The position numbers and the translations under genes were made by a program. 64,000 bases of DNA, taken from positions 2,356,001 through 2,420,000 of the forward strand of contig NZ_JAQNDK010000001.1 in the NCBI RefSeq assembly GCF_028368935.1. Reading direction: 5' to 3'. The notes below the pieces were generated by a model, which did no database searches, had not been told where the DNA came from, and was given only the letters and a program-made list of their open reading frames with translations. Positions 1 through 64,000 of the stretch are shown one piece after another (the first letter of the stretch is position 1; the number at the start of each line of letters is the position of its first letter). Source of the stretch: Sorangium aterium. GTDB taxonomy: Bacteria; Myxococcota_A; Polyangia; Polyangiales; Polyangiaceae.

Positions 1-446
1 ATCCTGCCGCAGTTGAACCCCCACGCCGGGAAGTTGATGAGCAGGGCGCACGCGATCTCTGCCGCCGAGGCGTTGGCCGCCGCCCAGGCCATCTGGACGG
101 CGTACGCGAACCCCTCCGCGGTGACCTCGTACCGATCCAGGTCGTCCTTCGTCATGCCGAGCTTCCGGCCCATGGCGGCGATCCCGTCCGGCGCCACGAG
201 CTCGCCCTGGAGGACGCCGCTCCAGAAATCGCGCCAGGGCGTGTCCCCGAAGCGCTGGAGCATCATCGCCATCGAGCGCAGGTCGCTGAGCACCACGTGG
301 TGCTGGTGGCCCGGGAAGGCCCTCAATCCAAGGGCCGTGACCTCTCCCCGTTCGATGGCGTCCGGATAGGGGTGAGCCCTCAGCTGATCGTCGATGCCCC
401 GGAGCTCTTCGTGAATGTCCTTCACCAGCGCGGCCGCGGTCTTCAT
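1..446 (-). CDS. TenA/heme-oxygenase-fold protein (C-terminus beyond window)
   Basis: The frame opens at an ATG (446) behind a strong AGGAGGAGAG site and runs off the left edge, giving about 148 residues. The protein begins MKTAAALVKDIHEEL, has a GHQHH cluster and ends in the visible part with LLINFPAWGFNCG. That wording is typical of TenA/THI-4-like all-helical proteins of the heme-oxygenase superfamily, annotated either as thiaminase-like or as regulators; no reaction can be assigned. It lies 70 bp downstream of the HTTM gene on the same strand and may belong to that operon. Confidence 0.7.
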   Translation of the reverse strand, partial: MKTAAALVKDIHEELRGIDDQLRAHPYPDAIERGEVTALGLRAFPGHQHHVVLSDLRSMAMMLQRFGDTPWRDFWSGVLQGELVAPDGIAAMGRKLGMTKDDLDRYEVTAEGFAYAVQMAWAAANASAAEIACALLINFPAWGFNCGR

Positions 447-516
447 GGATCTCTCCTCCTGATCGGGCGCCATCCTACTACCGCATCGCCGCCGAGATCC
501 CACGACCTGCGGGGCG

Positions 517-1551
517 CTACCCGCCGGCGCGCTGCCCGCTTGCGCCCCCCGGCGCCGCCGCCGCCCGGTGGGCCCACGCGCACGGCGCTGTCCGCGATGC
601 TCCGGTCGAGCTGCTGCCTGCCGACCCTTCATCTGCGCGCACCGCGAACGCAGAGATGGTCAGCACGGTCATGATGGCTCCGAAGGTGCCGAGCCCCATG
701 AAGGCCGCGATGCCGACGTGGAGCGCCACGGTGGCCGCCACCCAGAGCCGCCGGGTGCGCCGCGGCCAGATCATGAGGGGATAGCCGCATTCGATGAGCA
801 GCACCATCCAGCCGGCGCCCACGGCGAGCCATGGATAGCGGGCAAGCCAGGTGAAGTCGCGCTGGCGATACTCGGGCAGGTTGAGCGTCCGCCAGATGGC
901 ATCGCCGTTCCACCACTGCTCACCGAGCGCCTTTCCCAGCCCGCTCGCGAGGTAGACGATGCAGAGGTGGATCTGCACCACGCGCAGGGCGAGCCGCGCC
1001 ATGCTCGTGGGCCCGGCGGGCGCGCGGCCGAGCCGTCGATCGAGCGAGAGCGCCGCTCCCGCCGGCATCCACAGGAGATAGAACAGGAAGATGTTGGCGA
1101 ACTGGTCCACGCCGTAATTCGTGCTGTCCGCCGTCATCATCAGCATCAGGTGGGCGAACCAGGCGCCTGCCGCGGCCACCCTCGTGTACCATCCCGCGAG
1201 CAGCGCGCCGAGCGCGAGCACGTAGAGGGCGCCCACGGCGGCGATGATGGGCGCCTCTCCGATTCCGAGCGCGGCGAGGCGGTCTATCAGCCAGCTGAGC
1301 CGGACAGCCCCCGGCCTCCCGAGCGCGTCGAGGAATGGAGTCTGGAGGATGCCCGATCGCCCATAAAGCTCGAAGAGCGCAGGAGCGACCATCGCCGCCT
1401 GGATGAGAAGAACCGAGGCGAGCCCGATCCGGAGGACGGCGAGCGGCGCCGCCGACGCAGGAGCGAAGGCGAAGCGATCGACGGCCGCGCACGCTCGCGC
1501 GATCCCACGCTCGATCGCGGCCCGGGGAGCAGCCGTCGACCGCGCGTTCAC
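517..1551 (-). CDS. HTTM-domain (SdpB/gamma-carboxylase-like) membrane protein
   Basis: A multi-pass membrane protein of about 344 residues. It has the HTTM layout: hydrophobic helices, an early LRIGLASVLLIQ segment, FLFYLLWMPAGA, and a later WWNGDAIWRTLNLPEY stretch. The HTTM family covers the membrane part of vitamin K-dependent gamma-carboxylase and the SdpB protein of Bacillus toxin maturation. I chose the GTG at 1551 because it overlaps the upstream stop by 4 bp (GTGA); a longer frame starts at 1629 but would overlap by 82 bp. The C-terminal 35 residues are low-complexity. Translational coupling to the preceding gene suggests that the two proteins act together. Confidence 0.8.
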   Translation of the reverse strand: MNARSTAAPRAAIERGIARACAAVDRFAFAPASAAPLAVLRIGLASVLLIQAAMVAPALFELYGRSGILQTPFLDALGRPGAVRLSWLIDRLAALGIGEAPIIAAVGALYVLALGALLAGWYTRVAAAGAWFAHLMLMMTADSTNYGVDQFANIFLFYLLWMPAGAALSLDRRLGRAPAGPTSMARLALRVVQIHLCIVYLASGLGKALGEQWWNGDAIWRTLNLPEYRQRDFTWLARYPWLAVGAGWMVLLIECGYPLMIWPRRTRRLWVAATVALHVGIAAFMGLGTFGAIMTVLTISAFAVRADEGSAGSSSTGASRTAPCAWAHRAAAAPGGASGQRAGG

Positions 1552-2108
1552 GGCGCGCTCCCGCCGCTCTGCTGCGCGCGCGCGAGCTTCGCGCGATGAA
1601 CGAATTTCGCTCGATAATTCAGCTTCCATCCCGTGGGCTTGCCGTCGCGGTACTCCGCCATCGTGGGGAGCTCGAACGTGTCGAGTCGTACGACGACGCT
1701 GTCGGCGTCTGGGTGCCTGGCGAGCACCTTGCCGGCCCAGGAAGCCACGAGCGAGCGCCTCACCATCGGATCGTCCTCCAGCGAGAACATCCCGATGATG
1801 TTCCTGACCCGGATATCCGCTTCACGGCTCACCCCCGTCTCCAGGACGTCGGTGGCTTTGCTCCCGTTCGCGCCGTTCACCTGAAAGCTCGCGGAGAGCG
1901 TCGTCCCGACCCCTGGAGCGAAGAACGAGTACCCGCTGTCCGCTCCGGAGAGCAGGCCATAAACCTGCACCGCCCGGCGCGCCCATCCCCCGTCTCCCAC
2001 GCTGACGTGCAGAGCGCCCAGGCAGACCACCGCGAGGTGCGCCGCCGCTGCGGCGAGCAGAAGGACGGCCCGCCTTCGGCCCGTGGCTGTTCCGTTCATG
2101 CGACTCAC
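1548..2108 (-). CDS. SdpA-like/DUF5819-like partner of HTTM protein
   Basis: 186 residues with one N-terminal membrane anchor (AVLLLAAAAAHLAVVCLGAL) followed by an extracytoplasmic domain. The motif YGLLSGADSGYSFFAPGVG resembles the FFAP-type motif of short proteins encoded beside HTTM/SdpB genes. The family name is from memory. The stop overlaps the GTG of the HTTM gene, so the two are co-translated. Function is inferred only from the pairing: SdpA and SdpB are both needed to mature the SdpC toxin in Bacillus. Confidence 0.6.
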   Translation of the reverse strand: MSRMNGTATGRRRAVLLLAAAAAHLAVVCLGALHVSVGDGGWARRAVQVYGLLSGADSGYSFFAPGVGTTLSASFQVNGANGSKATDVLETGVSREADIRVRNIIGMFSLEDDPMVRRSLVASWAGKVLARHPDADSVVVRLDTFELPTMAEYRDGKPTGWKLNYRAKFVHRAKLARAQQSGGSAP

Positions 2109-2225
2109 CTCCAGGGTGCCACGACGCCGGCACCTCTCCCGACAGGACGATCCGCGTTGCCGGCAAGGCGGCGCTGGGGCCGAGCGTCGACTCGACCTGC
2201 AAGCGGCGCCATGGGCCGTCAGGGA

Positions 2226-2528
2226 TCAGCGCTGACCAGCCGTCAGGCTCACGACCGGAGCCGGGAGCCCTGCCCGCGAAACGTCGCCCCTGACCCCCCA
2301 AGGGCCGTGATGGCCGTGATGGCCGTGATGGCCGTGAGCCCCGTGGAGGCCGTGATGCCCGTGGTGGCCCTGACGATCGCTGGCGCTCGCGTCCGCCGAG
2401 CCCGACGCGCTCGTCTCCTCGACGAGCGCGAGGTCCTGAATCGGTATCGTGCTGGCCGCACGAGCGAGCGGAGCGACAACGACGACCGCGGTCGCCACGA
2501 GAGCGCCGGTCAACCTCGACTGTTTCAT
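2226..2528 (-). CDS. Secreted His/Gly-rich small protein
   Basis: About 100 residues. The start at 2528 follows AGGA and gives a clear signal peptide (MKQSRLTGALVATAVVVVAPLARA). The mature part carries a run of HHG/HG units with 12 histidines in about 22 residues, encoded over 2300-2370, then PWGVRGD. A longer frame extends upstream to 2708 but would bury the signal peptide. It lies 117 bp upstream of the SdpA-like gene on the same strand. It could be a metal-binding exported peptide or the precursor acted on by the SdpA/HTTM pair; both are inference. Confidence 0.6.
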   Translation of the reverse strand: MKQSRLTGALVATAVVVVAPLARAASTIPIQDLALVEETSASGSADASASDRQGHHGHHGLHGAHGHHGHHGHHGPWGVRGDVSRAGLPAPVVSLTAGQR

Positions 2529-2802
2529 TTTCGATTCCTGTCCTTCCATCCGGGCACGCTGACTTACGTGCCGGGTGATGGTGCGCCCGACGCCAAGAGG
2601 GGCAAGCGCACAGCCAGGGACGGCCCGGCGCCGTCCAAGGAGGGGCTTTGGACGCGGCGAGTGTGCCGGCGATTCCTGGCCTCCTGTGAAGGGGACGAGG
2701 GGCCTCATGCGCTGGGCAAGCCCGAGGAGCTCCTCCTTCTCGTGCTCGTGCGGCAGCAGCGCTACCGCCTCATCGCCGCCACGATCTCACCGCCTCGGGG
2801 CG

Positions 2803-3345
2803 CTACCCGCCGTCGCGCTCCCCGGCGTGTGCCCCCCGCACCCGCGCGATGATCGCGCCGGCGACCTCCTCGGCCGGCCAGCCCTTGGCGAGCCAGCGCT
2901 GCGGGATGCTGTGGGCGCGATCGTCCTCGCGGATCACCAGCGTGATCGGTTTGGCCGGGGGCTGCAGCTCCACCGACTCGACGCGATCGAGGGGCACGGT
3001 GACCTCCCGCGCGCCACGGAGCGGATGCATCGACGGCAAGGTGATCGATCGAGGGCCAAGGACGATCCGGAACTCTTTGAGCGCCGCAAACCGCGCAGCG
3101 CCGGCGACGCCGAGCGCGCAGAAGGCCCCTGACAGGATCGCCAGCACCCAGTAGAAGACCTCGGCGCCTCCGGGCTCGAAATGGATGATCCCGTTCAGGA
3201 TCAGGCCGCGATCGTTCGTCTGGGCCCGGTGGGCGAGGACCGCCGCGCAGACTGCAAAGAAGAGGGCGCTCAGGAGGAGCTCCGGGTAGGGACGGCGGAG
3301 CGGGATCTCGAGAGCGTCGTCCGCAGCGTGTTCGCTCGCCTTCAT
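2803..3345 (-). CDS. Two-helix membrane protein with PH-like domain
   Basis: 180 residues. Two hydrophobic segments (near 24-42 and 65-88) are followed by a soluble region with FRIVLGPRSITLP, REVTVPLDRVESVELQ and ITLVIRE. This strand pattern is typical of bacterial PH-like membrane-associated domains. Its ATG overlaps the stop of the preceding gene by 4 bp, so the two form one unit. Function unknown. Confidence 0.6.
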   Translation of the reverse strand: MKASEHAADDALEIPLRRPYPELLLSALFFAVCAAVLAHRAQTNDRGLILNGIIHFEPGGAEVFYWVLAILSGAFCALGVAGAARFAALKEFRIVLGPRSITLPSMHPLRGAREVTVPLDRVESVELQPPAKPITLVIREDDRAHSIPQRWLAKGWPAEEVAGAIIARVRGAHAGERDGG

Positions 3346-4037
3346 CGATAATCCCCTCCGCTGGCGGCAGCCGCCTCGTGCAGCCGCACGGCCAGGACCT
3401 CTGCGTCGATCGCCGCCTGGTGCTCGGTCAAGAGGAAGGTGTCGCCGTCCCGGTGGGCGGCGACCCAGGGGAGCGCGCGCGCGTCGCCGATCACCTTGTC
3501 CCGGCTGCCGACGAGGACGAAGACGCCCCGCCCTTCGAGGCCGGCGCCGAGGCTCACGCCGCGGATCTGCGCGGCGGGGATGGTGACCGGAGCGCCGTTG
3601 GCGATGAGACGAACGGCGTCGGCCGAGATCGACTCCAGGCGGACGGATTGACCGTGACGCGGATCGCGGAAGACGGCGATGTCACGCCGGAGCGCGAGGG
3701 CGACGCCGGTCGCGCCGGCGCCATAAAGAAGCCAGGCGAACCAGGCGAGCGACGGCTTGAGCGCGGGCAGCGCGGCGCCCCACAGCGCGCCGGCCGCGAT
3801 GAGCGCGGCGGCCACGATGCAGAGGCCCACGCCGGCGCGGATGCGCCGGATCCTGCCGAGCTCCTCGATCGACGTCCCCAGCGCCATGAGCGCCAGCGCG
3901 GCGACGCCCAGCCCCGCCGGAGACGCGAGGAAGGGAAGCACGCCCTTCGGGCCGGGCGGCGCCATGCACGCGAGCGCCGCACAGCAGAGCCCGATGCACA
4001 TCGCGCGCGCCTGGAAGCTGACCGGTGGGCGGAGCAC
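3342..4037 (-). CDS. Membrane protein of unknown function
   Basis: 231 residues with about four hydrophobic segments in the first 120, then a soluble domain containing SVRLESISADAVRLIANGAPVTIP and IRGVSLGAGLEGRGVFVLVG. This C-terminal part resembles the PH-like region of the downstream partner, so the pair may be distant duplicates. They share a 4-bp start/stop overlap. A plausible upstream start cannot be excluded because the ATG at 4037 lacks a strong ribosome site. Confidence 0.55.
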   Translation of the reverse strand: MLRPPVSFQARAMCIGLCCAALACMAPPGPKGVLPFLASPAGLGVAALALMALGTSIEELGRIRRIRAGVGLCIVAAALIAAGALWGAALPALKPSLAWFAWLLYGAGATGVALALRRDIAVFRDPRHGQSVRLESISADAVRLIANGAPVTIPAAQIRGVSLGAGLEGRGVFVLVGSRDKVIGDARALPWVAAHRDGDTFLLTEHQAAIDAEVLAVRLHEAAAASGGDYR

Positions 4038-4142
4038 GTGAGAGAATCATGACATCGCGGCGACTCCGGGCTGTCAATGCCCCGCAGCCACCTCCGCCTC
4101 TCCTCGTGTCGCTCGCCGATATCGGCCGCTCCCGAGCCGCGC

Positions 4143-4466
4143 TCAGGTCCTCTCCGGAGCGCGCTCCGTCGCGCGGTCGTCGAAGAAGCGGGCGTTGATC
4201 TCCCGGTAACGCTGCCACTCGGCCGGCAGCTCGTCTTCATCGAAGATGGCGCCCACCGGGCACTCGTTCTCGCAGGCGCCGCAGCAGATGCACGACTCGG
4301 GATCGATGTAGAGCTGGAGGCCGGCGAGGCGTGTCTTCCGCTCTGCCTCGGGAATGCGCGAGATCTCGTCCGCCGCGAGCGGGCCGTGGATGCAGTCCAC
4401 GGGGCAGACGGGGACACAGGCGGTATCACACGTGGCGACGCAGGGCTCGGCGATGACGTAGGCCAT
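4143..4466 (-). CDS. Dicluster [4Fe-4S] ferredoxin
   Basis: 107 residues. The N-terminal CDTACVPVCPVDCIHG and the later CICCGACENECPVGAIF supply cysteines for two iron-sulfur clusters; the first motif has the extra residues common in long dicluster ferredoxins. The ATG at 4466 is preceded by AAGGAA and starts directly at MAYVIAEPC, the usual start of this family; a frame upstream to 4613 is rejected. It acts as a low-potential electron carrier in the cytoplasm. It is divergent from a sigma-54 activator 180 bp away, which may control it. Confidence 0.9.
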   Translation of the reverse strand: MAYVIAEPCVATCDTACVPVCPVDCIHGPLAADEISRIPEAERKTRLAGLQLYIDPESCICCGACENECPVGAIFDEDELPAEWQRYREINARFFDDRATERAPERT

Positions 4467-4645
4467 GAGGGTTCCTTTCCGCGGCGCGGTCCTCCGCGCG
4501 CTCTCCTCTCCCCCCTTCGGCAGGGAGCAGGGAGCGTGCCCGCGGCCCGAGCGGCTTTTCCCGGGCTTTCGCCGGCCTTGTGCGGTCCAGACAACGCTCC
4601 TACGGTGCCGCACGACGCCATTTCGTCGGCCTCGCTCCGCGCACG

Positions 4646-6013
<1,368 letters not shown>

Positions 6014-6069
6014 CGACCGAGAGGCCCGTCAAACCATGCCACCCTACCCGGTGTGGGGGCGTGATCCAC

Positions 6070-6231
6070 ATGACCTCCAGGCGGCTCCGCCGTCGCACCG
6101 ACGGGCCCGGCGGTCGAGAGATTCCCCTGGATCCGGAGCGCCCCAGGATCGTCGTATCAGAGCTGCTGCATCAGTTCGACCCTGACGGTCAGGCCCTGTT
6201 CCTCGTGGAGTTTCACCGCAATACCGGATGA
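6070..6231 (+). CDS. Possible small protein, 53 aa
   Basis: The short frame 56 bp after the activator gene encodes MTSRRLRRRTDGPG... ending IVVSELLHQFDPDGQALFLVEFHRNTG. The second half reads like a folded peptide rather than a random GC-rich frame, but there is no good ribosome site and no recognised family. A GTG at 6061 is an alternative start. Confidence 0.3.
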   Translation: MTSRRLRRRTDGPGGREIPLDPERPRIVVSELLHQFDPDGQALFLVEFHRNTG

Positions 6232-6847
6232 CGCCGATCGTCGCAAAACCGGTTTTCTTCGAGAGTTCGTCGCTTTTCGAGGAGAGTGAACGAATCTGGA
6301 TTCTATCGTCGGACGTACGCGCGCAACGTGGCTGGATCTTGCGCTCTACGAGACAACCAACAGCAGCACGCCAAGGACGCAGCTGGGCGGGCCGGGGAAA
6401 AGCGGACGCGACTTAGAAAAGAGTCTTGACTTTCACCTCCTGTCTGTATGAATATTCTAATCCCCTTTGACGATCCGGACCGTACTCGGCCGGGGGCCGC
6501 AGACGGTTGCAGGATCGTACAGAGGTCGACTCCGGGTGACACTGCCGGGGCTACTTGCTTCTTGCGGCTTCGCGTTCGAGTTGTTCTTGCTTTTTCCGAG
6601 TTGATGCCCGGCCCCGTCACACGGGGTGTTCGCATGTGAGCATCTGTCCGACAAACATCGTGATTGCCAGGCATGTGGTCGGCGCAGGCCCGCGGGCGCA
6701 TCCGTGATCACCGGATCACGAGCACGCTGGCCGGGAATTTTGAACTTTAACCAAGGACTCGGAGGGCTCGCGTCTTCCTCGATGGTTCACAAATCCATTT
6801 CGAGCAGAGGCCGTGACTCCGCCGATCCGATCATGGAGAAATCTTAA
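6232..6847. other. 616-bp leader region upstream of the xylanase gene
   Basis: Less GC-rich than its surroundings and without a convincing gene. TTGACT at 6425 followed by AT-rich TATGAATATTCT (6446-6457) could be a vegetative promoter, though the spacing is not ideal. A promoter plus a long 5' leader for the xylanase gene is the simplest reading. Confidence 0.35.
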
Positions 6848-8044
6848 ATGCGCATCGTTCCCTTACTTGGCTATCTATCCGCTTCGATCGCGTGTGGCCT
6901 GCTGGCGTGCAGCGTCGAGAACATCGTGGACGAGGACATCGAGGCACAGGAGGGCGCGCTGGACAGCGCGGACCGCTCGATGTCGGCGAACGTCGCCGTC
7001 ACCTCGGACTGGGGAAGCGGCTACTGCGCGAACGTGACGGTCAAGAACAACTCCCGCAGCCCGGCGACCACGGGCTGGAACGTCGTCGTCGGGCTCAACG
7101 GCTCGACGAGGAGCAACTCGTGGAACGTGAACGCCACGGATTCGGGCGGCCAGTTCACCGCCACGAACGTGAGCCATAACGGCGCGATCGCCAAGGGCTC
7201 CTCGACGGAGTGGGGGTTCTGCGCGAACGGCAGCGGGCGGCCCACGATCGCCTCGGTCACCGGCTCCGGCGGCAACATCGACGGCTCGAGCGCGTCCTCG
7301 TCGTCGAGCAGCAGCGCGAGCTCGAGCAGCAGCGCGAGCTCCTCGAGCAGCAGCGCGAGCTCGAGCAGCAGCTCGGGCGCGGGAGGCGCCGGCGGCGGCG
7401 GCGGGGCGGGCGGCTCCGGCGGGTCGGGCGGCTCCGGCGGCGGCAGCACGTGCAATTCACCCAACCAGCAGGTCTGCGGTAATCAGACGGGCACCCACTG
7501 CGGCTACACCTTCGAATACTGGAAGGACACCGGGAGCGGATGCCAGACCAACACGGCGAACGGCTTCAACGTCGAATGGAGCAACATCAACAACCTGCTG
7601 GGCCGTAAGGGTCTGAGGCCCGGGTCGAAGAACCAGATCGTGACCTACCAGGCCGACTACCGGCCGAACGGCAACTCGTACCTGGCCGTCTACGGGTGGA
7701 CGAAGAGCCCGCTCGTGGAGTACTACATCGTCGACAGCTGGGGCACCTGGCGTCCGCCGGGCGGCCAGGGATTCATGGGCACCGTCACCAGCGACGGAGG
7801 CACCTATGACATCTATCGGACCCAGCGAGTCAACCAGCCGTCGATCGAAGGCAACTCGACCACCTTCTATCAGTTCTGGAGCGTCCGGCAGCAGAAGCGC
7901 ACGAGCGGAACCATCACCGTCGCCAACCACTTCAACGCGTGGGATCGCCTGGGGATGAAGATGGGGAACCTGTACGAGGTCTCGATGGTCGTGGAGGGCT
8001 ATCAGAGCAGCGGTAGCGCCAACGTGAGCGTGTCGATGAAGTGA
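6848..8044 (+). CDS. CBM2-GH11 endo-1,4-beta-xylanase lipoprotein
   Basis: 398 residues. A lipoprotein signal with LLACS (Cys21) is followed by a family 2 carbohydrate-binding module (about 45-146, with spaced Trp and paired Cys). Next come a Ser-rich then Gly-rich linker (147-200) and a glycoside hydrolase family 11 catalytic domain (about 201-398). GH11 signatures are visible: PLVEYYIVDSWG with nucleophile Glu291, SIEGNSTTFYQFWSVR, and VVEGYQSSG with acid/base Glu383. It cleaves internal beta-1,4 bonds of xylan, probably while anchored to the outer membrane. The codon-repetitive Ser linker could expand or contract. Confidence 0.93.
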   Translation: MRIVPLLGYLSASIACGLLACSVENIVDEDIEAQEGALDSADRSMSANVAVTSDWGSGYCANVTVKNNSRSPATTGWNVVVGLNGSTRSNSWNVNATDSGGQFTATNVSHNGAIAKGSSTEWGFCANGSGRPTIASVTGSGGNIDGSSASSSSSSSASSSSSASSSSSSASSSSSSGAGGAGGGGGAGGSGGSGGSGGGSTCNSPNQQVCGNQTGTHCGYTFEYWKDTGSGCQTNTANGFNVEWSNINNLLGRKGLRPGSKNQIVTYQADYRPNGNSYLAVYGWTKSPLVEYYIVDSWGTWRPPGGQGFMGTVTSDGGTYDIYRTQRVNQPSIEGNSTTFYQFWSVRQQKRTSGTITVANHFNAWDRLGMKMGNLYEVSMVVEGYQSSGSANVSVSMK

Positions 8045-8074
8045 GCGCTCGGCCTTGAGCGTCGCATGATGAAC

Positions 8075-8100
8075 GCGCGCGGGATGTCCATCCCGCGCGC
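8075..8100 (+). terminator. Hairpin after the xylanase gene
   Basis: A perfect 11-bp stem (GCGCGCGGGAT / ATCCCGCGCGC) with a 4-nt loop lies 31 bp past the stop codon. There is no T-run, so it may be a weak terminator or an mRNA-stabilising hairpin. Confidence 0.5.
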
Positions 8101-8687
8101 CACGTGCCCGGACTTCTTCAGCCCCGGGCACGACTCCCCCCACCCATCTGGCAGACACGCGGAGCAGGCTCGAGCGGCTGGCGGCCGCCGTCGCCGATCG
8201 CTCTCGCTCGCACCGCATCGGGCGCGCTCAGCTCGCCTGCCTCGCAGGAGCCCCTTCGCCGCTCCCCGCGACGTCGCAGCTCCGCCATGGCGTCGCCAAC
8301 CATCGGCGGCGCGAGGGGCGTCGCCCGCGCACGCCCGGGTGTTTGCCTCCCCGCGAGGGCCTGCCGCTGGCCGGCGACGCTTTCCCGAGCGCCTCCGGGG
8401 CGAGGTTCGGGTTCCTTCCGGCCATTCTCGCGGGTATGGTCACGCCAGGCGCCCTGGCTGCCCTCGTCGTTGACCACCCGGCACGACGACCGCACCCTCC
8501 GGGTCAGCCAGGCCTCGGAACAGCAGACCATCGCCCGCGCCGAGACCTCGATCCCCGAACGGGGAGCCCTCATGCCGCCGACCCGACCCCCCCAGGTTGA
8601 CCCCACCCTGCACCTCGGCCCCTCGGCTTCGTCAGCCCTCCAGGCGAGCCTCGGGCCCGGCAAGATCACCCGCCACGGGAGCTTCTG
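8101..8687. other. Intergenic, no gene recognised
   Basis: About 590 bp between two lipoprotein genes. Several open frames exist on both strands but are Arg/Pro-rich GC artefacts without ribosome sites. GGGAG just before 8688 is the ribosome site of the next gene. Confidence 0.4.
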
Positions 8688-9440
8688 ATGAGAGAACACG
8701 CAGCAGTCCGGACGACGAAGCCTCTCGCGACGGTCATGGCCGCGGCGCTCGCCGTCGTCTGCTGGAGCGCGGCATGCAACGCGATCTCGGGGGTCGACGA
8801 TCTCGATTTCTCGGGCACCGCGGGCGCGACGGGCGGCGGCGCTGGCGGCAGCGGCGGTGGTACGGCCGGCGGTGACGCGGGCGGCGGCGGCATGGGCGGC
8901 GCCGGTGGCACGGGGGGCACGGGGGGCACGGGCGGCGCCGGCGACACGGGCGGCGCCGGCGGCACGGGCGGCGCCGGCGGCACGGGCGGCGCCGGCGGCA
9001 CGGGCGACGACAACTCTTACGTAATCCCCTGTGGTAGCGGCAACGTGGCAGTCGGTGTCCACGGCCGGAGCGGCGGCTCGATCGATCAAATCGGCCTGAT
9101 CTGCGCGCCGCTCGCCGGCGACGGCACCCTGGGCACCGCCTTCCAGACCGTGACCGCCGGCGGCAACGGCGGCGGACCGGGCAGCGTGATCTGCCCTGCG
9201 AACCAGGTCCTGGTCGGGATCAACATCTGGGTCGACACCCAGGTTTACCGGGTCGAGCTGCTGTGCCAGACGGTCGAAGCATGGAAGATGAGCGATAGCG
9301 TCAATGTCGGCCCCGGCATCGGCAACATGCACAGCACAGGTTACGGGGTCAAATGCCCGATGGGGAGCGCCATCGTTCAGATCATCGGCGAGGCCGACGA
9401 CTATGTGCACTCCATCAATCCAGGTTGTCGCGCGCTGTGA
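8688..9440 (+). CDS. Gly-rich-linker lipoprotein, possible jacalin-like domain
   Basis: 250 residues. The signal peptide ends at a lipobox (SAACN) followed by SGVDDLDFSG, a phrase common in myxobacterial lipoproteins. A Gly/Thr-rich linker of about 70 residues (GGTGGAG units) leads to a C-terminal domain with VAVGVHGRSGGSIDQIGLICAPL. The HGRSG...ID.IG pattern resembles beta-prism (jacalin-like) carbohydrate-binding repeats; this is suggestive only. Four cysteines may form disulfides. A surface role in polysaccharide binding would fit the xylanase next door. Confidence 0.6.
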   Translation: MREHAAVRTTKPLATVMAAALAVVCWSAACNAISGVDDLDFSGTAGATGGGAGGSGGGTAGGDAGGGGMGGAGGTGGTGGTGGAGDTGGAGGTGGAGGTGGAGGTGDDNSYVIPCGSGNVAVGVHGRSGGSIDQIGLICAPLAGDGTLGTAFQTVTAGGNGGGPGSVICPANQVLVGINIWVDTQVYRVELLCQTVEAWKMSDSVNVGPGIGNMHSTGYGVKCPMGSAIVQIIGEADDYVHSINPGCRAL

Positions 9441-10020
9441 CGGACCGCTCTCATTCCGGGGCCGCGGCTCTCGTGAGAACGCCTCGCAGAATCGGAGCGA
9501 GCCAGCGACGGCAGACGCGAGCCGGCCAAGGCGGGCGGCGCCGAGGTGCGCGCCGCCGTGGTCGACGCCTTCGCGGCGGGCGAGGAGGTGCCAGCCGGCT
9601 TCGTCAGCGGCGCCGCGGCGAGCTCCGAGCTAGCGGCCCACGGGCGGCTCGGCGGTGCGGAGGTCGCCGCCGCCCTCCGCCGCGCGCTCGACGAGGTCGT
9701 GCGCCCCGCCGCCGCGGCCTTGCTCGGCGCATCCGCCTTGCCGGGGAGCGCCGCCGTGAGCTCGCCCTCCGCTGCTTGGCCGTCTAGCCCGCCCAGGCGC
9801 CGCGCCATCCGCGCTCGCCGCTCCGCTGAGAAGTTTACTGCCCATCTGGACCCGGAAGAACACCTCCCGAGGTGCGGCGAATTCTGCTAGAGCTGTGAGC
9901 CGCGTCGGGCGCTGGTAGCGCCTCGGCGCAGCGGCAGCTTCTTAGGATCACCGGCAGACGTGCCGCGCTGCGGCAGCGCGCAGCTCCGGCGAACGGGCCT
10001 ATCACCTTTCGGGCATCAAC
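9441..10020. other. Intergenic, possible gene remnant
   Basis: An open frame at 9546-9890 reads VRAAVVDAFAAGEEVPAGF and AAALRRALDEVVRP before decaying into Pro/Ser-rich sequence. It may be a fragment of a broken gene but I recognise no family. Nothing else is visible. Confidence 0.25.
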
Positions 10021-11046
10021 ATGACTTTCCATCGCGAAATCACACGCTTCACTTGGGTTGGGATCTCCTGTCTGGCCCTGTCCGCTGCGGCGGCGGGCTG
10101 CTCGGACGGCGCTGGCGACTCCTCGGAAACGGGGGGCGCGGGCGGCAGCGGCGCGGGAACCGGCGGCGCCTCGAGCGTGAGCTCGGGCGCGGGCAGCCCC
10201 GTCGCCGGCAGCAGCAGCAGCAGCGGCACCACCAGCAGCGGCAGCAGCGGCACCACCAGCAACGGCAGCACCACCAGCAACGGCAGCAGCAGCAGCAGCA
10301 GCGGGGGCGGCGGTGACCCCAGCAGCACCAGCACCACGAGCACCGGGACACCCGAGACGAGCGCCACGTCGAGCACCGGCAGCGGGACGCCGACCGGCGG
10401 GTGCCCGGCGAGCGCGACGTTCTGCTCCGACTTCGAGGGCGACGGGCTGCCCGAGGGCGCGACGTACCGTCCCTCGTACCAGGCGGCCGATGCGCTGAAG
10501 AACATGGCGATCGACTCCTCGATCTTCCACGCCGGCACGCGCGCGCTGCGCGTGAACCCCGGTGCCGCCGGCTACGACTGGAGGATGCTCTCCGTCCCGT
10601 CGCCCAGCTCGACGTTCTGGGTCCGGCTCTACGTGCGCAGCAGCGTCGATCTCGGCCAGTCCGACCACAACGCCTACTTCCAGGCCATGACGGGCGACGG
10701 CGAGCCGAACACGGGCGACAACATGGAGGTCGCCGAGCAGTACTGCCAGATCGTGCTGAACCTGCACGACGATGTCACCCTGTCCACGGGCGGCGAGACC
10801 CGGTGCGGGAGCAACGGTGTGAAGCTCCCCAAGGACCAGTGGCACTGCATGGAGGCCTACTTCGACGGCGCCAAGGGCGGCGTCCAGGTCTACGCCAACG
10901 GCACCAAGATCATCGACAAGACCGGCGTGAAGACGCTCAACTACAAGACGTTCAGCTTCGGCTACCTCGGCTTCCACGGCCCGGCGCGGACGATGTGGTA
11001 TGACGACGTGGCGGTCGCGCCGGAGCGGATCGGCTGCGCCCCCTGA
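10021..11046 (+). CDS. Lipoprotein with Cip1-like/concanavalin-like domain
   Basis: 341 residues. The lipobox is AAAGCSD, then a Ser/Gly/Thr-rich linker to about residue 125, then a domain starting CPASATFCSDFEGDGLPEG. The domain has ALRVNPGAAGYDWRML, FWVRLYVRSS, WHCMEAYFDG and TMWYDDVAVAPERIGC. This layout resembles Cip1-like or polysaccharide-lyase-like beta-jellyroll domains found in cellulolytic organisms. Family assignment is tentative and no catalytic residue can be named. It is the third secreted lipoprotein in a row after the xylanase. Confidence 0.65.
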   Translation: MTFHREITRFTWVGISCLALSAAAAGCSDGAGDSSETGGAGGSGAGTGGASSVSSGAGSPVAGSSSSSGTTSSGSSGTTSNGSTTSNGSSSSSSGGGGDPSSTSTTSTGTPETSATSSTGSGTPTGGCPASATFCSDFEGDGLPEGATYRPSYQAADALKNMAIDSSIFHAGTRALRVNPGAAGYDWRMLSVPSPSSTFWVRLYVRSSVDLGQSDHNAYFQAMTGDGEPNTGDNMEVAEQYCQIVLNLHDDVTLSTGGETRCGSNGVKLPKDQWHCMEAYFDGAKGGVQVYANGTKIIDKTGVKTLNYKTFSFGYLGFHGPARTMWYDDVAVAPERIGCAP

Positions 11047-11327
11047 CACGGCCGAGCGACGGCGCGTGGGTGATGCCAGCGCGATGGCCTGATCGCCGTC
11101 GCGCGCGCCACGCGGCCTCCTTCCTGCTTCTCCCCTGAACGCGCACCGCCCCCCGCTCGGGGCACGGCCCGTCGGCGGAGGGCCCCGGCGGCCCCGGGCA
11201 CGCTTGCTCCCTCGCTCCGCCGGCCCCATAGCCTATGTGGCCAGCGCTCCGCGGGCGCGCGCAAGCGCGAGCCGTGGTGGCAACACGGTGGCGACGCGAC
11301 CGCGATCCCGGCACGAAGGTAGATGCG

Positions 11328-11549
11328 ATGCCGTACCTGGTTTTCCGGAATTTCCCCGACAATACACCCATCCCCGATGACTGCTATAGCTGCGACGGCG
11401 CGCCGGACTGGGCAGCGTTGCTGGAGTGGATATGCCCCGATCTCTCGCGCGACGAGGCGGAGCGGCTCGCCGCGATCGGCGAAGCGAGCGGAAGCCGGCC
11501 CGACGTGGCGGGCCTGAAGCGGCTCGTCGAGGAGCACCTGAAGCCATAG
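11328..11549 (+). CDS. Small conserved-looking protein, 73 aa
   Basis: Begins MPYLVFRNFPDNTPIPDDCY, has a CDGAPDWAALLEWICPDLS stretch and ends KRLVEEHLKP. The ATG at 11328 has GAAGG upstream; an earlier ATG at 11235 only adds low-quality sequence. It ends 7 bp before the phospholipase D gene, so the two are probably co-transcribed. No family recognised. Confidence 0.6.
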   Translation: MPYLVFRNFPDNTPIPDDCYSCDGAPDWAALLEWICPDLSRDEAERLAAIGEASGSRPDVAGLKRLVEEHLKP

Positions 11550-11556
11550 GCGCGCG

Positions 11557-13113
11557 ATGAAGGGCGCACGGACGATCATCGACCCTCGACGCCACACGTG
11601 GTGCGACACCCCGGTGGACGACATCGGCCTGCTGGTCGACGCCGACGAGTATTACCCCGAGTTCTACCGGGTCGCGTCCAGCGCGCGGCGGTATCTGCTC
11701 CTCGCCGGCTGGCAGTTCGACAGCGACGTCGCCCTGCTCCGGGGCGGTAGGGAGGAGCAGGTGTCGAGCCCGATCACGCTGCTCAAATTCCTGAACCACC
11801 TCTGCGAGCAGAGCCCTGATCTCCAGATCTTCATCCTCGCGTGGGACTTCCACCTCGTGTTCGCGCTCGAGCGCGAGTGGCTCCAGCAGCTCGTCTTCGA
11901 GTGGACCAACCATCGCCTGCGCTTCCTCTTCGACGCCACCCACGTCGAGCGCGCCTCGCACCACCAGAAGTTCGTGGTGGTGGACGGCGAGCTCTCGTTC
12001 CTCGGCGGCCTCGACCTCTGCGACCACCGCTGGGACGACCGCAGCCACACGAACAAGAACCCGCTCCGCGTCAGCCGCGGAGAGCCGCACAAGCCGTTTC
12101 ACGACGTGCAGGCCTACCTGCGCAGCCGCGCGGTCGCGCGGGCGCTGACAGAGATCTTCACGGACCGCTGGCGGCGCGCGGGCGGCGTGGACATCACGCT
12201 GCCGGACCTCGACGGGGCCGATCCGACGTTCCCCGACTACCGGCCCGAGGGCGGCGTCCCCCTCGCGGCGGCGCACGTGACGCTGAGCCGCACCGATCCG
12301 CACGGCGCGCCCACCGGCGCCCCGCACCGCACGGAGATACGCGACCTCTACCTCGACGCCATCGACGCCGCGGAGCGCTTCATCTACATCGAGACGCAGT
12401 ACTTCAGCTCTCACGTCATCGCCGAGGGGCTCGCGCGGCGGATGCGCGCGGAGGGCCGGCCCCTCCTCGACGTGGTGCTCGTGCTCAACATGGAGGCCGA
12501 GACGATGAAGGAGCAGATCGCCGTCGGCCTCTCCCAGGCCAAGGTGCTCGGCGGGCTGCGCGACGTGGCGGCCGAGACCGGCCATCACCTCGGCGTCTAC
12601 TACACCCTGCCGGCGTGCGCCGAGGACGAGACCGCCGAACGCGCCACGTACATCCACTCGAAGCTGATGATCGTCGACGACCGCTTCCTCACCGTGGGCT
12701 CGGCCAACCTGACGAACCGCAGCCTCTCGATCGACACGGAGATCAACGCCTCGGTCGAGACCGGCGACCCCGACGACGCGCTGGGCCGCTCGATCCGCGC
12801 GGCGCGCGCGTCGCTCATCGGCGAGCACCTGGGGGACACGGACTTCGATCGGGTGGACGACCTCGTCGCCTGCCTCGACGGGCTGGCGAGCCCGGCGACC
12901 GGGCCGCGCACGCCTGGGAGCTCGTGCCGGCTGAGGCTCCACCCCTCACCCACGGCGGACGAGCGCGCCCTGCTCGAGGTGATCGACCCGCAGCAGCTGC
13001 CGTTCGACCCCGCCGCGGTCGAGGACATCGACCAGCGCCAGGGCTCGCTGTTCGTCGGCGGGCTCGGCGCGCTCTGGCGGCACCTCTTCGTCAGCCGGGA
13101 CCCCGCGAAATAG
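11557..13113 (+). CDS. Phospholipase D-family protein
   Basis: 518 residues with two HKD catalytic motifs: SHHQKFVVVDGELSFLGG (His136, Lys138, Asp143) and YIHSKLMIVDDRFLTVGSANL (His367, Lys369, Asp374). The tandem motifs define the PLD superfamily and form one active site that hydrolyses or transfers phosphatidyl groups. No signal peptide is visible. The length and AWDFHLVFALEREW segment resemble phospholipase D-type rather than cardiolipin synthase-type enzymes, which usually have N-terminal membrane helices. Substrate unknown. Confidence 0.85.
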   Translation: MKGARTIIDPRRHTWCDTPVDDIGLLVDADEYYPEFYRVASSARRYLLLAGWQFDSDVALLRGGREEQVSSPITLLKFLNHLCEQSPDLQIFILAWDFHLVFALEREWLQQLVFEWTNHRLRFLFDATHVERASHHQKFVVVDGELSFLGGLDLCDHRWDDRSHTNKNPLRVSRGEPHKPFHDVQAYLRSRAVARALTEIFTDRWRRAGGVDITLPDLDGADPTFPDYRPEGGVPLAAAHVTLSRTDPHGAPTGAPHRTEIRDLYLDAIDAAERFIYIETQYFSSHVIAEGLARRMRAEGRPLLDVVLVLNMEAETMKEQIAVGLSQAKVLGGLRDVAAETGHHLGVYYTLPACAEDETAERATYIHSKLMIVDDRFLTVGSANLTNRSLSIDTEINASVETGDPDDALGRSIRAARASLIGEHLGDTDFDRVDDLVACLDGLASPATGPRTPGSSCRLRLHPSPTADERALLEVIDPQQLPFDPAAVEDIDQRQGSLFVGGLGALWRHLFVSRDPAK

Positions 13114-13299
13114 GCGCGCGCGAGGCGCTCCGGGCGAGCGCCTGGAAGGCGGGGGCGCGGGCCCCCGCGGTCTTCCCGGACCCCGAGGCAGGGCGCGCCC
13201 CTTCCGGCCGCCAGGGGCACATGGTAGGCTGTGCCGCGGAATTGCGAACGGTTTCTTCGGGTTGTCTCTCAAAGTTGAAGCGTTGACGCGACGAGGAGT

Positions 13300-14607
13300 A
13301 TGCAAGAGGCAGAGATCAAGATCGGGGGCATTTCGGTCCGCGACCTCGCGGAGCAATACGGAACACCGCTCTATGCCTACGATGCCGAGCGCATCCGGGA
13401 GAACTTCCGTCGACTCACGCGGGCGCTGCGCGGCAATTACCCGGAGGTGTCCGTCTTCTATGCCATCAAGGCGTGCAACAACCTGGAGGTAGCGAAGCTC
13501 CTGGTCGACGAGGGCTCCGGCGTGGACGCCGCGAGCCCGAACGAGATCCGCCTGGCGCAGGCGCTCGGGCTGTCGGGCGAGCAGATCATCTACACGGGCA
13601 ACAGCCTGTCGGACGAGGACCTGGCCGCGGGGCTGCGCGCCGGGGTGGTCTTCAACGTGGATGATCACGGCATCTTGAAGCGCCTGTTCTCGCTCGGGAA
13701 GCCGCGCGGTCTGTCGTTCCGGATCAACCCGAGCGGCGAGGACATCGCGACCCCCGATCTGAAGCCGTTCGCGGGCCCGTCGGCGAAGTTCGGGATCCAC
13801 CCGCGCTACGTGGAGGAGGCCTATCGCACCGCGCTCGAGAACGGGGTCGAGCGGCTCGGGGTGCACATGATGCCCCACTCGCAGGCGCACAAGCCGGAGA
13901 ACTTCGCGCACGTCACAGGCAAGCTGCTCGACCTGATCGGCCCGGTGGCCCGGAAGCTCGGCTTCGACCTCGCGTTCATGGACATCGGCGGCGGGCTCGG
14001 CATCCCTTACCGGAGGGAGCAGCCGCCGCTCGACGTGGAGGCCGTCGCCCGCGGGATCGCCGCGGTGGTCCGGAAGAAGTGCGCGGAGCACGGCCTGAAG
14101 GAGCCGCGCCTCGTCATGGAGCCGGGGCGCTACTTCGTCGGGGACGCGGGCTACGTGCTCGGGCGGGTGATCTCGATCAAGCAGGGATACAAGACGATCA
14201 TCGGCACGGACATCTCGATGAACACGATGGCGCGCCCGGTGATGTACGGCGCGTACCACGAGGTGCGGATCAACGGCCGCCTCGGCCCGACGGCGCCGAT
14301 GGCGATGACGGGCCAGGTCTGTGAGAACACGGACATGTGGATCGCGGAGCGCGAGTTCCCCGCGGACGTCGCCGCGGGGGACGTGGTCGTCCTGATGGAC
14401 GCGGGCGCGTATGGCCACGTGATGAGCTACGACTACAACGGCCGGCTGCGGCCGGCCGAGGTGCTCATCGACGGCGGGAAGAGCCGGCTCATCCGGCGGC
14501 GCGACACGTTCGAGGACATGGTCTCGCGGATGTGCCTGTCCGACGACATCAAGGAGCGCCTGCGCACGGCGGCAGGAGAGGCGGCAGGCGCGACCGGCTG
14601 CGGCTGA
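13300..14607 (+). CDS. lysA: Diaminopimelate decarboxylase
   Basis: 435 residues, a fold-type III PLP enzyme. VFYAIKACNN carries the PLP lysine (Lys57), DIGGGLGIPY is the glycine-rich phosphate-binding loop, EPGRYFVG follows, and GQVCENTDMW supplies the active-site cysteine region. It converts meso-diaminopimelate to L-lysine and CO2, the last step of lysine synthesis. The ATG has GAGGAG just upstream. It converges on the flavin monooxygenase gene with a 9-bp gap. Confidence 0.93.
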   Translation: MQEAEIKIGGISVRDLAEQYGTPLYAYDAERIRENFRRLTRALRGNYPEVSVFYAIKACNNLEVAKLLVDEGSGVDAASPNEIRLAQALGLSGEQIIYTGNSLSDEDLAAGLRAGVVFNVDDHGILKRLFSLGKPRGLSFRINPSGEDIATPDLKPFAGPSAKFGIHPRYVEEAYRTALENGVERLGVHMMPHSQAHKPENFAHVTGKLLDLIGPVARKLGFDLAFMDIGGGLGIPYRREQPPLDVEAVARGIAAVVRKKCAEHGLKEPRLVMEPGRYFVGDAGYVLGRVISIKQGYKTIIGTDISMNTMARPVMYGAYHEVRINGRLGPTAPMAMTGQVCENTDMWIAEREFPADVAAGDVVVLMDAGAYGHVMSYDYNGRLRPAEVLIDGGKSRLIRRRDTFEDMVSRMCLSDDIKERLRTAAGEAAGATGCG

Positions 14608-14616
14608 GCGCGAGCT

Positions 14617-15975
14617 TCAGGCCGCCGACGCCCGCGGCTTCGCGCTGGCCGCGTGGCGGTTTGCCGGCCGGGCCAGCCCGAGGTTCTCCCGCAGCGTGCG
14701 GCCCTCGTACTCCGTTCGGAACAACCCGCGCCGCCGCAGCTCCGGGATCACCAGCTCGATGAAGTCGTCGAGCCCGCCCGGGAGCCACGGCGGCATCACG
14801 TTGAACCCGTCGGCGCCGCCCTGCGTGAACCACGCCTCCAGCTGATCCGCGATCTGCTCCACCGAGCCCACGATCGTCCAGTGCCCGCGCGCTCCAGCCA
14901 CCCAGAGGTAGAGCTCCCGGATGGAGAGGTTGCGCTTGCGCGCGATGTCGAACATCAGCGCTTGCCGGCTCTTGTTGTTGTTGGTCTCGGGCAGCTCGGG
15001 GAGCGGCCCGTCCACCGGATACGCGGACAGATCGATCCCGCCCGACAGGCCCGAGAGCAGCGACAGCCCGACCTCCGGCAAGATGAGGTCCTGCAGCTCC
15101 TGGTACTTCGCCCTGGCCTCCGACTCCGTCCTGGCGACCACGGGGAACACCCCCGGCATGATCTTCAGCTGGTCGGGGTGCCGCCCGTACTTGGCCATCC
15201 GGCCTTTGACGTCGGCGTAAAAGGCCTGCGCGTCTTCCAGCGTCTGCTGCGCGGTGAAGATCACCTCGGCGGTCTCGGCCGCGAGCTCCCTGCCCGCCTC
15301 CGACGACCCCGCCTGCACGATCACCGGGTGTCCCTGCGGCGGACGCGGGATGTTGAGCGGCCCTCGAACGGAGAAGAACTTCCCCTTGTGATCGAGCGTA
15401 TGGAGCTTTGCCGGATCGTAGTAAGCCCCCGACGCCTTGTCGCGGAGGAAGGCGTCGTCCTCCCAGCTGTCCCACAGGCCGGTCACCACATCGACGAACT
15501 CGCGCGCCCGGACATAGCGCTGCGCGTGATCGGGGTGAGCGTCGAGCCCGAAGTTCCCCGCCGCCTCGCCCCCGCCGGTGGTGACCACGTTCCAGCCTGC
15601 CCGCCCCTGGCTGATATGGTCCAGCGACGCGAACTTGCGGGCCAGCAAATAAGGCTCCTCGTACGTGGTGGACGCGGTGGCGATGAAGCCGATGCGCTCG
15701 GTGACGACCGCGAGCGCAGAGAACAAGGTGACCGGCTCGAAGCTGGCCCCATAAGCGGTGCGGCCCTGCGCTCCGGGCCGGTTCTGCAAGGCGAGCCCGT
15801 CCGCCAGGAACACGGCGTCGAACTTGGCCCGCTCCGCCGCCTGCGCAATGCGCTTGTAATGCGCGAAGTTGATGCCGCCGTCCGCCTGCGCCTGCGGGTG
15901 CCGCCAGGCCGCCACGTGGTGTCCTGCGCCAGGCAAAAAGGCGCCCAAACGGATCTTCCGCTGATTGTCGCTCAT
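14617..15975 (-). CDS. LLM-class flavin-dependent monooxygenase (NtaA/SnaA/DszA type)
   Basis: About 452 residues. The start at 15975 follows AGAGGACATCC and gives MSDNQRKIRLGAFLPGAGHH. Signatures of the NtaA/SnaA/DszA branch include AAWRHPQAQADGGINF, TASTTYEEPYLLARKFASLDHIS, GRAGWNVVTT and HPVIVQAGSSEAGR. These enzymes use reduced FMN from a partner reductase to oxidise small organosulfur or chelator compounds. No reductase or transporter gene is adjacent, so the substrate is unknown. Confidence 0.88.
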   Translation of the reverse strand: MSDNQRKIRLGAFLPGAGHHVAAWRHPQAQADGGINFAHYKRIAQAAERAKFDAVFLADGLALQNRPGAQGRTAYGASFEPVTLFSALAVVTERIGFIATASTTYEEPYLLARKFASLDHISQGRAGWNVVTTGGGEAAGNFGLDAHPDHAQRYVRAREFVDVVTGLWDSWEDDAFLRDKASGAYYDPAKLHTLDHKGKFFSVRGPLNIPRPPQGHPVIVQAGSSEAGRELAAETAEVIFTAQQTLEDAQAFYADVKGRMAKYGRHPDQLKIMPGVFPVVARTESEARAKYQELQDLILPEVGLSLLSGLSGGIDLSAYPVDGPLPELPETNNNKSRQALMFDIARKRNLSIRELYLWVAGARGHWTIVGSVEQIADQLEAWFTQGGADGFNVMPPWLPGGLDDFIELVIPELRRRGLFRTEYEGRTLRENLGLARPANRHAASAKPRASAA

Positions 15976-16251
15976 GGATGTCCTCTGTCTCGGTCCTTCA
16001 CGTGCGCGGGAGGGCGCATCGCCGCGCGACCGCCGCACGCGATCACCACGCCCAGAGCGCAAGCGCCGTGCCCGGCGCCTGAGCCACGGGCGCAGCGGCG
16101 GAGATCGAAGCGCCGCCCCTCCCCTGCCCCCCCGACGTGCTGCGAGGGCAGCAACGGACCACCACCGCTGCGGAAGCATTGCTGTCAGGGAAGCACCCGT
16201 CCGCGGCAGCTCACCGGCCGATGGGCGGGTGAGCGCGTGCGATCGTTCCGC

Positions 16252-19062
16252 TCAGCGATGCGGCCACGGGGGCGGCCCGTGCGGTCCCCGCCGCGGAATG
16301 CTCTGCGGGTCGGCCGGGTCGCTGCCGGCGTCCCGCTCGTCGCCGTCGCGGAAGCCGTCGCCGTCGCGATCGACGCCGATGCGCCCGCCCGACCCGGGCG
16401 GCACGCAGGTATACGTCAGCTCGCCGCCGCCCCTCGTGCCCAGCCAGCGGAGCTCGCCGTCCGATCGCCGCGGCGCGCGCGCGCGGTCGGCCTCGAAACG
16501 GCCATTGCCGATGTACAGAAAGCCCACCTCGTCCCCCTGTGACCAGCCCTTGACCACGAGATCGCAGTCGCCGGCGTCGGCGCGCGCCACGAGCAGATCG
16601 ACGCGCGGGCCGGCCACCGCCGCGTTCGACGACGTGAGCGTGATCTGCTGGCCCACGATGGGCTTCAGGTTCGACTCCAGCGCCAGCATGTACTCCGCCA
16701 CCTGCCGCTTCAGGAGCTCCCCCTCGGGGTCGACGGAGAAGCCACCGGGGTTCTCCGGCGTCTGGACGAAATCGGAGAACGCGTTGAACCGAACGAGCGT
16801 ATCGACCGCGCCGTCGTGGAGGAAGCCAAAGCCCCGGACCTGGTCGCCCATGTGCGCGTTGGAGCCGCCGAACGGGAACACGAACGACTCCGCCATGCCG
16901 AACATCCCGACCTTCTGGTACTGATTGCGCAGGTGCGGGACCTTGAAGAGCTGGGTCTCGTTGGCGTTGGCCGAGCCACCGTCGCTGCCGAAGAAGCCCG
17001 GCGCGAAGTCGTCGGGGTTGGCGTCAGGGTCGACGACGTGACACCCGATGCACGAGGTGCCGAGGATGCTCGACACGGGCCCCCCGAAGAAGTCGCGCCC
17101 CGCGCTCTCATCGGGCGTGAGCGAGTCGTCGAGCGCGCGGATGGGGTTGGGTGGATACGTGACCTGGAGGATGAAGTCCGTGAAATCGTCCATCTCCTCC
17201 TCCGAGATCGTCTCGTCTCGCCCGAGCAGATCGACGAACGATACGCTGAATTTCTTGAACGCCGCCCGCTCGTCGAACACCCCGCTGTCCGGCTGGGACG
17301 TGGGCGCATCCTGGCCGCCCGTGCGATCGCCGCGCCAGTGCATCGGACCGTGGTTCGCCATGCCGCGCAGGCTCTGGGTCGTCATCGGCCCCTTCATCGG
17401 ATGCAAGCTCGTATCCTGGCCGAAGAGATCGGTGCAGAACGGTCCCGGGTTCTCCACCGCAGAGCCGTCCGGGTTCCCGAGGTCCCACGCGAGGCTGTCG
17501 AAGTCGCCGAAGATATGGCAGCTCGCGCAGGACGAGTCGCCGTGGCTCGAGCTCCGCGATGCGTCATAGAGGACGCGGCGCCCCCGGACGACGCTCGGAG
17601 GCTCCGGGTTGTGCATCGGCACGTGCGCGACCTCGCGGCGGGTCCGGGTATCGATGACCGAGATCGCGTTATCGAAGCGCGCGAGCACGTAGAGCCGCTG
17701 CCTGTCTTCATCGAGGACGAGGCCGGTCGGCCCGCCGCCAGGGACGCGGATCTGGTTCGCGACGCTGGGCACGAACGTATCGTTCTCGAGCTTCGCTGTG
17801 TCGAAGACGCCGATCTTGTCCGAGCCGAGCGCCGCGACATACAGGGTCGCGCCGTTGCGCGTCACCGCCATCTGCGTCGGTTGCGCCAGGCTCTTCTTGC
17901 TCTCGTCGTTCGGTACCGGCGCGCAGCAGCTGCTGTAATCGATGTGCTTGTTGAGGTGCCTCGGGGCGACGCCGCCCGGACCGAGGACGGTGATCCTGCT
18001 CTCGTGCAGGTGGCCGCGCACGCTGTGGCCAGCGAAGATCCCGGGCCCCTCGAAGCGCTCCTCGTTCCGGGCGTCGGTGTTGGACACATAGACCTTCCCG
18101 TTCACAGGGTTCACGACCATGTTGAACAGGATGGTCCCCACGCCCGTGAAGAAGCCGCCTGGCCCGTCCACCTGGCGCGGCGGATTGGCGAGCGCGTCGA
18201 TGACGAAGACGTCCTTGTCGGGCAGCGAGAGGCGCACCGCGTCGTCGAAGGGGCGGCCCAGCTCGTCGACCCAGTGGGCTCCATTGAATTTAAGGATGAG
18301 CCCGACCTCCGGCCGGGGGACTCCCTCGAAGTTGGTGTCGGGCCCGGGCAGCCCGCCCGCGGCCTCCCCGCCGTCCGGCACGAGGCTCTCGTCGATGACG
18401 GTCGTGCGGTTCCCCGAGTGGAAAGCGGCGGCGTAGACCCGGCTGCCGTCCGGCGTCACAGCGAGCGCGCGCGGCGTATCGCTGAAGAGCGTCACGATGG
18501 AGAGCGGCGTGCCGCCGAGCGACGTCCCGAGCCGCCTCGCGTCGAACACCCAGACGTCCGCGCGCCCTATGCCGGGCGTCAAGAGCTGCGGATCGAAGGG
18601 GGCGTTCTGCCCGCGGTGGGCCGTGGTGATGAAGGCCCGCGAGCGCTGCGGACCGGCGAACACGATGTCGCGCGGCTCATCGCCCACGAGCAGCGTGCGG
18701 ACGACGCGCGCCCTTTCGAGGTCTCGAACGTCGACCACGCTCACGCTGTCGGACAGGTGGTTCACCACCCAGACTTCATCGTCGCCCCGGGCAGCCACGG
18801 CGACCGGCTCGAGCCCCACGGGCACAGACGCCTTGAGCTGCAGACGATTGGCTTCGACGCGGAAGATCTCCAGCCGGTTGTCGGGCGTGTTCACCGCGAA
18901 GAGCAGCTTGCCGTTCGCCGACAGGGCCAGGGGGCGGACCTGACCCGATTCAAATGTCGTGAACGGCGTGGCGGCCGCCGCGGGGAGAGCGGCGGCGAGG
19001 AGCATGGCTGTAGCACCTGCGCTCACAGCCAGGGAACGGCGCAGACAGCGTGATGGCAGCAT
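16252..19062 (-). CDS. Beta-propeller/diheme cytochrome c fusion protein
   Basis: 936 residues with a signal peptide ([12 protein letters not shown]). Residues of about 40-490 form a YVTN-type beta-propeller with repeats such as [19 protein letters not shown] and [16 protein letters not shown]. The C-terminal third carries two heme c sites, [10 protein letters not shown] (near 511) and SCIGCHVVD (near 671), in a context like MauG/cytochrome c peroxidases ([23 protein letters not shown]). It ends with a GDRDGDGF-like calcium-binding stretch ([14 protein letters not shown]). Likely a secreted redox or surface protein; the reaction is unknown. Confidence 0.85.
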
Positions 19063-19120
19063 TCTTTCAAGCTAGGAAAAATAAATACAATTAACAACAA
19101 AAAAGCGTTCGAGCGGTCGC
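19063..19120 (-). promoter_or_regulatory. AT-rich promoter region of the cytochrome fusion gene
   Basis: A sharply AT-rich block (TTGTTGTTAATTGTATTTATTTTT on the minus strand in two overlapping parts) lies directly upstream of the ATG at 19062. It probably holds the promoter, but no exact -35/-10 pair is convincing. Confidence 0.35.
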
Positions 19121-19241
19121 GCCGTCATGGCCATCTCGCTGGCGGTGAGCTGGCTACGTGGTCGCACAGCGTGACTGTCATGATATCGAGTTACCGTGTG
19201 CCGCCTCACCGCGATCCCGCAGGCGCGCCGGCAAGACGACG

Positions 19242-20840
19242 TCAGCGGACCTGTCGCAGCGCATAGTCGATGCCGCTCCGGAGCGTCCCCCGGGTGACCA
19301 CGGTGCTGAGATCGATCTCGAGCGAGACGAGCGTTTGCGCCAGCTCGGGGCGCAGGCCGGTGATCACCGTCGTCGCGCCGAGCAGCCGGAGCGCCGCCGC
19401 CGTGGCCATCAGCGTGGTCGCGACAGCGGAGTCGATGATCGTCACGCCCGTGACGTCGATGATCACGACGTCCGTCCGGTTCCCGTGCACGGCGTTCAGC
19501 GCCGCTTCGAGCGCCTGCTGCGCGCGGCTCGCGTCGATCGTCCCGATCAGCGGCATGACCATGATCCGCTCGGTGATCGGGATGAGCGGCGTGGAGAGCT
19601 CCGCCAGCCGCTCTTTCTGCACCCGGATGATCTCCTCCTGCAGCGCCGCGCGCGCCAGCTCCGCGCGCTCGCGCTCGGTGAGCTCCAGCGTCAGCCGCTC
19701 GTTCGTCCTGCGGAGCTCCTCGGTCTGGCGCGCGACCTCCGTCTCCAGCTGCTCGTTCGACCTGCGGAGGGCGGCGTAGAGGAGAGCGACCTTCACGGCC
19801 ACGGCCGCCTGGGAGGCGAGGAGCCTCAGCGTCTCCAGCTGCGTCGGTGTGTAGGGGTGAGGGACCGCCTCGCGCTCGACGTACAGGACGCCCGTCAGCT
19901 CGCCCTGATGCATCATCGCCATGCACAGGATCGACCTCGGTCCGCGCGCGCCGAGGTAGCGGTCCCCGGCGAGGCCAGGCTCGCCGCGCGTATCCTGGAT
20001 GAAGACGGACTCCTTGGTCCTGGCCACTCCCTGGACGACCGTCACGGCGAGCTGCGCGTCCGCCTCGACGGGCGTCGCGAGCCCCAGCCGGACCGCGTCC
20101 GGTCGATCCCTCGTGATCGAAGCCTCCACGAAGAGCCCGCCCTCGCGCGCGAGGACGAGGACGCACCTCTCGGCGCCGGCGTGCTCGAGCGTGATCCGCA
20201 GCAGCCGATCGAGCACCCTGTCGAGGACGACCTCGCCGGCGACCGTCTGCGCTGCCCCGATGACCGTCGCCATCTGGGCTTGAGCCTGCGTGAGCTCCTC
20301 CAGGGCCCGCTCGAGCTCCGCCGTCCGCGCCGCCACGCGCCGCTCCAGCTCGTGCGTGAGCTTCTGCAGCGCCGCCTCGGCGGCGACGCGCTCCTCGACC
20401 TGCGCCGCGAGGCTCTTCATCAGCTGCCTGAGCTTCGTTTGCACCCGGACGCGCGCGAGCAGCTCCTCGCTCTGGAACGGCTTGAGGAGGAACTCCACGG
20501 CGCCGAGGTTCAGCCCCTTCACCTTGTCCGCGTTCATCTCCGTGCTCGCCGTCATGAAGATGACAGGGATGTCGCTCGTGACCGGATCCGCCTTGAGCCG
20601 CCGGCACGTCTCGAAGCCGTCGATCCCTTCCATCTTCACGTCCAGCAAGATGAGATCCGGCGCCACTTCCTTCGCGAGCTGGATGGCCCGCAGGCCGTTC
20701 GTCGCGGCCGCGATCTCGAACCCCCAGCCCGAGAGGTTGTCGCGGAGCAGCCTCAGGTTGCGTGGCTCATCGTCGACGATCAGGACCGTGCCCGTATCAC
20801 TCACGTTCGTCACACTGCCCTCTCCAGCGGCTAACCTCAC
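19242..20840 (-). CDS. Receiver-GAF-STAS signalling protein
   Basis: 532 residues. The N-terminal receiver (about 15-140) has DDEP, phosphoacceptor LILLDVKM and the KPF motif. A coiled coil, a GAF domain (about 195-345) and a second coiled coil follow. The C-terminal RsbR-like STAS domain (about 405-525) contains GTIDASRAQQ, VVIIDVTGVTIIDSAVA and the phosphorylatable Ser/Thr area. It probably relays phosphorylation to an RsbT-type partner-switching pathway. It lies 61 bp downstream of a hybrid histidine kinase on the same strand, its likely partner. A later GTG (VTNVSDTG) is an alternative start. Confidence 0.88.
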   Translation of the reverse strand: MRLAAGEGSVTNVSDTGTVLIVDDEPRNLRLLRDNLSGWGFEIAAATNGLRAIQLAKEVAPDLILLDVKMEGIDGFETCRRLKADPVTSDIPVIFMTASTEMNADKVKGLNLGAVEFLLKPFQSEELLARVRVQTKLRQLMKSLAAQVEERVAAEAALQKLTHELERRVAARTAELERALEELTQAQAQMATVIGAAQTVAGEVVLDRVLDRLLRITLEHAGAERCVLVLAREGGLFVEASITRDRPDAVRLGLATPVEADAQLAVTVVQGVARTKESVFIQDTRGEPGLAGDRYLGARGPRSILCMAMMHQGELTGVLYVEREAVPHPYTPTQLETLRLLASQAAVAVKVALLYAALRRSNEQLETEVARQTEELRRTNERLTLELTERERAELARAALQEEIIRVQKERLAELSTPLIPITERIMVMPLIGTIDASRAQQALEAALNAVHGNRTDVVIIDVTGVTIIDSAVATTLMATAAALRLLGATTVITGLRPELAQTLVSLEIDLSTVVTRGTLRSGIDYALRQVR

Positions 20841-20901
20841 TCTTCGCGTCAGCGACGCTGTATGAGGATGACTACACTCACAATGAATCCCAAACCGGCG
20901 C

Positions 20902-23769
20902 TCATCGGGCGCTACCGTCGATGCGCCCGCCGACGAACTCTTCTATCGACTCCAGCCGGAAGTCCTCGGAGAGCTCGCGCAGGTGCTTGGCGAAAGGCCC
21001 GAGCCGCGGGTCGCCCAGCTCGAGCTTGTCCGCGTATTTCTGGATGTGGTTGACGAGCCCCTTGCGCGCGAGCTCGCGCAAGGCCTTGAGGTCCTCGTCC
21101 GGGGGCAGGGCGACATCGGGGGGGCTGGCCACACCCGAGCTCGGGCTCGGCTCCGTCTCCTCGCTGGCGCCGTCCTGCCGCTCGTAGATCCACTCCAGCT
21201 TGAGGTGCCGCTGCAGCTTCTCGAGCAGCTCATCCATCTGCAGCGGCTTGGCCAGGAAATCGTCCGCGCCGGCTTCCAGGCTCTTGTCCTGGTCGGTGAT
21301 GAACGCGCTGGCGGAGGACGCGATGATGACCGTCCCTCCGAGCTCTGGCACCTTGCGCATGCGGCGCATCATTTCCCAGCCGTCGAGCACGGGCATCGCG
21401 AGATCGGTGATGATCAGATCGAACCTCTCGCTCGCCGTCCTGGCCAGGCCCTCCTGGCCGTCGTTCGCCTCCGCCAGCTCGAACCCGAGGGTCGCGAGCA
21501 TGCTGATGACCACGGCGCGGTTCTCCGGCTTGTCGTCCACCACGAGGAGCCTCCGTCGCGGGCCCCTGTAGCCCACGATCTGCCCCTGCTCCGTGCGCCT
21601 CACGGTGTCCGTCCAGTTGGGCGCCTCGGCGAGCGTCAGGTCCACCCAGAAGACGCTGCCTTTCCCGAGCTCGCTCCTGACCTGGATGGAGCTGCCCATC
21701 AGCGTGACGATGCGCTGGCTGATCGCCAGCCCGAGCCCGGTGCCCTCGCGGTGACGACTCTTGTCTCCGACCTGCTTGAAGGGCAGGAATATCTCGCCCA
21801 GGTGTTCGGCGCTGATGCCGGTCCCCGTGTCCTCGATCTCGAAGCGTATCCTGTGCATCTGGGTTCGCGACTCGGGGCTCGCGCCGCCCTCCGGGAGATC
21901 CTTGCGCGCGCCTTGGGGCCCGCCTGGCACCTCCACGACCGTGAAGGTGACGCTGCCGTTCTCGGTGAACTTGATGGCGTTGCCGAGCAAATTGAGCAAG
22001 ATCTGGCGCAGGCGCCGCTGGTCGACGCGCACCCCCGCGGGCAGCGTGGGGCCGGGCTTGAACACGAACGCGATCCCCTTCTGCTCCGCGCGGATCCGGC
22101 AGATCTCGGCCGTCGCGTGCAAGAACGACGGGAAATGGAAATCGTTGGGGTGAATCTCCATCGTCCGCGACTCGATCTTCGCCAGATCGAGGACGTCGTT
22201 GATGAGGGTCAGCAGATGAGAGCCGGACTCGGCGATGACCTCGACGCCGCGCAGATCCTGCTGGCCCAGGCTCTTGGAGCGCCGCAGGATCTGGGCATAC
22301 CCGAGGATGCCGTTGAGCGGTGTCCGCAGCTCGTGGCTCATGTTGGCGAGGAAGTCGCTCTTCGCCCTGTTGGCCGCGTCCGCGGCGACCGTCGCCTCCT
22401 TGAGCTCGGCGGTGCGCTGCTCGACGCGCTGCTCGAGCTCCTCGTTCGTCTTCGCCAGGGCGGCGAACGTCTCACGGAGCTGCTGGGCCATGCCGTTCAG
22501 CGCGTCGCCGATGTGCACGAACTCCCGGGTGCCTGACGCCTCGAAGCGCTGATCGAGGTCACCGCCCCGGATCCGCTCGGCCGCTGTGACGAGCTGCCGC
22601 ACGGACGGCAAGGTCACGCGCATGATCACGAGCACGGGCAGCGCGACGAGCGCCAGGATCGAGAACGCCGCGATCAGCCAGTAGTCCCAGTACAGCCCCT
22701 TCACCGACGAGAGCAGCGCCGCGCGAGGTACGTCGGTGAGCAGGTACCAGTCCGGCGCGGCGATGCGCGCCGCCACGATCACCCGCTCATCCGTGCGGCC
22801 GACCACGTGCGCCGCCATGGCGTTGTCGCGCTTCGCCGCCTCGAACGCGCGCTTGAGATCGTCGTCGCCGATGGAGTCGACCGTCAGCGTCCCTTTGCTC
22901 CCGTGGATCTTGTCCTGGTGCACGCTCGAGACGAGCACCGTCCCGTCGCCCCTCACGAGGGCGTGCTCCGTCCCCGGATACAGCGAGAGCTCCCGGAAGC
23001 TGTCCATCACCGCGTTGACCGTGACATCGTGCCCGGCGCTGCCCGCAAACACCCCGTCGTGGAAGAACGGCACCACGACGCTCACCATCCACTCGCGCGC
23101 CCCTGGGTCGTAGCTCGTCGGCGTCCAGCGCGGCTTTCCTTCAGGGTTGTTCGCCGGCAGCACGAGCGTCGTCCACTCCGAGTTGACGAAATCGACGGTC
23201 GTGTCGACCTGGTCGATGTAGCTCGTGTAGCTGGGCCAGTACATCACGAGCCCGTTCCGCCTGGGGATGAGCCATGTGTTGATGGGCTCCCCCGGCGCTC
23301 CCGCCGAGTACAGCTCGGTCATGCGCTTCAACTGCAGGAGAAAGACCTTCTCTTGGTCGTCGAGCGGGTACCCCGCGGGCAGCCAGATGATGGCGTCTCG
23401 CTTGGGCTCGAAGCCCGCGTTGCGCGACACCATGCCGCCGTCGCGCGACGACCCGACGAGGGCGTCGAACTTCTGCGGGGATTCTCCCTCGACCTCATGC
23501 AATGCCGAGGTGAGCAGGCGGCCGTACCGGACGACGCTCGCCTCTGCCTGGATGAGGCGGTCGTTCATGCGGCGGGTCCACTCGTCATGCGTCCGCGCGA
23601 GAACGCCCAGCTCGTTCTTCAGGATCGCGCCCTCGATGGCCCACGCCGCGATCCACAGCCCCGGCCCCACGAACACGAGCAGCGCGACGGCCAGCGGCCC
23701 CGCGACCCAGAAGGACAGACTCGGTGCGGTGCGAGGGCGTTGGCTGCTCCGCTCCCCCCGTTCATTCAT
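20902..23769 (-). CDS. Cache-domain hybrid sensor histidine kinase
   Basis: About 955 residues. An N-terminal membrane helix (VAGPLAVALLVFVGPGLWIA) precedes a dCache-type extracytoplasmic sensor and a second helix (WLIAAFSILALVALPVLVI). HAMP, a coiled coil, HisKA (SHELRTPLNGILGYAQIL, His near 478), an ATPase domain (GNAIKFTENG, GTGLGLAIS) and a C-terminal receiver (LIITDLAMPVLDGWEMM) follow. I chose MNERGERSS at 23769 because the extra 24 residues to 23841 come from AT-rich promoter-like DNA; neither start has a clear ribosome site. It probably phosphorylates the receiver-GAF-STAS protein encoded next. Confidence 0.87.
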   Translation of the reverse strand: MNERGERSSQRPRTAPSLSFWVAGPLAVALLVFVGPGLWIAAWAIEGAILKNELGVLARTHDEWTRRMNDRLIQAEASVVRYGRLLTSALHEVEGESPQKFDALVGSSRDGGMVSRNAGFEPKRDAIIWLPAGYPLDDQEKVFLLQLKRMTELYSAGAPGEPINTWLIPRRNGLVMYWPSYTSYIDQVDTTVDFVNSEWTTLVLPANNPEGKPRWTPTSYDPGAREWMVSVVVPFFHDGVFAGSAGHDVTVNAVMDSFRELSLYPGTEHALVRGDGTVLVSSVHQDKIHGSKGTLTVDSIGDDDLKRAFEAAKRDNAMAAHVVGRTDERVIVAARIAAPDWYLLTDVPRAALLSSVKGLYWDYWLIAAFSILALVALPVLVIMRVTLPSVRQLVTAAERIRGGDLDQRFEASGTREFVHIGDALNGMAQQLRETFAALAKTNEELEQRVEQRTAELKEATVAADAANRAKSDFLANMSHELRTPLNGILGYAQILRRSKSLGQQDLRGVEVIAESGSHLLTLINDVLDLAKIESRTMEIHPNDFHFPSFLHATAEICRIRAEQKGIAFVFKPGPTLPAGVRVDQRRLRQILLNLLGNAIKFTENGSVTFTVVEVPGGPQGARKDLPEGGASPESRTQMHRIRFEIEDTGTGISAEHLGEIFLPFKQVGDKSRHREGTGLGLAISQRIVTLMGSSIQVRSELGKGSVFWVDLTLAEAPNWTDTVRRTEQGQIVGYRGPRRRLLVVDDKPENRAVVISMLATLGFELAEANDGQEGLARTASERFDLIITDLAMPVLDGWEMMRRMRKVPELGGTVIIASSASAFITDQDKSLEAGADDFLAKPLQMDELLEKLQRHLKLEWIYERQDGASEETEPSPSSGVASPPDVALPPDEDLKALRELARKGLVNHIQKYADKLELGDPRLGPFAKHLRELSEDFRLESIEEFVGGRIDGSAR

Positions 23770-23987
23770 GCGGTCATCGTACACGAATACAGGACCGTGC
23801 CACTTTGGAAGGTCAATGTCCCGAACAGAAAATATGGACACACGGTAGGATCATGCGAGGGTCAAGAGGACTGCTCCGCCACCTCGACGCAGGTTGACTG
23901 ACATGCTGGCTCAGCGAGAGATCGATTGGCGCACAGCGTGCGCCGGTGAGCTCGCGCACCGTGGCCCGGTGGCGCTGGCCGCGGGGG

Positions 23988-25046
23988 CTACTCCCAGCGG
24001 AAGAGCTTGAGGGCGAGCGCGAAGGTCGCGGCGCCCCAGACGACGAGGAGCGCGAGCTCTGGCGCGATCGCGGCGAGCGGCGCGCCCTCGAGCATCACGC
24101 CGCGGAGCGCGTCGTTCAGCGCGGTGAGGGGCAAGGCCTGGACGAAAGGCTGGATCGCGTCCGGGAAGCGATCGGCCGAGAAGAAGACGCCGGAGCAGAT
24201 CCACATCGGGAACGTGACGAGGTTGCCCAGGCCCGAGATGCCCTCGAGGGTCCGCGGCCGCGCCGCGATGAGCAGGCCGACCCCCGCGAACGACAGCGCG
24301 CCGACCACGGCGACCAGCGCGAGCGCCGCGAGCGAGCCGGCGATCGGCACGCCGAGCACGAGGACCGCGAACAGGAGCAGGGCCACGACCTCGAGCGCCA
24401 GGAACACGAGCCGCGCCCCGAGGTGCGACGCGAGGAGCTGCCACCGCGGCATGGGCGACGCGACGAACAGCTTCAGGAGCTTGCCGATGCGCTGCTGCAC
24501 GATCGCGACCCCGATCCCCCAGATCCCGGTCAGCATCACGTTCATGCCGAGCAGCCCGGGCACCAGGAAATCGACGTAGCGAGAGCCCCTCTCGGCCTCC
24601 GTCACCTCGAGCGCGGCGGGGCGGAAGGCGTCGGCGCGGCCCGCCGCGCGCTGGAGCGCCTGGTCCACCTCGAGCCGGGCGAGGCGGCTCTCCGGCCGCG
24701 CCGGATCGAACCAGTACGTGGGCGGATCGGTGGCGAGCACGACCAGCGCGGCCTTGCCCGTCCGGAGCTCCTGCTGCGCCTGCGCCCGCGGGACCACCCG
24801 CGGGACGACCTGCCCCGACGCCTCGAGCGCCGCGCGCCGCGGCTCGGCCCCGGCGCCCTCCTCGACGCTCACCCGCACGGGCTCCGCGGGCTGGTCCCTG
24901 AACGCGACGGCCAGCGCCGACGAGAGCAGGATCGGGAACACGAACATCCAGAAGATCGCCTCGGGCTCGCGCAGGAACTCCGCGACCCGCGCCCGGATGA
25001 GCAGCGCGAGCGACGAGGCGCGCAGGGAGCGGAGCCACCGCGCCAT
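23988..25046 (-). CDS. ABC-2 type transporter permease
   Basis: About 352 residues. An N-terminal helix (FWMFVFPILLSSALAVAF) is followed by a large extracytoplasmic region and five hydrophobic segments near the C-terminus, including GLLGMNVMLTGIWGIG and NLVTFPMWICSGVFFSADRFP. This is the ABC-2 (daunorubicin/YhfM-like) exporter permease layout. The ATG overlaps the stop of the ATPase gene by one base. With the ATPase it forms a two-gene exporter; the substrate is unknown. Confidence 0.9.
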   Translation of the reverse strand: MARWLRSLRASSLALLIRARVAEFLREPEAIFWMFVFPILLSSALAVAFRDQPAEPVRVSVEEGAGAEPRRAALEASGQVVPRVVPRAQAQQELRTGKAALVVLATDPPTYWFDPARPESRLARLEVDQALQRAAGRADAFRPAALEVTEAERGSRYVDFLVPGLLGMNVMLTGIWGIGVAIVQQRIGKLLKLFVASPMPRWQLLASHLGARLVFLALEVVALLLFAVLVLGVPIAGSLAALALVAVVGALSFAGVGLLIAARPRTLEGISGLGNLVTFPMWICSGVFFSADRFPDAIQPFVQALPLTALNDALRGVMLEGAPLAAIAPELALLVVWGAATFALALKLFRWE

Positions 25047-25981
25047 CACGCCGCCCCGTCGTCCGCGAGCGTCCGCCCGGCGAGCGCCATGAACACGTCC
25101 TCCAGGCTCGCGTGGTGCGTCGCGAGCCGCTTCGGCGTGGCCCCGCGCGCCGCGCAGAGCGCGAGCAGCGGCGGGATCACGCGCGCGACGTCGCGCACCG
25201 TCAGCCGGAGCGCCCCCTGCGCGGAGCGCACGGCCTCCACGCCCGGCAGCCCCATGAGCTCCTCCTCGGCGATCTCCGCGTCCACCTCGACCTCCACGAC
25301 GTGCTCGGCGCCGAGCGAGGCGACGAGCGCCGCCGGCGTGCCGAGCGCGAGCAGCCGCCCGCGATCGACGATCCCCACGCGGTCGCAGAGGCGCGCGGCC
25401 TCCTCCATGTAGTGCGTGGTCAGGAGGATCGTGCGGCCGCGGGCCTTCAGATCCTCGACGATGGCCCATATCTGACGGCGCGACGCGGGGTCGAGGCCGG
25501 TGCTCGGCTCGTCGAGGAACAGCACCTCTGGATCGCCCGCGAGCGCGCAGGCGAGCGACAGCCGCTGCTTCTGTCCGCCCGACAGCGTGCGCACGAACGC
25601 GCTCGATTTCTCCTGCAAGGCCACGGAGCGCAGCGCCTGCTCCGGCTCGATGCCGCGCGGGTAGAAGCTGCGGAACAGCGCGATCACCTCGCCGACCCGG
25701 AGCTTGTCCGGAAAGCGCGTCTCCTGGAGCTGGATGCCGAGCCGGGCGCGCAGCGCGATGCCGTCCCCCACCCAGCGCTCGCCCAGCACCTCGACCTCGC
25801 CGGCGTCGGGGCGGCTCAGCCCCTCGAGGATCTCCACCGTGGTCGTCTTGCCCGCGCCGTTCGGGCCGAGCAGGCCGAAACACTCGCCGCGCTGCACCTC
25901 GAGGTCGAGCCCGTTCACGGCCACGACGTCCCCATAACGCTTGACCAGGCCGCGGCAGACCAGGGCGGGAGAGGCAGACAC
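25046..25981 (-). CDS. ABC transporter ATP-binding protein
   Basis: 311 residues. Walker A GPNGAGKTT, signature LSGGQKQRL, Walker B VLFLDEPSTGLDP and the H-loop TTHYMEEA are all present. The C-terminal about 90 residues form the DrrA/CcmA-type extension. It powers the adjacent ABC-2 permease. Confidence 0.93.
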   Translation of the reverse strand: MSASPALVCRGLVKRYGDVVAVNGLDLEVQRGECFGLLGPNGAGKTTTVEILEGLSRPDAGEVEVLGERWVGDGIALRARLGIQLQETRFPDKLRVGEVIALFRSFYPRGIEPEQALRSVALQEKSSAFVRTLSGGQKQRLSLACALAGDPEVLFLDEPSTGLDPASRRQIWAIVEDLKARGRTILLTTHYMEEAARLCDRVGIVDRGRLLALGTPAALVASLGAEHVVEVEVDAEIAEEELMGLPGVEAVRSAQGALRLTVRDVARVIPPLLALCAARGATPKRLATHHASLEDVFMALAGRTLADDGAA

Positions 25982-26310
25982 GGCACGTCTGTATCGCAGA
26001 GGACGGCAGAAAGGAACCGGGACACTTCAATCCATCCCGGCCTTCGGCGCGGCCCATCACGGCCTCCGGCGCGACGACGCGTGCAGGGCGGAGGCGCACT
26101 CGGATCGCCCTCAGCAGACGAAGCGCACCTCCACGCGCCCACAGGAGCGCCGGAAAATTCGACAGACGACGCGACGTATCGCCTCTCCGGAGAATCGAAT
26201 CTCACCAGACACCTGCGGCGAGCGCGTCGAGCGCGGCCCTGCAAGGAACCATCCGGTCCGAGATCGCGGCTGGCCGGTCTGCAAGCTCAGAGCGACGGAG
26301 TGGGGGGCGC
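25982..26310. other. Divergent promoter region
   Basis: 329 bp between the ABC transporter genes (minus) and a kinase gene (plus). Both promoters must lie here, but I see no clear motif or small gene. Confidence 0.4.
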
Positions 26311-27981
26311 GTGGTGAGCGATGAAGAAGGAGTGGTGCCCGTGCACTGCGGCGAGGTCATCGCAGACCGCTACCGGGTCGAGCGACCGCTCGGCATCGGC
26401 GGGATGGGGGCCGTCGTCGCGGCGCGGCACCTGTCGCTGGGCGAGCTCGTGGCCGTCAAATTCATGCGGCCGGAGCACTGCGGCAACGCGGCGCTGCTGA
26501 GGCGGTTCCAGCGCGAGGCGCGCGGGATGTTCCGGATGAAGACGGAGCACGTGCCGCGGATCTACGACCTGGGCGCGCTCGCCCCGAGGCCGGGGATCGC
26601 GCTGCCGGTGCCGTACATCGTGATGGAGCACCTCTCGGGCAACGATCTCCGCTCGATCCTGGAGCGCCGCGGACGGCTGCCGGTCGACGAGGCGGCGGAG
26701 TACGTCCGTCAGGCGTGCGTTGCCCTGACGGAGGCGCACGCGCTCGGGATGGTGCACCGGGACCTCAAGCCCGCGAACCTGTTCCTGACGTACCGGACCG
26801 ACGGCACGCCGCTCCTCAAGGTGCTCGACTTCGGCGTCGCGAAGTTCATGAGCACGAAGCCGGAGCACGACGGGCTCGAGATGACGACGGCGCGGTCGGT
26901 CATGGGCTCCCGCCGCTACATGGCGCCGGAGCAGATGCTGACGCCCAAGGACATCGATCTGCGCGCGGATCTGTGGGCGCTCGGGGTCGTGCTCTACCAG
27001 CTCGTGAGCGGCACGCTGCCGTTCGGCGCGGAGACGCTGGAGCAGTTCGTGCTGGTCGTGTCGGAGAAGGCGCCCCGGCCGCTCGGGAACGCGTGCGCCG
27101 ATCTGCCCCAGGGGTTCGAGGAGATCGTGATGCGCTGCCTCGAGAAGGACCGGACGCGCCGCCCGGCCTCGGCCCGCGAGCTCGCCGCCGCGCTCGCGCC
27201 GTTCGCGCTGCGCGGAGCGCCCGACGCGACGCTGCCCACGGGGGTGCACCGGAGCCAGCCGACGTTCACGTGGCTTGACGATGGGCCGCCCACGACCGCC
27301 GCGCGGCCGCCCATGACCTCCGCTCGGCCGGCCATGACGTCCGCTCGGCCGGCCGCGATCTCCGCGAGGCCGCCCACGACGTCCTCCGGGCCGGCCGAGA
27401 CGAGGCGCGAAGGCCGCCGCCCCAGGCGAACCTGGCTGGCGGCCACGGCCGGCGCCGTCTCCGCGAGCGCCACGCTCGCCGCGATCCTCCTGTCGCCCGG
27501 GTGGCCACGGGCAGCGGGATTGACCTGGGCCGACGGCACCGGCGCGCAGCACCTCGCGGCGGTGTCGCAGGGGCTCGCCGCGGTGCCGAAGGGGAACGCG
27601 GTGGCAGCCAGGTCGTTCCAGGAGCCCGATGACATGGCCGAAGGTGCACCGCACGACGGCGCTGCCAGCGCGTGCGACGCTCCCCAGGCCGACGCCAGAG
27701 GCGCGCGCCCCGCCGCGCGCAGCGGAGCCGGCGCCGTCCTGTCCACGAGGACCGCGCCGCCCGCACGGGCGGCTGCGGGGAGTACGCAGCGCGCGCCAGC
27801 GCGCGGGGGGCGCGCGTCTGAGACCTCGCCGGCGCCCGCAGCTGGCGCCGCGGTGCGGACGGCGGCGGATGCGCCGGCGCCCGCCCGGGGCGCGGCTGCA
27901 GGCGCGCCGTCCCTCGTGGCAACGCCCGGTAGCGGCGCTGAAGCCGCGGCGCCGGCGGGCGCGCCGGACAGCCCGTGGTGA
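26311..27981 (+). CDS. Ser/Thr protein kinase with C-terminal membrane anchor
   Basis: 556 residues from a GTG start (26311; another GTG at 26314). The Hanks-type kinase domain (about 15-300) has GIGGMGAVVAARH, VAVKFM, catalytic VHRDLKPANLF, DFGVAKF and MAPEQM. Past residue 300 come Ala/Pro-rich repeats (ARPAMTSARPA), one membrane helix (WLAATAGAVSASATLAAILL) and a low-complexity tail. It overlaps the next gene by 4 bp. It probably signals across the inner membrane; targets unknown. Confidence 0.9.
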   Translation: MVSDEEGVVPVHCGEVIADRYRVERPLGIGGMGAVVAARHLSLGELVAVKFMRPEHCGNAALLRRFQREARGMFRMKTEHVPRIYDLGALAPRPGIALPVPYIVMEHLSGNDLRSILERRGRLPVDEAAEYVRQACVALTEAHALGMVHRDLKPANLFLTYRTDGTPLLKVLDFGVAKFMSTKPEHDGLEMTTARSVMGSRRYMAPEQMLTPKDIDLRADLWALGVVLYQLVSGTLPFGAETLEQFVLVVSEKAPRPLGNACADLPQGFEEIVMRCLEKDRTRRPASARELAAALAPFALRGAPDATLPTGVHRSQPTFTWLDDGPPTTAARPPMTSARPAMTSARPAAISARPPTTSSGPAETRREGRRPRRTWLAATAGAVSASATLAAILLSPGWPRAAGLTWADGTGAQHLAAVSQGLAAVPKGNAVAARSFQEPDDMAEGAPHDGAASACDAPQADARGARPAARSGAGAVLSTRTAPPARAAAGSTQRAPARGGRASETSPAPAAGAAVRTAADAPAPARGAAAGAPSLVATPGSGAEAAAPAGAPDSPW

Positions 27982-29111
27982 TCGCCATGCGCCGAGGAGC
28001 CCTGCCGAAGGTCCCCTGTTGCTCGCGCCCGCGCGGGCTCGCTTCCGCCCTCGCAGCCCTGTCGCTGTCGATCGCGCCGGCGAGCGGCCACGCTGGCGGG
28101 CCCGGTCTGGCGCAGTCCGACCTGGAGCAGCCAAAACCCGACCCGGGACAGCCGGGCGGGCACAAGGAGCAGGTGCTCGCGCTCTATCAGGCCGCGACGC
28201 GCCTTCTCGAGGCGGGCCGCATCGCCGAGGCGTGTGCCATGCTCGAGCAGGGCCGGACGCTCGATCCAACCGCCCTCAACCTCCTCCTGCGGCTCGGCGA
28301 GTGCCTCGCGCGCGCAGGCAGGACCGCGGGCGCCTGGAACGTCTTCAACGAGACCGCGGCCATCGCGAAGAGCGCGGGAGATCCCCGCGCCGCGCGCGCG
28401 GCCGCGCTCGCGGCGGCGCTCGAGCCGCGGCTCTCGCGGATGGCGGTCGCCGTGCCCCCCGGGAGCGCCGCGCCGGGGCTGGAGATCCGCCGCAACGGCG
28501 TGCTGCTCCTGCCCTCCCAGTGGGGACAAGCCCTCCCGGTCGACCCGGGGACACACACGATCGAGGCGCAGGCGCCCGGCAGGAAGCGCTGGTCGGTCGT
28601 ACGCCTCGTCCCGCCCGACGGCGCGGGCATCGTCATCGAGCTGCCCCTCCTGGCGCAGGAGCCGCCTCCTCGCCCGCTCGCCGACGCGCCGAGAGGCCCC
28701 AGGACGCATGCGCCTCCCGTCCTGCCGATCGACGACCGCGGAGGCGACGCCGGCGCAGGGCGCGTGCAGCGCGTGATCGCGCTCGCGACCGGCGGCGCCG
28801 GCCTGGTCGGGCTCGGCCTTGGCGCCGTCTTCGGCGCGGAGGCGATCGCCCGCAGGGACGCCTCGAACCGGGGCCACTGCGACGCGCGGAGCCGCTGCGA
28901 CGCCGTCGGGGTCGCGCTGCGCGAGGACGCGCAGAAGGCCGGCACCGCCTCGACGATCGCGTTCTCGACCGGCACCGCCGCGCTGCTCGCGGCCGGCCTG
29001 CTCCTCTGGACCGCCCCGCCCAGCGCCGCCGGCCCGCCCTCGCGCCGCGCCACGGCGACGGCCGCCGCCGGCCCCGGCGCTTTCTCCCTCGTCGTGGGTG
29101 GGAGTTATTGA
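27978..29111 (+). CDS. Exported PEGA/TPR-like protein
   Basis: 377 residues. A GTG at 27978 overlaps the kinase stop (GTGA); an ATG at 27987 is an alternative. A signal peptide precedes TPR-like helices (QVLALYQAATRLLEAGRIAEACAMLEQ), then a PEGA-like beta region (GLEIRRNGVLLLPSQWGQALPVDPGTHTIEAQAPGRK in two parts) and two C-terminal hydrophobic segments. A paralogue with the same order lies at 44651-45715, also after a kinase gene. Such proteins commonly accompany myxobacterial kinases; the role is unknown. Confidence 0.8.
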   Translation: MIAMRRGALPKVPCCSRPRGLASALAALSLSIAPASGHAGGPGLAQSDLEQPKPDPGQPGGHKEQVLALYQAATRLLEAGRIAEACAMLEQGRTLDPTALNLLLRLGECLARAGRTAGAWNVFNETAAIAKSAGDPRAARAAALAAALEPRLSRMAVAVPPGSAAPGLEIRRNGVLLLPSQWGQALPVDPGTHTIEAQAPGRKRWSVVRLVPPDGAGIVIELPLLAQEPPPRPLADAPRGPRTHAPPVLPIDDRGGDAGAGRVQRVIALATGGAGLVGLGLGAVFGAEAIARRDASNRGHCDARSRCDAVGVALREDAQKAGTASTIAFSTGTAALLAAGLLLWTAPPSAAGPPSRRATATAAAGPGAFSLVVGGSY

Positions 29112-29112
29112 C

Positions 29113-30924
29113 GTGGGCGCGCGCGGCACGACCGGGCTCGGCCTGCGGTTCACCCTCGTGGCGCTCGGCTGCGCGGGCTGCAACGCGCTGCTCGGGCTCG
29201 AGGACGGCATCCTCGTGGAGGACGGCTGCGCGCCGCTCTCGACCATCGCCTGCTACAGCGGGCCGCCGGCGACCGAGGGGGTCGGCGCCTGCCAGACCGG
29301 CCTCATGCGGTGCAACGCCGCCGGCGACGGCTACGGCCCCTGCGAGGGCGAGGTGACGCCTGCGCCGGAGCGCTGCGGCAACGCGGCCGACGACGACTGC
29401 GACGGCGAGATCGACGAGGCGGACGGCGACGGCGGCCGCCCCGAGGATCCCGCGGCCGACGGCGGCAGCGCCGTCTGCGCCTGCACCCCCGGGACCGTCG
29501 AGCCGTGCCCGTACGGAGGACCGCCGGGCACCGTGGGCGTCGGCGCGTGCAGCGCCGGCCAGCGGGCATGCGGCCTCGACGGCCGGTGGGGCGCCTGCGC
29601 CGGCGAGGTCACGCCGCGGATCGAGGACTGCACGACGCCGGCCGACGAGGACTGCAACGGCGGATGGGACTGCGGCGCGGTGCTCCCCGGCGGACCGCTC
29701 GGCGCGCTCCTCGGCGGCGCAGGCCAGGAGAGGGCGCGCGCGCTCGCGGCGGGCCCCGGGGGCTTCGCGATCCTGGGCGGCGAGTTCGAGGGCTCCCTCG
29801 ATCTCGGCGCAGGGCAGGTCGCGACCGGCGCGGAGCAGGACGTCTTCGTGGCGCGGCTCGATCCGGACGGCGCCGTGGCGTGGACGCGCCGGCTCGTCGA
29901 CGAGGGGCGAGGCTCGCTGCAGGCGCTCGCGGTGGATCTCGAGGGAGAGGTCGCGATCACGGGCGAGCTCGTGGGGGTGATGAGCGCCGTGGGGCTCACC
30001 GCCGACGCGCCGCAGGGCTTCGTGATCAAGCTGGACGCCGGGGGCGGGCTGCGCTGGGGGGCGAGGCTCCCTGGCAGGCCGCAGGACGTCGCGGTCTCGG
30101 CGGCAGGCGAGGTCGTCGTCGTGTCGACGCTGATGGAGCCCAGCGGGACCGACGTGGCGGTGACCAAGCTCAGCGCCGCGGGCCTGCAGCTCTGGACGCA
30201 CCAGTTCGGCGGCGCGGGGAACCAGGAGCCGACCGGTGTGGCGATGGACCCGCGCGGCGATGTGGTCATGACAGGGACCTTCGAAGGCGAGCTCCAGCTC
30301 GGCGAGGAGGCGCCCCGGCTCTCGTCCGCGGGGATGAGCGACGTGTTCCTGGCCAAGCTCGACGAGCGCGGCGAGCACGTCGCGTCGCTGGCCTTCGGCG
30401 ACGGCCGCCGGCAGCACGGGGGCGACATCGAGATCGGGCCGGGCGGCGAGATCGCGCTGAGCGGGACGTTCGAGGGCCTGCTCGATCTGGGCGGCAGCGC
30501 GCTGTTCTCGGAGGGGATGTCGGCGTTCGTGGCCGAGCTCGGGCCTGCGCGAGAGCACCGCTTCAGCCGGGCTTACCCCGCGGAGCGGCCGCCGCGCCTC
30601 GCGCTCGAGGCGGACGGCGGGCTCGTCCTGGCGGGCGACGTCGATGGCCCGACCAACCTCGGAGGCGGGCCGCTCGACGGCGCCGGAGGCGGCAGCGACA
30701 TCGTCGTGGCGCGGCTCGACGCCGGGGGGCGCCACGTGTGGAGCAAGCGGCTCAGCGCGGCCGCCGGGACCCGCGGCGGGAGCCGATCCGCGGCGGGGGT
30801 CGCGTCGTTCGTTGACCGCGGCCACATCCTGCTGGCCGGAACCCTGGAGGGCAGCGTGGACCTCGACGGCGTCACGGCGGAGTCGACCTGGTCCGACATC
30901 CTGGTGGCGCGGCTCTCGCCGTAG
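29113..30924 (+). CDS. MopE-like lipoprotein with beta-propeller repeats
   Basis: About 603 residues. A GTG one base after the preceding stop, with GGAG eight bases upstream, gives a lipoprotein signal (LVALGCAGCNALLGL). The N-terminal half has Cys-rich DCDGEIDE and EDCNGGWDCG units, the putative metal-binding motif of MopE-type proteins. The rest has repeats such as GDVVMTGTFEGELQLG and GEIALSGTFEGLLDLG, which form a propeller. Third gene of a kinase-PEGA-lipoprotein operon. Confidence 0.8.
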   Translation: MGARGTTGLGLRFTLVALGCAGCNALLGLEDGILVEDGCAPLSTIACYSGPPATEGVGACQTGLMRCNAAGDGYGPCEGEVTPAPERCGNAADDDCDGEIDEADGDGGRPEDPAADGGSAVCACTPGTVEPCPYGGPPGTVGVGACSAGQRACGLDGRWGACAGEVTPRIEDCTTPADEDCNGGWDCGAVLPGGPLGALLGGAGQERARALAAGPGGFAILGGEFEGSLDLGAGQVATGAEQDVFVARLDPDGAVAWTRRLVDEGRGSLQALAVDLEGEVAITGELVGVMSAVGLTADAPQGFVIKLDAGGGLRWGARLPGRPQDVAVSAAGEVVVVSTLMEPSGTDVAVTKLSAAGLQLWTHQFGGAGNQEPTGVAMDPRGDVVMTGTFEGELQLGEEAPRLSSAGMSDVFLAKLDERGEHVASLAFGDGRRQHGGDIEIGPGGEIALSGTFEGLLDLGGSALFSEGMSAFVAELGPAREHRFSRAYPAERPPRLALEADGGLVLAGDVDGPTNLGGGPLDGAGGGSDIVVARLDAGGRHVWSKRLSAAAGTRGGSRSAAGVASFVDRGHILLAGTLEGSVDLDGVTAESTWSDILVARLSP

Positions 30925-31032
30925 GGCGCCGACGATCGCCGGCAGGGTCGCATCCGCCAGGACGGCTCATCGCAGGGGGCTCCTCGGCGCGCTCGACCCT
31001 CGATGGTCGCCGGCAGGACGGTACGCGACAAA

Positions 31033-31069
31033 ACAGGACAGGCGATCTCGTCGAGATCGCCTGTCCTGT
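31033..31069 (-). terminator. Intrinsic terminator of the Cys-rich lipoprotein gene
   Basis: A 16-bp perfect stem (ACAGGACAGGCGATCT and its complement) with a 5-nt loop. On the minus strand it is followed by TTTTGT, so it terminates the 31133-31660 gene. Lying between convergent genes, it may also stop plus-strand readthrough. Confidence 0.75.
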
Positions 31070-31132
31070 CCGGCCGGCTCGGATCACCTCAGGATCGATG
31101 ACGCACGACGCCGGCTCGGCGCCTGAGGGCCA

Positions 31133-31660
31133 TCACTGGCAGGTGCCCAGGCACTCGAGGTACGGGCTGCACGCCGCGTCGTCTTCGCAGGCGGCCGCGG
31201 CGGCCTCGATGCAGGCATCGTCCTCGGCGAGGTCATTCAGGCACGCCACGCAGTCGGCGTTGTTCGCATCCAGGTTGATTGTGCCGTCATCATTGCAGAC
31301 GTCGCTCGTGGCATCGGTGGTATCGCACACGCTGGCGCACGCGGAGTCAGCCGCGCAACCGCACTGCTCGAACCCGTGAATCCCGAGGGCCTCCACCCCT
31401 TCCGCGTACGTCTCATCACAGCAGTCCGAGCAATCGTCCGCGGTCTCGGCGTCGGCGCACACTTCGCCCCCGCCCCCCGCGCCGCCCTCGCCTCCGCCCG
31501 TCCCGCCTGATCCGCCCTCGCCCGTGGTGGCCGACGACGTGGTCGAGCCCGAGGCGCCCGAGCCGCCGTCGCCGCTCGTGTCGCCGTCACCGCTCGTGAC
31601 CGTACAGGCCGCCATCATACCCACGCTGATCAGGATCGCTGCGAAACCGAAAGCTTTCAT
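31133..31660 (-). CDS. Cys-rich lipoprotein of unknown function
   Basis: 175 residues with lipobox MAACT, a Gly/Ser/Thr linker and an acidic C-terminal domain. That domain holds about 17 cysteines in pairs (DCSDCCDETY, EQCGCAADSACASVCD, ADCVACLND, YLECLGTCQ). The regular CxxC spacing suggests disulfide-rich surface protein; members are common in myxobacteria. Confidence 0.7.
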   Translation of the reverse strand: MKAFGFAAILISVGMMAACTVTSGDGDTSGDGGSGASGSTTSSATTGEGGSGGTGGGEGGAGGGGEVCADAETADDCSDCCDETYAEGVEALGIHGFEQCGCAADSACASVCDTTDATSDVCNDDGTINLDANNADCVACLNDLAEDDACIEAAAAACEDDAACSPYLECLGTCQ

Positions 31661-32151
31661 GAATCCACCTCCAGACGAGTAGGGTCGCGCCGCGCGGCTC
31701 GTAACTCGGCATTACACGTCGAGCGACGTAGCCGGGCCACGCTCCCTGTGCACTTCAACGCCACCGTCGGCGCCGGGCGCTGTTCCTACACCAGAATTTT
31801 ACGTGATGGTATCTGCTTCGTGCCTACAGCTGCGCCTCCGCGCCGCAAGCGGCCGCGCCAGGAGCACGCATGTCTCTGCACAATGTGCGCACAATCCACC
31901 GGGACAGATCGGTTGTCAGCCGTTTTATGCAACAGGAGCAGACCCTAGCACAGGGCAGGTGCGGGAGATCAAGCGGCTCTGCGTGGATAACCTGCTCCAG
32001 GGGAACGCGCTGGGCACGCGGGCGACCTCGACGGCAAAGGTGAGGCAGAAAGCGCCAACCAGAGCTCGCTGGTGGCCTGTCGCGCTCCGAACGATCGAGA
32101 TCTCGATGGAACGGCGGGGAGCTCTCGGCCCTTCTGCTTCCGCGCGCGGCG
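31661..32151. other. Intergenic, no gene recognised
   Basis: 491 bp upstream of the Cys-rich lipoprotein gene and downstream of the next minus-strand gene. It should hold the lipoprotein promoter. The middle part is less GC-rich (GCCGTTTTATGCAACAGGAG near 31920), but no clear gene is present. Confidence 0.35.
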
Positions 32152-32925
32152 TTACGAGCCGCCCGCGGCGCGCCGCATGGCGCAGTCGAGGTCGCCTTTG
32201 CAGGGGTCGCCCGCTGTACGCGCGCCGCCTGGGCTCGCCGGCGGCGCGGCGGCCGCCGGTCCACTGCTCTCCGCGGCGCGCCTCGCCGACACCTTGCCCC
32301 CGGCTGCGGGGGCGGCGGGTCGGGCCTTCGCCCCGCCCTCGCGCGCCTTGTCGCCCTTCTTCTTCTTGGCCGGAGGCGCCTCGGCGGGCGCGGCCGCGGC
32401 CTTCGCCTCCACCTTCGGCAGCTGCGTCACCGCCGCGCTCGCCGCGTGCCGCACGCCGAGTTGCGCAGCGGCCTGGAGCGTCTCGCGCGGGGCGCCGAAC
32501 CACACCGCGCTGGCAACGGCGGCCGCCGCGAGGACGCCCACGATTCCGTAGCGCACGCCCGCCGCCCGTCGCGCGCGTGGCGGGCGCAGGTCGATCGGGA
32601 CCTCGGAGGGCACGGGCGTGAGATCGGGTGGCCTGAACGCCGGCAGCTCGGAAGGCACGCCGAACGGAAAGATCTCCAGGTAGCTGCTGCGCTCTCCGTC
32701 GCCTGCGGCGGACCCGTGGAGTTCCGCCGTCCCGGAGCTCCTCGCGCCGTGCTCGGCCCGCGCGCCGTTCGTCGTGGTGGCTGCCTTCTCCACCGCGAGC
32801 AACGCGCTCAGGGAGATCACCACCGAGTTCTCGTCCCGCGGCCCGGCCGCAACGCCGTCCGGCGCCGCTCCGCCGCTCGTGGATCGGCCATCCGTCTCGC
32901 CGGGCAAGTGATTGGTGCTTCTCAT
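32152..32925 (-). CDS. Single-helix membrane protein with Lys/Ala-rich tail
   Basis: About 257 residues from the ATG at 32925, which has GGAG nearby. The N-terminal part contains DENSVVISLSALLAVE, a phrase recurring in myxobacterial proteins encoded near kinases. One membrane helix (YGIVGVLAAAAVASAVWFGA) precedes an Ala/Pro/Lys-rich tail (PPAKKKKGDKAREGG) ending DPCKGDLDCAMRRAAGGS. Function unknown. Confidence 0.6.
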   Translation of the reverse strand: MRSTNHLPGETDGRSTSGGAAPDGVAAGPRDENSVVISLSALLAVEKAATTTNGARAEHGARSSGTAELHGSAAGDGERSSYLEIFPFGVPSELPAFRPPDLTPVPSEVPIDLRPPRARRAAGVRYGIVGVLAAAAVASAVWFGAPRETLQAAAQLGVRHAASAAVTQLPKVEAKAAAAPAEAPPAKKKKGDKAREGGAKARPAAPAAGGKVSARRAAESSGPAAAAPPASPGGARTAGDPCKGDLDCAMRRAAGGS

Positions 32926-33649
32926 ACGCTCCACCCCGCCTGCCCTCCGTGTCGACCGAGCACAGGGCGCAGACAGCATCTACCAGTGTACTCGCCATTT
33001 ACCGCTCTTGATACAAGTTTTTTATTGCACTGGAGAGCGCACCTCGTCGCAACCGCTCGCAACCGCTCGCAACCGCTCGCAACAGCGCCGGAGCGCTCGG
33101 CGCTCGTGCGCGCAGCGGCCAGAGCGCCCCACACCGTGTCGGCTCAAGCGACATCGGGCGTGACGACCCGGGGCGAGGTCGCGCGTGCGCGTCCAATGGC
33201 CTCGCGCCTCGCGCCTCGCGCCTCGCGCCCCGCTCCCCCGTCGCCCCGCGCCCCGCGCCCCGCGTGCGGTGCATCACACCGGAGTCGGAGCCGGAACGAT
33301 TCTCGAGCGGAACGGGAACAACGATGGATCACTCGATGCGCTTTGTGGTCGGAAATCCAAACGGCCCGCGGAAAACGCACCGCGCCTCCCGGCCGGGCGA
33401 CATTTCACGTCGACGAAACCTCGACGAAACATGCCACTCGGCATAAGGCCTTTCACCACGACGTCGTGTGGCTGGCCCTTGTCCGGGGACCGCGCTCTGC
33501 TGCGCAGGGCGGCCCTCCGGTGTGTCCAGCCGGGAGTCTCCACTGGCCGGCTCCCGAACTCCCAACGGCTCTTGTGCAGTCGAATCGCCGCGCCGCGTCG
33601 ATGCAGGGCATTGGACGCGCCCCCGGCACCCAAGGAGGATGCGTTGAAT
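32926..33649. other. Long regulatory region upstream of urtA
   Basis: 724 bp with no convincing gene. It holds 10-bp tandem repeats (33051-33083), a run of GCGCCTC/GCGCCCC units (33200-33262) and a direct repeat of CGACGAAAC at 33411 and 33422 (11-bp period). The last could be an operator for urtA. AAGGAGGAT at 33632-33639 is the urtA ribosome site. Confidence 0.4.
33051..33083. repeat. 10-bp tandem repeat
   Basis: Three exact copies of AACCGCTCGC plus a partial copy. Confidence 0.85.
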
Positions 33650-34951
33650 ATGTACACGTCTGGGTTGGACGTTGAGGATCGGCCGGCGGCGGGCACCTCT
33701 CGGCGGCGGGCGCTCTGCGTCGCGATGGCGGCGCTCGCCGGCGCGGCCCTGCTCTCTGCGTGCGGCAAGGCGAACGAGGAGGCTCCTGCGCCCGGGACGA
33801 CGCCCGCGGCGCCCGCCTCGGACAGCGCCTCCATCAAGGTCGGCGTTCTCCACTCGCTGAGCGGCACCATGTCGATCAGCGAGGTGGCCGTGAAGGACGC
33901 GACGCTGCTCGCCATCGAGGAGATCAATAAGGCGGGCGGCGTGCTCGGCAAGCAGCTCGTGCCCGTGGTCGAGGACGGCGCCAGCGACTGGCCCACGTTC
34001 AACGAGAAGGCCAGGAAGCTCGTGCAGCAGGACGCGGTGGCGGTCGTGTTCGGCGGCTGGACCAGCGCCAGCCGCAAGGCGATGCTGCCCTCGTTCGAGG
34101 AGCTGAACGGCCTGCTCTTCTACCCGGTCCAGTACGAGGGCCTGGAGCAGTCGCCCAACATCTTCTACACGGGCGCCGAGCCGAGCCAGCAGATCGTCCC
34201 CGCGGTCGACTACCTGCTCGAGAAGGGCAAGAAGCGCATTTACCTGCTCGGCTCCGACTACGTCTTTCCGCGCACGGCCAACAAGATCATCAAGGCTCAG
34301 CTCGCGTCGAAGGGCGGCGAGCTCGCCGGCGAGGAGTACCTGCCGCTCGGCGGGACCGAGGTCAGCACGATCATCAGCAAGATCAGCGCGGCCAAGCCGG
34401 ACGCGATCTTCAACACGCTGAACGGCGACAGCAACGTGGCGTTCTTCAAGCAGTTCAAGGACGCCGGTTACACCGCCGACAAGCTGCCGGTCCTCTCGGT
34501 GAGCGTCGCCGAGGAGGAGGTGCGCGGCATCGGCGCCGACAACATCGCCGGACACCTCGTCTCGTGGAACTACTACCAGACGACGGACACCCCCGAGAAC
34601 AAGAAGTTCGTCGACGCGTACAAGGCCAAATACGGCGCCACGCGCGTCACGGACGATCCCATCGAGGCGGGCTACTTCGGTGTCTATCTGTGGAAGATGG
34701 CCGTCGAGAAGGCCAAGTCGACCGAGGTCGCCAAGGTGAAGGAGGCCGTGAAGGCCGGGGGCATCGAGTACAATGCGCCCGAGGGCCTGGTCCGGCTCGA
34801 CGGGAAGAACCAGCACACCTGGAAGACGGTCCGCATCGGCGCGGTCCGGAAGGACGGACTCATCGACGAGGTGTGGAGCTCGGGCAAGCCGGTCCAGCCG
34901 GATCCGTACCTGAGCGCGTATCCCTGGGCGAAGGAGCTGGCCGCGAAGTAG
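33650..34951 (+). CDS. urtA: Urea ABC transporter substrate-binding protein
   Basis: About 433 residues. A Tat-like SRRR and hydrophobic stretch end in lipobox LLSACGK. The mature part begins [22 protein letters not shown], the hallmark of UrtA-type proteins, with [18 protein letters not shown] and [11 protein letters not shown]-like [17 protein letters not shown]. It captures urea outside the cell and delivers it to UrtBC. First gene of urtABCDE. A TTG at 33644 is in frame, but the ATG at 33650 has better spacing from AAGGAGGAT. Confidence 0.93.
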
Positions 34952-34992
34952 CGGGGCGCGGGCGCGGAGCCTGAAGGCCGGACCACGGAGCC

Positions 34993-35028
34993 GCGGAGGG
35001 CGCGGGGCCTCGTCATGACGCCCTCCGC
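34993..35028 (+). other. Hairpin between urtA and urtB
   Basis: A 10-bp perfect stem (GCGGAGGGCG / CGCCCTCCGC) with a 16-nt loop lies in the 134-bp gap. It could stabilise the urtA message or partly terminate, raising binding protein over permease levels. Confidence 0.45.
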
Positions 35029-35085
35029 GCCTCCGCAGCTCGAACCTCTCTGTGCGCGGCGTCTCGATCGGTTGGGTGCTCTAGA

Positions 35086-35982
35086 ATGAACGAAGTTCTC
35101 CTCCACGCCTTCAACGGCCTGAGCCTGGGCTCGATCCTCCTGCTCATCTCGATGGGCCTCGCGTTCTCCTTCGGGCTCATGAACGTGATCAACATGGCCC
35201 ACGGCGAGTTCATCATGGCGGGGGCGTACACGACGTACGTCGTCGGGCAGCACGTCGCGCCGCTCGTCGGGGGGACCGAGGCCGGGCTCTGGTTCCTGCT
35301 CGCGCTGCCGGCCTCGTTCCTCGTGGCCGGCGTGCTCGGGCTCCTGCTCGAGCTCTCGATGATTCGCTTCCTCTACGGCAGGCCGCTCGACACGCTGCTC
35401 GCCACGTGGGGCGTCGGCCTCGTGCTGCAGCAGGCCGCGCGGAGCCTGTTCGGCGCGTCCAACGTGCAGGTCTCGAGCCCGTCGTGGCTGAGCGGCGGCG
35501 TGGCGCTCTCGGGCGGCGTGCAGCTGCCTTACAAGCGGGTCTTCCTCATCGCGCTCGTGATCGCGTGCATCGTCGCCGTCTACACGTACCTGCACCGCTC
35601 CGCGGGGGGCAGGCGGCTGCGGGCCGTCATGCAGAACCGCGAGATGGCCTCGTGCCTCGGCGTCCGCGCGCGCCGGGTCGACGCCGCGACGTTCGCGCTC
35701 GGCGCCGGGCTCGCCGGGATCGCCGGGTGCGCGCTGACGCAGCTCGGCTCGATCGGCCCGTCGCTCGGGACGAACTACATCGTCGACGCCTTCATGGTGG
35801 TCATCCTCGGGGGCCTCGGGCGGCTGCCTGGCACGGTGGTGGCCGCGCTCGTGATCGGCGTCGCGAACACGCTGCTCGAGCTCTCGACGACGGCGTCGCT
35901 CGGCAAGGCGCTCGTGTTCGCGCTGGTGATCGCCTTCTTGCAGTGGCGTCCGACAGGCCTGCTCGCCCTGCGCACACGATAG
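35086..35982 (+). CDS. urtB: Urea ABC transporter permease
   Basis: 298 residues with eight or so hydrophobic segments. [23 protein letters not shown] and [21 protein letters not shown] match branched-chain amino acid/urea permeases of the LivH/UrtB class. It lacks the long N-terminal extension of some UrtB proteins. Pairs with UrtC to form the membrane channel. Confidence 0.92.
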
Positions 35983-35996
35983 GAGAGGACACGGAC

Positions 35997-37130
35997 ATGG
36001 CCCCTCGAGACTCTGCCCTTCGCACCTTCGTCTGGACCTGGGGAGCGCCGCTCGCCGTCGCGTTGCCGCTCCTCGTCGCGCCGCTCGTGCTCTCCGACTT
36101 CCGCCTGAACCTGCTCGGCAAGTTCCTCACGTACGCCATCGTCGCCCTGGGGCTCGATCTCATCTGGGGCTATGGCGGGATGCTGAGCCTCGGGCAGGGG
36201 CTCTTCTTCGGCCTCGGCGGCTACGCGATGGCGATGTACCTGAAGCTGGAGACCTCCGGCTCGCGGCTGCCCGATTTCATGAGCTGGAGCGGCCTCGAGG
36301 CGCTGCCGATCTTCTGGGAGCCGTTCCGCTCGCCGGTCGTGGCCCTCTGCGCCGTCGTCCTCCTGCCGATGGCGATCGCGTCCGCGGTGGGTTATCTCGT
36401 CTTCCGGAGCCGCGTCCAGGGGGTGTATTTCTCGCTGATCACCCAGGGGCTCACGCTGATCGCGTCGATCCTCTTCATCGGCCAGCAGGCGGTGACGGGC
36501 GGCACGAACGGGATCACGAACCTGAAGACGATCTTCGGCTTCACGCGGGGGGCAGCCGGGACGCAGACGGTGCTCTATTTCGTGACGCTCTTCTGCCTCG
36601 GGGCGCTCTATCTCCTGTGCCGGAAGCTCACCCAGTCGCGCTTCGGGCGCCTGCTCGTGGCGATGCGGGACGACGAGAACCGGGTGCGCTTCCTCGGCTA
36701 CAACCCGGTCACGCTCAAGACGCTGGTGTTCGCGCTGTCGGCGGGCATGGCGGGCGTCGCGGGCGCGCTGTTCGTCTGCCAGGTCGGCCTCATCTCGCCC
36801 TCCTCGATGGGCGTGATCCCGTCCGTCGAGATGGTGACCTGGGTGGCTGTCGGCGGGCGCGGCACGCTGATCGGCGCCGTCGTCGGGGCGATCCTGGTCA
36901 GCCTGGGCAAGAGCGCGCTCAGCGAGTCGTACCCCGAGGTGTGGCAGCTCGGCTTCGGCGCGCTCTTCGCGGCGTCGGTCATGCTGCTCCCGAAGGGCGT
37001 CTCGGGCTTCCTGCAGCGGCACGTCGCGAAGCTCTCGCGCCGCCGTACGGACGGTGTGGCGGGGCCGGCGGGCGGGGACGAGGTCGACCCGGCGGCGGGC
37101 CCGGAGGCGCCGGCGACGACCGGTCGCTGA
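35997..37130 (+). CDS. urtC: Urea ABC transporter permease
   Basis: About 377 residues, start at 35997 behind AGGAGAGG. LivM/UrtC features include [31 protein letters not shown] (in two parts), [25 protein letters not shown] and [17 protein letters not shown]. Starts 14 bp after urtB. Confidence 0.93.
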
Positions 37131-37146
37131 GGGAGGAGGCGCGGAG

Positions 37147-38016
37147 ATGAGCAGAAACGAGCGCGGAGACGATGAGAGGAGCAGCGCGATGAGCCGCGGC
37201 AACATCGTCGAGGTCCAGCGGGTAACGGTGAGCTTCGACGGCTTCAAGGTGCTGGACGAGCTCGACTTTTCCATCCAGCGCGGGGAGCTCCGGTTCCTGA
37301 TCGGGCCGAACGGCGCGGGGAAGACGACGCTGCTCGACATCCTGACCGGCAAGACGAAGCCGTCGAGCGGACGAGTGGTGTTCCACGGAGGTGGGGAGTC
37401 CGGACAGGAGTCCGTGGAGGTGAATCGCCTCCCGGAGCACGCCCTTGTGCGGCTCGGGATCGGGCGGAAGTTCCAGACGCCGGCGGTGTTCGGGAGCCTC
37501 ACGGTGCTCGAGAACCTGGAGGCGGCGATGGGCTTCCGGGAGAGCGCGCCGGGGCTGCTCCGCGGGCTGTCGGCGCAGCAAGAGAGGGAGATCTCCGAGA
37601 CGCTCGATCGCGTCGGGCTCAGACGGCGCGCGGACGTGCGGGCCGCGGTGCTCGCGCACGGGGAGCGGCAGTGGCTGGAGATAGGCATGCTCCTCGTGCA
37701 GCAACCGAAGCTGCTCCTGCTCGACGAGCCGGTGGCGGGGATGACCCGGCGCGAGCGCGACCGCACGGGGGAGCTCGTCCAGGAGATCGCGAAGCAGCGG
37801 TCGGTGCTGGTGGTGGAGCACGACATGGAGTTCGTGCGGCGCTACGCGAGCACGGTGACGGTGCTGCACGCAGGCAGGCGGCTGTGCGAGGGGCCGGTCG
37901 AGGAGGTCCAGCGCGATTCGAAGGTGATCGAGGTCTATCTCGGGCGGGCGCACGACGCGGGGCACGCGCGGGGCGGGGCCAAAGCGCCGGTCGAGGCTCA
38001 GGCGGAGGAGCGGTAG
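37147..38016 (+). CDS. urtD: Urea ABC transporter ATP-binding protein
   Basis: About 289 residues. Walker A GPNGAGKTT, GRKFQTPAVFGSLTVLENLE typical of UrtD, Walker B LLLLDEPVAGMT and EHDMEFVRRYA are present. The signature region reads LAHGERQWLEIGMLL, the variant usual in UrtD. The N-terminal 18 residues before NIVEVQRV are charged and may not be needed; a second ATG is at 37189. Confidence 0.92.
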   Translation: MSRNERGDDERSSAMSRGNIVEVQRVTVSFDGFKVLDELDFSIQRGELRFLIGPNGAGKTTLLDILTGKTKPSSGRVVFHGGGESGQESVEVNRLPEHALVRLGIGRKFQTPAVFGSLTVLENLEAAMGFRESAPGLLRGLSAQQEREISETLDRVGLRRRADVRAAVLAHGERQWLEIGMLLVQQPKLLLLDEPVAGMTRRERDRTGELVQEIAKQRSVLVVEHDMEFVRRYASTVTVLHAGRRLCEGPVEEVQRDSKVIEVYLGRAHDAGHARGGAKAPVEAQAEER

Positions 38017-38021
38017 CGAGC

Positions 38022-38723
38022 ATGCTGGTTGTCGAGGATCTCGCGGTCTATTACGAGGAGAGCTGCATCCTGTCGCAGGTCAGCCTGGACGTCGCGCCAG
38101 GGCGGGTGTCGTGCCTGCTGGGCCGCAACGGGGTCGGCAAGACGACGTTGCTCAAGGCGATCATGGGCGTGCTGAAGCCGCGGCGCGGCAAGGTGACGCT
38201 CGACGGGGCGGACCTCACGGCGAGGTCGCCGAGCGACAGGGCCCGCGCGGGGATAGGCTATGTGCCGCAGGGGCGAGGGATCTTCCCCTACCTGACGGTG
38301 CGAGAGAACCTGCTGATGGGCTTCGAGGCGAAGAGCGATGCGACGCCTAGCCCCGCTGCGCTGGAAGAGATGATGGAGATGTTCCCCATCCTCAAGAAGT
38401 TTCACGCGCGGGCGGCGGGGACGCTGAGCGGCGGACAGCAACAGCAGCTCTCGCTCGCGCGGGTGCTGCTGAGGAAGCCGAAGCTGCTCTTGCTCGACGA
38501 GCCGACGGAGGGGATCCAGCCGTCGATCATGCAGGAGATAGGCGAAGTGATAAAGGGGCTCGGGAAGAAGGGGGATATGGCGATCCTGCTCGTGGAGCAG
38601 TTTTTGGATTTCGCGCTCTCGACGGCGAGCGAGTACTTCATCATGGACAACGGGGGGATCGTGCGGCGGGGGAGCGTGGCGGAGTTCGACGACGAGATCG
38701 CCAGGGAGTTTTTGGCGGTGTGA
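38022..38723 (+). CDS. urtE: Urea ABC transporter ATP-binding protein
   Basis: 233 residues. MLVVEDLAVYYEESCILSQV, Walker A GRNGVGKTT, IGYVPQGRGIFPYLTVRENL, signature LSGGQQQQL and LLLLDEPTEGIQPSIMQEIG match UrtE. Second ATPase of the transporter; it starts 5 bp after urtD. No urease genes are in the window. Confidence 0.92.
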   Translation: MLVVEDLAVYYEESCILSQVSLDVAPGRVSCLLGRNGVGKTTLLKAIMGVLKPRRGKVTLDGADLTARSPSDRARAGIGYVPQGRGIFPYLTVRENLLMGFEAKSDATPSPAALEEMMEMFPILKKFHARAAGTLSGGQQQQLSLARVLLRKPKLLLLDEPTEGIQPSIMQEIGEVIKGLGKKGDMAILLVEQFLDFALSTASEYFIMDNGGIVRRGSVAEFDDEIAREFLAV

Positions 38724-38743
38724 GGAGCCCCTCGAGGGCGGCC

Positions 38744-39061
38744 CGGCCCCGGGAGAGGGAGTTCGTGGCGTGGCGGTGCGCGGGGCCCCGCCGAACTCGC
38801 CTGGGACGTCCTCTGTCCGGCGCGCTGCGCACGCCGGACAGAGGACGTCAAATGGGCTCGGACATCGGCCCTTCCCCGCGCACCGCCACGCCACGAACTC
38901 CCTCTCCCGGGGCCTACGGTTGATCGGCTCGGACATCGGCCCTTCCCCGCGCACCGCCACGCCACGAACTCCCTCTCCCGGGGCCGACGGTTGATCGGCT
39001 CAGACATCGGCCCTCCCCCGCGCACCGCCACGCCACGAACTCCCTCTCCCGGGGCCGACGG
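38744..39061. repeat. Palindromic element with three 71-bp direct repeats
   Basis: Three near-identical copies start at 38855, 38926 and 38997 (period 71 bp). Each contains GCGCACCGCCACGCCACGAA and CTCCCTCTCCCGGGGCC. An inverted copy of the same about 42-bp arm lies at 38744-38785. Between the inverted arm and copy 1 is a perfect 18-bp stem with a 9-nt loop (38805-38849). The whole can fold into a long stem-loop. It resembles a small mobile palindromic repeat rather than a gene. It may also stop urt transcription. Confidence 0.8.
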
Positions 39062-39180
39062 TTGTTGTGTTTTGTTCTTGGCGTCCTTGGCGCCTTGGCG
39101 GCTCACTTCTCGCTCGATCAACGTCATCGGTGTCCTGGAAGCGAACGCAGGTGCTGCCCTGGGGGACCCCAACCATCGGT

Positions 39181-39360
39181 TTAACCCGAGATCGCCGTGG
39201 ACCTGGCCGTCTCCTCGAGGTCGCGGAGGTTGGGCACGACGACGGCGGCGAGGTTCCCGCCCAGCTCGCCAGCGCCATGCGTGAGGGCGGAGAGGATGGC
39301 GCGCTCGGGGCGACGGGCCGCCTCGACCGTGTCTGTCGCGCTCGGCACCGCCTGCTGCTC
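39181..39360 (-). pseudogene. Fragment of Rpn/PD-(D/E)XK-type transposase-like gene
   Basis: The frame reads AILSALTHGAGELGGNLAAVV and PNLRDLEETARSTAISG before a stop. It matches, with changes, a fragment found upstream of the second FGE-like gene (41012-41365, reading AVLSALAHGGG in another frame). Neither N-terminus nor catalytic part remains. The family call is from memory of similar myxobacterial Rpn-like proteins. Confidence 0.4.
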
Positions 39361-39459
39361 GGCACGGGCGGGCGCATGTCGAGCGTGCGGCGCAGCAGGG
39401 AACGCGTGGGAGGACGCGCGTCGGTGGACAGCGGGCGCCGAGCGGCAGTAGGACAGGGC

Positions 39460-40773
39460 ATGGAGAAGCGGAAGGGCGCTAGATGGCTGTGGGCGGCGTG
39501 GGCGGTGACGGCAGGCGGATGTGCGCTGGCGGCGGGGCTGGAGGACGGTTATTACGTGCAGAAAGAAGGCAGTGGCGGAACCGGAGCCGAAGCCGGCGCC
39601 GGGGGAGCTGGCAGCGGGAGGGGAGGCGCCGGGGGAGCTGGCAGCGGGAGGGGAGGCGCCGGGGGAGCTGGCAGCGGTATGGAAGGCGCCGGGGGAGCTG
39701 GCGGCGAGGACGAGTGCACGCTGGCCGGACAGCGGTGCGTCGGTCAGACGTGCGTCGATGGGCAGTGCACCGGGGAGTGCGGTCCGGAGGACGTGCGCTG
39801 CTCGGAGGACAATCGCCCGCAGCGGTGCGGAGAGCGCGGGTCGTGGGAGGACGCGGAACCGTGCGGTGCGGCGACGCCCGCATGCGACGCAGGGGAGTGC
39901 GTGCCACGGAGCTGTGTCGGACTGGCCGAGACGTGCGGCCCTGACAGCAACGAGAGCTGCTGCGCGACGGGGGAGGCGGTGTCCGGGGGCACGTTCAACC
40001 GGGGCAACGACGCAGCGTATCCAGCGACGGTGAGCGGGTTCTTGCTGGATCGGTTCGAGGTGACGGTGGGTCGCTTCCGGAAGTTCGTGGAGGCGTATCC
40101 CGGGAGCAAGCCGGCGGCGGGAGCAGGTGCGCACCCGAAGATCGCGGGTAGCGGGTGGAATGCGGATTGGGCGAGCAAGCTGCCTGTGGACACAGCGGAG
40201 CTGAAGGCGGCGGTGAAGTGCGAGTCAGACTTCCAGACGTGGACGGATGCAGCGGGTGATCACGAGCGCCTGCCGATGAGCTGCCTGAGCTGGTACGTGG
40301 CGTTCGCGTTCTGCGCGTGGGATGGGGGCCGTCTGGCGACGGAGGCGGAGTGGAACTACGCGGCGGCGGGAGGAGGAGGCGCGGACGGGCAGCGCGTGTA
40401 TCCATGGTCGAGACCGGCAGACTCGACGGCGATCGATGCCGATCACGCGGTGTATGGCTGCGGGCCTGACGGCAAGTGCACCCCCCCCGGCGACATGCAG
40501 GCCGTCGGGTCGAGGTCGCCGGGAGATGGGAGGTGGGGACAGGCGGACCTGGCCGGGAACCTGCGGGAGTGGGTTCTGGACTGGTACGCGGAGCCGTACC
40601 CATCAGGCGACTGCAAAGATTGCGCCAATATGGCCATGGCCTCGTATCGGGTGATCCGGGGCGGGGGCTGGAACGACGTTGCGTCGACCCTGCTCTCTTC
40701 CGGACGCAACTACGACGACCCGTCGGCCCGCAAAATCGACGTCGGGGCCCGGTGCGCGAGGACACCGCGGTAA
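39460..40773 (+). CDS. FGE/sulfatase-modifying-factor-fold lipoprotein with DGR-like variable C-terminus
   Basis: About 437 residues. A lipoprotein-like start (MEKRKGARWLWAAWAVTAGGC) leads to four GGAGSGRGGA-type linker repeats and a Cys-rich region. The C-terminal formylglycine-generating-enzyme-like domain (about 165-437) has GGTFNRGNDAAYPATVSGFLLDRFEVTVG, LPMSCLSWYVAFAFCAWDGGRLATEAEWNYAAAGG and ADLAGNLREWVLDW (each in parts). The final segment from 40648 reads RVIRGGGWNDVASTLLSSGR, then NYDDPSARKIDVGARCARTP, the position and pattern of variable regions in diversity-generating retroelement targets. Probably a surface ligand-binding protein rather than an enzyme. Confidence 0.88.
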   Translation: MEKRKGARWLWAAWAVTAGGCALAAGLEDGYYVQKEGSGGTGAEAGAGGAGSGRGGAGGAGSGRGGAGGAGSGMEGAGGAGGEDECTLAGQRCVGQTCVDGQCTGECGPEDVRCSEDNRPQRCGERGSWEDAEPCGAATPACDAGECVPRSCVGLAETCGPDSNESCCATGEAVSGGTFNRGNDAAYPATVSGFLLDRFEVTVGRFRKFVEAYPGSKPAAGAGAHPKIAGSGWNADWASKLPVDTAELKAAVKCESDFQTWTDAAGDHERLPMSCLSWYVAFAFCAWDGGRLATEAEWNYAAAGGGGADGQRVYPWSRPADSTAIDADHAVYGCGPDGKCTPPGDMQAVGSRSPGDGRWGQADLAGNLREWVLDWYAEPYPSGDCKDCANMAMASYRVIRGGGWNDVASTLLSSGRNYDDPSARKIDVGARCARTPR

Positions 40774-40862
40774 CATGGCATCAACTTCGCTCAACGCATC
40801 GCTCCCCTTGAAGCTTGATCCTTGAACTCTTGATCAAGCAAGGCTCATCGCCGATGTCGGGC

Positions 40863-40941
40863 GATAGCAGCCGCAACGCAGGGAGCCGGCGATCCGGGGC
40901 TCCGTCCCCGGCCCGGTTGCAGCGCCGGAGATCGCGGTCCG
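40863..40941. repeat. About 80-bp dispersed repeat, copy 1
   Basis: Begins GATAGCAGCCGCAACGCAGG and contains CCCCGGCCCGGTTGCAGCGC. Copy 2 at 41921-42000 marks the point where the second FGE-like gene breaks into avd. Confidence 0.7.
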
Positions 40942-41011
40942 CAGGCTCCCCTGGGCCCGAGCCGGCGCGCCGGCAGGATCGCGTGTCGGGCGGAATCCCC
41001 AGCAGGGGTCC

Positions 41012-41365
41012 TCAGCTCGGCTCGTCGAGCACTTCGGCGAGGGTCTTGGCGCTGAGCACCCGCTCGGCCCACTGCTCGAGCGCTGCGATCTCGGCCCCCT
41101 CGACTCGGGCGATGGCGGCTTCCGGGAGCTCGCCGAAACGAGCGCGGAGCTGCCGCAGGAGCACGGCACGCTCTCCTTCGAGGCGCCTTTCTCTGCGGCC
41201 CTGGTCGCGCCGAATCGCGATGGAGCCTGCCCCTCTCCTCATCGAGGTCGCGGAGGGCGGGCAGCGCTGCGACAGCAATCTGCGTGCCCCGCTCGCCGCC
41301 GCCGTGAGCCAGGGCAGAGAGGACGGACCGCTCGTACTGCCTCGGCGGTGTCCGTCACGCTCGAA
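41012..41365 (-). pseudogene. Decayed Rpn-family gene, DUF4351-like C-terminus
   Basis: The last about 65 residues are intact: EGERAVLLRQLRARFGELPE, then AAIARVEGAEIAALEQWAER and VLSAKTLAEVLDEPS. This is the DUF4351-like tail of Rpn/PD-(D/E)XK transposase-like proteins. Upstream, in another frame, AVLSALAHGGGERGTQIAVA is recognisable, so the gene has a frameshift and an internal deletion and lacks its N-terminus. Confidence 0.55.
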
Positions 41366-41482
41366 ACCGCCTGCCGCCCCAGCACGGGTGTGCGCGGGTC
41401 GAGCGTGCGGCGACGCAGCAGGGCAAGAGGTGGAGGACGGGCGTGGGTGGACAGCGGAAGCGTGTCGGCAGTGGGACAAGGC

Positions 41483-41920
41483 ATGGAGAAGCGGACGGGC
41501 GCGAGATGGCTGTGGGCGGGATGGGCGCTGACGGCGGGCGGATGCGGGTGGGTGGCGGGGCTGGAGCCCAGCTACCAGGTGGTGGAAGCGGGCAGCGGTG
41601 GCAGTGGAGGGGCAGCGAGCGCCGGCGGGGAGGCAGGCAGCGCGGGAGGGGGCGGGAGCGGAGGCGAGGGCGGGAGCGTGGAGTGCACGCCCGAGGGAAG
41701 GGAATGCGAGGAGCAGACGTGCGTGGTTGGGAAGTGCACGGGGGAGTGCGGGCCGGAGCAGGTGCGGTGTACGGACAACCGGCCGCAGCACTGCGATGAG
41801 GTTGGGCGATGGAGGGACGCGGCGCCGTGTGGAGCTGCAGCGCCGGTGTGCCGCGGAGGGACGTGCGTGACGCCGCCGAGCTGTGTCGGACTGGCCGAGA
41901 CGTGCGGCCCTGACAGCAAC
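41483..41920 (+). pseudogene. Truncated FGE-fold lipoprotein gene, N-terminus only
   Basis: MEKRTGARWLWAGWALTAGGC, a Gly/Ser linker and the Cys-rich region match the 39460 gene almost residue for residue up to SCVGLAETCGPDSN. At 41920 the match stops at a dispersed repeat, and the whole FGE-like core is missing. The open frame continues directly into avd sequence. Confidence 0.8.
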
Positions 41921-42000
41921 GATGGCAGTCGGAACGCGGGAAGCCGGGGGTCCGGGGGCGGAGCCCGCGGCCCGGCTGCAGCGCCGGTGATCGCCGTCCG
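41921..42000. repeat. About 80-bp dispersed repeat, copy 2
   Basis: Begins GATGGCAGTCGGAACGCGGG and contains GCCCGGCTGCAGCGCCGG. It pairs with copy 1 at 40863-40941 and sits at the junction between the broken FGE gene and avd. Confidence 0.7.
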
Positions 42001-42001
42001 G

Positions 42002-42300
42002 ATGGAATCGCTGCTCGCCTGGGTGGCCGAGCGGGTCGCCAAGTTCCCTCGCGACATCGCTTCACCGTCAGCGACCGCCTTCTCCATGCCTGCCTCGACG
42101 TCACCGAGCACCTCGTCGAGGCCTCCTCCCTTCGCGACAAGCGCGCCGACCTCACCGCCGCCTCGCGCGGCCTGGTCCGCGCCCGCGTGCTCATGCGGCT
42201 CGCCCACACCCTCCGCTGCGTCTCCGAGGCCCAGCGCCTCCACTTCGCCCAGGAGAGCGACGAGGTCGGCAGGATGCTCGGCGGCTGGCTCTGCACGGCC
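42002..42300 (+). pseudogene. avd: avd, accessory protein of diversity-generating retroelement (frameshifted)
   Basis: The first frame reads MESLLAWVAERVAKFPRD. One base appears lost near 42055; in the next frame the sequence continues RFTVSDRLLHACLDVTEHLV, RDKRADLTAASRGLVRARVL and ESDEVGRMLGGWL. This is the four-helix-bundle Avd family, including its end motif GRMLGGWL. Avd binds the DGR reverse transcriptase and is needed for mutagenic copying. The frameshift could be decay or a sequencing error. No stop separates avd from the repeat that follows. Confidence 0.8.
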
Positions 42301-42340
42301 CACCCGCGCGAAGCTCCCCCCGTCCGGCGCCCGTACGGGC

Positions 42341-42490
42341 CGGACGGCGTCGCGAGGGACGCCTCGGACCGGGTGATCCGCGGCGGGAGCTTCAACAACG
42401 ATGCGTCTTCCCTGCTCTCCTCCACGCGCAACGACGACGACCCGTCGGACCGCGACAATGACGTCGGGGCCCGGTGCGCGAAGACGATGA
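42341..42490 (+). repeat. Template- or variable-repeat-like sequence of a DGR
   Basis: From 42370 the sequence reads RVIRGGSFNNDASSLLSSTR then NDDDPSDRDNDVGARCAKT. It aligns without gaps to 40648-40770. The 22 bases at 42460-42481 are identical to 40738-40759 at the same offset, as expected for an IMH-type 3' anchor. It has many AAC/GAC/AAT codons, as DGR templates do, and lies just after avd, the usual place of a template repeat. It could instead be the leftover C-terminus of the broken FGE gene. Confidence 0.65.
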
Positions 42491-42782
42491 CCTTCCCCCT
42501 CGCGAGGACACCCGGAGCCGGTGCGATCACGGTCGCGCCGGGCGTGGTGCTCCACGCGTGGTGCTCCACAGTCCACCCTCGCGGCGCCGCGCCCCTCGGG
42601 GCGCGAAGAGCGCCCGCGGCGCCCGCCGCGGGCTCCCCCGGGCCGAGCCGGCGCGGGTGCAGGCGCAACCGCACCGCCTCCCCCCGCGCCCCACGCGGCG
42701 CGCTGCCTCCCGGGTTCGTCACCGGCGGACAGCGGCCCTCCGTCCCCTTGACGCCGCCCACCCGGCGCGTGAGCCTCGGCTC

Positions 42783-44378
42783 GTGTCGGTCATCCTTGCG
42801 GAGGGGACGGTCTTCGCGCGCCGCTACCGCGTCGTGCGCCTCATCGCCGCCGGCGCGATGGGGGCCGTGCACGAGGTGATTCACCTCGAGACCGAGCGCC
42901 GCCGCGCGCTCAAGGTCATGCACGCTCACCTCTTCCAGAGCGAGGAGATGCGCGAGCGCTTCAAGCGAGAGGCGCGCATCGGGGCCAGGGTCGAGAGCGA
43001 GCACATCGTCGACGTCTTCGACGCGGGCGTCGACGAGGCGACCGGAATGCCGTTCCTGGTCATGGAGCTCCTGCGCGGCGAGGAGCTCGGCGAGCGGGTC
43101 GAGCGCGCCGGCCGCCTGCCGCCCGCCGAGGCCGTCACCTACCTCTACCAGACCGCGCTGGCCCTCGACCGGACCCACGCGGCGAGCATCGTGCACCGCG
43201 ACCTCAAGCCCGCGAACATCTTCCTGTCGCAGCGCGAGGACGGCTCGGTCCGCGTGAAGATCCTCGACTTCGGCATCGCCAAGCTCGTCGCCGAGGGCTC
43301 CACCGCCGCGGGCGCCACGAGCAGCCTCGGCACGCCGATCTACATGCCCCCCGAGCAGTTCCACGGCCGCACGAGGCTCACCGGCGCCGCGGACATCTTC
43401 GCGCTCGGCATGATGGCCTATACGCTGCTCGTGGGCGCCTCGTACTGGGATCCCGAGGCGAGCACCGTCGACGGCGTGTTCGCGTTCGCGATGATCGCCG
43501 TCGGCGGCCCGCAGGAGCCGCCGGTGCAGCGGGCGCGCTCGATGGGCGTGACGCTGCCGCCGGCCTTCGACGCGTGGTTCGCCCGGGCCACGGCGGTCGA
43601 TCCCGCGGCGCGGTTCCAGCGGGCCACGGACGCGGTGCGGGCCCTCGGCGAGGTGCTCGGCGTCCCCGTCGCCGGCGGCCAGGCGACGTTCCCGAGCCCG
43701 CCGTCCTGGCCCGGAACGGCCCCCACCGCGGCGAAGGTGGCCCCCGCCGCGGCGGCGTTGTCCCCCGCCCTCGTCACGACCGAGCCGGCCCCGGCGGCGG
43801 CGATGAGCGCGGGCGCGGAGCGCGACGCGCGCTCGTCCGGTCCGGCGCTCGTGGGGAGCTCGACCGGCGTCGCGGTGTCCGGCATGCTGTCCAGCCCGTC
43901 GAGACCGAGCCGCGCCCCGCTCGCCGCGGGGCTTTCGGCGCTCGGGCTCCTCGTGCTGCTGGGCGGCGGCTGGCTCGCGCTGCGCGCCAGCCGCGGCGGT
44001 GAGCCGGCGGCGGCTGACGTCACGACGGCGGCAGCGACGCCGGAGTCGACGGCGGCAGCGCCCGAGCCGACCCTCGCACCGGCGCCCGCGTCGACGCCCG
44101 AACCAACCCTCGTGCCGGCGCCCGCGTCGGCTCCCGCGGCAGCGGAACCGTCCGCCACAGCGCCGCCTCCTCCCGCCTCGACGACGGCGCCGCGCGCGCC
44201 GTCCATAGCGGCAGTGCGAGTCTCCGCGGCACCCACGTCGACAACGCTCCGCCCGGGTGCGCCGTCGCGGGCCCCCGCGGCCAAGCCATCGCTATCGGGC
44301 CCCAGGCCGCCCTCGAGCAACAAGAAGCCGCCCGCGCTGCAGCCAACGACATCGACCTCCCCGTACGGCCGGTATTGA
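42783..44378 (+). CDS. Ser/Thr protein kinase with membrane anchor
   Basis: About 531 residues from the GTG at 42783. The kinase domain (about 14-280) has AAGAMGAVHEVIH, ALKVMHAHL, VHRDLKPANIFL, DFGIAKL and MPPEQF. One helix (LAAGLSALGLLVLLGGGWLAL) is followed by a long Pro/Ala/Thr-rich tail. An open frame extends upstream to 42474 through non-homologous sequence, so the start is inferred. It precedes a PEGA/TPR gene, mirroring the 26311 locus. Confidence 0.85.
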   Translation: MSVILAEGTVFARRYRVVRLIAAGAMGAVHEVIHLETERRRALKVMHAHLFQSEEMRERFKREARIGARVESEHIVDVFDAGVDEATGMPFLVMELLRGEELGERVERAGRLPPAEAVTYLYQTALALDRTHAASIVHRDLKPANIFLSQREDGSVRVKILDFGIAKLVAEGSTAAGATSSLGTPIYMPPEQFHGRTRLTGAADIFALGMMAYTLLVGASYWDPEASTVDGVFAFAMIAVGGPQEPPVQRARSMGVTLPPAFDAWFARATAVDPAARFQRATDAVRALGEVLGVPVAGGQATFPSPPSWPGTAPTAAKVAPAAAALSPALVTTEPAPAAAMSAGAERDARSSGPALVGSSTGVAVSGMLSSPSRPSRAPLAAGLSALGLLVLLGGGWLALRASRGGEPAAADVTTAAATPESTAAAPEPTLAPAPASTPEPTLVPAPASAPAAAEPSATAPPPPASTTAPRAPSIAAVRVSAAPTSTTLRPGAPSRAPAAKPSLSGPRPPSSNKKPPALQPTTSTSPYGRY

Positions 44379-44650
44379 GCTGCACCTCCGCGGCAGCGCC
44401 GGCTCGCGTCCTGCGCGCCGAGCTCCGCGTCCACGGCAACACCGTGCGCGCCCTGGGCGCCCAGCGCCACCTCCTCTTGCCCCCGAGCGGTTCGAGCGCC
44501 GTCGTGAAGAGCACGGCACGGCGCCCCGTTCCCCTCTCCTTCCTCCCCTTCCCCGCCTTCCCACCTCGCCGCCTTCGTGCTCCAATCCGCCCGCCCACCG
44601 CGCCAGTGCCCGCGTTTCCCGCTCTCTCCTCACCTGCCGAGTGCCAGCGC

Positions 44651-45715
44651 ATGACCCCTTGTCTCCGCCGCTCCGCCCCTCTCCTAGCCGCCCTCGGCGT
44701 GCTCTCCCTCTCGGCTCCTGCGGCGGCGCAGGACATCGCTGCCGCCGAGGCGCTCTTCGAACGGGGGCTCGCCGACATGCAGGCAGGCCGTTACGAGACG
44801 GGCTGCAAGGCCCTCGCCGAGAGCGAGCGCATCGACCCTCAGCCCGGCACGCTCTTCACGCTGGCGTCCTGCGAGGCCCAGTGGGGCCGCATCGCCACGG
44901 CGGTCGCGCGCTTCAAGGACTACCTGGCGCGTTTCGATCGGATGACGCCGGCCGAGCAGGCCCGCCAGGGCGAGCGGCCGAAGCTCGCGATGAAGGAGCG
45001 CGATCGGCTCTCGCCCCGGATCCCGAGGCTCGCGCTCTCCTTGCCGCCGGGGGCGCCGGCGGGCACCGTGGTCCAGCGCGACGGCTCCGTGCTGGGCGAG
45101 GCCGCGCTGGGCGTCGCGCTGCCGGTCGACCCGGGAGATCACCGGGTGTCGATCCAGGCGCCGGGAGAGCCCGTGCGGGAACAACACGTCACGATCGCGG
45201 CGGGCGAGACGAAAGAGCTCACGCTGGCGCTGAAGGACGCGCCGGCCGCCCGAGCCCCCGCGCCGCATCCGGCGTCCCCGACGCCCGCCATCGTGCCGGC
45301 GCCTGCACCGGCCCCGCCGGATGCGCCGGAGGCGCCCGCAGGCCGTCGAACGGCCCTCTACCTGGCGGGCGGGCTCGGCGCGGCGGGCTTCGTGCTGGGC
45401 GGCATCACCGGCGGGCTCGTGCTCGACAAGAAAGGCACCATCGACGAGCACTGCGGCAGCGGCATCCAGGCCACGGACCCGAAGGCCTGCGACACGACAG
45501 GGCGCGACGCCGGGGACAGCGCGAACACGCTGGCCACGGTGAGCACCATCGGGTTCGCGGTGGGCCTGGCCGGGGCCGGGACGGCGCTCGTCCTTTATCT
45601 CACCGAGCCGAAGACCGCGGCGCGGGCGGCCAGCGCGAGCCCGAGGTGGATCAGCGCGGGCGTGCTGGAGGCAAGGCCAGAGGGGGCCGTGTTCGGCGCG
45701 CGAGGGCGCTTCTGA
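44651..45715 (+). CDS. Exported PEGA/TPR-like protein
   Basis: 354 residues. A signal peptide (LLAALGVLSLSAPAAAQ) precedes TPR-like helices (AAEALFERGLADMQAGRYETG, CKALAESERIDPQPGTLFTL). A PEGA-like segment (GTVVQRDGSVLGEAALGVAL, PVDPGDHRVSIQAPGEP), a Pro/Ala linker and two C-terminal membrane helices follow. Same domain order as the protein at 27978-29111. Confidence 0.82.
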   Translation: MTPCLRRSAPLLAALGVLSLSAPAAAQDIAAAEALFERGLADMQAGRYETGCKALAESERIDPQPGTLFTLASCEAQWGRIATAVARFKDYLARFDRMTPAEQARQGERPKLAMKERDRLSPRIPRLALSLPPGAPAGTVVQRDGSVLGEAALGVALPVDPGDHRVSIQAPGEPVREQHVTIAAGETKELTLALKDAPAARAPAPHPASPTPAIVPAPAPAPPDAPEAPAGRRTALYLAGGLGAAGFVLGGITGGLVLDKKGTIDEHCGSGIQATDPKACDTTGRDAGDSANTLATVSTIGFAVGLAGAGTALVLYLTEPKTAARAASASPRWISAGVLEARPEGAVFGARGRF

Positions 45716-46097
45716 CGCCGGCGATAGCGCCTGCGTAAGAGCAGCTCCTGGGGACGGGACGGCCTCGTCGTCCACAGGCCAGCCGGACGGGCGCACGCGG
45801 TGGAATGGCGCCGTCTACCGCGGCCCCACGCGGCGTCCAGCGAGCGATCCCGCGATGCCCCCGCGAGCCAGCCGTCGCTCCTCCGCCCATCTCACGATGC
45901 CCCCGCAAGCCAACCGTCGCTCTCCCGCCCATCCCGGAGTGCCCTCACGAGCCAGCCGTCGCTCCTCCGTTCCCGAAGAGTGAAGCGCGTCGAGCGCAGC
46001 CATACCGCTGGAGGCGGCGCAGCCGCGCGCATCGCCGGATATGATCGCGGGCGCGCGCCGCGGTGGACAGCGCGGGGAGAGCGGCCCAAGAGGAGAT
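45716..46097. other. Intergenic with degenerate tandem repeats
   Basis: About 380 bp upstream of the third FGE-like gene; repeats occupy the middle, and AGAGGAGAT at its end is the ribosome site of that gene. No other gene seen. Confidence 0.4.
45854..45975. repeat. 42-bp degenerate tandem repeat
   Basis: Three units start near 45854, 45896 and 45938. Each contains a version of GAGCCAGCCGTCGCTCCTCC. Confidence 0.65.
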
Positions 46098-47312
46098 ATG
46101 AAGAGCAAGCGCACGCGTCGGTGGTGGTGGGCGGCATCGGCCTTCATGGCGAGCGGTTGCACGGCGATACTGGGGCTGGACAAGGACTATCACCCGTTCG
46201 AAGGCGCAGGCGGCGACGCCGTCTCCGGCGGAGGCGACGCAAGCTCGGGCCGCGGCGGCGCCGGCAATGGCAGCGGCGCCGGCAACGGCAGCGGCGGCGG
46301 CGCCGGCGAGTGCACGCGCGGCGACGCGCGGTGCTCGGACAACTGGCTAGAGCGGTGCAACGACCGCGATCAGTGGGACGCCCCGGAGCCGTGTCCTGCG
46401 GAGGCGCCCGTGTGCAGCGGAGGGGCGTGCACGACGCCTCCGAGCTGCGAAGGGCTGCCATCGACGTGCGGGCCGGGTGAAAGCGAGAGCTGCTGCGCGA
46501 GCGCGGTGGTGCCCGGGGGGACCTTCGACCGCGGCAACGATGCTGCATATCCAGCGACGGTGAGCGACTTCCGGCTGGATCGCTTCGAGGTGACGGTGGG
46601 GAGGTTCCGGAAGTTCTTGGAGGCGTACCCCGGCAGCCAGCCCGCGGCCGACGCGGGAGCGCACCCGGGCATCCAGGGGAGCGGGTGGAACCCGGCCTGG
46701 AACAGCGAGCTGCCCCCGGACGCGGCGGCGCTGAGAGCAGCGGTGATGTGCAATCCGGACAACGCGGACATGCGGACGTGGACGGAGGAGGCGGGCGCCC
46801 ATGAGCACCTGCCGATGAACTGCGTGAGCTGGTATGTCGCCTTCGCGTTCTGCGCGTGGGACGGGGGCCGGTTCCCGACAGAAGCGGAGTGGAACTACGC
46901 GGCGGCCGGCGGGGACGAGCAGCGGCAGTATCCGTGGTCGAATCCGCCGGAGTCGACGACCATCGACGCGAGCTACGCCTCCTACGATTGCAGGGAGAGC
47001 ACGGCGCCCGGCTGCACATTCCAGAGCGACTTCAGCGACATCGTGCACGTCGGGTCCCGCTCGCCGAAGGGCGACGGGCGGTGGACGCAGGCGGATCTCG
47101 GCGGGAGCATGCGGGAGTGGATGCTGGATGGGTACGGGACCTATCCGGCGGAATGCGTCGACTGCGCCAACCTGACGGACACCTCGAACCGGGTGGTCCG
47201 CGGCGGGAGCAGCTTCGGCACAGCGAGCTATCTGCTGACGTCCGAGCGGGTCAGCGTCGCGCCGTCGGCGCCCTATTACAGCCTCGGCGTGCGGTGCGCG
47301 AGGACGCCGTAG
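46098..47312 (+). CDS. FGE-fold lipoprotein, third paralogue
   Basis: About 404 residues, start behind AGAGGAGAT. Lipobox MASGCT, a short Gly/Asn linker, a Cys-rich region, then the FGE-like domain: GGTFDRGNDAAYPATVSDFR, HLPMNCVSWYVAFAFCAWDG, EAEWNYAAAGG and LGGSMREWMLDGY. The C-terminus from 47190 reads RVVRGGSSFGTASYLLTSER then VSVAPSAPYYSLGVRCARTP. It keeps the frame residues of the other two copies but differs at nearly every putative variable position. Confidence 0.87.
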   Translation: MKSKRTRRWWWAASAFMASGCTAILGLDKDYHPFEGAGGDAVSGGGDASSGRGGAGNGSGAGNGSGGGAGECTRGDARCSDNWLERCNDRDQWDAPEPCPAEAPVCSGGACTTPPSCEGLPSTCGPGESESCCASAVVPGGTFDRGNDAAYPATVSDFRLDRFEVTVGRFRKFLEAYPGSQPAADAGAHPGIQGSGWNPAWNSELPPDAAALRAAVMCNPDNADMRTWTEEAGAHEHLPMNCVSWYVAFAFCAWDGGRFPTEAEWNYAAAGGDEQRQYPWSNPPESTTIDASYASYDCRESTAPGCTFQSDFSDIVHVGSRSPKGDGRWTQADLGGSMREWMLDGYGTYPAECVDCANLTDTSNRVVRGGSSFGTASYLLTSERVSVAPSAPYYSLGVRCARTP

Positions 47313-47321
47313 CGGCCGCGC

Positions 47322-47720
47322 TCAGCCGAAGAAGTCGAACGCCGTCCCGGCGCCCCGTTCGCGCGCGGCGGCGTAGATGACGCGCGCGAGCGCGACGTCC
47401 TGGATCGCGAGCCCTGTCGAGTCGAACACGGTGATGACCGCTTCACCGCGCCCGCTCGACTTGCCCGCGACGACCTCGCCGAGCGTCCCATGGATGTGCT
47501 CGCGGCGCAGGGCGCCCGCGTGCAGCGGCACGTTGACCTCACCGCTCTCCGTCGCCTGGTGCCAGTCGTCGATGATCACGCGCGCGTCCCGGAGGATGCC
47601 GGGATCGAGCTCCTGCTTGCCGGGCGCGTCGGCGCCCATCGCGTTGATGTGCGCCCCCGGACGGACCCACCCGCGCTGCACGACCGGCGCGCTGGCGGGC
47701 GTGGGCCAGTGGGCTCGCAT
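47322..47720 (-). pseudogene. 5'-truncated ornithine cyclodeaminase/alanine dehydrogenase-family gene
   Basis: Only the C-terminal about 130 residues remain: APVVQRGWVRPGAHINAMGA, DAPGKQELDPGILRDARVII, and VITVFDSTGLAIQDVALARV. These are typical of the NAD-binding end of ornithine cyclodeaminase/mu-crystallin proteins. The N-terminal substrate half is absent upstream, and full-length family members are about 310-330 residues. Confidence 0.75.
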
Positions 47721-47949
47721 GCTACGCACGCCGCCTCCGTGCGCTCTCTTTCCGCGAAACGGCCCGCTGTCCTGCGCGGATCGCGCATGACGAGCGCGGC
47801 GCGCGGCAAACGCGGCGCGCCAACGAACACGGATGCCGTGAACCGGGGGTTGGCAGGCGAAGCCGTTGCACTGAAGATGGTCCGGCGCTGCGCCGTGGGG
47901 TGAAGTGCACCTCGCGTCTCGACAATCTCTCGTCTGGTGGAGCGGGTGG

Positions 47950-49560
47950 ATGAACGTACGACTCGTTGCAGGTCTCTTTGTGCTCGCGCTCTCGACGACC
48001 GCTGGGTGCGGCGGCGATGACGGCGAACGTGGCGAAGGCGGCGCCGGCGGCTCCGGCGGCGCCGAGCCCACGGGCAGCGGCGCCGGTGCGTCGGACGCGA
48101 CCGGCACGGGCGGCAGCGGTGGCGCCGAGCCTACGGGCACCGGCGGCAGCGGTGGCGCCCAGCCCACAGGCACCGGCGGCGCCGAGCCCACGGGCACCGG
48201 CGGCGCGGGTGGCGCCGAGCCCACGGGCACCGGCGGCTCCGGCGGCGCCGAGCCCACGGGCACCGGCGGCTCCGGCGGAGGGAGCCCCGCGCCCTATGGA
48301 GCGGCGTGCACTCGCGATGCGGCCTGTCCCGAGGACTACTGCATCACCGAGCGCGAGTGGGGATGGCCGTCGGGAGCCTGTGCGGGCCAATGCGATCCCG
48401 CCGTGGGGGACTGTCCCAACGGCGGCCTCTGTGAAGATTTCGGCGAGGGCCTGGGGTTGTGCCTCCTTCGGTGCAGCGGGCCGGACGATTGCCGCGACGG
48501 CTACCGGTGCGGCGAGATCAGCGGCGAGCGCACCGCGTGCATCCCTGGGTGTACCGAGAACTCGCAGTGCGCGGCGCTCGGCGTGTGCGACACGCTCGAC
48601 GGCCTCTGCAAGCTCGGCGAGACGGACTGCTCCGACGGCAAGGACGACGAGGGCGACGAGCGCGTCGACTGCGCGGACAGCGACTGCGCCGCGACCTGCC
48701 GCCCGCTCGTCGACGCCGCCTGCGCGGACGCGCCGCCGGCGACGACGACGACGATCGAGGGCGATACGTCGCTGGGCACGCGCGTGTTCGAAGGCACCTG
48801 CGGGGGCGTGGGGCCCGAGGAGGTCCACCTGTTCACGCCTCCCGCCGGGCAATCGGGCACGCTCCGCGTCGTGCTCCAGTCGGGGAGGGATCACGTCCTC
48901 TACGCCCGCACGGCATGCGCGGACGGGTCCACCGAGCTCGCTTGCCAGGACAAGACCGCCCCCTCGGGTGCAGGGCCTGAAGAAGAGGTGATCGAGATCG
49001 TCGTGCGCAAGGACCAGGAGGTGCCGATCTTCGTCGACGCCGTCACGTCCGATGGCGCGGGGACGTACACGCTGGATCTCTCGTTCTCGCGGGCCATGTG
49101 CGGGGACGGCATCGTCAGCCCGCCCGAGGAGTGCGACGACGGCAACACCGTCAACGGCGACGGCTGCTCCGCCGAGTGTATCCTGGAGCTCGACGACATC
49201 TGCGCGGACGCGCCCGTGGCCGTCCTCGGCGAGAACCGGGGCGACACGGCGAGCGGGACGATGGTGTTCGAGGGCACCTGCACCAGGACCGGGATGCGGG
49301 AGGGGATCCACGCGTTCACGCCGGCGAGCGCCGGCAGGCTCAGGCTGGTGCTTTCCTCCGCGACCGACCAGGGCTTCTACGTGCGGACCGGCTGCACGGG
49401 CCGCCAGCTGACGTGCATCGAGGAGCAGATCGAAGGCCGCGACGAGAGGACCGATATCGCTGTCGACGGCGGCGTGCCGCTGTTCATCTTTGTCGAGCCG
49501 TACCGCTCGCGAGACGCCGGCCCCTACACGCTCAACCTCTCCTTCACGCCCGCCCGCTGA
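47950..49560 (+). CDS. Cys-rich lipoprotein with DUF4215-type repeat
   Basis: About 536 residues. Lipobox TTAGCGG, then eight GGAEPTGTGG-like linker units, Cys-rich EGF-like segments, and two copies of a PPC-like beta domain (around TSLGTRVFEGTCGGVGPEEV and TASGTMVFEGTCTRTGM). Between them is the myxobacterial Cys repeat CGDGIVSPPEECDDGNTVNG. Probably surface-exposed; no enzyme motif. Confidence 0.78.
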   Translation: MNVRLVAGLFVLALSTTAGCGGDDGERGEGGAGGSGGAEPTGSGAGASDATGTGGSGGAEPTGTGGSGGAQPTGTGGAEPTGTGGAGGAEPTGTGGSGGAEPTGTGGSGGGSPAPYGAACTRDAACPEDYCITEREWGWPSGACAGQCDPAVGDCPNGGLCEDFGEGLGLCLLRCSGPDDCRDGYRCGEISGERTACIPGCTENSQCAALGVCDTLDGLCKLGETDCSDGKDDEGDERVDCADSDCAATCRPLVDAACADAPPATTTTIEGDTSLGTRVFEGTCGGVGPEEVHLFTPPAGQSGTLRVVLQSGRDHVLYARTACADGSTELACQDKTAPSGAGPEEEVIEIVVRKDQEVPIFVDAVTSDGAGTYTLDLSFSRAMCGDGIVSPPEECDDGNTVNGDGCSAECILELDDICADAPVAVLGENRGDTASGTMVFEGTCTRTGMREGIHAFTPASAGRLRLVLSSATDQGFYVRTGCTGRQLTCIEEQIEGRDERTDIAVDGGVPLFIFVEPYRSRDAGPYTLNLSFTPAR

Positions 49561-49596
49561 GCTCCCGCGCCTCGGAGCGCCCTCTCGCCGGGGCGG

Positions 49597-50670
49597 ATGC
49601 GGTACGCTGCGCGCGTGCTCGCCGCCCCGCCTCCGCCTCTGCCACCTCGCCCCGCACGCTGGCTCGCCGCTGCGTTGCTCGCCGTATGCGCGTGTCAGCC
49701 GCCCTCGGCGCCGCCGGCCCGCGCCTCCCAGGACGCCGCCGCGCCGCCCCCTGGCGCTGCCGGCGCCGCGACGCCGGCGCCTCACGACGGCGCTCCGCCG
49801 CCGCAGCCCGCGCCGCCCCGCCGCGGCGGCAACGGGAAGCCGGCGCTGGTGGCCGCGGACGACGGTGCGGCGCTCGATAGCCGGTCTCCGGTGAGGCTCC
49901 CGCCGCCGCCGTTCGGCGCGGCGCTCTTCCGGCGCGCGCCTGCCGGAAGCTCCGCTGCGCCGCGCCTCGTGAAGGTCGCCGAGAAGAAGAACCAGATCAC
50001 GGACGAGGCGGCATGGTTCACCACGAACGGCCTCGCGCTGCCCATGATCACGGCGGCGCCGAACGCGGACGCCGGCGGGGCGAGCGACACCTTCCCCTCC
50101 TTCGCTCCCGAGCGCTACCGCGATCACGTGCTCGTCAAGGCGATCGGCCACGGGGACCACCTCGCGCTGTTCTACGGCCCGAACTTCGCCGAGGCGCGCT
50201 TCGTCGCGATCCTCGACGCGGCGCACACGATCGTCGCCTTCTTCGACCTCGAGAGCTTCCTCATGCCACCTGAGTTCGATCCCAAGGAAGCCGGCTTCGT
50301 GAAGGGCAGCATCGGCTGGGCCATGGTCGAGGACGGCGTCCTCTACATCTCGTCGGGGCACAGGACGTATGCAGCCTCGTCGAAGGGCAAAAACGCCTAC
50401 CTGTCGGCCATCGAGCTCGCCTCGGGACAGCTCCTCTGGCAGAGCGCGCCGCTGGTCTGCAACGCCGAGAACTTCGCCTTGCATGGAGATCACCTCCTCT
50501 GCGGATACGGCTTCACGGCCGAGCCGGATTTCCTCTATGTCCTCGAGCGCGCCACCGGCAAGGTGGTCTCGAAGCTGCCGCTGAAGAGCGGCCCCGAGTT
50601 CCTTGTCGAGAAGGACGGCAAGCTCTTCGTCCGCACCTACGACACGGATTACGTCTTCGAGATCCGCTGA
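49597..50670 (+). CDS. Putative lipoprotein with PQQ-like propeller segments
   Basis: 357 residues. Signal and lipobox (AVCACQP), a Pro/Ala-rich linker, then a domain with DHVLVKAIGHGDHLALFYGP, GVLYISSGHRTYAAS, YLSAIELASGQLLWQSAPL and FLYVLERATGKVVSKLPL. The last two are PQQ-like propeller blades. Starts 36 bp after the previous lipoprotein gene, so probably the same operon. Confidence 0.7.
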   Translation: MRYAARVLAAPPPPLPPRPARWLAAALLAVCACQPPSAPPARASQDAAAPPPGAAGAATPAPHDGAPPPQPAPPRRGGNGKPALVAADDGAALDSRSPVRLPPPPFGAALFRRAPAGSSAAPRLVKVAEKKNQITDEAAWFTTNGLALPMITAAPNADAGGASDTFPSFAPERYRDHVLVKAIGHGDHLALFYGPNFAEARFVAILDAAHTIVAFFDLESFLMPPEFDPKEAGFVKGSIGWAMVEDGVLYISSGHRTYAASSKGKNAYLSAIELASGQLLWQSAPLVCNAENFALHGDHLLCGYGFTAEPDFLYVLERATGKVVSKLPLKSGPEFLVEKDGKLFVRTYDTDYVFEIR

Positions 50671-51421
50671 AGCGGCGCCCCGAGGCGCCGAGGAGCGAGC
50701 TCGAGACAAGGCCACGGCGAGCACGAGGGCGAGCTCGGGCGCACGGCGCACGGCGCAGGGCGAGCCGAGCGGAGGAGCGCGCGCCGGCGGCGCGGCGACG
50801 TTCGCGGCGCGAGCGCTCGCCCTCGTGCTCGCCGTCCTGTCGCTGCTCCTGCGCCGCACGACGACACAACGACGCACCGCGCGCACGTGCTCCCGATCGG
50901 CACGGCGGGCGGGCCTTCGCGTCGCTCCGCGCTCCGAGGGGCCGTCGTGGTCGCGGCGCCTCGCGGCGACCCCTGATGGCAGAGCTCGTCAGGAGCGGAC
51001 GGCATCGCTCCCGGCCCCGACACGCATGGAGCGCGGACGAGACGCGATGGAATGACATGAACCACGCCGCACGTCGCAAATTGCCCCAGGAGAGGACGCC
51101 CCGTCGCTTCGTGCCACACCACCGCGCCAGCCTGGAGATCCACGAGGGACGCAAGAACTGGCGCCCTCCGCGCAGAGCCTGCGCCTCCGCGCGCGCGCCT
51201 GGCGCGCTCGACCGCGGAGGAGCGCGCTGCGCGGCTGGTGCGCGGCTGAGCGGCCATGGCAGCGAACTTGCTACCTGAGCACGCAGAGCACACGCGAGGT
51301 GTTCACGGTCGCAGGCCAATCCCTCGGAGCCTGCGCCTCCGGCGAAGCGGGCGCATACCGACGATGCTCCCACAGCGACTGCAGTGAGGCGTCCCAGCGA
51401 CGCAGGATGAAAGGAGAGAGC
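50671..51421. other. Intergenic, no gene recognised
   Basis: 751 bp. Open frames here are Arg/Ala-rich on all strands and lack ribosome sites. It should contain the promoter of the hibernation factor gene; nothing specific is visible. Confidence 0.4.
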
Positions 51422-51997
51422 ATGCAAGTGGAGCTCACCTTCCGACACATCGGCAAAAGCCCCTCGCTCGAGGAGCTGATCCGGGAGCAAGCGAACAAGA
51501 TCGAGCGCTTCAACGACCACATCAACAGCTGCGCGGTGGTGGTCGAGCGCGACCACGCGAGCATGGGCACGGGCGGAGAATACCGCGTGCGCGTCGACCT
51601 CCACGTGGCCGGAAAGCACGAGATCGTGAGCGAGGAGCGGGCCGCGAGGAACCTGCTGCCGGCGGCGGTGCGCGACGTGTTCCAGCGCGCCGGTCGCCAG
51701 CTCAAGAAGCTCTCGCACGAGCAGCGCAGCGAGGTGAAGGCACACCCGGCGCAGGACACGGCCGGCGTCATCGCGAAGCTGTTCAACGACTACGGGTTCA
51801 TCACGACGATCGATGGTCGGGAGATCTATTTCCACGAGCGAAGCATCGTGTCGGCTCCGTTCTCCGATCTGAGGGTCGGCATGGGCGTCGCCTACACCGA
51901 GGAGGACGGCGACGAGGGGCCCCAGGCGAGCAGCGTGCGCGTCGTGGACGCGCGCGGCGGCAACCGTGGCCGCGAGGAGATCCCTACGCTCAGCTAA
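51422..51997 (+). CDS. Ribosome hibernation factor-cold shock domain fusion
   Basis: 191 residues. The N-terminal S30AE/HPF domain (about 1-100) starts MQVELTFRHIGKSPSLEELI and has YRVRVDLHVAGKHEIVSEE. The C-terminal cold shock domain (about 115-182) has GVIAKLFNDYGFITTIDGRE, IYFHERSIV and the RNP-like YGFITT. HPF proteins inactivate ribosomes in stationary phase; the CSD adds single-stranded nucleic acid binding. AAAGGAGAG lies before the ATG at 51422. Confidence 0.88.
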   Translation: MQVELTFRHIGKSPSLEELIREQANKIERFNDHINSCAVVVERDHASMGTGGEYRVRVDLHVAGKHEIVSEERAARNLLPAAVRDVFQRAGRQLKKLSHEQRSEVKAHPAQDTAGVIAKLFNDYGFITTIDGREIYFHERSIVSAPFSDLRVGMGVAYTEEDGDEGPQASSVRVVDARGGNRGREEIPTLS

Positions 51998-52071
51998 CTG
52001 GAATGCACAGGCGCGCGGGGCTCGGACGCGCGGCGCGAGCCCCGCTTCCCCGCTGTCCGCCGAGGTCGCGG

Positions 52072-54288
52072 CTATATCGTCGTATCTCGTCGCCACCGCC
52101 ATCGGGGCGCCGGCCGAGGCCTCGAGTCCACCGGGGGCTCGGCCGGCGGCGTCGCGATCTCCTCTCTCTCTTCCTTCGAAGGGGCCATGTCCCCGTCCGG
52201 GGGAGGCTCCGGCTGCGGCTGCGCCCTGGGCTGCCGCATGGCGCACTCCTCGTTCTGCCTCTCCAGCGCGTCGATCTGCGCGGAGGCCTCGTCGAGCCTG
52301 CGCTCGAGCAAGCCCACGCGCCCGGACTCGCGCCTCAGCTCCGACAGGGCCGCCCTGAGCTCTTGCTCTCTCGAGCGGAGGGCGGCCCTCACCCTCTCGC
52401 GCTCGTCCTCGGCCTGTCCGAGCCGCGCCGACAGGCGCTCGCGGTCGCCCTCGAGCCCGGCGATCTCGCGCTCCATGGCGCTCCTCGACTGCTCGTAGCG
52501 CTCGTCGGCCTCCGCCTTCGCGGCGGCCGCGGCCTGGGCCGCGCGCCTCGCGCGGAGCTCGGCGCCCTCGGCCAGGCGCTTCGCCTCGGTCATCGACTCC
52601 CTGGCGGAGTTGGCGCTCTTCGCGTCGTCGCTCGCCTTCATCGCGAGCGCGAGCGCCTCCTCGGTGGCGCGCTGCGCCTCGGTCATCTTCGCGAGGGCCT
52701 CCTGCGCGGAGGCGTTCGCGGCCGCCTCGAGGCGGCTGTGCTCCCGCGCGGCGCGCTCGGCGGCCTCGGCCGTCGCCCGCGCCCGCGTCGCATGCACCCA
52801 GAACACCGAGGTCGTCGCGACCATGCCCATCAGGAAGACCACGCCGAGCGCAAGGAGCACCCTCGTGAGCCGCTCGCGTCGCGCCTCCGCGCCCAGGGCC
52901 GCGTCGAGGAAGCCGCGCTCCAGGCCCGAGAGGTCGTCGATGTCCCGGGCCCACGCGGACAGCTCGTGCAGCACCTTGCCGCGCGGCAGGAGCCTCGGGG
53001 CCCTGCCGCTCGCGACCCACCTCGAGAGCGCCTCGTCGAGCTCCTTCTTCGCCCGGCCGAGCCGGTGCAGCGCCGTCGCCACCTCCGCCATGCGCGGCCG
53101 CGCATCGGGGTCGAACGACAGCACTCGGTGGACGAGGGCGACGAGATCGGGCGGCGTGGCGGCGCTCATCGGGGGCGGCCACGCTCCGCGCGGCGCGTCG
53201 GGCGTCTGCCCCTCGAGCAGCTCGTAGAGGATGACGCCAAGGGAGTAGACGTCCGCCTTGACGTCGACGCTCCCGGAGTGGCGCTCCTGCTCCGGCGCCA
53301 TGTAGCTCCTCGTCCCGAGGCCCCACGCGCCTTCCTGCGTGAACGGCATCGTGGGCTGTCCCGCGCCCCCGCCGCTCGACGCGGGCCCGGCAGGCTCGAC
53401 GGACACGCGCCCCGCTGCTGAGGAGACCACCCCGGGCGGGATCTCGACCGGCGCGGGGAGGACCTGGATCGCAGGCCTCTCGAGGCTCACGCGAGGAAGG
53501 CTCCGGAGCGCGTCGTCCTCGCGCGGGTCGCTCTCCTCTGGCGAGCCCCCTTCGCTCTCCGCTGTCGAGCGCGCGTCGCGCGCGGGACCGCTCGCGATCC
53601 TCGCCCAGCCGACGGCGCTCTCGGGGTCGGGTGCCATCCCCACCGTCGGCGCCGTCGGCGCCGAGAGCTCGGTGCGGAGCGTGGGCACGGACGCGGGCGC
53701 GAAGGGGCCGCTGGCCTCCAGCTCCAGCACCTCGGGGAGGCCGCCCCAGAGGACCTTCGCGATGCCGAAATCGAGGATCTTGACGCGGCTGCCCCCGGGG
53801 GCGAGCTCGTCGTCGATCACCATGATGTTCTCCGGCTTCAGATCGCGGTGGACCACCTTGGACGCGTGGGCCGCGGCCATGGCCGACGCGATCTGGTAGC
53901 CGAGCCGCACGACCTGCCGCGGCCGATCCGCGGCCGGCACGGCCTGCACCCAGTCACGCAGCCCCCGCCCGTCCAGGTACTCCATCACGATGTAGGGCGA
54001 GCCGTCCTCGAGCTCGCCGGAGTCGAAGACACGGACGATGCCGGGGTGGTTGATGATGTTGACGGCGATCGCCTCCTGCCGGAAGCGAGCCACGACGTCC
54101 GGCCGGCGGGCGTAGTCGCCGAGCAGCACCTTGATCGCCGCCCGCGCCCGCGTCTTCGGGTGCCGCGCCCGGAAGACGCGCCCCATCCCGCCGCGGCCGA
54201 GCTCCCCCTCGATGAGCCAGCCCCGCAGGATCGCGGGGAACGGCGCGTCCTCGTCCTCCGCGCGGCCTTCGGCCTGACGCGTCTCCAT
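52072..54288 (-). CDS. Ser/Thr kinase with activation-segment insert and coiled-coil tail
   Basis: 738 residues. The kinase domain begins at about 19 with GELGRGGMGRVFRARHPKT; VVHRDLKPENIMV and ILDFGIAKVL follow. About 145 low-complexity residues separate DFG (near 178) from GLGTRSYMAPEQ, where 20-30 is normal. One helix (VLLALGVVFLMGMVATTSVFWV, near 495) precedes a long coiled coil (520-700) rich in Ala/Glu/Arg and a Pro-rich end. Function unknown; the tail may drive dimerisation. Confidence 0.88.
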   Translation of the reverse strand: METRQAEGRAEDEDAPFPAILRGWLIEGELGRGGMGRVFRARHPKTRARAAIKVLLGDYARRPDVVARFRQEAIAVNIINHPGIVRVFDSGELEDGSPYIVMEYLDGRGLRDWVQAVPAADRPRQVVRLGYQIASAMAAAHASKVVHRDLKPENIMVIDDELAPGGSRVKILDFGIAKVLWGGLPEVLELEASGPFAPASVPTLRTELSAPTAPTVGMAPDPESAVGWARIASGPARDARSTAESEGGSPEESDPREDDALRSLPRVSLERPAIQVLPAPVEIPPGVVSSAAGRVSVEPAGPASSGGGAGQPTMPFTQEGAWGLGTRSYMAPEQERHSGSVDVKADVYSLGVILYELLEGQTPDAPRGAWPPPMSAATPPDLVALVHRVLSFDPDARPRMAEVATALHRLGRAKKELDEALSRWVASGRAPRLLPRGKVLHELSAWARDIDDLSGLERGFLDAALGAEARRERLTRVLLALGVVFLMGMVATTSVFWVHATRARATAEAAERAAREHSRLEAAANASAQEALAKMTEAQRATEEALALAMKASDDAKSANSARESMTEAKRLAEGAELRARRAAQAAAAAKAEADERYEQSRSAMEREIAGLEGDRERLSARLGQAEDERERVRAALRSREQELRAALSELRRESGRVGLLERRLDEASAQIDALERQNEECAMRQPRAQPQPEPPPDGDMAPSKEEREEIATPPAEPPVDSRPRPAPRWRWRRDTTI

Positions 54289-54401
54289 GCCTGCCCATCC
54301 TGCACCCGCGCGGCCGCCGGCGGAAGCCCCGACGCGCGCCGGCGCGCCCGACCCGCCGTCTGCATGACGGGCCGCGGGCGCGCCGGCGCGAGGGGCTCAG
54401 C

Positions 54402-54920
54402 TCACCCCGAGCTCGCGCAGTAGCCTGCCCACACCTCCGGGATGCGCCGCTCGCTCAGGCCCATGACGGGCGCAGGCGGCAGCCACTTCGGCTTCACCGG
54501 GGCGCGGAGCAGCTTCATGCCGGCCTGCTCCGGCGTACGCCCCCGCTTCGCCGAGTTGCACGCGTAGCAGGAAGCGACGATGTTGTCCCAGACGGTCTTG
54601 CCACCCTGCACACGCGGGATGACGTGATCGTAGTTGAGCTCACGGGCCACCTTCTTTTCGCCGCAGTACTGGCAGCGGAAGCCGTCGCGCAGGAGGACGT
54701 TGAGCCTCGAGAACTTCACGCCGCGCTTCATCCCCAGCGTCGGCCGCTTCAGCCGCACCACCGCAGGCGCCTTGATGGAGAGCGACGGCGACCGGATGAC
54801 GTCGTCGTACACCTCGATGACCTCCACCTTGCCCAGGAAGCTCATCGTGACGGCGGTCTGCCAGGGGATGACCTTATGGGGCACCATCCATGGCGTCAAA
54901 AGCAGCGTCTGCGCGATCAT
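54402..54920 (-). CDS. HNH endonuclease
   Basis: 172 residues. RDGFRCQYCGEKK, ELNYDHVIPRVQGGK, TVWDNIVASCYACNSAKRG form a complete HNH motif with the CxxC...CxxC zinc site. Such stand-alone HNH nucleases nick or cut DNA; their role in chromosomes is unclear. It is the last protein gene before the tRNA array, on the same strand and 60 bp downstream of it. Confidence 0.88.
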   Translation of the reverse strand: MIAQTLLLTPWMVPHKVIPWQTAVTMSFLGKVEVIEVYDDVIRSPSLSIKAPAVVRLKRPTLGMKRGVKFSRLNVLLRDGFRCQYCGEKKVARELNYDHVIPRVQGGKTVWDNIVASCYACNSAKRGRTPEQAGMKLLRAPVKPKWLPPAPVMGLSERRIPEVWAGYCASSG

Positions 54921-54980
54921 GGCCCACCTCTCTATCGTCTCTTTCTCTTCATGACGTCACTCCAGGTTAGACGCAATCGG

Positions 54981-55053
54981 TGCCCGGGGAGGGAGTCGAA
55001 CCCCCAGATGGCTGGGTCTAAGCCAGCAGCGTTTGCCGTTTCGCCACCCGGGC
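54981..55053 (-). tRNA. tRNA-Leu(TAG)-like, short variable loop
   Basis: 73 nt. Acceptor GCCCGGG/CCCGGGC with A73, Leu-like D arm, anticodon stem GCTGG/CCAGC with loop CTTAGAC (anticodon TAG). The variable loop is only about 5 nt, whereas Leu tRNAs normally carry a long variable arm. Identity is therefore uncertain. Confidence 0.75.
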
Positions 55054-55057
55054 AGGG

Positions 55058-55139
55058 TGTCACCGGTGGGACTCGAACCCACATACCCCGAAGGGCGCAG
55101 GATCTCAGCCTGCCACGTATGCCGTTCCGTCACGGTGAC
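55058..55139 (-). tRNA. tRNA-Leu(GAG)
   Basis: 82 nt, class II. Acceptor GTCACCG/CGGTGAC, A73, anticodon stem GCAGG/CCTGC with loop CTGAGAT, and a hairpin variable arm containing CCCTTCGGGG. Confidence 0.9.
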
Positions 55140-55154
55140 GTCTGCGCGACGCGG

Positions 55155-55228
55155 TCTGAGTGGGAGGATTCGAACCTCCAGCCCCCGGCTCCCCGAGCCG
55201 GTGCTCTACCAGGTTGAGCCACACCCAG
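55155..55228 (-). tRNA. tRNA-Pro(GGG), C33 variant
   Basis: 74 nt. Acceptor CTGGGTG/CACTCAG, anticodon stem CCGGC/GCCGG with loop TCGGGGA. Position 33 is C instead of the near-universal U. Confidence 0.85.
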
Positions 55229-55273
55229 AGGGTCTTCGTCGCGCGTCGCGGCGGAGCTGTCGCTCCTCCGCGG

Positions 55274-55347
55274 TCTGGGTGGGGGGATTCGAACCCCCAG
55301 TCCCCGGCTCCCGAAGCCGGTGCTCTACCAGGTTGAGCCACACCCAG
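55274..55347 (-). tRNA. tRNA-Pro(CGG)
   Basis: 74 nt. Acceptor CTGGGTG/CACCCAG, loop TTCGGGA. Very similar to the neighbouring Pro(GGG) gene, suggesting duplication. Confidence 0.9.
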
Positions 55348-55433
55348 AAATCTATCCTCAAGATGGAATTGGCAGGCTCGCCCGCTCGGGCGCGGGCGCC
55401 CAAAGGTGCACGCTGGCGAGCGGAGCGGCCCAG

Positions 55434-55507
55434 TGTCCCCAGCGGGATTCGAACCCGCGCCTCCGGAGCGAAAACCCGGCCGCCTGAGCCTCTAGCGAGA
55501 TGGGGAC
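55434..55507 (-). tRNA. tRNA-Glu(TTC)
   Basis: 74 nt. Acceptor GTCCCCA/TGGGGAC, anticodon stem CCGGG/TCCGG, loop TTTTCGC with G37. Confidence 0.88.
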
Positions 55508-55605
55508 AAGGACACATGATAAGCACATGATCAGGAGAGCCGACCTGCGGCCCGGCGCCGCGACGTCGCTGGCGCAGAGCGCCGCGAGGCGCGGCCCCTG
55601 AAGGG

Positions 55606-55676
55606 AGCGGTGGAGGAGAATCGAACTCCCGTCGCGAGCCTGGCACGCTCGCACTCTACCGTTGAGCTACCACCGC
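55606..55676 (-). tRNA. tRNA-Gly(GCC)
   Basis: 71 nt. Acceptor GCGGTGG/CCACCGC with T73, anticodon stem CGAGC/GCTCG, loop GTGCCAG. Confidence 0.9.
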
Positions 55677-55686
55677 GGGTTCATCG

Positions 55687-55756
55687 AAAAAAAGAGGCGG
55701 GCCGCCGGGCGCCGCGCGCCGCACATCGTGTGCGGCCGCCGGACGGCGGCCCGCCT
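55687..55756 (-). terminator. Strong intrinsic terminator inside the tRNA array
   Basis: On the minus strand a long GC hairpin (outer stem AGGCGGGCCGCCG / CGGCGGCCCGCCT, plus 55695-55756) is followed by seven T. It separates tRNA-Ala(CGC) from tRNA-Gly(GCC), so the array is at least two transcription units. Confidence 0.85.
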
Positions 55757-55854
55757 CGGCAACGAGACGAACGAACGGGCAAAGGGCGCCGTGGGGAGGC
55801 CCCAAGGGGGAACTGCCAAGCGGCATGGTAACCCACGAGCATTGGCCCGTCCGG

Positions 55855-55926
55855 TGGAGCGACGAGGGGTCGAACCTCGATCCCTGCCGTGCGAAGGCAG
55901 TGTTCTCCCGGTTGAACTATCACCCC
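55855..55926 (-). tRNA. tRNA-Ala(CGC)
   Basis: 72 nt. Acceptor GGGGTGA/TCGCTCC keeps the G3:U70 pair that AlaRS requires. Anticodon stem CTGCC/GGCAG, loop TTCGCAC. Confidence 0.88.
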
Positions 55927-55944
55927 GAGCCAGCGGTCCTGGCG

Positions 55945-56040
55945 TCAGATCTTCATCATCGAACATTCATCTCCTTGTCTCCCCACATCCTTTACCTCCT
56001 TGTCCGTTGGACGATCATCCATCGTTCCCATTGGGTCCAT
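55945..56040 (-). CDS. Possible 31-aa peptide in the tRNA array
   Basis: An ATG at 56040 sits behind AAAAAAAGGAGCGTG, a near-ideal ribosome site. The frame encodes MDPMGTMDDRPTDKEVKDVG then RQGDECSMMKI and stops at 55945. Base composition is much lower in GC than neighbours. It lies between tRNA-Trp and tRNA-Ala. No family recognised. Confidence 0.35.
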   Translation of the reverse strand: MDPMGTMDDRPTDKEVKDVGRQGDECSMMKI

Positions 56041-56059
56041 CACGCTCCTTTTTTTGCGG

Positions 56060-56129
56060 CAGGGTGTGAAGGAATCGAACCTTCTCGCAGGAGTTTTGGA
56101 GGCTCCGCCGTCTCCATAACGCACACCCC
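56060..56129 (-). tRNA. tRNA-Trp(CCA), shortened D arm
   Basis: 70 nt. Acceptor GGGGTGT/ACACCCT with G73, the bacterial Trp discriminator. Loop CTCCAAA. The D stem is reduced to about 3 bp (GTT/GAC) with a 5-nt loop, and the anticodon stem has a C-A mismatch. Confidence 0.75.
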
Positions 56130-56133
56130 GAGG

Positions 56134-56205
56134 CGCCCCCGAGGAGGATCGAACTCCCCTCACCTGATCGACAATCAGGCTGCCTCACCAGATGCATACG
56201 AGGGC
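56134..56205 (-). tRNA. tRNA-Asp(GTC)
   Basis: 72 nt. Acceptor GCCCTCG/CGGGGGC with G73, anticodon stem CCTGA/TCAGG, loop TTGTCGA. Only 4 bp separates it from the Trp gene. Confidence 0.88.
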
Positions 56206-56212
56206 AAACCAG

Positions 56213-56337
56213 CGCCGCCGACGGGATTCGAACCCGCGTCATCCAGATTAACGGATAACCGTCCTCCTTCGGCCCGGATCGGGCAAACGGGTGGAGAGCG
56301 GAATGTCAGGTGCTCTACCAGGCTGAGCTACGGCGGC
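56213..56337 (-). tRNA. Interrupted tRNA-like RNA, 125 nt
   Basis: Acceptor GCCGCCG/CGGCGGC, a normal D arm (TAGCTCAGCCTGGTAGAGC) and T arm (CGGGTTCGAATCCCG) are intact. The anticodon region is about 50 nt too long. The 5' stem CCTGA could pair with TCTGG (one T-T mismatch); the 3' side reads CCGTTAA, which would give GTT (Asn) with C33. The inserted DNA carries a hairpin element repeated in the next spacer. Either an intron-containing tRNA, a broken tRNA or a structural tRNA mimic. Confidence 0.6.
56260..56301. repeat. Hairpin repeat, copy inside the interrupted tRNA
   Basis: Shares TCCTTCGGCCCGGATCGGGC with a second copy at 56357-56400 in the spacer just upstream of this tRNA. The core GCCCG/CGGGC can form a hairpin. 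Confidence 0.75.
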
Positions 56338-56356
56338 AAGGTCGGGATCCGAGAAC

Positions 56357-56400
56357 CGTCGTCCTTCGGCCCGGATCGGGCGAGAGAGCGGGCGACGGAG
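56357..56400. repeat. Hairpin repeat, spacer copy
   Basis: Second copy of the TCCTTCGGCCCGGATCGGGC element, between the interrupted tRNA and tRNA-Arg. Confidence 0.75.
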
Positions 56401-56412
56401 AGGGGATCCCGG

Positions 56413-56484
56413 CGCCCCCGGCGGGACTCGAACCCGCATCGACCGGCTTCGTAGGCCGGCCCCTATCCATTCGGGCTCGGGGGC
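56413..56484 (-). tRNA. tRNA-Arg(ACG)
   Basis: 72 nt. Acceptor GCCCCCG/CGGGGGC with G73, anticodon stem CCGGC/GCCGG, loop CTACGAA. Confidence 0.88.
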
Positions 56485-56494
56485 TTTTGCTGAG

Positions 56495-56597
56495 AGCGGG
56501 ACGCTGGAGTCGAACCACGAGAACTGTCCCTCCGCGGCCCGGGAAATCCGAGGCAAAGGGTGAAGGACAGGTGCCATCCACCATGGCGGCGTCCCGC
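56495..56597 (-). tRNA. Interrupted tRNA-Val(CAC)-like RNA, 103 nt
   Basis: Acceptor GCGGGAC/GTCCCGC, short D arm (GCC/GGC stem). The anticodon stem TGTCC/GGACA opens with TTCAC, i.e. T33 and anticodon CAC, but about 30 extra nt follow before the 3' strand. The T arm has only about 3 bp (TGG/CCA) around TTCGACT. The structure is tRNA-like, but aminoacylation is doubtful. Confidence 0.55.
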
Positions 56598-56603
56598 AAA
56601 AAG

Positions 56604-56657
56604 AGGGTGCTTGTGAGCGCCCTCGTCGGACGGACGGGCCGGCGGAGCCCGTCCGTC
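56604..56657 (-). terminator. Terminator of the Ro60 gene
   Basis: Two hairpins follow the stop on the minus strand: a perfect 11-bp stem GACGGACGGGC/GCCCGTCCGTC (56629-56657), then GAGGGCGC...GCACCCTC (56603-56624) followed by TTTTT (56598-56602). Confidence 0.7.
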
Positions 56658-56667
56658 ACGCTGCCTG

Positions 56668-58347
56668 TCACGAGACACCCCGGGTGAAATCCGCCATCAC
56701 CTGGGGGGCCGCCCCGTCGAACCCCACGACATCGAGCATGCCGGGGTCCGTCGGATCGGCGATGGAGAAGCCGGTCGACGTCATTCCGACGACGATCAGC
56801 CGGGCCGGTCGGCCCATTGCCTGCCGGTATTCCCTGAGCGCCTGGAACGGGTGAACGCCGCCCGCCCAGGTCTCGTTGTCCGTGTAGATGACGAACGAGT
56901 CGACCTCTACCCGGTTCCGCTTCGCCCAGACCATCGGCAACGCGCAGTCGGTGCCGCCGAAGGGCAGGCCATTCACCGCGCGCAGCACGTCGTCAAGGCG
57001 CTGCTCCGGCGATATCGACAGCGGCATGAGGCCGGAGACGCCCCCGCCCCACTTGCCGCCGTACCCGCCCGACGCCGCCGAGAAGCCGAGCACGCCGTAC
57101 TCACGCTCGATCCTCGCCGTCGCCATGGCCATGGCCGCGCTCGCCACACGCGGCGTCAAGCCAGGGACGCCGGCGATGGAGCCGCTGGTCATGGATCCGG
57201 AGATGTCGAGCGCCAGGAGGAGCTTCTTCCCCGTCGGCTCGACCGCCCGGAACGCAAGGTAAAACGCCTCGTTCAGCGCGTCGACGACCTCGCGGACCGG
57301 GGTCCATGAGAGCGCGTTGGCGCGCCGGCGAGCGCGCTCACCGTGGCCCTGCTCATAGACCTTGAGGGCCGAGAGCACGGCGATGGGGTGGACCCGGGCC
57401 GCGCGCAGCCGCCCGGCGTCGGTGAGCTGTTGCGCCACCCTGCGGGACGCGTCGCTCATCGGCGAGAGCAGGCCTATCGCGGTCATCTTCCCCAGGTTCC
57501 GGAGCAGCGCTGTCTGAGGCATGTGTTCGAGCAGCGCCTCCCAGACCGCGGGGTCGTTCTTCCACTCGGTCAGGAGCATCTCGTGCGTGAAGCGATGCTG
57601 CCTGATCAGCGCGGTGATCTGCTTGCGGTTCGTCGCCGCGCGGAGCGATTCGAACGCGCGCACCGCGTCCGGCAGATCGGTCATGGGCAGCGCCTTGCCG
57701 CGCGCCGACTCCTTGCCGAGCGCCTCGATGCCGCCGACGATCCAGCGGTAAAGGGCGTCGTGCTGCGGGGTCGGCGCCACCGGGTGCGCCAGCCGCAGGA
57801 GATCGCGGTGGCTGAAGCCGTCGCGCTGCTGGTACTTCATCGCCTGGTACGCGAGCCTGTCGACGGGCTTGCCATTGTACCAGGCGGCGACGGCGGACCG
57901 GAGCCCGCGCCCCCACTTGCGGAACCCCTGCACATCGCGGGCGAAGTGGAAGAGATCCGTCCCCGTGCGGCACACCTCGGACAAGGCCGCGAGGGCGGCC
58001 TGCCGGGTCTCGAGCTCCGCATCGGCGGCGGCGATCGCGAGCGCGAAGATCGCGGGCGCGTTCTTCGGCGCTCGCCCCGAGCCGCTGATGTCGACGATGC
58101 GCTGCACGGCGCGGGGACCGTCCGCGGCGAGGCACGCCTCGACGGCGCGGGCGTTCTCCACCGTGAGCTTCCGCTCGGTCGCGTAGTAGGTCCCCCCCTC
58201 GGCGCCGAGGATCAGCCAGCGGTCGAGCCTCGCCCACTCGTCGAGGGCGAAGGCAAAGCCGCCGGCGCTGTTCTTCACCTGATCGGCGCGGGCCTTCTGC
58301 CGCTGCGGGGTGACCAGCGCGGCGAAGTGCTTCAGATAATCGGCCAT
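56668..58347 (-). CDS. Ro60-like TROVE-domain RNA-binding protein
   Basis: About 559 residues, start at 58347 behind GGAGGTGGTGTG (an adjacent GTG is possible). MADYLKHFAALVTPQRQKAR and QVKNSAGGFAFALDEWARL are typical of the N-terminus of bacterial Rsr/Ro proteins. The HEAT-like ring spans to about 350, including YQQRDGFSHRDLLRLAHP. The vWA domain has a complete MIDAS: LALDISGSM (near 382), GGTDCALPM and YTDNETW. Ro60 binds misfolded small RNAs and Y RNAs and guides exonucleases. It sits inside a tRNA array on the same strand, four tRNA genes upstream and twelve downstream. Confidence 0.95.
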   Translation of the reverse strand: MADYLKHFAALVTPQRQKARADQVKNSAGGFAFALDEWARLDRWLILGAEGGTYYATERKLTVENARAVEACLAADGPRAVQRIVDISGSGRAPKNAPAIFALAIAAADAELETRQAALAALSEVCRTGTDLFHFARDVQGFRKWGRGLRSAVAAWYNGKPVDRLAYQAMKYQQRDGFSHRDLLRLAHPVAPTPQHDALYRWIVGGIEALGKESARGKALPMTDLPDAVRAFESLRAATNRKQITALIRQHRFTHEMLLTEWKNDPAVWEALLEHMPQTALLRNLGKMTAIGLLSPMSDASRRVAQQLTDAGRLRAARVHPIAVLSALKVYEQGHGERARRRANALSWTPVREVVDALNEAFYLAFRAVEPTGKKLLLALDISGSMTSGSIAGVPGLTPRVASAAMAMATARIEREYGVLGFSAASGGYGGKWGGGVSGLMPLSISPEQRLDDVLRAVNGLPFGGTDCALPMVWAKRNRVEVDSFVIYTDNETWAGGVHPFQALREYRQAMGRPARLIVVGMTSTGFSIADPTDPGMLDVVGFDGAAPQVMADFTRGVS

Positions 58348-58401
58348 CACACCACCTCCGGCCCGGGCCTCCGGGCAAAAGAGGACGGATAAAAGAGCAC
58401 G

Positions 58402-58430
58402 CTCGGGTTGATCTCCCAAAGATAACCGAG
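58402..58430 (-). promoter_or_regulatory. Inverted repeat upstream of the Ro60 gene
   Basis: CTCGGTTATC ... GATCAACCCGAG can form an imperfect hairpin between tRNA-His and the Ro60 start. It may be an operator or an RNA processing hairpin. Confidence 0.35.
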
Positions 58431-58449
58431 CACGTTCGACCCGTCCTGG

Positions 58450-58522
58450 GTGGGCGTACGGGGATCGAACCCGCCTCCGCAGGGTCACAACCTGCCCTCT
58501 TCACCAGAAGAGAAACACCCAC
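58450..58522 (-). tRNA. tRNA-His(GTG)
   Basis: 73 nt including encoded G-1 opposite C73, the HisRS identity pair. Acceptor TGGGTGT/ACGCCCA, anticodon stem GCAGG/CCTGC, loop TTGTGAC. CCA follows in the DNA, the only gene of the array with encoded CCA. Confidence 0.9.
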
Positions 58523-58533
58523 GCAAATCATCG

Positions 58534-58606
58534 TCGGGATGGCCGGAATCGAACCGGCGGATCTCCTCACCCCAGATGAGGCGCCTTTCCACTAGGCTAC
58601 ATCCCG
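58534..58606 (-). tRNA. tRNA-Pro(TGG), C33 variant
   Basis: 73 nt. Acceptor CGGGATG/CATCCCG with A73, anticodon stem CCTCA/TGAGG, loop TCTGGGG. Again C at position 33. Third Pro tRNA of the array. Confidence 0.85.
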
Positions 58607-58705
58607 CAGCGCCTGCTCGAACGAGGCGCCGACGCGCCCCCGGCCGGCGGCGAGCCGGCGCCTCGCGTGAGCGAAACGGGCCTGCCTCCCGCGATGGGGG
58701 CGCGG

Positions 58706-58777
58706 CTCCGGCGGGAGGAATCGAACCTCCAACCACCCGCTTAACAGGCGGGCGCTCTACCATTGAGCTACACCGGA
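58706..58777 (-). tRNA. tRNA-Asn(GTT)
   Basis: 72 nt. Acceptor TCCGGTG/CGCCGGA with G73, anticodon stem CCCGC/GCGGG, loop CTGTTAA. Confidence 0.9.
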
Positions 58778-58779
58778 AC

Positions 58780-58862
58780 ATGGAGGCGCAGCGCGCCTCC
58801 ATCTACATCATCCTGGATTGTCACAGATCAGGTGTCCCCCACCGCCGGCGCGGCTGCGCCGG
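58780..58862. other. Two hairpins between tRNA-Lys and tRNA-Asn
   Basis: ATGGAGGCGC/GCGCCTCCAT (58780-58802, 3-nt loop) and GCCGGCGC/GCGCCGGC (58843-58862) are perfect stems in the spacer. They may guide processing. Confidence 0.5.
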
Positions 58863-58872
58863 CGAGGACAGG

Positions 58873-58946
58873 TGGACCCGAGAGGAATCGAACCTCCAAC
58901 CGTCCGCTTAAGAGGCGGCTGCTCTATCCAGCTGAGCTACGGGTCC
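58873..58946 (-). tRNA. tRNA-Lys(CTT)
   Basis: 74 nt. Acceptor GGACCCG/CGGGTCC with A73, loop CTCTTAA. First gene of the array in the direction of transcription. Confidence 0.9.
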
Positions 58947-59197
58947 GCGCGGAGGGCACACCTCCGCATGGCCTGCTGTGTCAGCAAGCCAATACACGTC
59001 GACCATTCCGCGAACGCATTACCCGGCGCCGTGAACGCGCGCCGCGGCGCTCATTCGCGAATCGAATGCTCCCAACGCACTCTCTGCCGCGCCTCCTTTC
59101 TCCGGGCGCAACTCCCCCACCACGGCACGCGACGACGTCGCGCGCTGCGCGCAAGACAACGCATCTCCTCGACTCGCCAGCAGCCGGCGATCCACAG

Positions 59198-59300
59198 CAG
59201 GCCGACAGCCCACAGCAGATCTCCAACCCACCGGCAGGCCGACAGCCCACGGCAAATCTCCAGCCCACAAGCGGGCCGATAGCCGCAACGAGCCGACAGC
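59198..59300. repeat. 37-bp imperfect tandem repeat
   Basis: Units start near 59198, 59235 and 59272, each with CAGGCCGACAGCCCAC or a variant. Confidence 0.7.
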
Positions 59301-59320
59301 CTACAAGCCCCCAGAACGCC

Positions 59321-59352
59321 GAAGGCCGCCTGGGTTTCCCGAGGCGGCCTTC
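59321..59352. terminator. Hairpin between the small ORF and the tRNA array
   Basis: GAAGGCCGCCT/AGGCGGCCTTC is an 11-bp perfect stem with a 10-nt loop, without a T-run. It lies just downstream of the 59388-59570 frame on the minus strand. Confidence 0.5.
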
Positions 59353-59387
59353 GCGAACGTCGTCGATCGACGCGTGCTTAGCTGCCT

Positions 59388-59570
59388 CTAGGCGCTATTC
59401 TCCGGGTTACCGAGCTTCCGCGACGGACGGAGGCTGCAAGGGTAACCTGGATTATGCGCCAAATGTTCATCGCCACCGCCCAGCAGGCGATCCCATGCCA
59501 TGGCCGCATCGGGCGTTCCCGATTTGGACAGGATGGTGACGAGCTGCAGGTTGTCGTGGCGGCTAAACAT
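59388..59570 (-). CDS. Possible small protein, 60 aa
   Basis: The ATG at 59570 has GAGGA nearby. The frame encodes MFSRHDNLQLVTILSKSGTP then DAAMAWDRLLGGGDEHLAHN. Its less GC-rich codons differ from nearby artefact frames. No family recognised. Confidence 0.35.
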   Translation of the reverse strand: MFSRHDNLQLVTILSKSGTPDAAMAWDRLLGGGDEHLAHNPGYPCSLRPSRKLGNPENSA

Positions 59571-59883
59571 GGCGAATCCTCGTGTTCGGATTAAGTACTC
59601 CCCTTGGACGGGCTGCGCAACAGAAAAGTTCCTCGAGTCGATTCTTTTTTTTCGTCGCCTTCAACGCCTTCAATACTGGCGCTCCCTCGGCGATCGCCGG
59701 TCCGAGCGCGTCGGTGCAGTCGGTGCAATGGGTGCAATCGAAGTGCCACGCCATTGTCTATTTCCAGGCGCCCGCCCTGGACCTGGGTATGCCGAGGGCG
59801 TCACGCACGTCCCACGACGGCGCTCAGGCCCCCTGAGCCGGGAGCGCCAGCAACAGGCGACCGCGCGCAGCGCACCTCGTGGC
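59571..59883. other. Intergenic, no gene recognised
   Basis: 313 bp with a T-rich stretch (59643-59654) and a GTCGGTGCA-type triplication (59711-59740). One overlapping minus-strand frame has no ribosome site. Confidence 0.35.
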
Positions 59884-61131
59884 CTATTTCGTGCTGGCGT
59901 TGGTGTTGGCGCCGAGCCGAACTCGCTCGTCGCAGCCGCCGCCAGAGACGACCAGCTCACCGCCCTGCACCTTCACGTCGGCCTCGCTCCCAGCCGGCCA
60001 GCGCAGCGCCACGATCGCCCGGCCGGTGCGCGCGTCATAGAACGTCCGCTCGCGGTAGCTCGCGCCGTCCCGACAGCGCATCTCGCCATCGACCTCTCCG
60101 TCGTAGACCGCGCCCGCGCCGTGAAAGGTGCTCTCGACCACGAGCAGCCCCCCCTCGACCGAGCCGCTCACGCTGCGGATCCCATGGCAGTGCGCGGGCC
60201 AGCCCCCCGAATGACCGCCGTTCACGACCAGGAACCCGTTCGGCTTGCGGGGAAAGACCACATGGTTGCTGTGGTGCACGTACATCATGTAGTCGCGAGG
60301 GAAGACCCACGGCGGATCGCCGGCGCACGGGCTGTCCGCCCACCTCGAGTCGGGCCTGCACAGGCGCTCTCGCGCCGCGGCCTCGCTCGTCGCCTCGCCG
60401 GGCGCCTCCTCGGCGGTGCCGATCCGCGCGAGGAGATCGGTCCACGCCTTCACGGGCTCGGCGCCCTCGAGGTCGGCCTTGCGGACCTCCACGGTGCACG
60501 TCGATCTGCCGGCGAGCTTGCCGCGCGTCGCCGCCGAGGGCTTGAGCAGGTGCGCGTTGGCATAAGCGACCCGGGCCGCCTCGGCGTCGCCCGCCCTGTC
60601 GCGCAGGAGCCCGAGGTTGAACCAGATCTGGGAGCGCAGCTCGGGATCGCCCGCCCCCGCGAGCGCCGCGTCGAAATCGTCATCCGCCGCGTCGCTGTCG
60701 CCCGCGGTCAGGTGCGCGAAGCCTCGCTCCGCAAGCGCCCGCGCGTCGCTCGGGTCCGCGGCGATCGCCTCGGAGAACGCCTGGATGGCCGCCTTGAAGT
60801 CCTGCTTCTTGGTCGCGAGCCGGCCTCTCGCCAGCGCGGCCTTGTACGTGGCGAGGGCCTGCTTCTCCTTGTCGGTGAGCGGGCGCGCGCTCGGCGTGGG
60901 CGGGGCCGGTGACGCGGGCAACGCCGACGGCGCCGGCGGCGCAGCGCTGCTCGTCGAAGCGACGGCGGCAGGTGAGCTCGCCGCGACGGGCGGCGCGCTC
61001 TCGGCGGTCGGCCGCGGCGGCTGGTCACGGCAGCCCGCGGCCACGCACGCCGCGATGAAGCCGAGCGCAAGACGCCCCTCGACGTCGCGCGCGCGGCGAC
61101 GGCCGGTGATTTCCGTGGTCATGGTGCGCAT
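59884..61131 (-). CDS. TPR-containing lipoprotein
   Basis: 415 residues (a second ATG at 61122). Lipobox CVAAGCRD, Pro/Ala/Ser-rich linker to about 85, then TPR repeats (YKAALARGRLATKKQDFKAA, ALAERGFAHLTAGDSDAADD, QIWFNLGLLRDRAGDAEAA). The C-terminal domain has WVFPRDYMMYVHHSNHVVFP, GHSGGWPAHCHGI and CDERVRLG, with several cysteines. Function unknown. Confidence 0.78.
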   Translation of the reverse strand: MRTMTTEITGRRRARDVEGRLALGFIAACVAAGCRDQPPRPTAESAPPVAASSPAAVASTSSAAPPAPSALPASPAPPTPSARPLTDKEKQALATYKAALARGRLATKKQDFKAAIQAFSEAIAADPSDARALAERGFAHLTAGDSDAADDDFDAALAGAGDPELRSQIWFNLGLLRDRAGDAEAARVAYANAHLLKPSAATRGKLAGRSTCTVEVRKADLEGAEPVKAWTDLLARIGTAEEAPGEATSEAAARERLCRPDSRWADSPCAGDPPWVFPRDYMMYVHHSNHVVFPRKPNGFLVVNGGHSGGWPAHCHGIRSVSGSVEGGLLVVESTFHGAGAVYDGEVDGEMRCRDGASYRERTFYDARTGRAIVALRWPAGSEADVKVQGGELVVSGGGCDERVRLGANTNASTK

Positions 61132-61214
61132 CCTCGCCCGTCCGGGTCGACACTGTCACCGCAGATCGATGCCGGCAGGCCGCGCTGCTCGCAGCGCCAG
61201 AGCGCGACGGCGCG

Positions 61215-62282
61215 CTACAGGGCCCCGACGCGCTCCGCGGCCGCCTCGGCGGAGCGCACGGCGGCGTCGATCCCGGAGCCGTGGAACGCCGAACCGGCGA
61301 GGAGCACGCCGCTGCCGGCGAGCGCCTGCTCGACCTCCCGGACCCGCGCCGCGTGAGCGGGGGTGGAGACCGGGAGCGCGCTCGACCAGCGCGAGACCCA
61401 CGCGCGCTCGGAGGGCCCGTGCACGCGCAGCACGCGGGCGAGCGAGGCCTCGGCGCGCGCGGTCCAGGCGTCGTCGCCCATCTGCTCGAGGTCCGACGGA
61501 TCGGGGCGGAAGAAGAGGCGAAGCGTGACGTGGCCAGCGGGGGCGCGCTCGGCGAACTTCGAGGTCGTGAACGTGCACGCGCGGAAGCCGTGCGCCTGGT
61601 GCCCCGCGGCGACGACGAAGCCGGTGCCGTCGAGCGGGTGATCGATCGCGGCGCGCGGGTACGCCAGCGATACGGTCACGCTGGAGAGCGTCTCTGCGTC
61701 GCGGAGCGCCCGCCCCGCCTCGCCGAGCAGCGCGGCCGCGCCGGCGGCGTGGGTGGCGAGGACGACCGCGTCGGCGTCGATCTCGGCCCCTCCGGCGAGC
61801 GCGACGCGGAAGCCGCCGGCCACCGGCGCGAGCGAGGCGACCGCCGCGGAGGTGCGCACGTCGACGCGCCCGGCGATCGCGAGCGCGAGCGTCTCGGTCA
61901 CCTGCGCCATCCCGAGGCGGAAGGTCCGGATCCCCTTGCCGAGCTCGTCGCGCGGCACCTGGAAGCCGAGGAACTCCGCCGCCTCGCCCGGCGCGAGCTC
62001 CCGCAGCGCGACGCCGTCGAAGCCAAACGACCTGTGCGTCTCCTGGCCGACGAGATCGCCGGCGATGCCGAGCGCGCTCGCCAGCCGAGGGACGGCCTCG
62101 CTCCGCGCGATGAACCCCTCGGCGCCGAGCTCGATGACGAAGCCAGAGGCCCGCTCCGTCCAGAGCTGCCCGCCGATCCGCGGAGCCGCCTCGACGAGCG
62201 TCACCTGGTCGCCCGCCATAGCTCGCCGGAACGCAACGATGCACCCGGCCAGACCGCCTCCAATGACGGCAATGCGTCGCAT
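61215..62282 (-). CDS. hemG: Protoporphyrinogen oxidase
   Basis: 355 residues. The start at 62282 gives MRRIAVIGGGLAGCIVAFRR, the FAD-binding GxGxxG fold; a longer frame to 62516 adds unrelated residues. VTLVEAAPRIGGQLWTERAS, DADAVVLATHAAGAAALL and GVLLAGSAFHGSGIDAAVRS match the FAD-dependent HemY/PPOX family. It oxidises protoporphyrinogen IX to protoporphyrin IX. The protein is shorter than usual (about 450), so a related amine oxidase is possible. Symbols hemG and hemY are both used for this type. Confidence 0.8.
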   Translation of the reverse strand: MRRIAVIGGGLAGCIVAFRRAMAGDQVTLVEAAPRIGGQLWTERASGFVIELGAEGFIARSEAVPRLASALGIAGDLVGQETHRSFGFDGVALRELAPGEAAEFLGFQVPRDELGKGIRTFRLGMAQVTETLALAIAGRVDVRTSAAVASLAPVAGGFRVALAGGAEIDADAVVLATHAAGAAALLGEAGRALRDAETLSSVTVSLAYPRAAIDHPLDGTGFVVAAGHQAHGFRACTFTTSKFAERAPAGHVTLRLFFRPDPSDLEQMGDDAWTARAEASLARVLRVHGPSERAWVSRWSSALPVSTPAHAARVREVEQALAGSGVLLAGSAFHGSGIDAAVRSAEAAAERVGAL

Positions 62283-62311
62283 CGCGCCTCTATACCACGA
62301 GGCGATAGCAA

Positions 62312-62421
62312 TGTGAGAAACACTGCATCCGGCGAGCAGGATCCGCCCGGGCTCGCCCGCCGGCGATAACACTGTCAGAAACACTCCATTCACCGAGCGG
62401 GAACCACCCGAGTTCGCCCGC
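62312..62421. repeat. 49-bp imperfect direct repeat in a divergent promoter region
   Basis: TGTGAGAAACACTGCATCC... (62312-62360) and TGTCAGAAACACTCCATTC... (62373-62421) are repeated with a 61-bp period, both ending TTCGCCCGC or CTCGCCCGC. They lie between hemG and the malic enzyme gene and could be regulator sites. Confidence 0.6.
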
Positions 62422-62484
62422 TTGCGCGCTCGAGCGCTCAAGGAAGGCTCGCCGGCGCGCGCCCATCGGTCTAGGATGCCTCCC

Positions 62485-64000
62485 ATGGTGAGGATCTCAA
62501 AGTATTTCGACGTCAAGAAAGACGCCTATGGCCGCGAGTACATGGAGGTATACTTCGATGGAATCGCCCTCCTCAGGCTCGTCATGACCAACAAGGGGAC
62601 GGCCTTCACGCCGGAAGAGCGCGTGAACCTCGGGCTCGACGGGCTGCTCCCGCCGCAGGTCAACACCATGGATCAGCAGCTCGCCCGCGTCTATGGCGGG
62701 TTTCGCCGCGAGCCGACGCCGATCGCCAAGTATCAGTATCTGCGGGCGCTCCAGGAGCGCAACGAGATCCTCTACTATGCGCTGCTCAATCGCCACCTCG
62801 GCGAGATGCTGCCCATCGTCTACACGCCGACCGTGGGCGAGGCCGTGCAGCAGTTCAACTTCCTCTATCAGAGCGCGCGCGGCGTCTCGTTCTCTCCCGC
62901 GAACATCGAGCGCGCCCAGCGCGTGCTCGCGAGCTTCCCGTGGGAGGACGTGCGCATGATCGTGGCGACCGACTCCTCCGCGATCCTCGGCATCGGCGAC
63001 CAGGGTTATGGCGGGCTCGCCATCCCGATCGGCAAGCTCGCGCTCTACACCGCGGGCGGCGGCGTGAGCCCGTTCCACACGATGCCCGTGGTCCTCGACG
63101 TGGGGACCGACCGGGCCGATCTCATCGAGGACCCGTTCTACCTCGGTGTCCGCCAGCGGCGCCTGCGCGGCGACGCGTACTTCGACTTCTTCGACAGGTT
63201 CGTCGACGCCGTGAAGAGCAGCTGCCCCCGCGCCGTCATCCAGTGGGAGGACCTCTCCAAGGAGGCCGCCTTCTCCGTGCTGGATCGGTACCGGAAGGTG
63301 ATCCCCTCCTTCAACGACGATATCCAGGGGACAGGGGCGGTCACGCTCGCGGGCGTGGTCGCCGCGTGCAGGCTTCGCGGCGAGCGGCTCAGGGATCAAT
63401 CGGTGGTGATCCACGGCGCGGGCGCTGGCGGCGTCGGCGTCGCCTGGGCCATCTGTCAGGGGATGCTCCGCGAGGGGCTCACCGAGGACGAGGCGCTCGC
63501 CCGCATCTTCGTCCTCGACTCCAAGGGCCTCCTCGCGAAGGACCGCCCGATGGAGGAGTACAAGCGCAAGTTCGCGCAGGATCCGGGGAAGATCGCAGCG
63601 TGGAAGAAGGCCGGGGCCGTGCCGACGCTGCTCGAGACCCTCGAGAACACGCGCGCGACCGTGCTCCTCGGGCTGTCCGGGCAGCCGCGCTCATTCAGCG
63701 AGCCGGTGATCAAGGCGATGGCCGCCAACACCCCGCGGCCGGTCATCTTCGCCCTCTCCAACCCGACGAGCGCCTGCGAGGCGCTCCCCGAGGAGCTCCT
63801 CGCCCTGACCGAGGGCCGCGCGCTCGTCGCGACCGGCAGCCCTTTCCCGCCCGTGGAGCTCGACGGAAAGACCATCCCCATCGGCCAGGGCAACAACGCC
63901 TTCATCTTCCCGGGGCTCGGGTTCGGATCCATCCTGTCCGACGCGCGCGAGATCACGGACGGCATGGTGCTCGCGGCGGCCTACGCGCTCGTCGACTACA
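62485..64000 (+). CDS. NAD-dependent malic enzyme (C-terminus beyond window)
   Basis: 505 residues visible. [88 protein letters not shown] and [17 protein letters not shown] give the malate-binding and Rossmann parts of the large (SfcA/MaeA-type) malic enzymes. It converts malate to pyruvate and CO2 with NAD(P)H production. The ATG at 62485 has AGGA eight bases upstream; an in-frame ATG at 62476 adds three residues. Confidence 0.93.

Follow-up and report, generated by a model that had tools for sequence, protein, structure and literature searches.

A probable remnant of a diversity-generating retroelement beside an FGE-fold lipoprotein gene in Sorangium aterium

A locus in the Sorangium aterium genome very probably represents what remains of a chromosomal diversity-generating retroelement (DGR) with the order target (an FGE lipoprotein), avd, template repeat (TR) and reverse transcriptase (RT), which is now dead and whose former target is fixed. 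It lies in a stretch of 64,000 nucleotides, referred to here as the window (contig NZ_JAQNDK010000001.1, positions 2,356,001 to 2,420,000), and its features are listed in Table 1. All of its parts except the RT are homologous to those of RT-bearing DGRs, the RT is absent, and several of the surviving parts carry lesions. The locus thus lacks the RT, the intact Avd and the adenine-specific mismatches of an intact DGR, and it possesses the orthologous block and the pair of TR and variable region (VR) of a degenerate one. The original prediction had proposed a DGR remnant, either dead or served by an RT elsewhere. Its core finds support in 675 bp of orthology to RT-bearing DGRs that ends where the RT begins, and the option of a dead element is favoured by the lack of a DGR-type RT in the genome and by the damage to avd, to FGE2 and to the TR.

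In its live stage, a DGR RT acting with Avd would have reverse-transcribed the TR RNA with errors at adenines, and the resulting cDNA would have overwritten the 3ʹ end (the VR) of the FGE lipoprotein gene to vary its ligand-binding face. The target gene would have been tandemly duplicated in this lineage, with one copy losing its FGE domain and VR. The RT would have been deleted at about position 42651, avd would have lost its frame and stop codon, and the TR and VR would have drifted apart afterwards, with FGE1 staying as a fixed gene. We infer this order of events, as well as past mutagenic homing into FGE1 and the present fixation of FGE1 itself.

C-type-lectin proteins of the FGE type are established DGR targets (PMC6328139), and the adenine bias of these elements is near universal, with at least 75% of TR/VR mismatches located at A in nearly all DGRs (Roux 2021, PMC8144416). 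‘Degenerate’ DGR loci, whose machinery is missing or broken, are known from Thiohalocapsa PB-PSB1 (PMC10907252). Because such loci have already been described, the Sorangium locus represents an instance rather than a new kind. As in Thiohalocapsa PB-PSB1, its machinery is missing or pseudogenised. However, each class of locus in that bacterium has one complete representative in the genome, so diversification in trans is possible there (PMC10907252), whereas no complete locus was found in the S. aterium genome. The Sorangium locus is very probably a clear case of DGR death, in which the variable protein is frozen, the template is losing adenines and the helper gene is breaking. The genus is also suited to testing whether the former targets of DGRs turn into ordinary fixed receptors, because five other Sorangium genomes contain neither a recognisable Avd nor a confident DGR RT, yet each carries about 12-28 FGE1-like matches.

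Table 1. Features of the Sorangium locus, in window coordinates.
Feature	Position	Strand	State or evidence
FGE1, lipoprotein with C-terminal FGE/C-type-lectin-like domain, probable former DGR target	39460..40773	+	intact, 437 aa
VR of FGE1	40639..40763	+	gapless 83% match to TR, E 4e-31
22-bp 3ʹ anchor in VR	40739..40760	+	identical to 42461-42482
FGE2, N-terminal part of second target lipoprotein, truncated by deletion of FGE domain and VR	41484..41920	+	tandem duplicate of FGE1
avd pseudogene, frameshift ~42050-42059, stop codon lost	42002..42300	+	NF033474, bAvd, alignment to L169, frame analysis
Decayed TR	42361..42485	+	orthologous, flanks included, to TRs of L169 and G024
22-bp 3ʹ anchor in TR	42461..42482	+	identical to VR anchor
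Conserved spacer 3ʹ of TR, homology end, RT absent	42486..42651	+	blastn versus L169, three-way alignment with G024
FGE3, paralogous lipoprotein, VR fixed between Sorangium species	46098..47312	+	So0157-2 orthologue

Homology to RT-bearing elements

Orthology to the avd, TR and spacer of RT-bearing DGRs is stronger support for a remnant than the TR/VR pair. Window positions 41977-42651 align by blastn with positions 6040-6710 of locus L169 (PLNW01000119.1, from the Myxococcales MAG fen_1158) at 71% identity over 686 nt (E 4e-90), and the 675 bp involved span the avd leader, avd, the spacer, the TR and ~166 nt past the TR. The same span matches a second relative, G024:C56, which belongs to the same family as S. 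aterium, at 66% (E 8e-50), and a three-way alignment reveals blocks 3ʹ of the TR that are common to all three loci. Homology to both relatives breaks off shortly before their RT gene, which is encoded on the other strand (6777-7793 in L169; 985-2058 in G024) with its 3ʹ end near the point where homology ends. L169 shares the order FGE-avd-TR and a homologous FGE target with the Sorangium locus, but differs in having a DGR RT and a TR with 35 adenines rather than 22. In addition, positions 40805-40833 downstream of FGE1 resemble the interval between FGE and avd in L169 (86%), which fits an ancestral FGE-avd-TR-RT order.

The FGE gene nearest to the L169 TR (L169:6425-6550) is not a close match to it, and FGE genes whose VRs match closely reside on other contigs of the fen MAGs. 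Among loci L159-L181, a script found no local A-specific repeat pairs. The FGE genes L162, L163, L172, L174 and L175, from other fen Myxococcales MAGs, match the L169 TR at most non-adenine sites: L172 exhibits 21 A-site and 3 other differences, and L163 and L175 each exhibit 9 other differences. From these matches, many dispersed targets across the fen genomes appear to be, or to have once been, served by a single TR class.

An Avd match was found in 16 of the 108 genomes of the family. Loci L102-L119 (e.g. L109, G040:C116) have the arrangement of FGE target, avd and TR that is found in the Sorangium locus. They differ in that most retain a DGR RT, with an LTSQ motif, and in that their TR/VR differences are A-specific: the fourteen fetched neighbourhoods with TR/VR pairs total 259 A-site versus 8 other mismatches, counts that illustrate a live pair only and are not an unbiased estimate, because the pairs were picked by a script seeking A-site mismatches. 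In L103 (G006:C313), a single TR pairs with two VRs, one on each strand of the contig, and differs from them at A sites only (19/19 and 23/23).

The target lipoprotein and its template

The original prediction of an FGE-fold lipoprotein is borne out by a profile search, in which FGE1 matches Pfam FGE-sulfatase (E 6e-34); a lipobox, TAGGC, can also be read from its sequence. The AlphaFold model of FGE1 is of moderate confidence only (pLDDT 65). A fold search with this model ranked FGE enzymes first and included TvpA of Treponema denticola (PDB 2y3c, E 9e-11) among the matches, and a profile search also retrieved 2y3c. TvpA, which is part of a DGR whose machinery is present, is an FGE-type C-type-lectin-fold variable protein like FGE1, but the two have low sequence identity (20%).

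The VR comprises the last 125 nt of FGE1 ahead of the final codons. Its gapless likeness to the copy following avd was confirmed, as was the identical 3ʹ anchor, GACGTCGGGGCCCGGTGCGCGA, which occurs at equal offset in VR and TR. When the whole genome was searched with the TR, the FGE1 VR was the sole strong match, and the runner-up (E 2e-6) lay in the FGE paralogue located at 46.1-47.3 kb. The FGE1 VR also aligns with the TR of the RT-bearing L169 (69.6%, E 3e-10).

The TR begins ~60 nt 3ʹ of the frameshifted avd and contains 22 adenines, compared with 33 and 35 in the two closest intact TRs. It differs from the VR at 22 sites, 7 of them at a template A and 15 elsewhere (among 22 A and 100 other positions). 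Adenine-directed differences had been predicted, and some do fall at template A, but the direct TR/VR pair does not show A-specificity. We tried, and do not rely on, an enrichment of differences at columns that are A in the family (10/20 versus 12/100; p 3.5e-4, the best of six thresholds, with p 0.0015-0.0085 for the others), because differences at template-A columns are present between ordinary FGE paralogues too, with similar values, which makes enrichment there non-diagnostic.

Ancestral bases could be polarised by using the TRs of L169 and G024 as outgroups. The VR has changed at 14 of 29 ancestral A versus 8 of 70 other sites (p 1.5e-4), columns at which ordinary FGE paralogues differ as well; where the TR keeps the ancestral base, the VR has changed at 7/20 A versus 4/63 others (p 0.003), a comparison subject to the same confound. 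With that confound applying, these polarised changes would fit TR-to-VR copying followed by drift. In the TR itself, changes affect 9 of the 29 ancestral A compared with 7 of the 70 remaining sites (p 0.013), and five losses of an ancestral A are common to TR and VR. It is conceivable, though unlikely, that the TR was rewritten before the element died, with mutagenic homing or VR-to-TR conversion consuming its adenines and disarming the element before the RT was lost. Adenine loss through GC-biased drift offers a simpler account.

The TR-like copy might instead be no more than the surviving C-terminal end of an FGE paralogue that has decayed, moved beside an unrelated Avd-like gene by a rearrangement. 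Its peptide is recognisably FGE-like, the neighbourhood contains many FGE duplications, and ordinary FGE paralogues differ at the ‘A columns’ too. However, homology to L169 and G024 is continuous from avd through the spacer and TR to ~166 nt beyond, the flanks are not FGE sequence, and this collinear 675-bp orthology contradicts such an origin. Moreover, the TR retains the final AAG found in TRs, whereas the VR has AGG, as is also observed for several pairs among L102-L119. We consider an origin from a decayed paralogue extremely improbable.

Loss of the reverse transcriptase and decay of avd

As originally predicted, no RT follows avd: no RT remnant was found after the TR and spacer in the window, where a protein kinase gene starts at ~42.8 kb, downstream of the spacer. 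Searches of the 13.5-Mb genome with RVT_1 and with a DGR-RT profile likewise yielded no DGR-type RT, only group II intron or retron-like RTs. RVT_1 has nine matches, and those read carry TPQG or SPQGG (group II intron) or LPQGAxTSP (retron-like) motifs; L002 was read in part, the ninth match is a fragment of 65 residues, and neither scores as a DGR RT. A profile built from eight DGR RTs detected no new locus in the genome, its best score being 97 bits, compared with >450 bits for most complete DGR RTs of the family. The RT at C1:2314513, 41 kb before the start of the window, is promising in position but was rejected as group II intron-like on account of its TPQG motif. Group II intron-like RTs occur at several sites in the genome (G000:C5:545-547 kb, C2:2146 kb and C1:3997 kb); the stretches read of L001, L004 and L005 are identical, and two of these copies adjoin at C5.

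These searches leave unsupported the option that the element is alive and served in trans by an RT elsewhere in the cell, which we regard as very unlikely. In its favour, the FGE1 gene is intact, and DGR machinery has been proposed to act in trans in another bacterium (PMC10907252). Nevertheless, the assembly contains no suitable enzyme, the other five Sorangium genomes have neither Avd nor a confident DGR RT (G103 has a weak match, E 4e-31, within the score range of other RT classes), the TR and VR have drifted at 15 non-A sites, and the VR of FGE3 is fixed.

The predicted frameshifted avd upstream of the template copy was recovered by both profiles and by frame analysis. It matches NCBIfam DivGenRetAVD (NF033474) with E 3e-19 and an X placed at the frameshift, although its 69 bits are below the curated cut-off of 80, and it matches Pfam bAvd above the cut-off (E 8e-13). 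The second frame offers no start from which the whole protein could be translated and stays open, without a stop, through the TR; no intact Avd is encoded. Beyond the frameshift, changes relative to L169 number 37, 17 and 17 at codon positions 3, 1 and 2, respectively; this mostly third-position pattern suggests that coding constraint acted on avd through most of its past and that the break came late. The frameshift, of one base and seen in one assembly, is thus recent, or could be a sequencing error. In L169, too, avd reads with a change of frame close to the corresponding codon (L169:6100-6125, versus 42050-42059 in the window), but there the shift is an extra C in a C run and runs in the opposite direction, which makes a shared programmed frameshift unlikely.

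That the shift is a single base, and that avd beyond it shows coding constraint, could also suggest a living DGR whose avd frameshift and missing RT are both assembly artefacts. This would leave unexplained why avd has lost its stop, why FGE2 is truncated, why the TR is poor in adenines and why TR and VR have drifted at non-A sites, and we give it almost no credence.

FGE paralogues and neighbourhood

The duplication that gave rise to FGE1 and FGE2 can be traced between positions 39186-39990 and 41210-41959 (69%) and in the intergenic sequences 40862-40941 and 41920-42000 (80%). FGE2 is cut after ‘...TCGPDSND’, and the deletion reaches into an intergenic repeat, which is present after FGE1 too.

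Comparison of VRs between species covers the paralogue FGE3. Its VR is 90.8% identical to that of the orthologue in Sorangium cellulosum So0157-2 (NC_021658), with 93.1% for the rest of the domain, and the corresponding values for So ce26 (NZ_CP012673) are 78.3% and 84.9%. The FGE3 VR is thus about as conserved as the rest of its domain and is not hypervariable. The original prediction was to be abandoned if the genome lacked a DGR RT and the VRs were fixed. The first holds throughout the genome and the second for FGE3 only, and together they refute activity of the element rather than its descent from a DGR.

FGE1-like genes are found near a PknB-type kinase gene at Sorangium loci L190, L194, L195, L196, L197, L199, L200 and L201. 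At L190 and L194, the FGE1-like gene and the kinase gene are separated by a homologue of window positions 44650-45715. Upstream of FGE1, positions 38852-39064 comprise three tandem 71-bp repeats (94-97%), and an inverted 42-bp copy is present further upstream at 38744-38785.

Follow-up and report, generated by a model that had tools for sequence, protein, structure and literature searches.

The window, meaning the whole 64-kb stretch of DNA analysed here, comes from a genome of 13.5 Mb and contains a Ro60 gene that is enclosed, together with several Y-type RNAs, in a tRNA array. The closest named relatives of the Ro60 locus are in Sorangium. The following features were assigned (positions within the window).

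54979-58946, minus strand: tRNA array enclosing the Y RNAs and Ro60, with 13 ordinary tRNAs (ARAGORN)
55765-55860, minus strand: Y2, candidate further conventional Y RNA (GGGCCAATGCTCGTGGGTTACC ... CTTTGCCCG; fold -38.7 kcal/mol)
56212-56337 (start 56212 or 56213), minus strand: RNA1, a cpY (circularly permuted Y RNA, the name used here for the RNA1-type class) with a tRNA body, from the R1 model and covariation
56254-56301, minus strand: Y module of RNA1 at the anticodon position, from the sequence, the model alignment and the conservation table
56294-56301 and 56259-56266, minus strand: strands of stem S2 of the Y module
56280-56284 and 56272-56276, minus strand: strands of stem S1, with its capping loop at 56277-56279 and a bulge plus GAAG between the S1 and S2 strands
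56254-56258, minus strand: TTATC of the Y module
56342-56410, minus strand: mini Y RNA, without a tRNA body (fold -37 kcal/mol, z -2.96)
56495-56597, minus strand: RNA2, divergent cpY-like RNA, from its fold and a comparison with loci L163 and L047
56671-58347, minus strand: Ro60 (TROVE and Ro60 vWA domains), 559 aa
58380-58450, minus strand: Y1, a Y stem in conventional order just upstream of the Ro60 start (motif GGGTCGAACGTGCTCGGTTATC)
58450-58522, minus strand: atypical tRNA-His-like gene, additional to the 13 tRNAs of the array

The Ro60 protein matches Pfam TROVE (1.1e-42) and vWA_Ro60 (3.4e-63), and its profile matches are D. radiodurans Rsr (2nvo) and vertebrate Ro60 (1yvp). RNA1 and RNA2 lie downstream of it on the same minus strand. 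A strict Y motif occurs only twice in the whole window, both times on the Ro60 strand and within the Ro60 locus. The gene syntenic with the tRNA-His-like gene is called tRNA-His by ARAGORN in L047. At the end of the tRNA array is an HNH endonuclease (54402-54920); such genes are likewise found near tRNAs in phages with Ro genes.

RNA1 has a full tRNA body, including a 7-bp acceptor stem (56331-56337 paired with 56214-56220), a D arm (GCTC/GAGC), and a T arm (GCGGG-TTCGAAT-CCCGT). The anticodon arm is replaced by a 48-nt two-stem module, which reads from 5′ to 3′ as an S2 strand, an internal loop, TTTGCCCG, a 3-nt loop, CGGGC, CGAAG, the other S2 strand, and TTATC. In many relatives TTTGCCCG is CTTGCCCG. 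The second strand of the module carries the Y-RNA motif GGGCCGAAGGAGGACGGTTATC, and facing it is a U-rich sequence of the CUUG type, as is found opposite the motif in Y RNAs. Without gaps, GGGCCGAAGGAGGACGGTTATC agrees at 16 of 22 positions with what we take to be the Ro-binding strand of human Y4. The Ro60 site published for vertebrates consists of a 7-bp helix that has a bulged C and, facing it, a bulge of 3 nt (PMC4726728). A preliminary description of this DNA had noted, at 56213-56337, a tRNA-like RNA carrying extra bases in its anticodon arm; the body, the module, and a covariance model match of 106.4 bits (E 4.5e-28) establish that it is real. The model (R1) was built from 16 relatives with no window sequence in training, and the best ordinary tRNA of the window reaches 44.5 bits.

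The minimum free energy z-scores of RNA1 and RNA2 are -2.2 and -2.3 (that of the spacer at 56342-56410 is -2.96). The fold of RNA1 alone lacks the D arm and the S2 stem, both of which appear in the comparative data. When single copies from Oscillochloris, Desulfonema magnum, and a viral contig were folded without constraints, the cpY structure was obtained. The alignments of 32 relatives (A4) and of 98 cpY members (A6) were made to the model, which makes them lean toward the model structure and inflates the paired percentage. In A4, 98.1% of cells are paired, against 39-48% when slid; in A6, 97.0% of pair cells are standard, against 40-47% with one strand slid by 1-3 columns. Changes on both sides occur in 27 of the 29 pairs in A6, including all seven acceptor pairs and all pairs of S1 and S2, and there are 626 double-change cells (81-108 when slid). 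This excess is not explained by fitting the alignment to the model. Comparing the inserts for covariation had been suggested in the preliminary description, and it bears out the module, with compensatory changes in every S1 and S2 pair across the 98 RNAs. The ends of cpY RNAs are paired as an acceptor stem in 99.4% of cells. Conservation of the columns also provides the bulged C and the GGUUAUC lower stem expected of a Y RNA.

A functional tRNA would have a 7-nt anticodon loop with an anticodon; RNA1 does not, and the Y module is in that place in all 98 aligned members. The distance from the D to the T arm has a median of 75 nt in the cpY class (roughly 25 in ordinary tRNA). ARAGORN missed RNA1 when run without introns; with an intron allowed, it called RNA1 a tRNA with an arbitrary “anticodon”. 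RNA1 might instead be a tRNA gene whose small intron is removed by an endonuclease, with an RtcB-type ligase joining the ends to give a working tRNA, and the genome does contain several RtcB homologues. This would call for a splicing enzyme and a consistent anticodon, and neither condition is met: the tRNA-intron endonuclease family was not found in the genome (no PF01974 match), and the predicted “anticodons” vary by copy (tcc, ccg, cca, gag, cga, cag, ttt, cgt). The supposed intron is moreover a conserved Y module tied to TROVE genes, and we regard splicing to a working tRNA as very improbable.

We examined the distribution of RNA1-type RNAs in 144 genomes of the order, 16 of which have a close Ro60. 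In 14 of the 16, Ro60 is adjoined by a tRNA-like RNA whose anticodon position holds several tens of inserted bases, and in some of these this is so even without a tRNA array. The remaining two (G012 and G030) have a conventional YrlA at that place. Counting full-length R1 matches above 60 bits and longer than a tRNA, 17 of the 144 genomes are cpY-positive, and all 17 are TROVE-positive when divergent TROVE proteins are included; the probability of this co-occurrence by chance is about 2e-16 (ignoring the kinship of the genomes). One genome in which no TROVE protein was detected has a 144-nt R1 match of 56 bits (G059:C165:62766-62909). When the 401-bp region was used as a DNA query against the order, most matches were to tRNA.

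Some genomes contain further copies. A second cpY in the genome that carries the window, on another contig (G000:C6:657141-657276; L153 7142-7277), directly precedes a second, divergent TROVE protein (E 1.7e-8), and genomes of the Polyangium type have a second system similar to it. Another genome has a cpY some 160 kb away from its Ro60 locus, within a second tRNA array (G131:C1:7743090-7743219, L160).

A wider survey covered 160 Ro60 loci, 80 from a genome collection and 80 from viral contigs. R1 matches above 60 bits were found at 42 of the former and 15 of the latter (about 57 of 160), always on the Ro60 strand. The labels of cpY loci include Myxococcota, Chloroflexota, Planctomycetota (Brocadia), Gemmatimonadota, Desulfonema, Thiotrichaceae, Armatimonadota, Actinomycetota, and viral contigs, and individual labels of metagenome-assembled genomes may be mistaken. 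The Ro60 strand carries the strict Y motif 209 times, in 102 loci, and the opposite strand carries it once. Mycobacteriophage Nappy and Rhodococcus phage Trina each have a Y motif near the Ro gene and were not counted as cpY, the R1 match there being weak or absent. Directly before the Ro gene of Trina is a 209-nt annotated “tRNA-OTHER” pseudogene (L324 2637-2845) that contains the Y motif and is probably a misannotated Y RNA.

RNAs shaped like RNA1 accompany Ro60 genes across many bacterial phyla and also in viral contigs. Given the covariation and the distribution, the observation at RNA1 is not due to chance. RNA1 has a Ro60 orthologue as its neighbor, as a Y RNA in the broad sense should. 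That it is a candidate Ro60 partner had been put forward before, and the restriction of cpY to TROVE-positive genomes (17 of 17), the Ro60 strand, the Y motif, and the covariation support that proposal.

The neighborhood of RNA1 contains other Y-type RNAs. An element shared by the RNA1 insert and the adjacent spacer, already pointed out in the preliminary description, does exist; it is the Y module, with the sequence GCCCGATCCGGGCCGAAGGASGACGGTT. In the spacer it forms the mini Y RNA, with capped S1 and S2 as in RNA1 and a third closing stem (GGGATCC/GGATCCC). The mini Y RNA is 87-90% conserved in two Sorangium loci and occurs at the same place in loci of the Polyangium type. The Y1 stem before Ro60 (R2 model match of 27.8 bits at 58386-58443; R2 is described below) is 80-86% conserved in four Sorangium loci and is present in other genera too. 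Y2, which sits between tRNA-Gly and tRNA-Ala, has a match in So0157-2 and a partial match in So ce26; its Rfam match to the nematode sbRNA family RF01656 is weak (18.9 bits, under the cut-off of 38 bits).

RNA2 follows the cpY plan (8-bp end stem, 9-bp S2, GGGCCG...GTTCTC), with a D-like hairpin, the 9-bp extended stem as S2, and a degenerate T arm of about 3 bp. R1 does not match it and thus gives no support for a clean cpY member. It is 90% identical in So0157-2 (L163), lacks its 5′ part in a sister species (L047), and was not found in So ce26. We treat RNA2 as a divergent cpY-like RNA in partial decay among Sorangium strains. Both RNAs had been described as keeping their acceptor stems; RNA1 has a 7-bp acceptor stem and RNA2 an 8-bp end stem, and the tRNA body is less well kept in RNA2.

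Decay through insertion of a repeat had been offered as the alternative to a Ro60 partner, with RNA1 a tRNA pseudogene. The same element does occur in the neighboring spacer, and RNA2, truncated or missing in some Sorangium strains, fits decay in part. RNA1 itself is intact in the window and in four further Sorangium loci, nearly every pair is kept by compensatory changes in 98 relatives, and the spacer element is itself a conserved mini Y RNA, which leaves the pseudogene explanation of RNA1 hardly credible.

We consider it very probable that RNA1 is a bacterial Y RNA that partners the neighboring Ro60 and has a circularly permuted layout, although data on expression and binding are lacking. 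The two ends of conventional YrlA, 5′ and 3′, are paired with each other as the Ro60-binding stem S1, and a short loop on the acceptor stem closes the tRNA-like module. In RNA1, a loop of 3-4 nt caps S1; S1, the bulged C, S2, and GGUUAUC occupy the site of the anticodon arm, and the ends form a normal 7-bp acceptor stem. We rotated the 16 R1 sequences by opening them in the S1 loop and joining the acceptor ends (alignment A3), and from these built a second model, R2, which shares its training sequences with R1. R2 matches conventional YrlAs over the full length of the model, as expected if rotation restores the conventional order of parts, mostly at 45-65 bits (L093-L100), with boundaries within a few bases of the Rfam YrlA match. 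In two sister genomes it also detects the YrlA that adjoins Ro60 (63-65 bits). On conventional YrlAs, R1 yields nothing beyond matches of tRNA length or partial scores (about 15-42 bits), and on tandem ordinary tRNAs R2 reaches about 34 bits at most. RNA1 is therefore YrlA in circularly permuted form, with its parts in true tRNA order, since R2 finds conventional YrlA end to end and R1 does not. It has been reported that the tRNA-like part of YrlA superposes on the three-dimensional structure of tRNA by circular permutation (PMC11472068); the RNAs described here are a natural form in tRNA order. The preliminary description noticed neither that the order is a permutation of YrlA, nor that the spacer repeat is a mini Y RNA, nor that the class is widespread.

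The YrlA copies at L093, L094, and L095 (genomes G040, G002, and G035) exceed the Rfam cut-off and are inside tRNA arrays. No TROVE protein was detected in these three genomes at E 1e-6, despite the conventional YrlAs. One Ro60 locus, L203, has both a conventional YrlA (5958-6082) and a cpY (8071-8193).

The permutation could be a matter of frame only, with a conventional YrlA read across two units, from the T half of one to the D half of the next. Tandem arrays do give matches with both models in alternating frames, and conventional arrays are present in related Ro60 loci. As tandem copies allow both frames, we compared acceptor pairing: for 23 neighbor pairs with differing acceptors, strands match their own partner at 6.98 of 7 positions and the neighbor's at 5.39 of 7 (for example, 7 against 3 in L247, L282, and L242). 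At the threshold used, 49 of 69 loci, including the window, have a single R1 unit, and the capping loop of S1 has a median length of 4 nt across cpY. A mere choice of frame is accordingly quite improbable.

The two layouts can be placed on a Ro60 tree of 97 layout-labelled proteins (64 permuted and 33 conventional), which requires 13 changes of layout, compared with 27.5 when the labels are shuffled. At least 9 changes are on well-supported branches, and more than one switch of layout is thus well supported. The count is approximate because L225, labelled as permuted, is ambiguous and may be a conventional tandem (R2 67 bits, R1 62 bits), and because several tandem loci score with both models. 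A possible route runs through tandem arrays, where, by inference, whichever linker shortens into a loop sets the layout.

For RNA1, the sequence, the covariation structure, the permutation relation to YrlA, and the linkage to Ro60 are observed; its expression, binding by Ro60, and function are inferred. We predict that the RNA1 transcript is excised from the transcript of the tRNA array by tRNA end-processing enzymes, and it may gain CCA. After the discriminator, CC is encoded in 48 of the 98 cpY members and CCA in 18 of the 98, which makes a tRNA-type end maturation plausible without demonstrating it. RNA1 would be bound by Ro60 through the Y module, at its anticodon end. Its tRNA-like body would fill the role that the tRNA-like module has in YrlA, gating Ro60 and offering a tRNA mimic by which an RNA enzyme such as PNPase is recruited or blocked. 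Binding of the module and the mimic role are inferred from published Ro60 biology: the Ro60 ring holds Y RNA on its outer surface (PMC4726728), and Rsr is tethered to PNPase by Y RNA (PMC7790460, PMC8394870).

A more tentative proposal, which we hold to be possible and somewhat doubtful, is that cpY RNAs are matured like tRNAs (RNase P, 3′ trimming, and CCA) and expose a genuine tRNA acceptor end with Ro60 on the anticodon side, coupling Ro60 physically to tRNA-handling enzymes. The YrlA and cpY forms would have interconverted several times, for example through register shifts in tandem arrays, and a tRNA with a Ro60-binding insert may be the original form of tRNA-like Y RNAs.

The same structure is compatible with a tRNA decoy, with the anticodon arm replaced such that anticodon nucleases cannot cut; Ro60 would be mainly a stabilizer, and the complex would protect tRNAs or help repair them. 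Ro60 and cpY are in a tRNA array here, phage Ro genes also occur in tRNA arrays, and a role as competitive inhibitor has been raised for YrlA in Salmonella (PMC7790460). However, there is no nearby tRNA array at several cpY loci (L056, L057, L060, and L061), and there are no functional data for a decoy, which we judge unlikely as the function of these RNAs.

RNA1 as a permuted Y RNA extends the bacterial Y RNAs by a widespread layout that annotation takes for odd or intron-bearing tRNAs. We found no description of this layout in the literature searched, which lacks key work on bacterial Y RNAs, and an earlier description is not excluded. The existence of a form whose parts follow natural tRNA order is relevant to the question of why the YrlA module imitates a tRNA, and natural circular permutations can show which connections Ro60 and effector enzymes need. 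Comparing the two layouts along the Ro60 tree offers a test of how tRNA-like Y RNAs arose.

An Rfam scan of the window at gathering cut-offs gave only ordinary tRNA matches, and no family exceeded its cut-off for RNA1. The YrlA cut-off was not reached (29.6 against 69 bits), and the match spans two neighboring genes. We rejected the weak YrlA matches at 55199-55306 and 56304-56445, which join a T half to the D half of the next gene, as expected for adjacent tRNAs. Like YrlA (RF02553), cpY has the Ro60-binding module (S1, bulged C, S2, and GGUUAUC), the D, T, and acceptor arms, and the gene neighborhood; unlike YrlA, whose ends are paired into the Ro60-binding stem, it ends at the acceptor stem, has a loop-capped S1, and follows the true tRNA order. 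With vertebrate Y RNAs (RF00019) and nematode sbRNAs (RF01656), it shares the lower-stem motif CCGA...GGUUAUC, which in vertebrates we take to have a bulged C and an opposite CUUG; those RNAs have no tRNA body and end at the lower stem. A separate Y-type RNA upstream of a cpY and Ro60 (L207 3758-3826) scores 38.2 bits for the sbRNA family, against the 38-bit cut-off. The acceptor, D, and T arms of cpY, with their conserved loop bases, resemble tRNA (RF00005), and clear cpY members elsewhere are called tRNA by Rfam (L202, L226, and L269 pass its tRNA cut-off), but cpY has no anticodon loop and is set apart by its longer D-to-T spacing. Bacterial tRNAs with group I introns also have an insert at the anticodon position; that of RNA1, at about 50 nt, is too short for a ribozyme core and is linked to Ro60.
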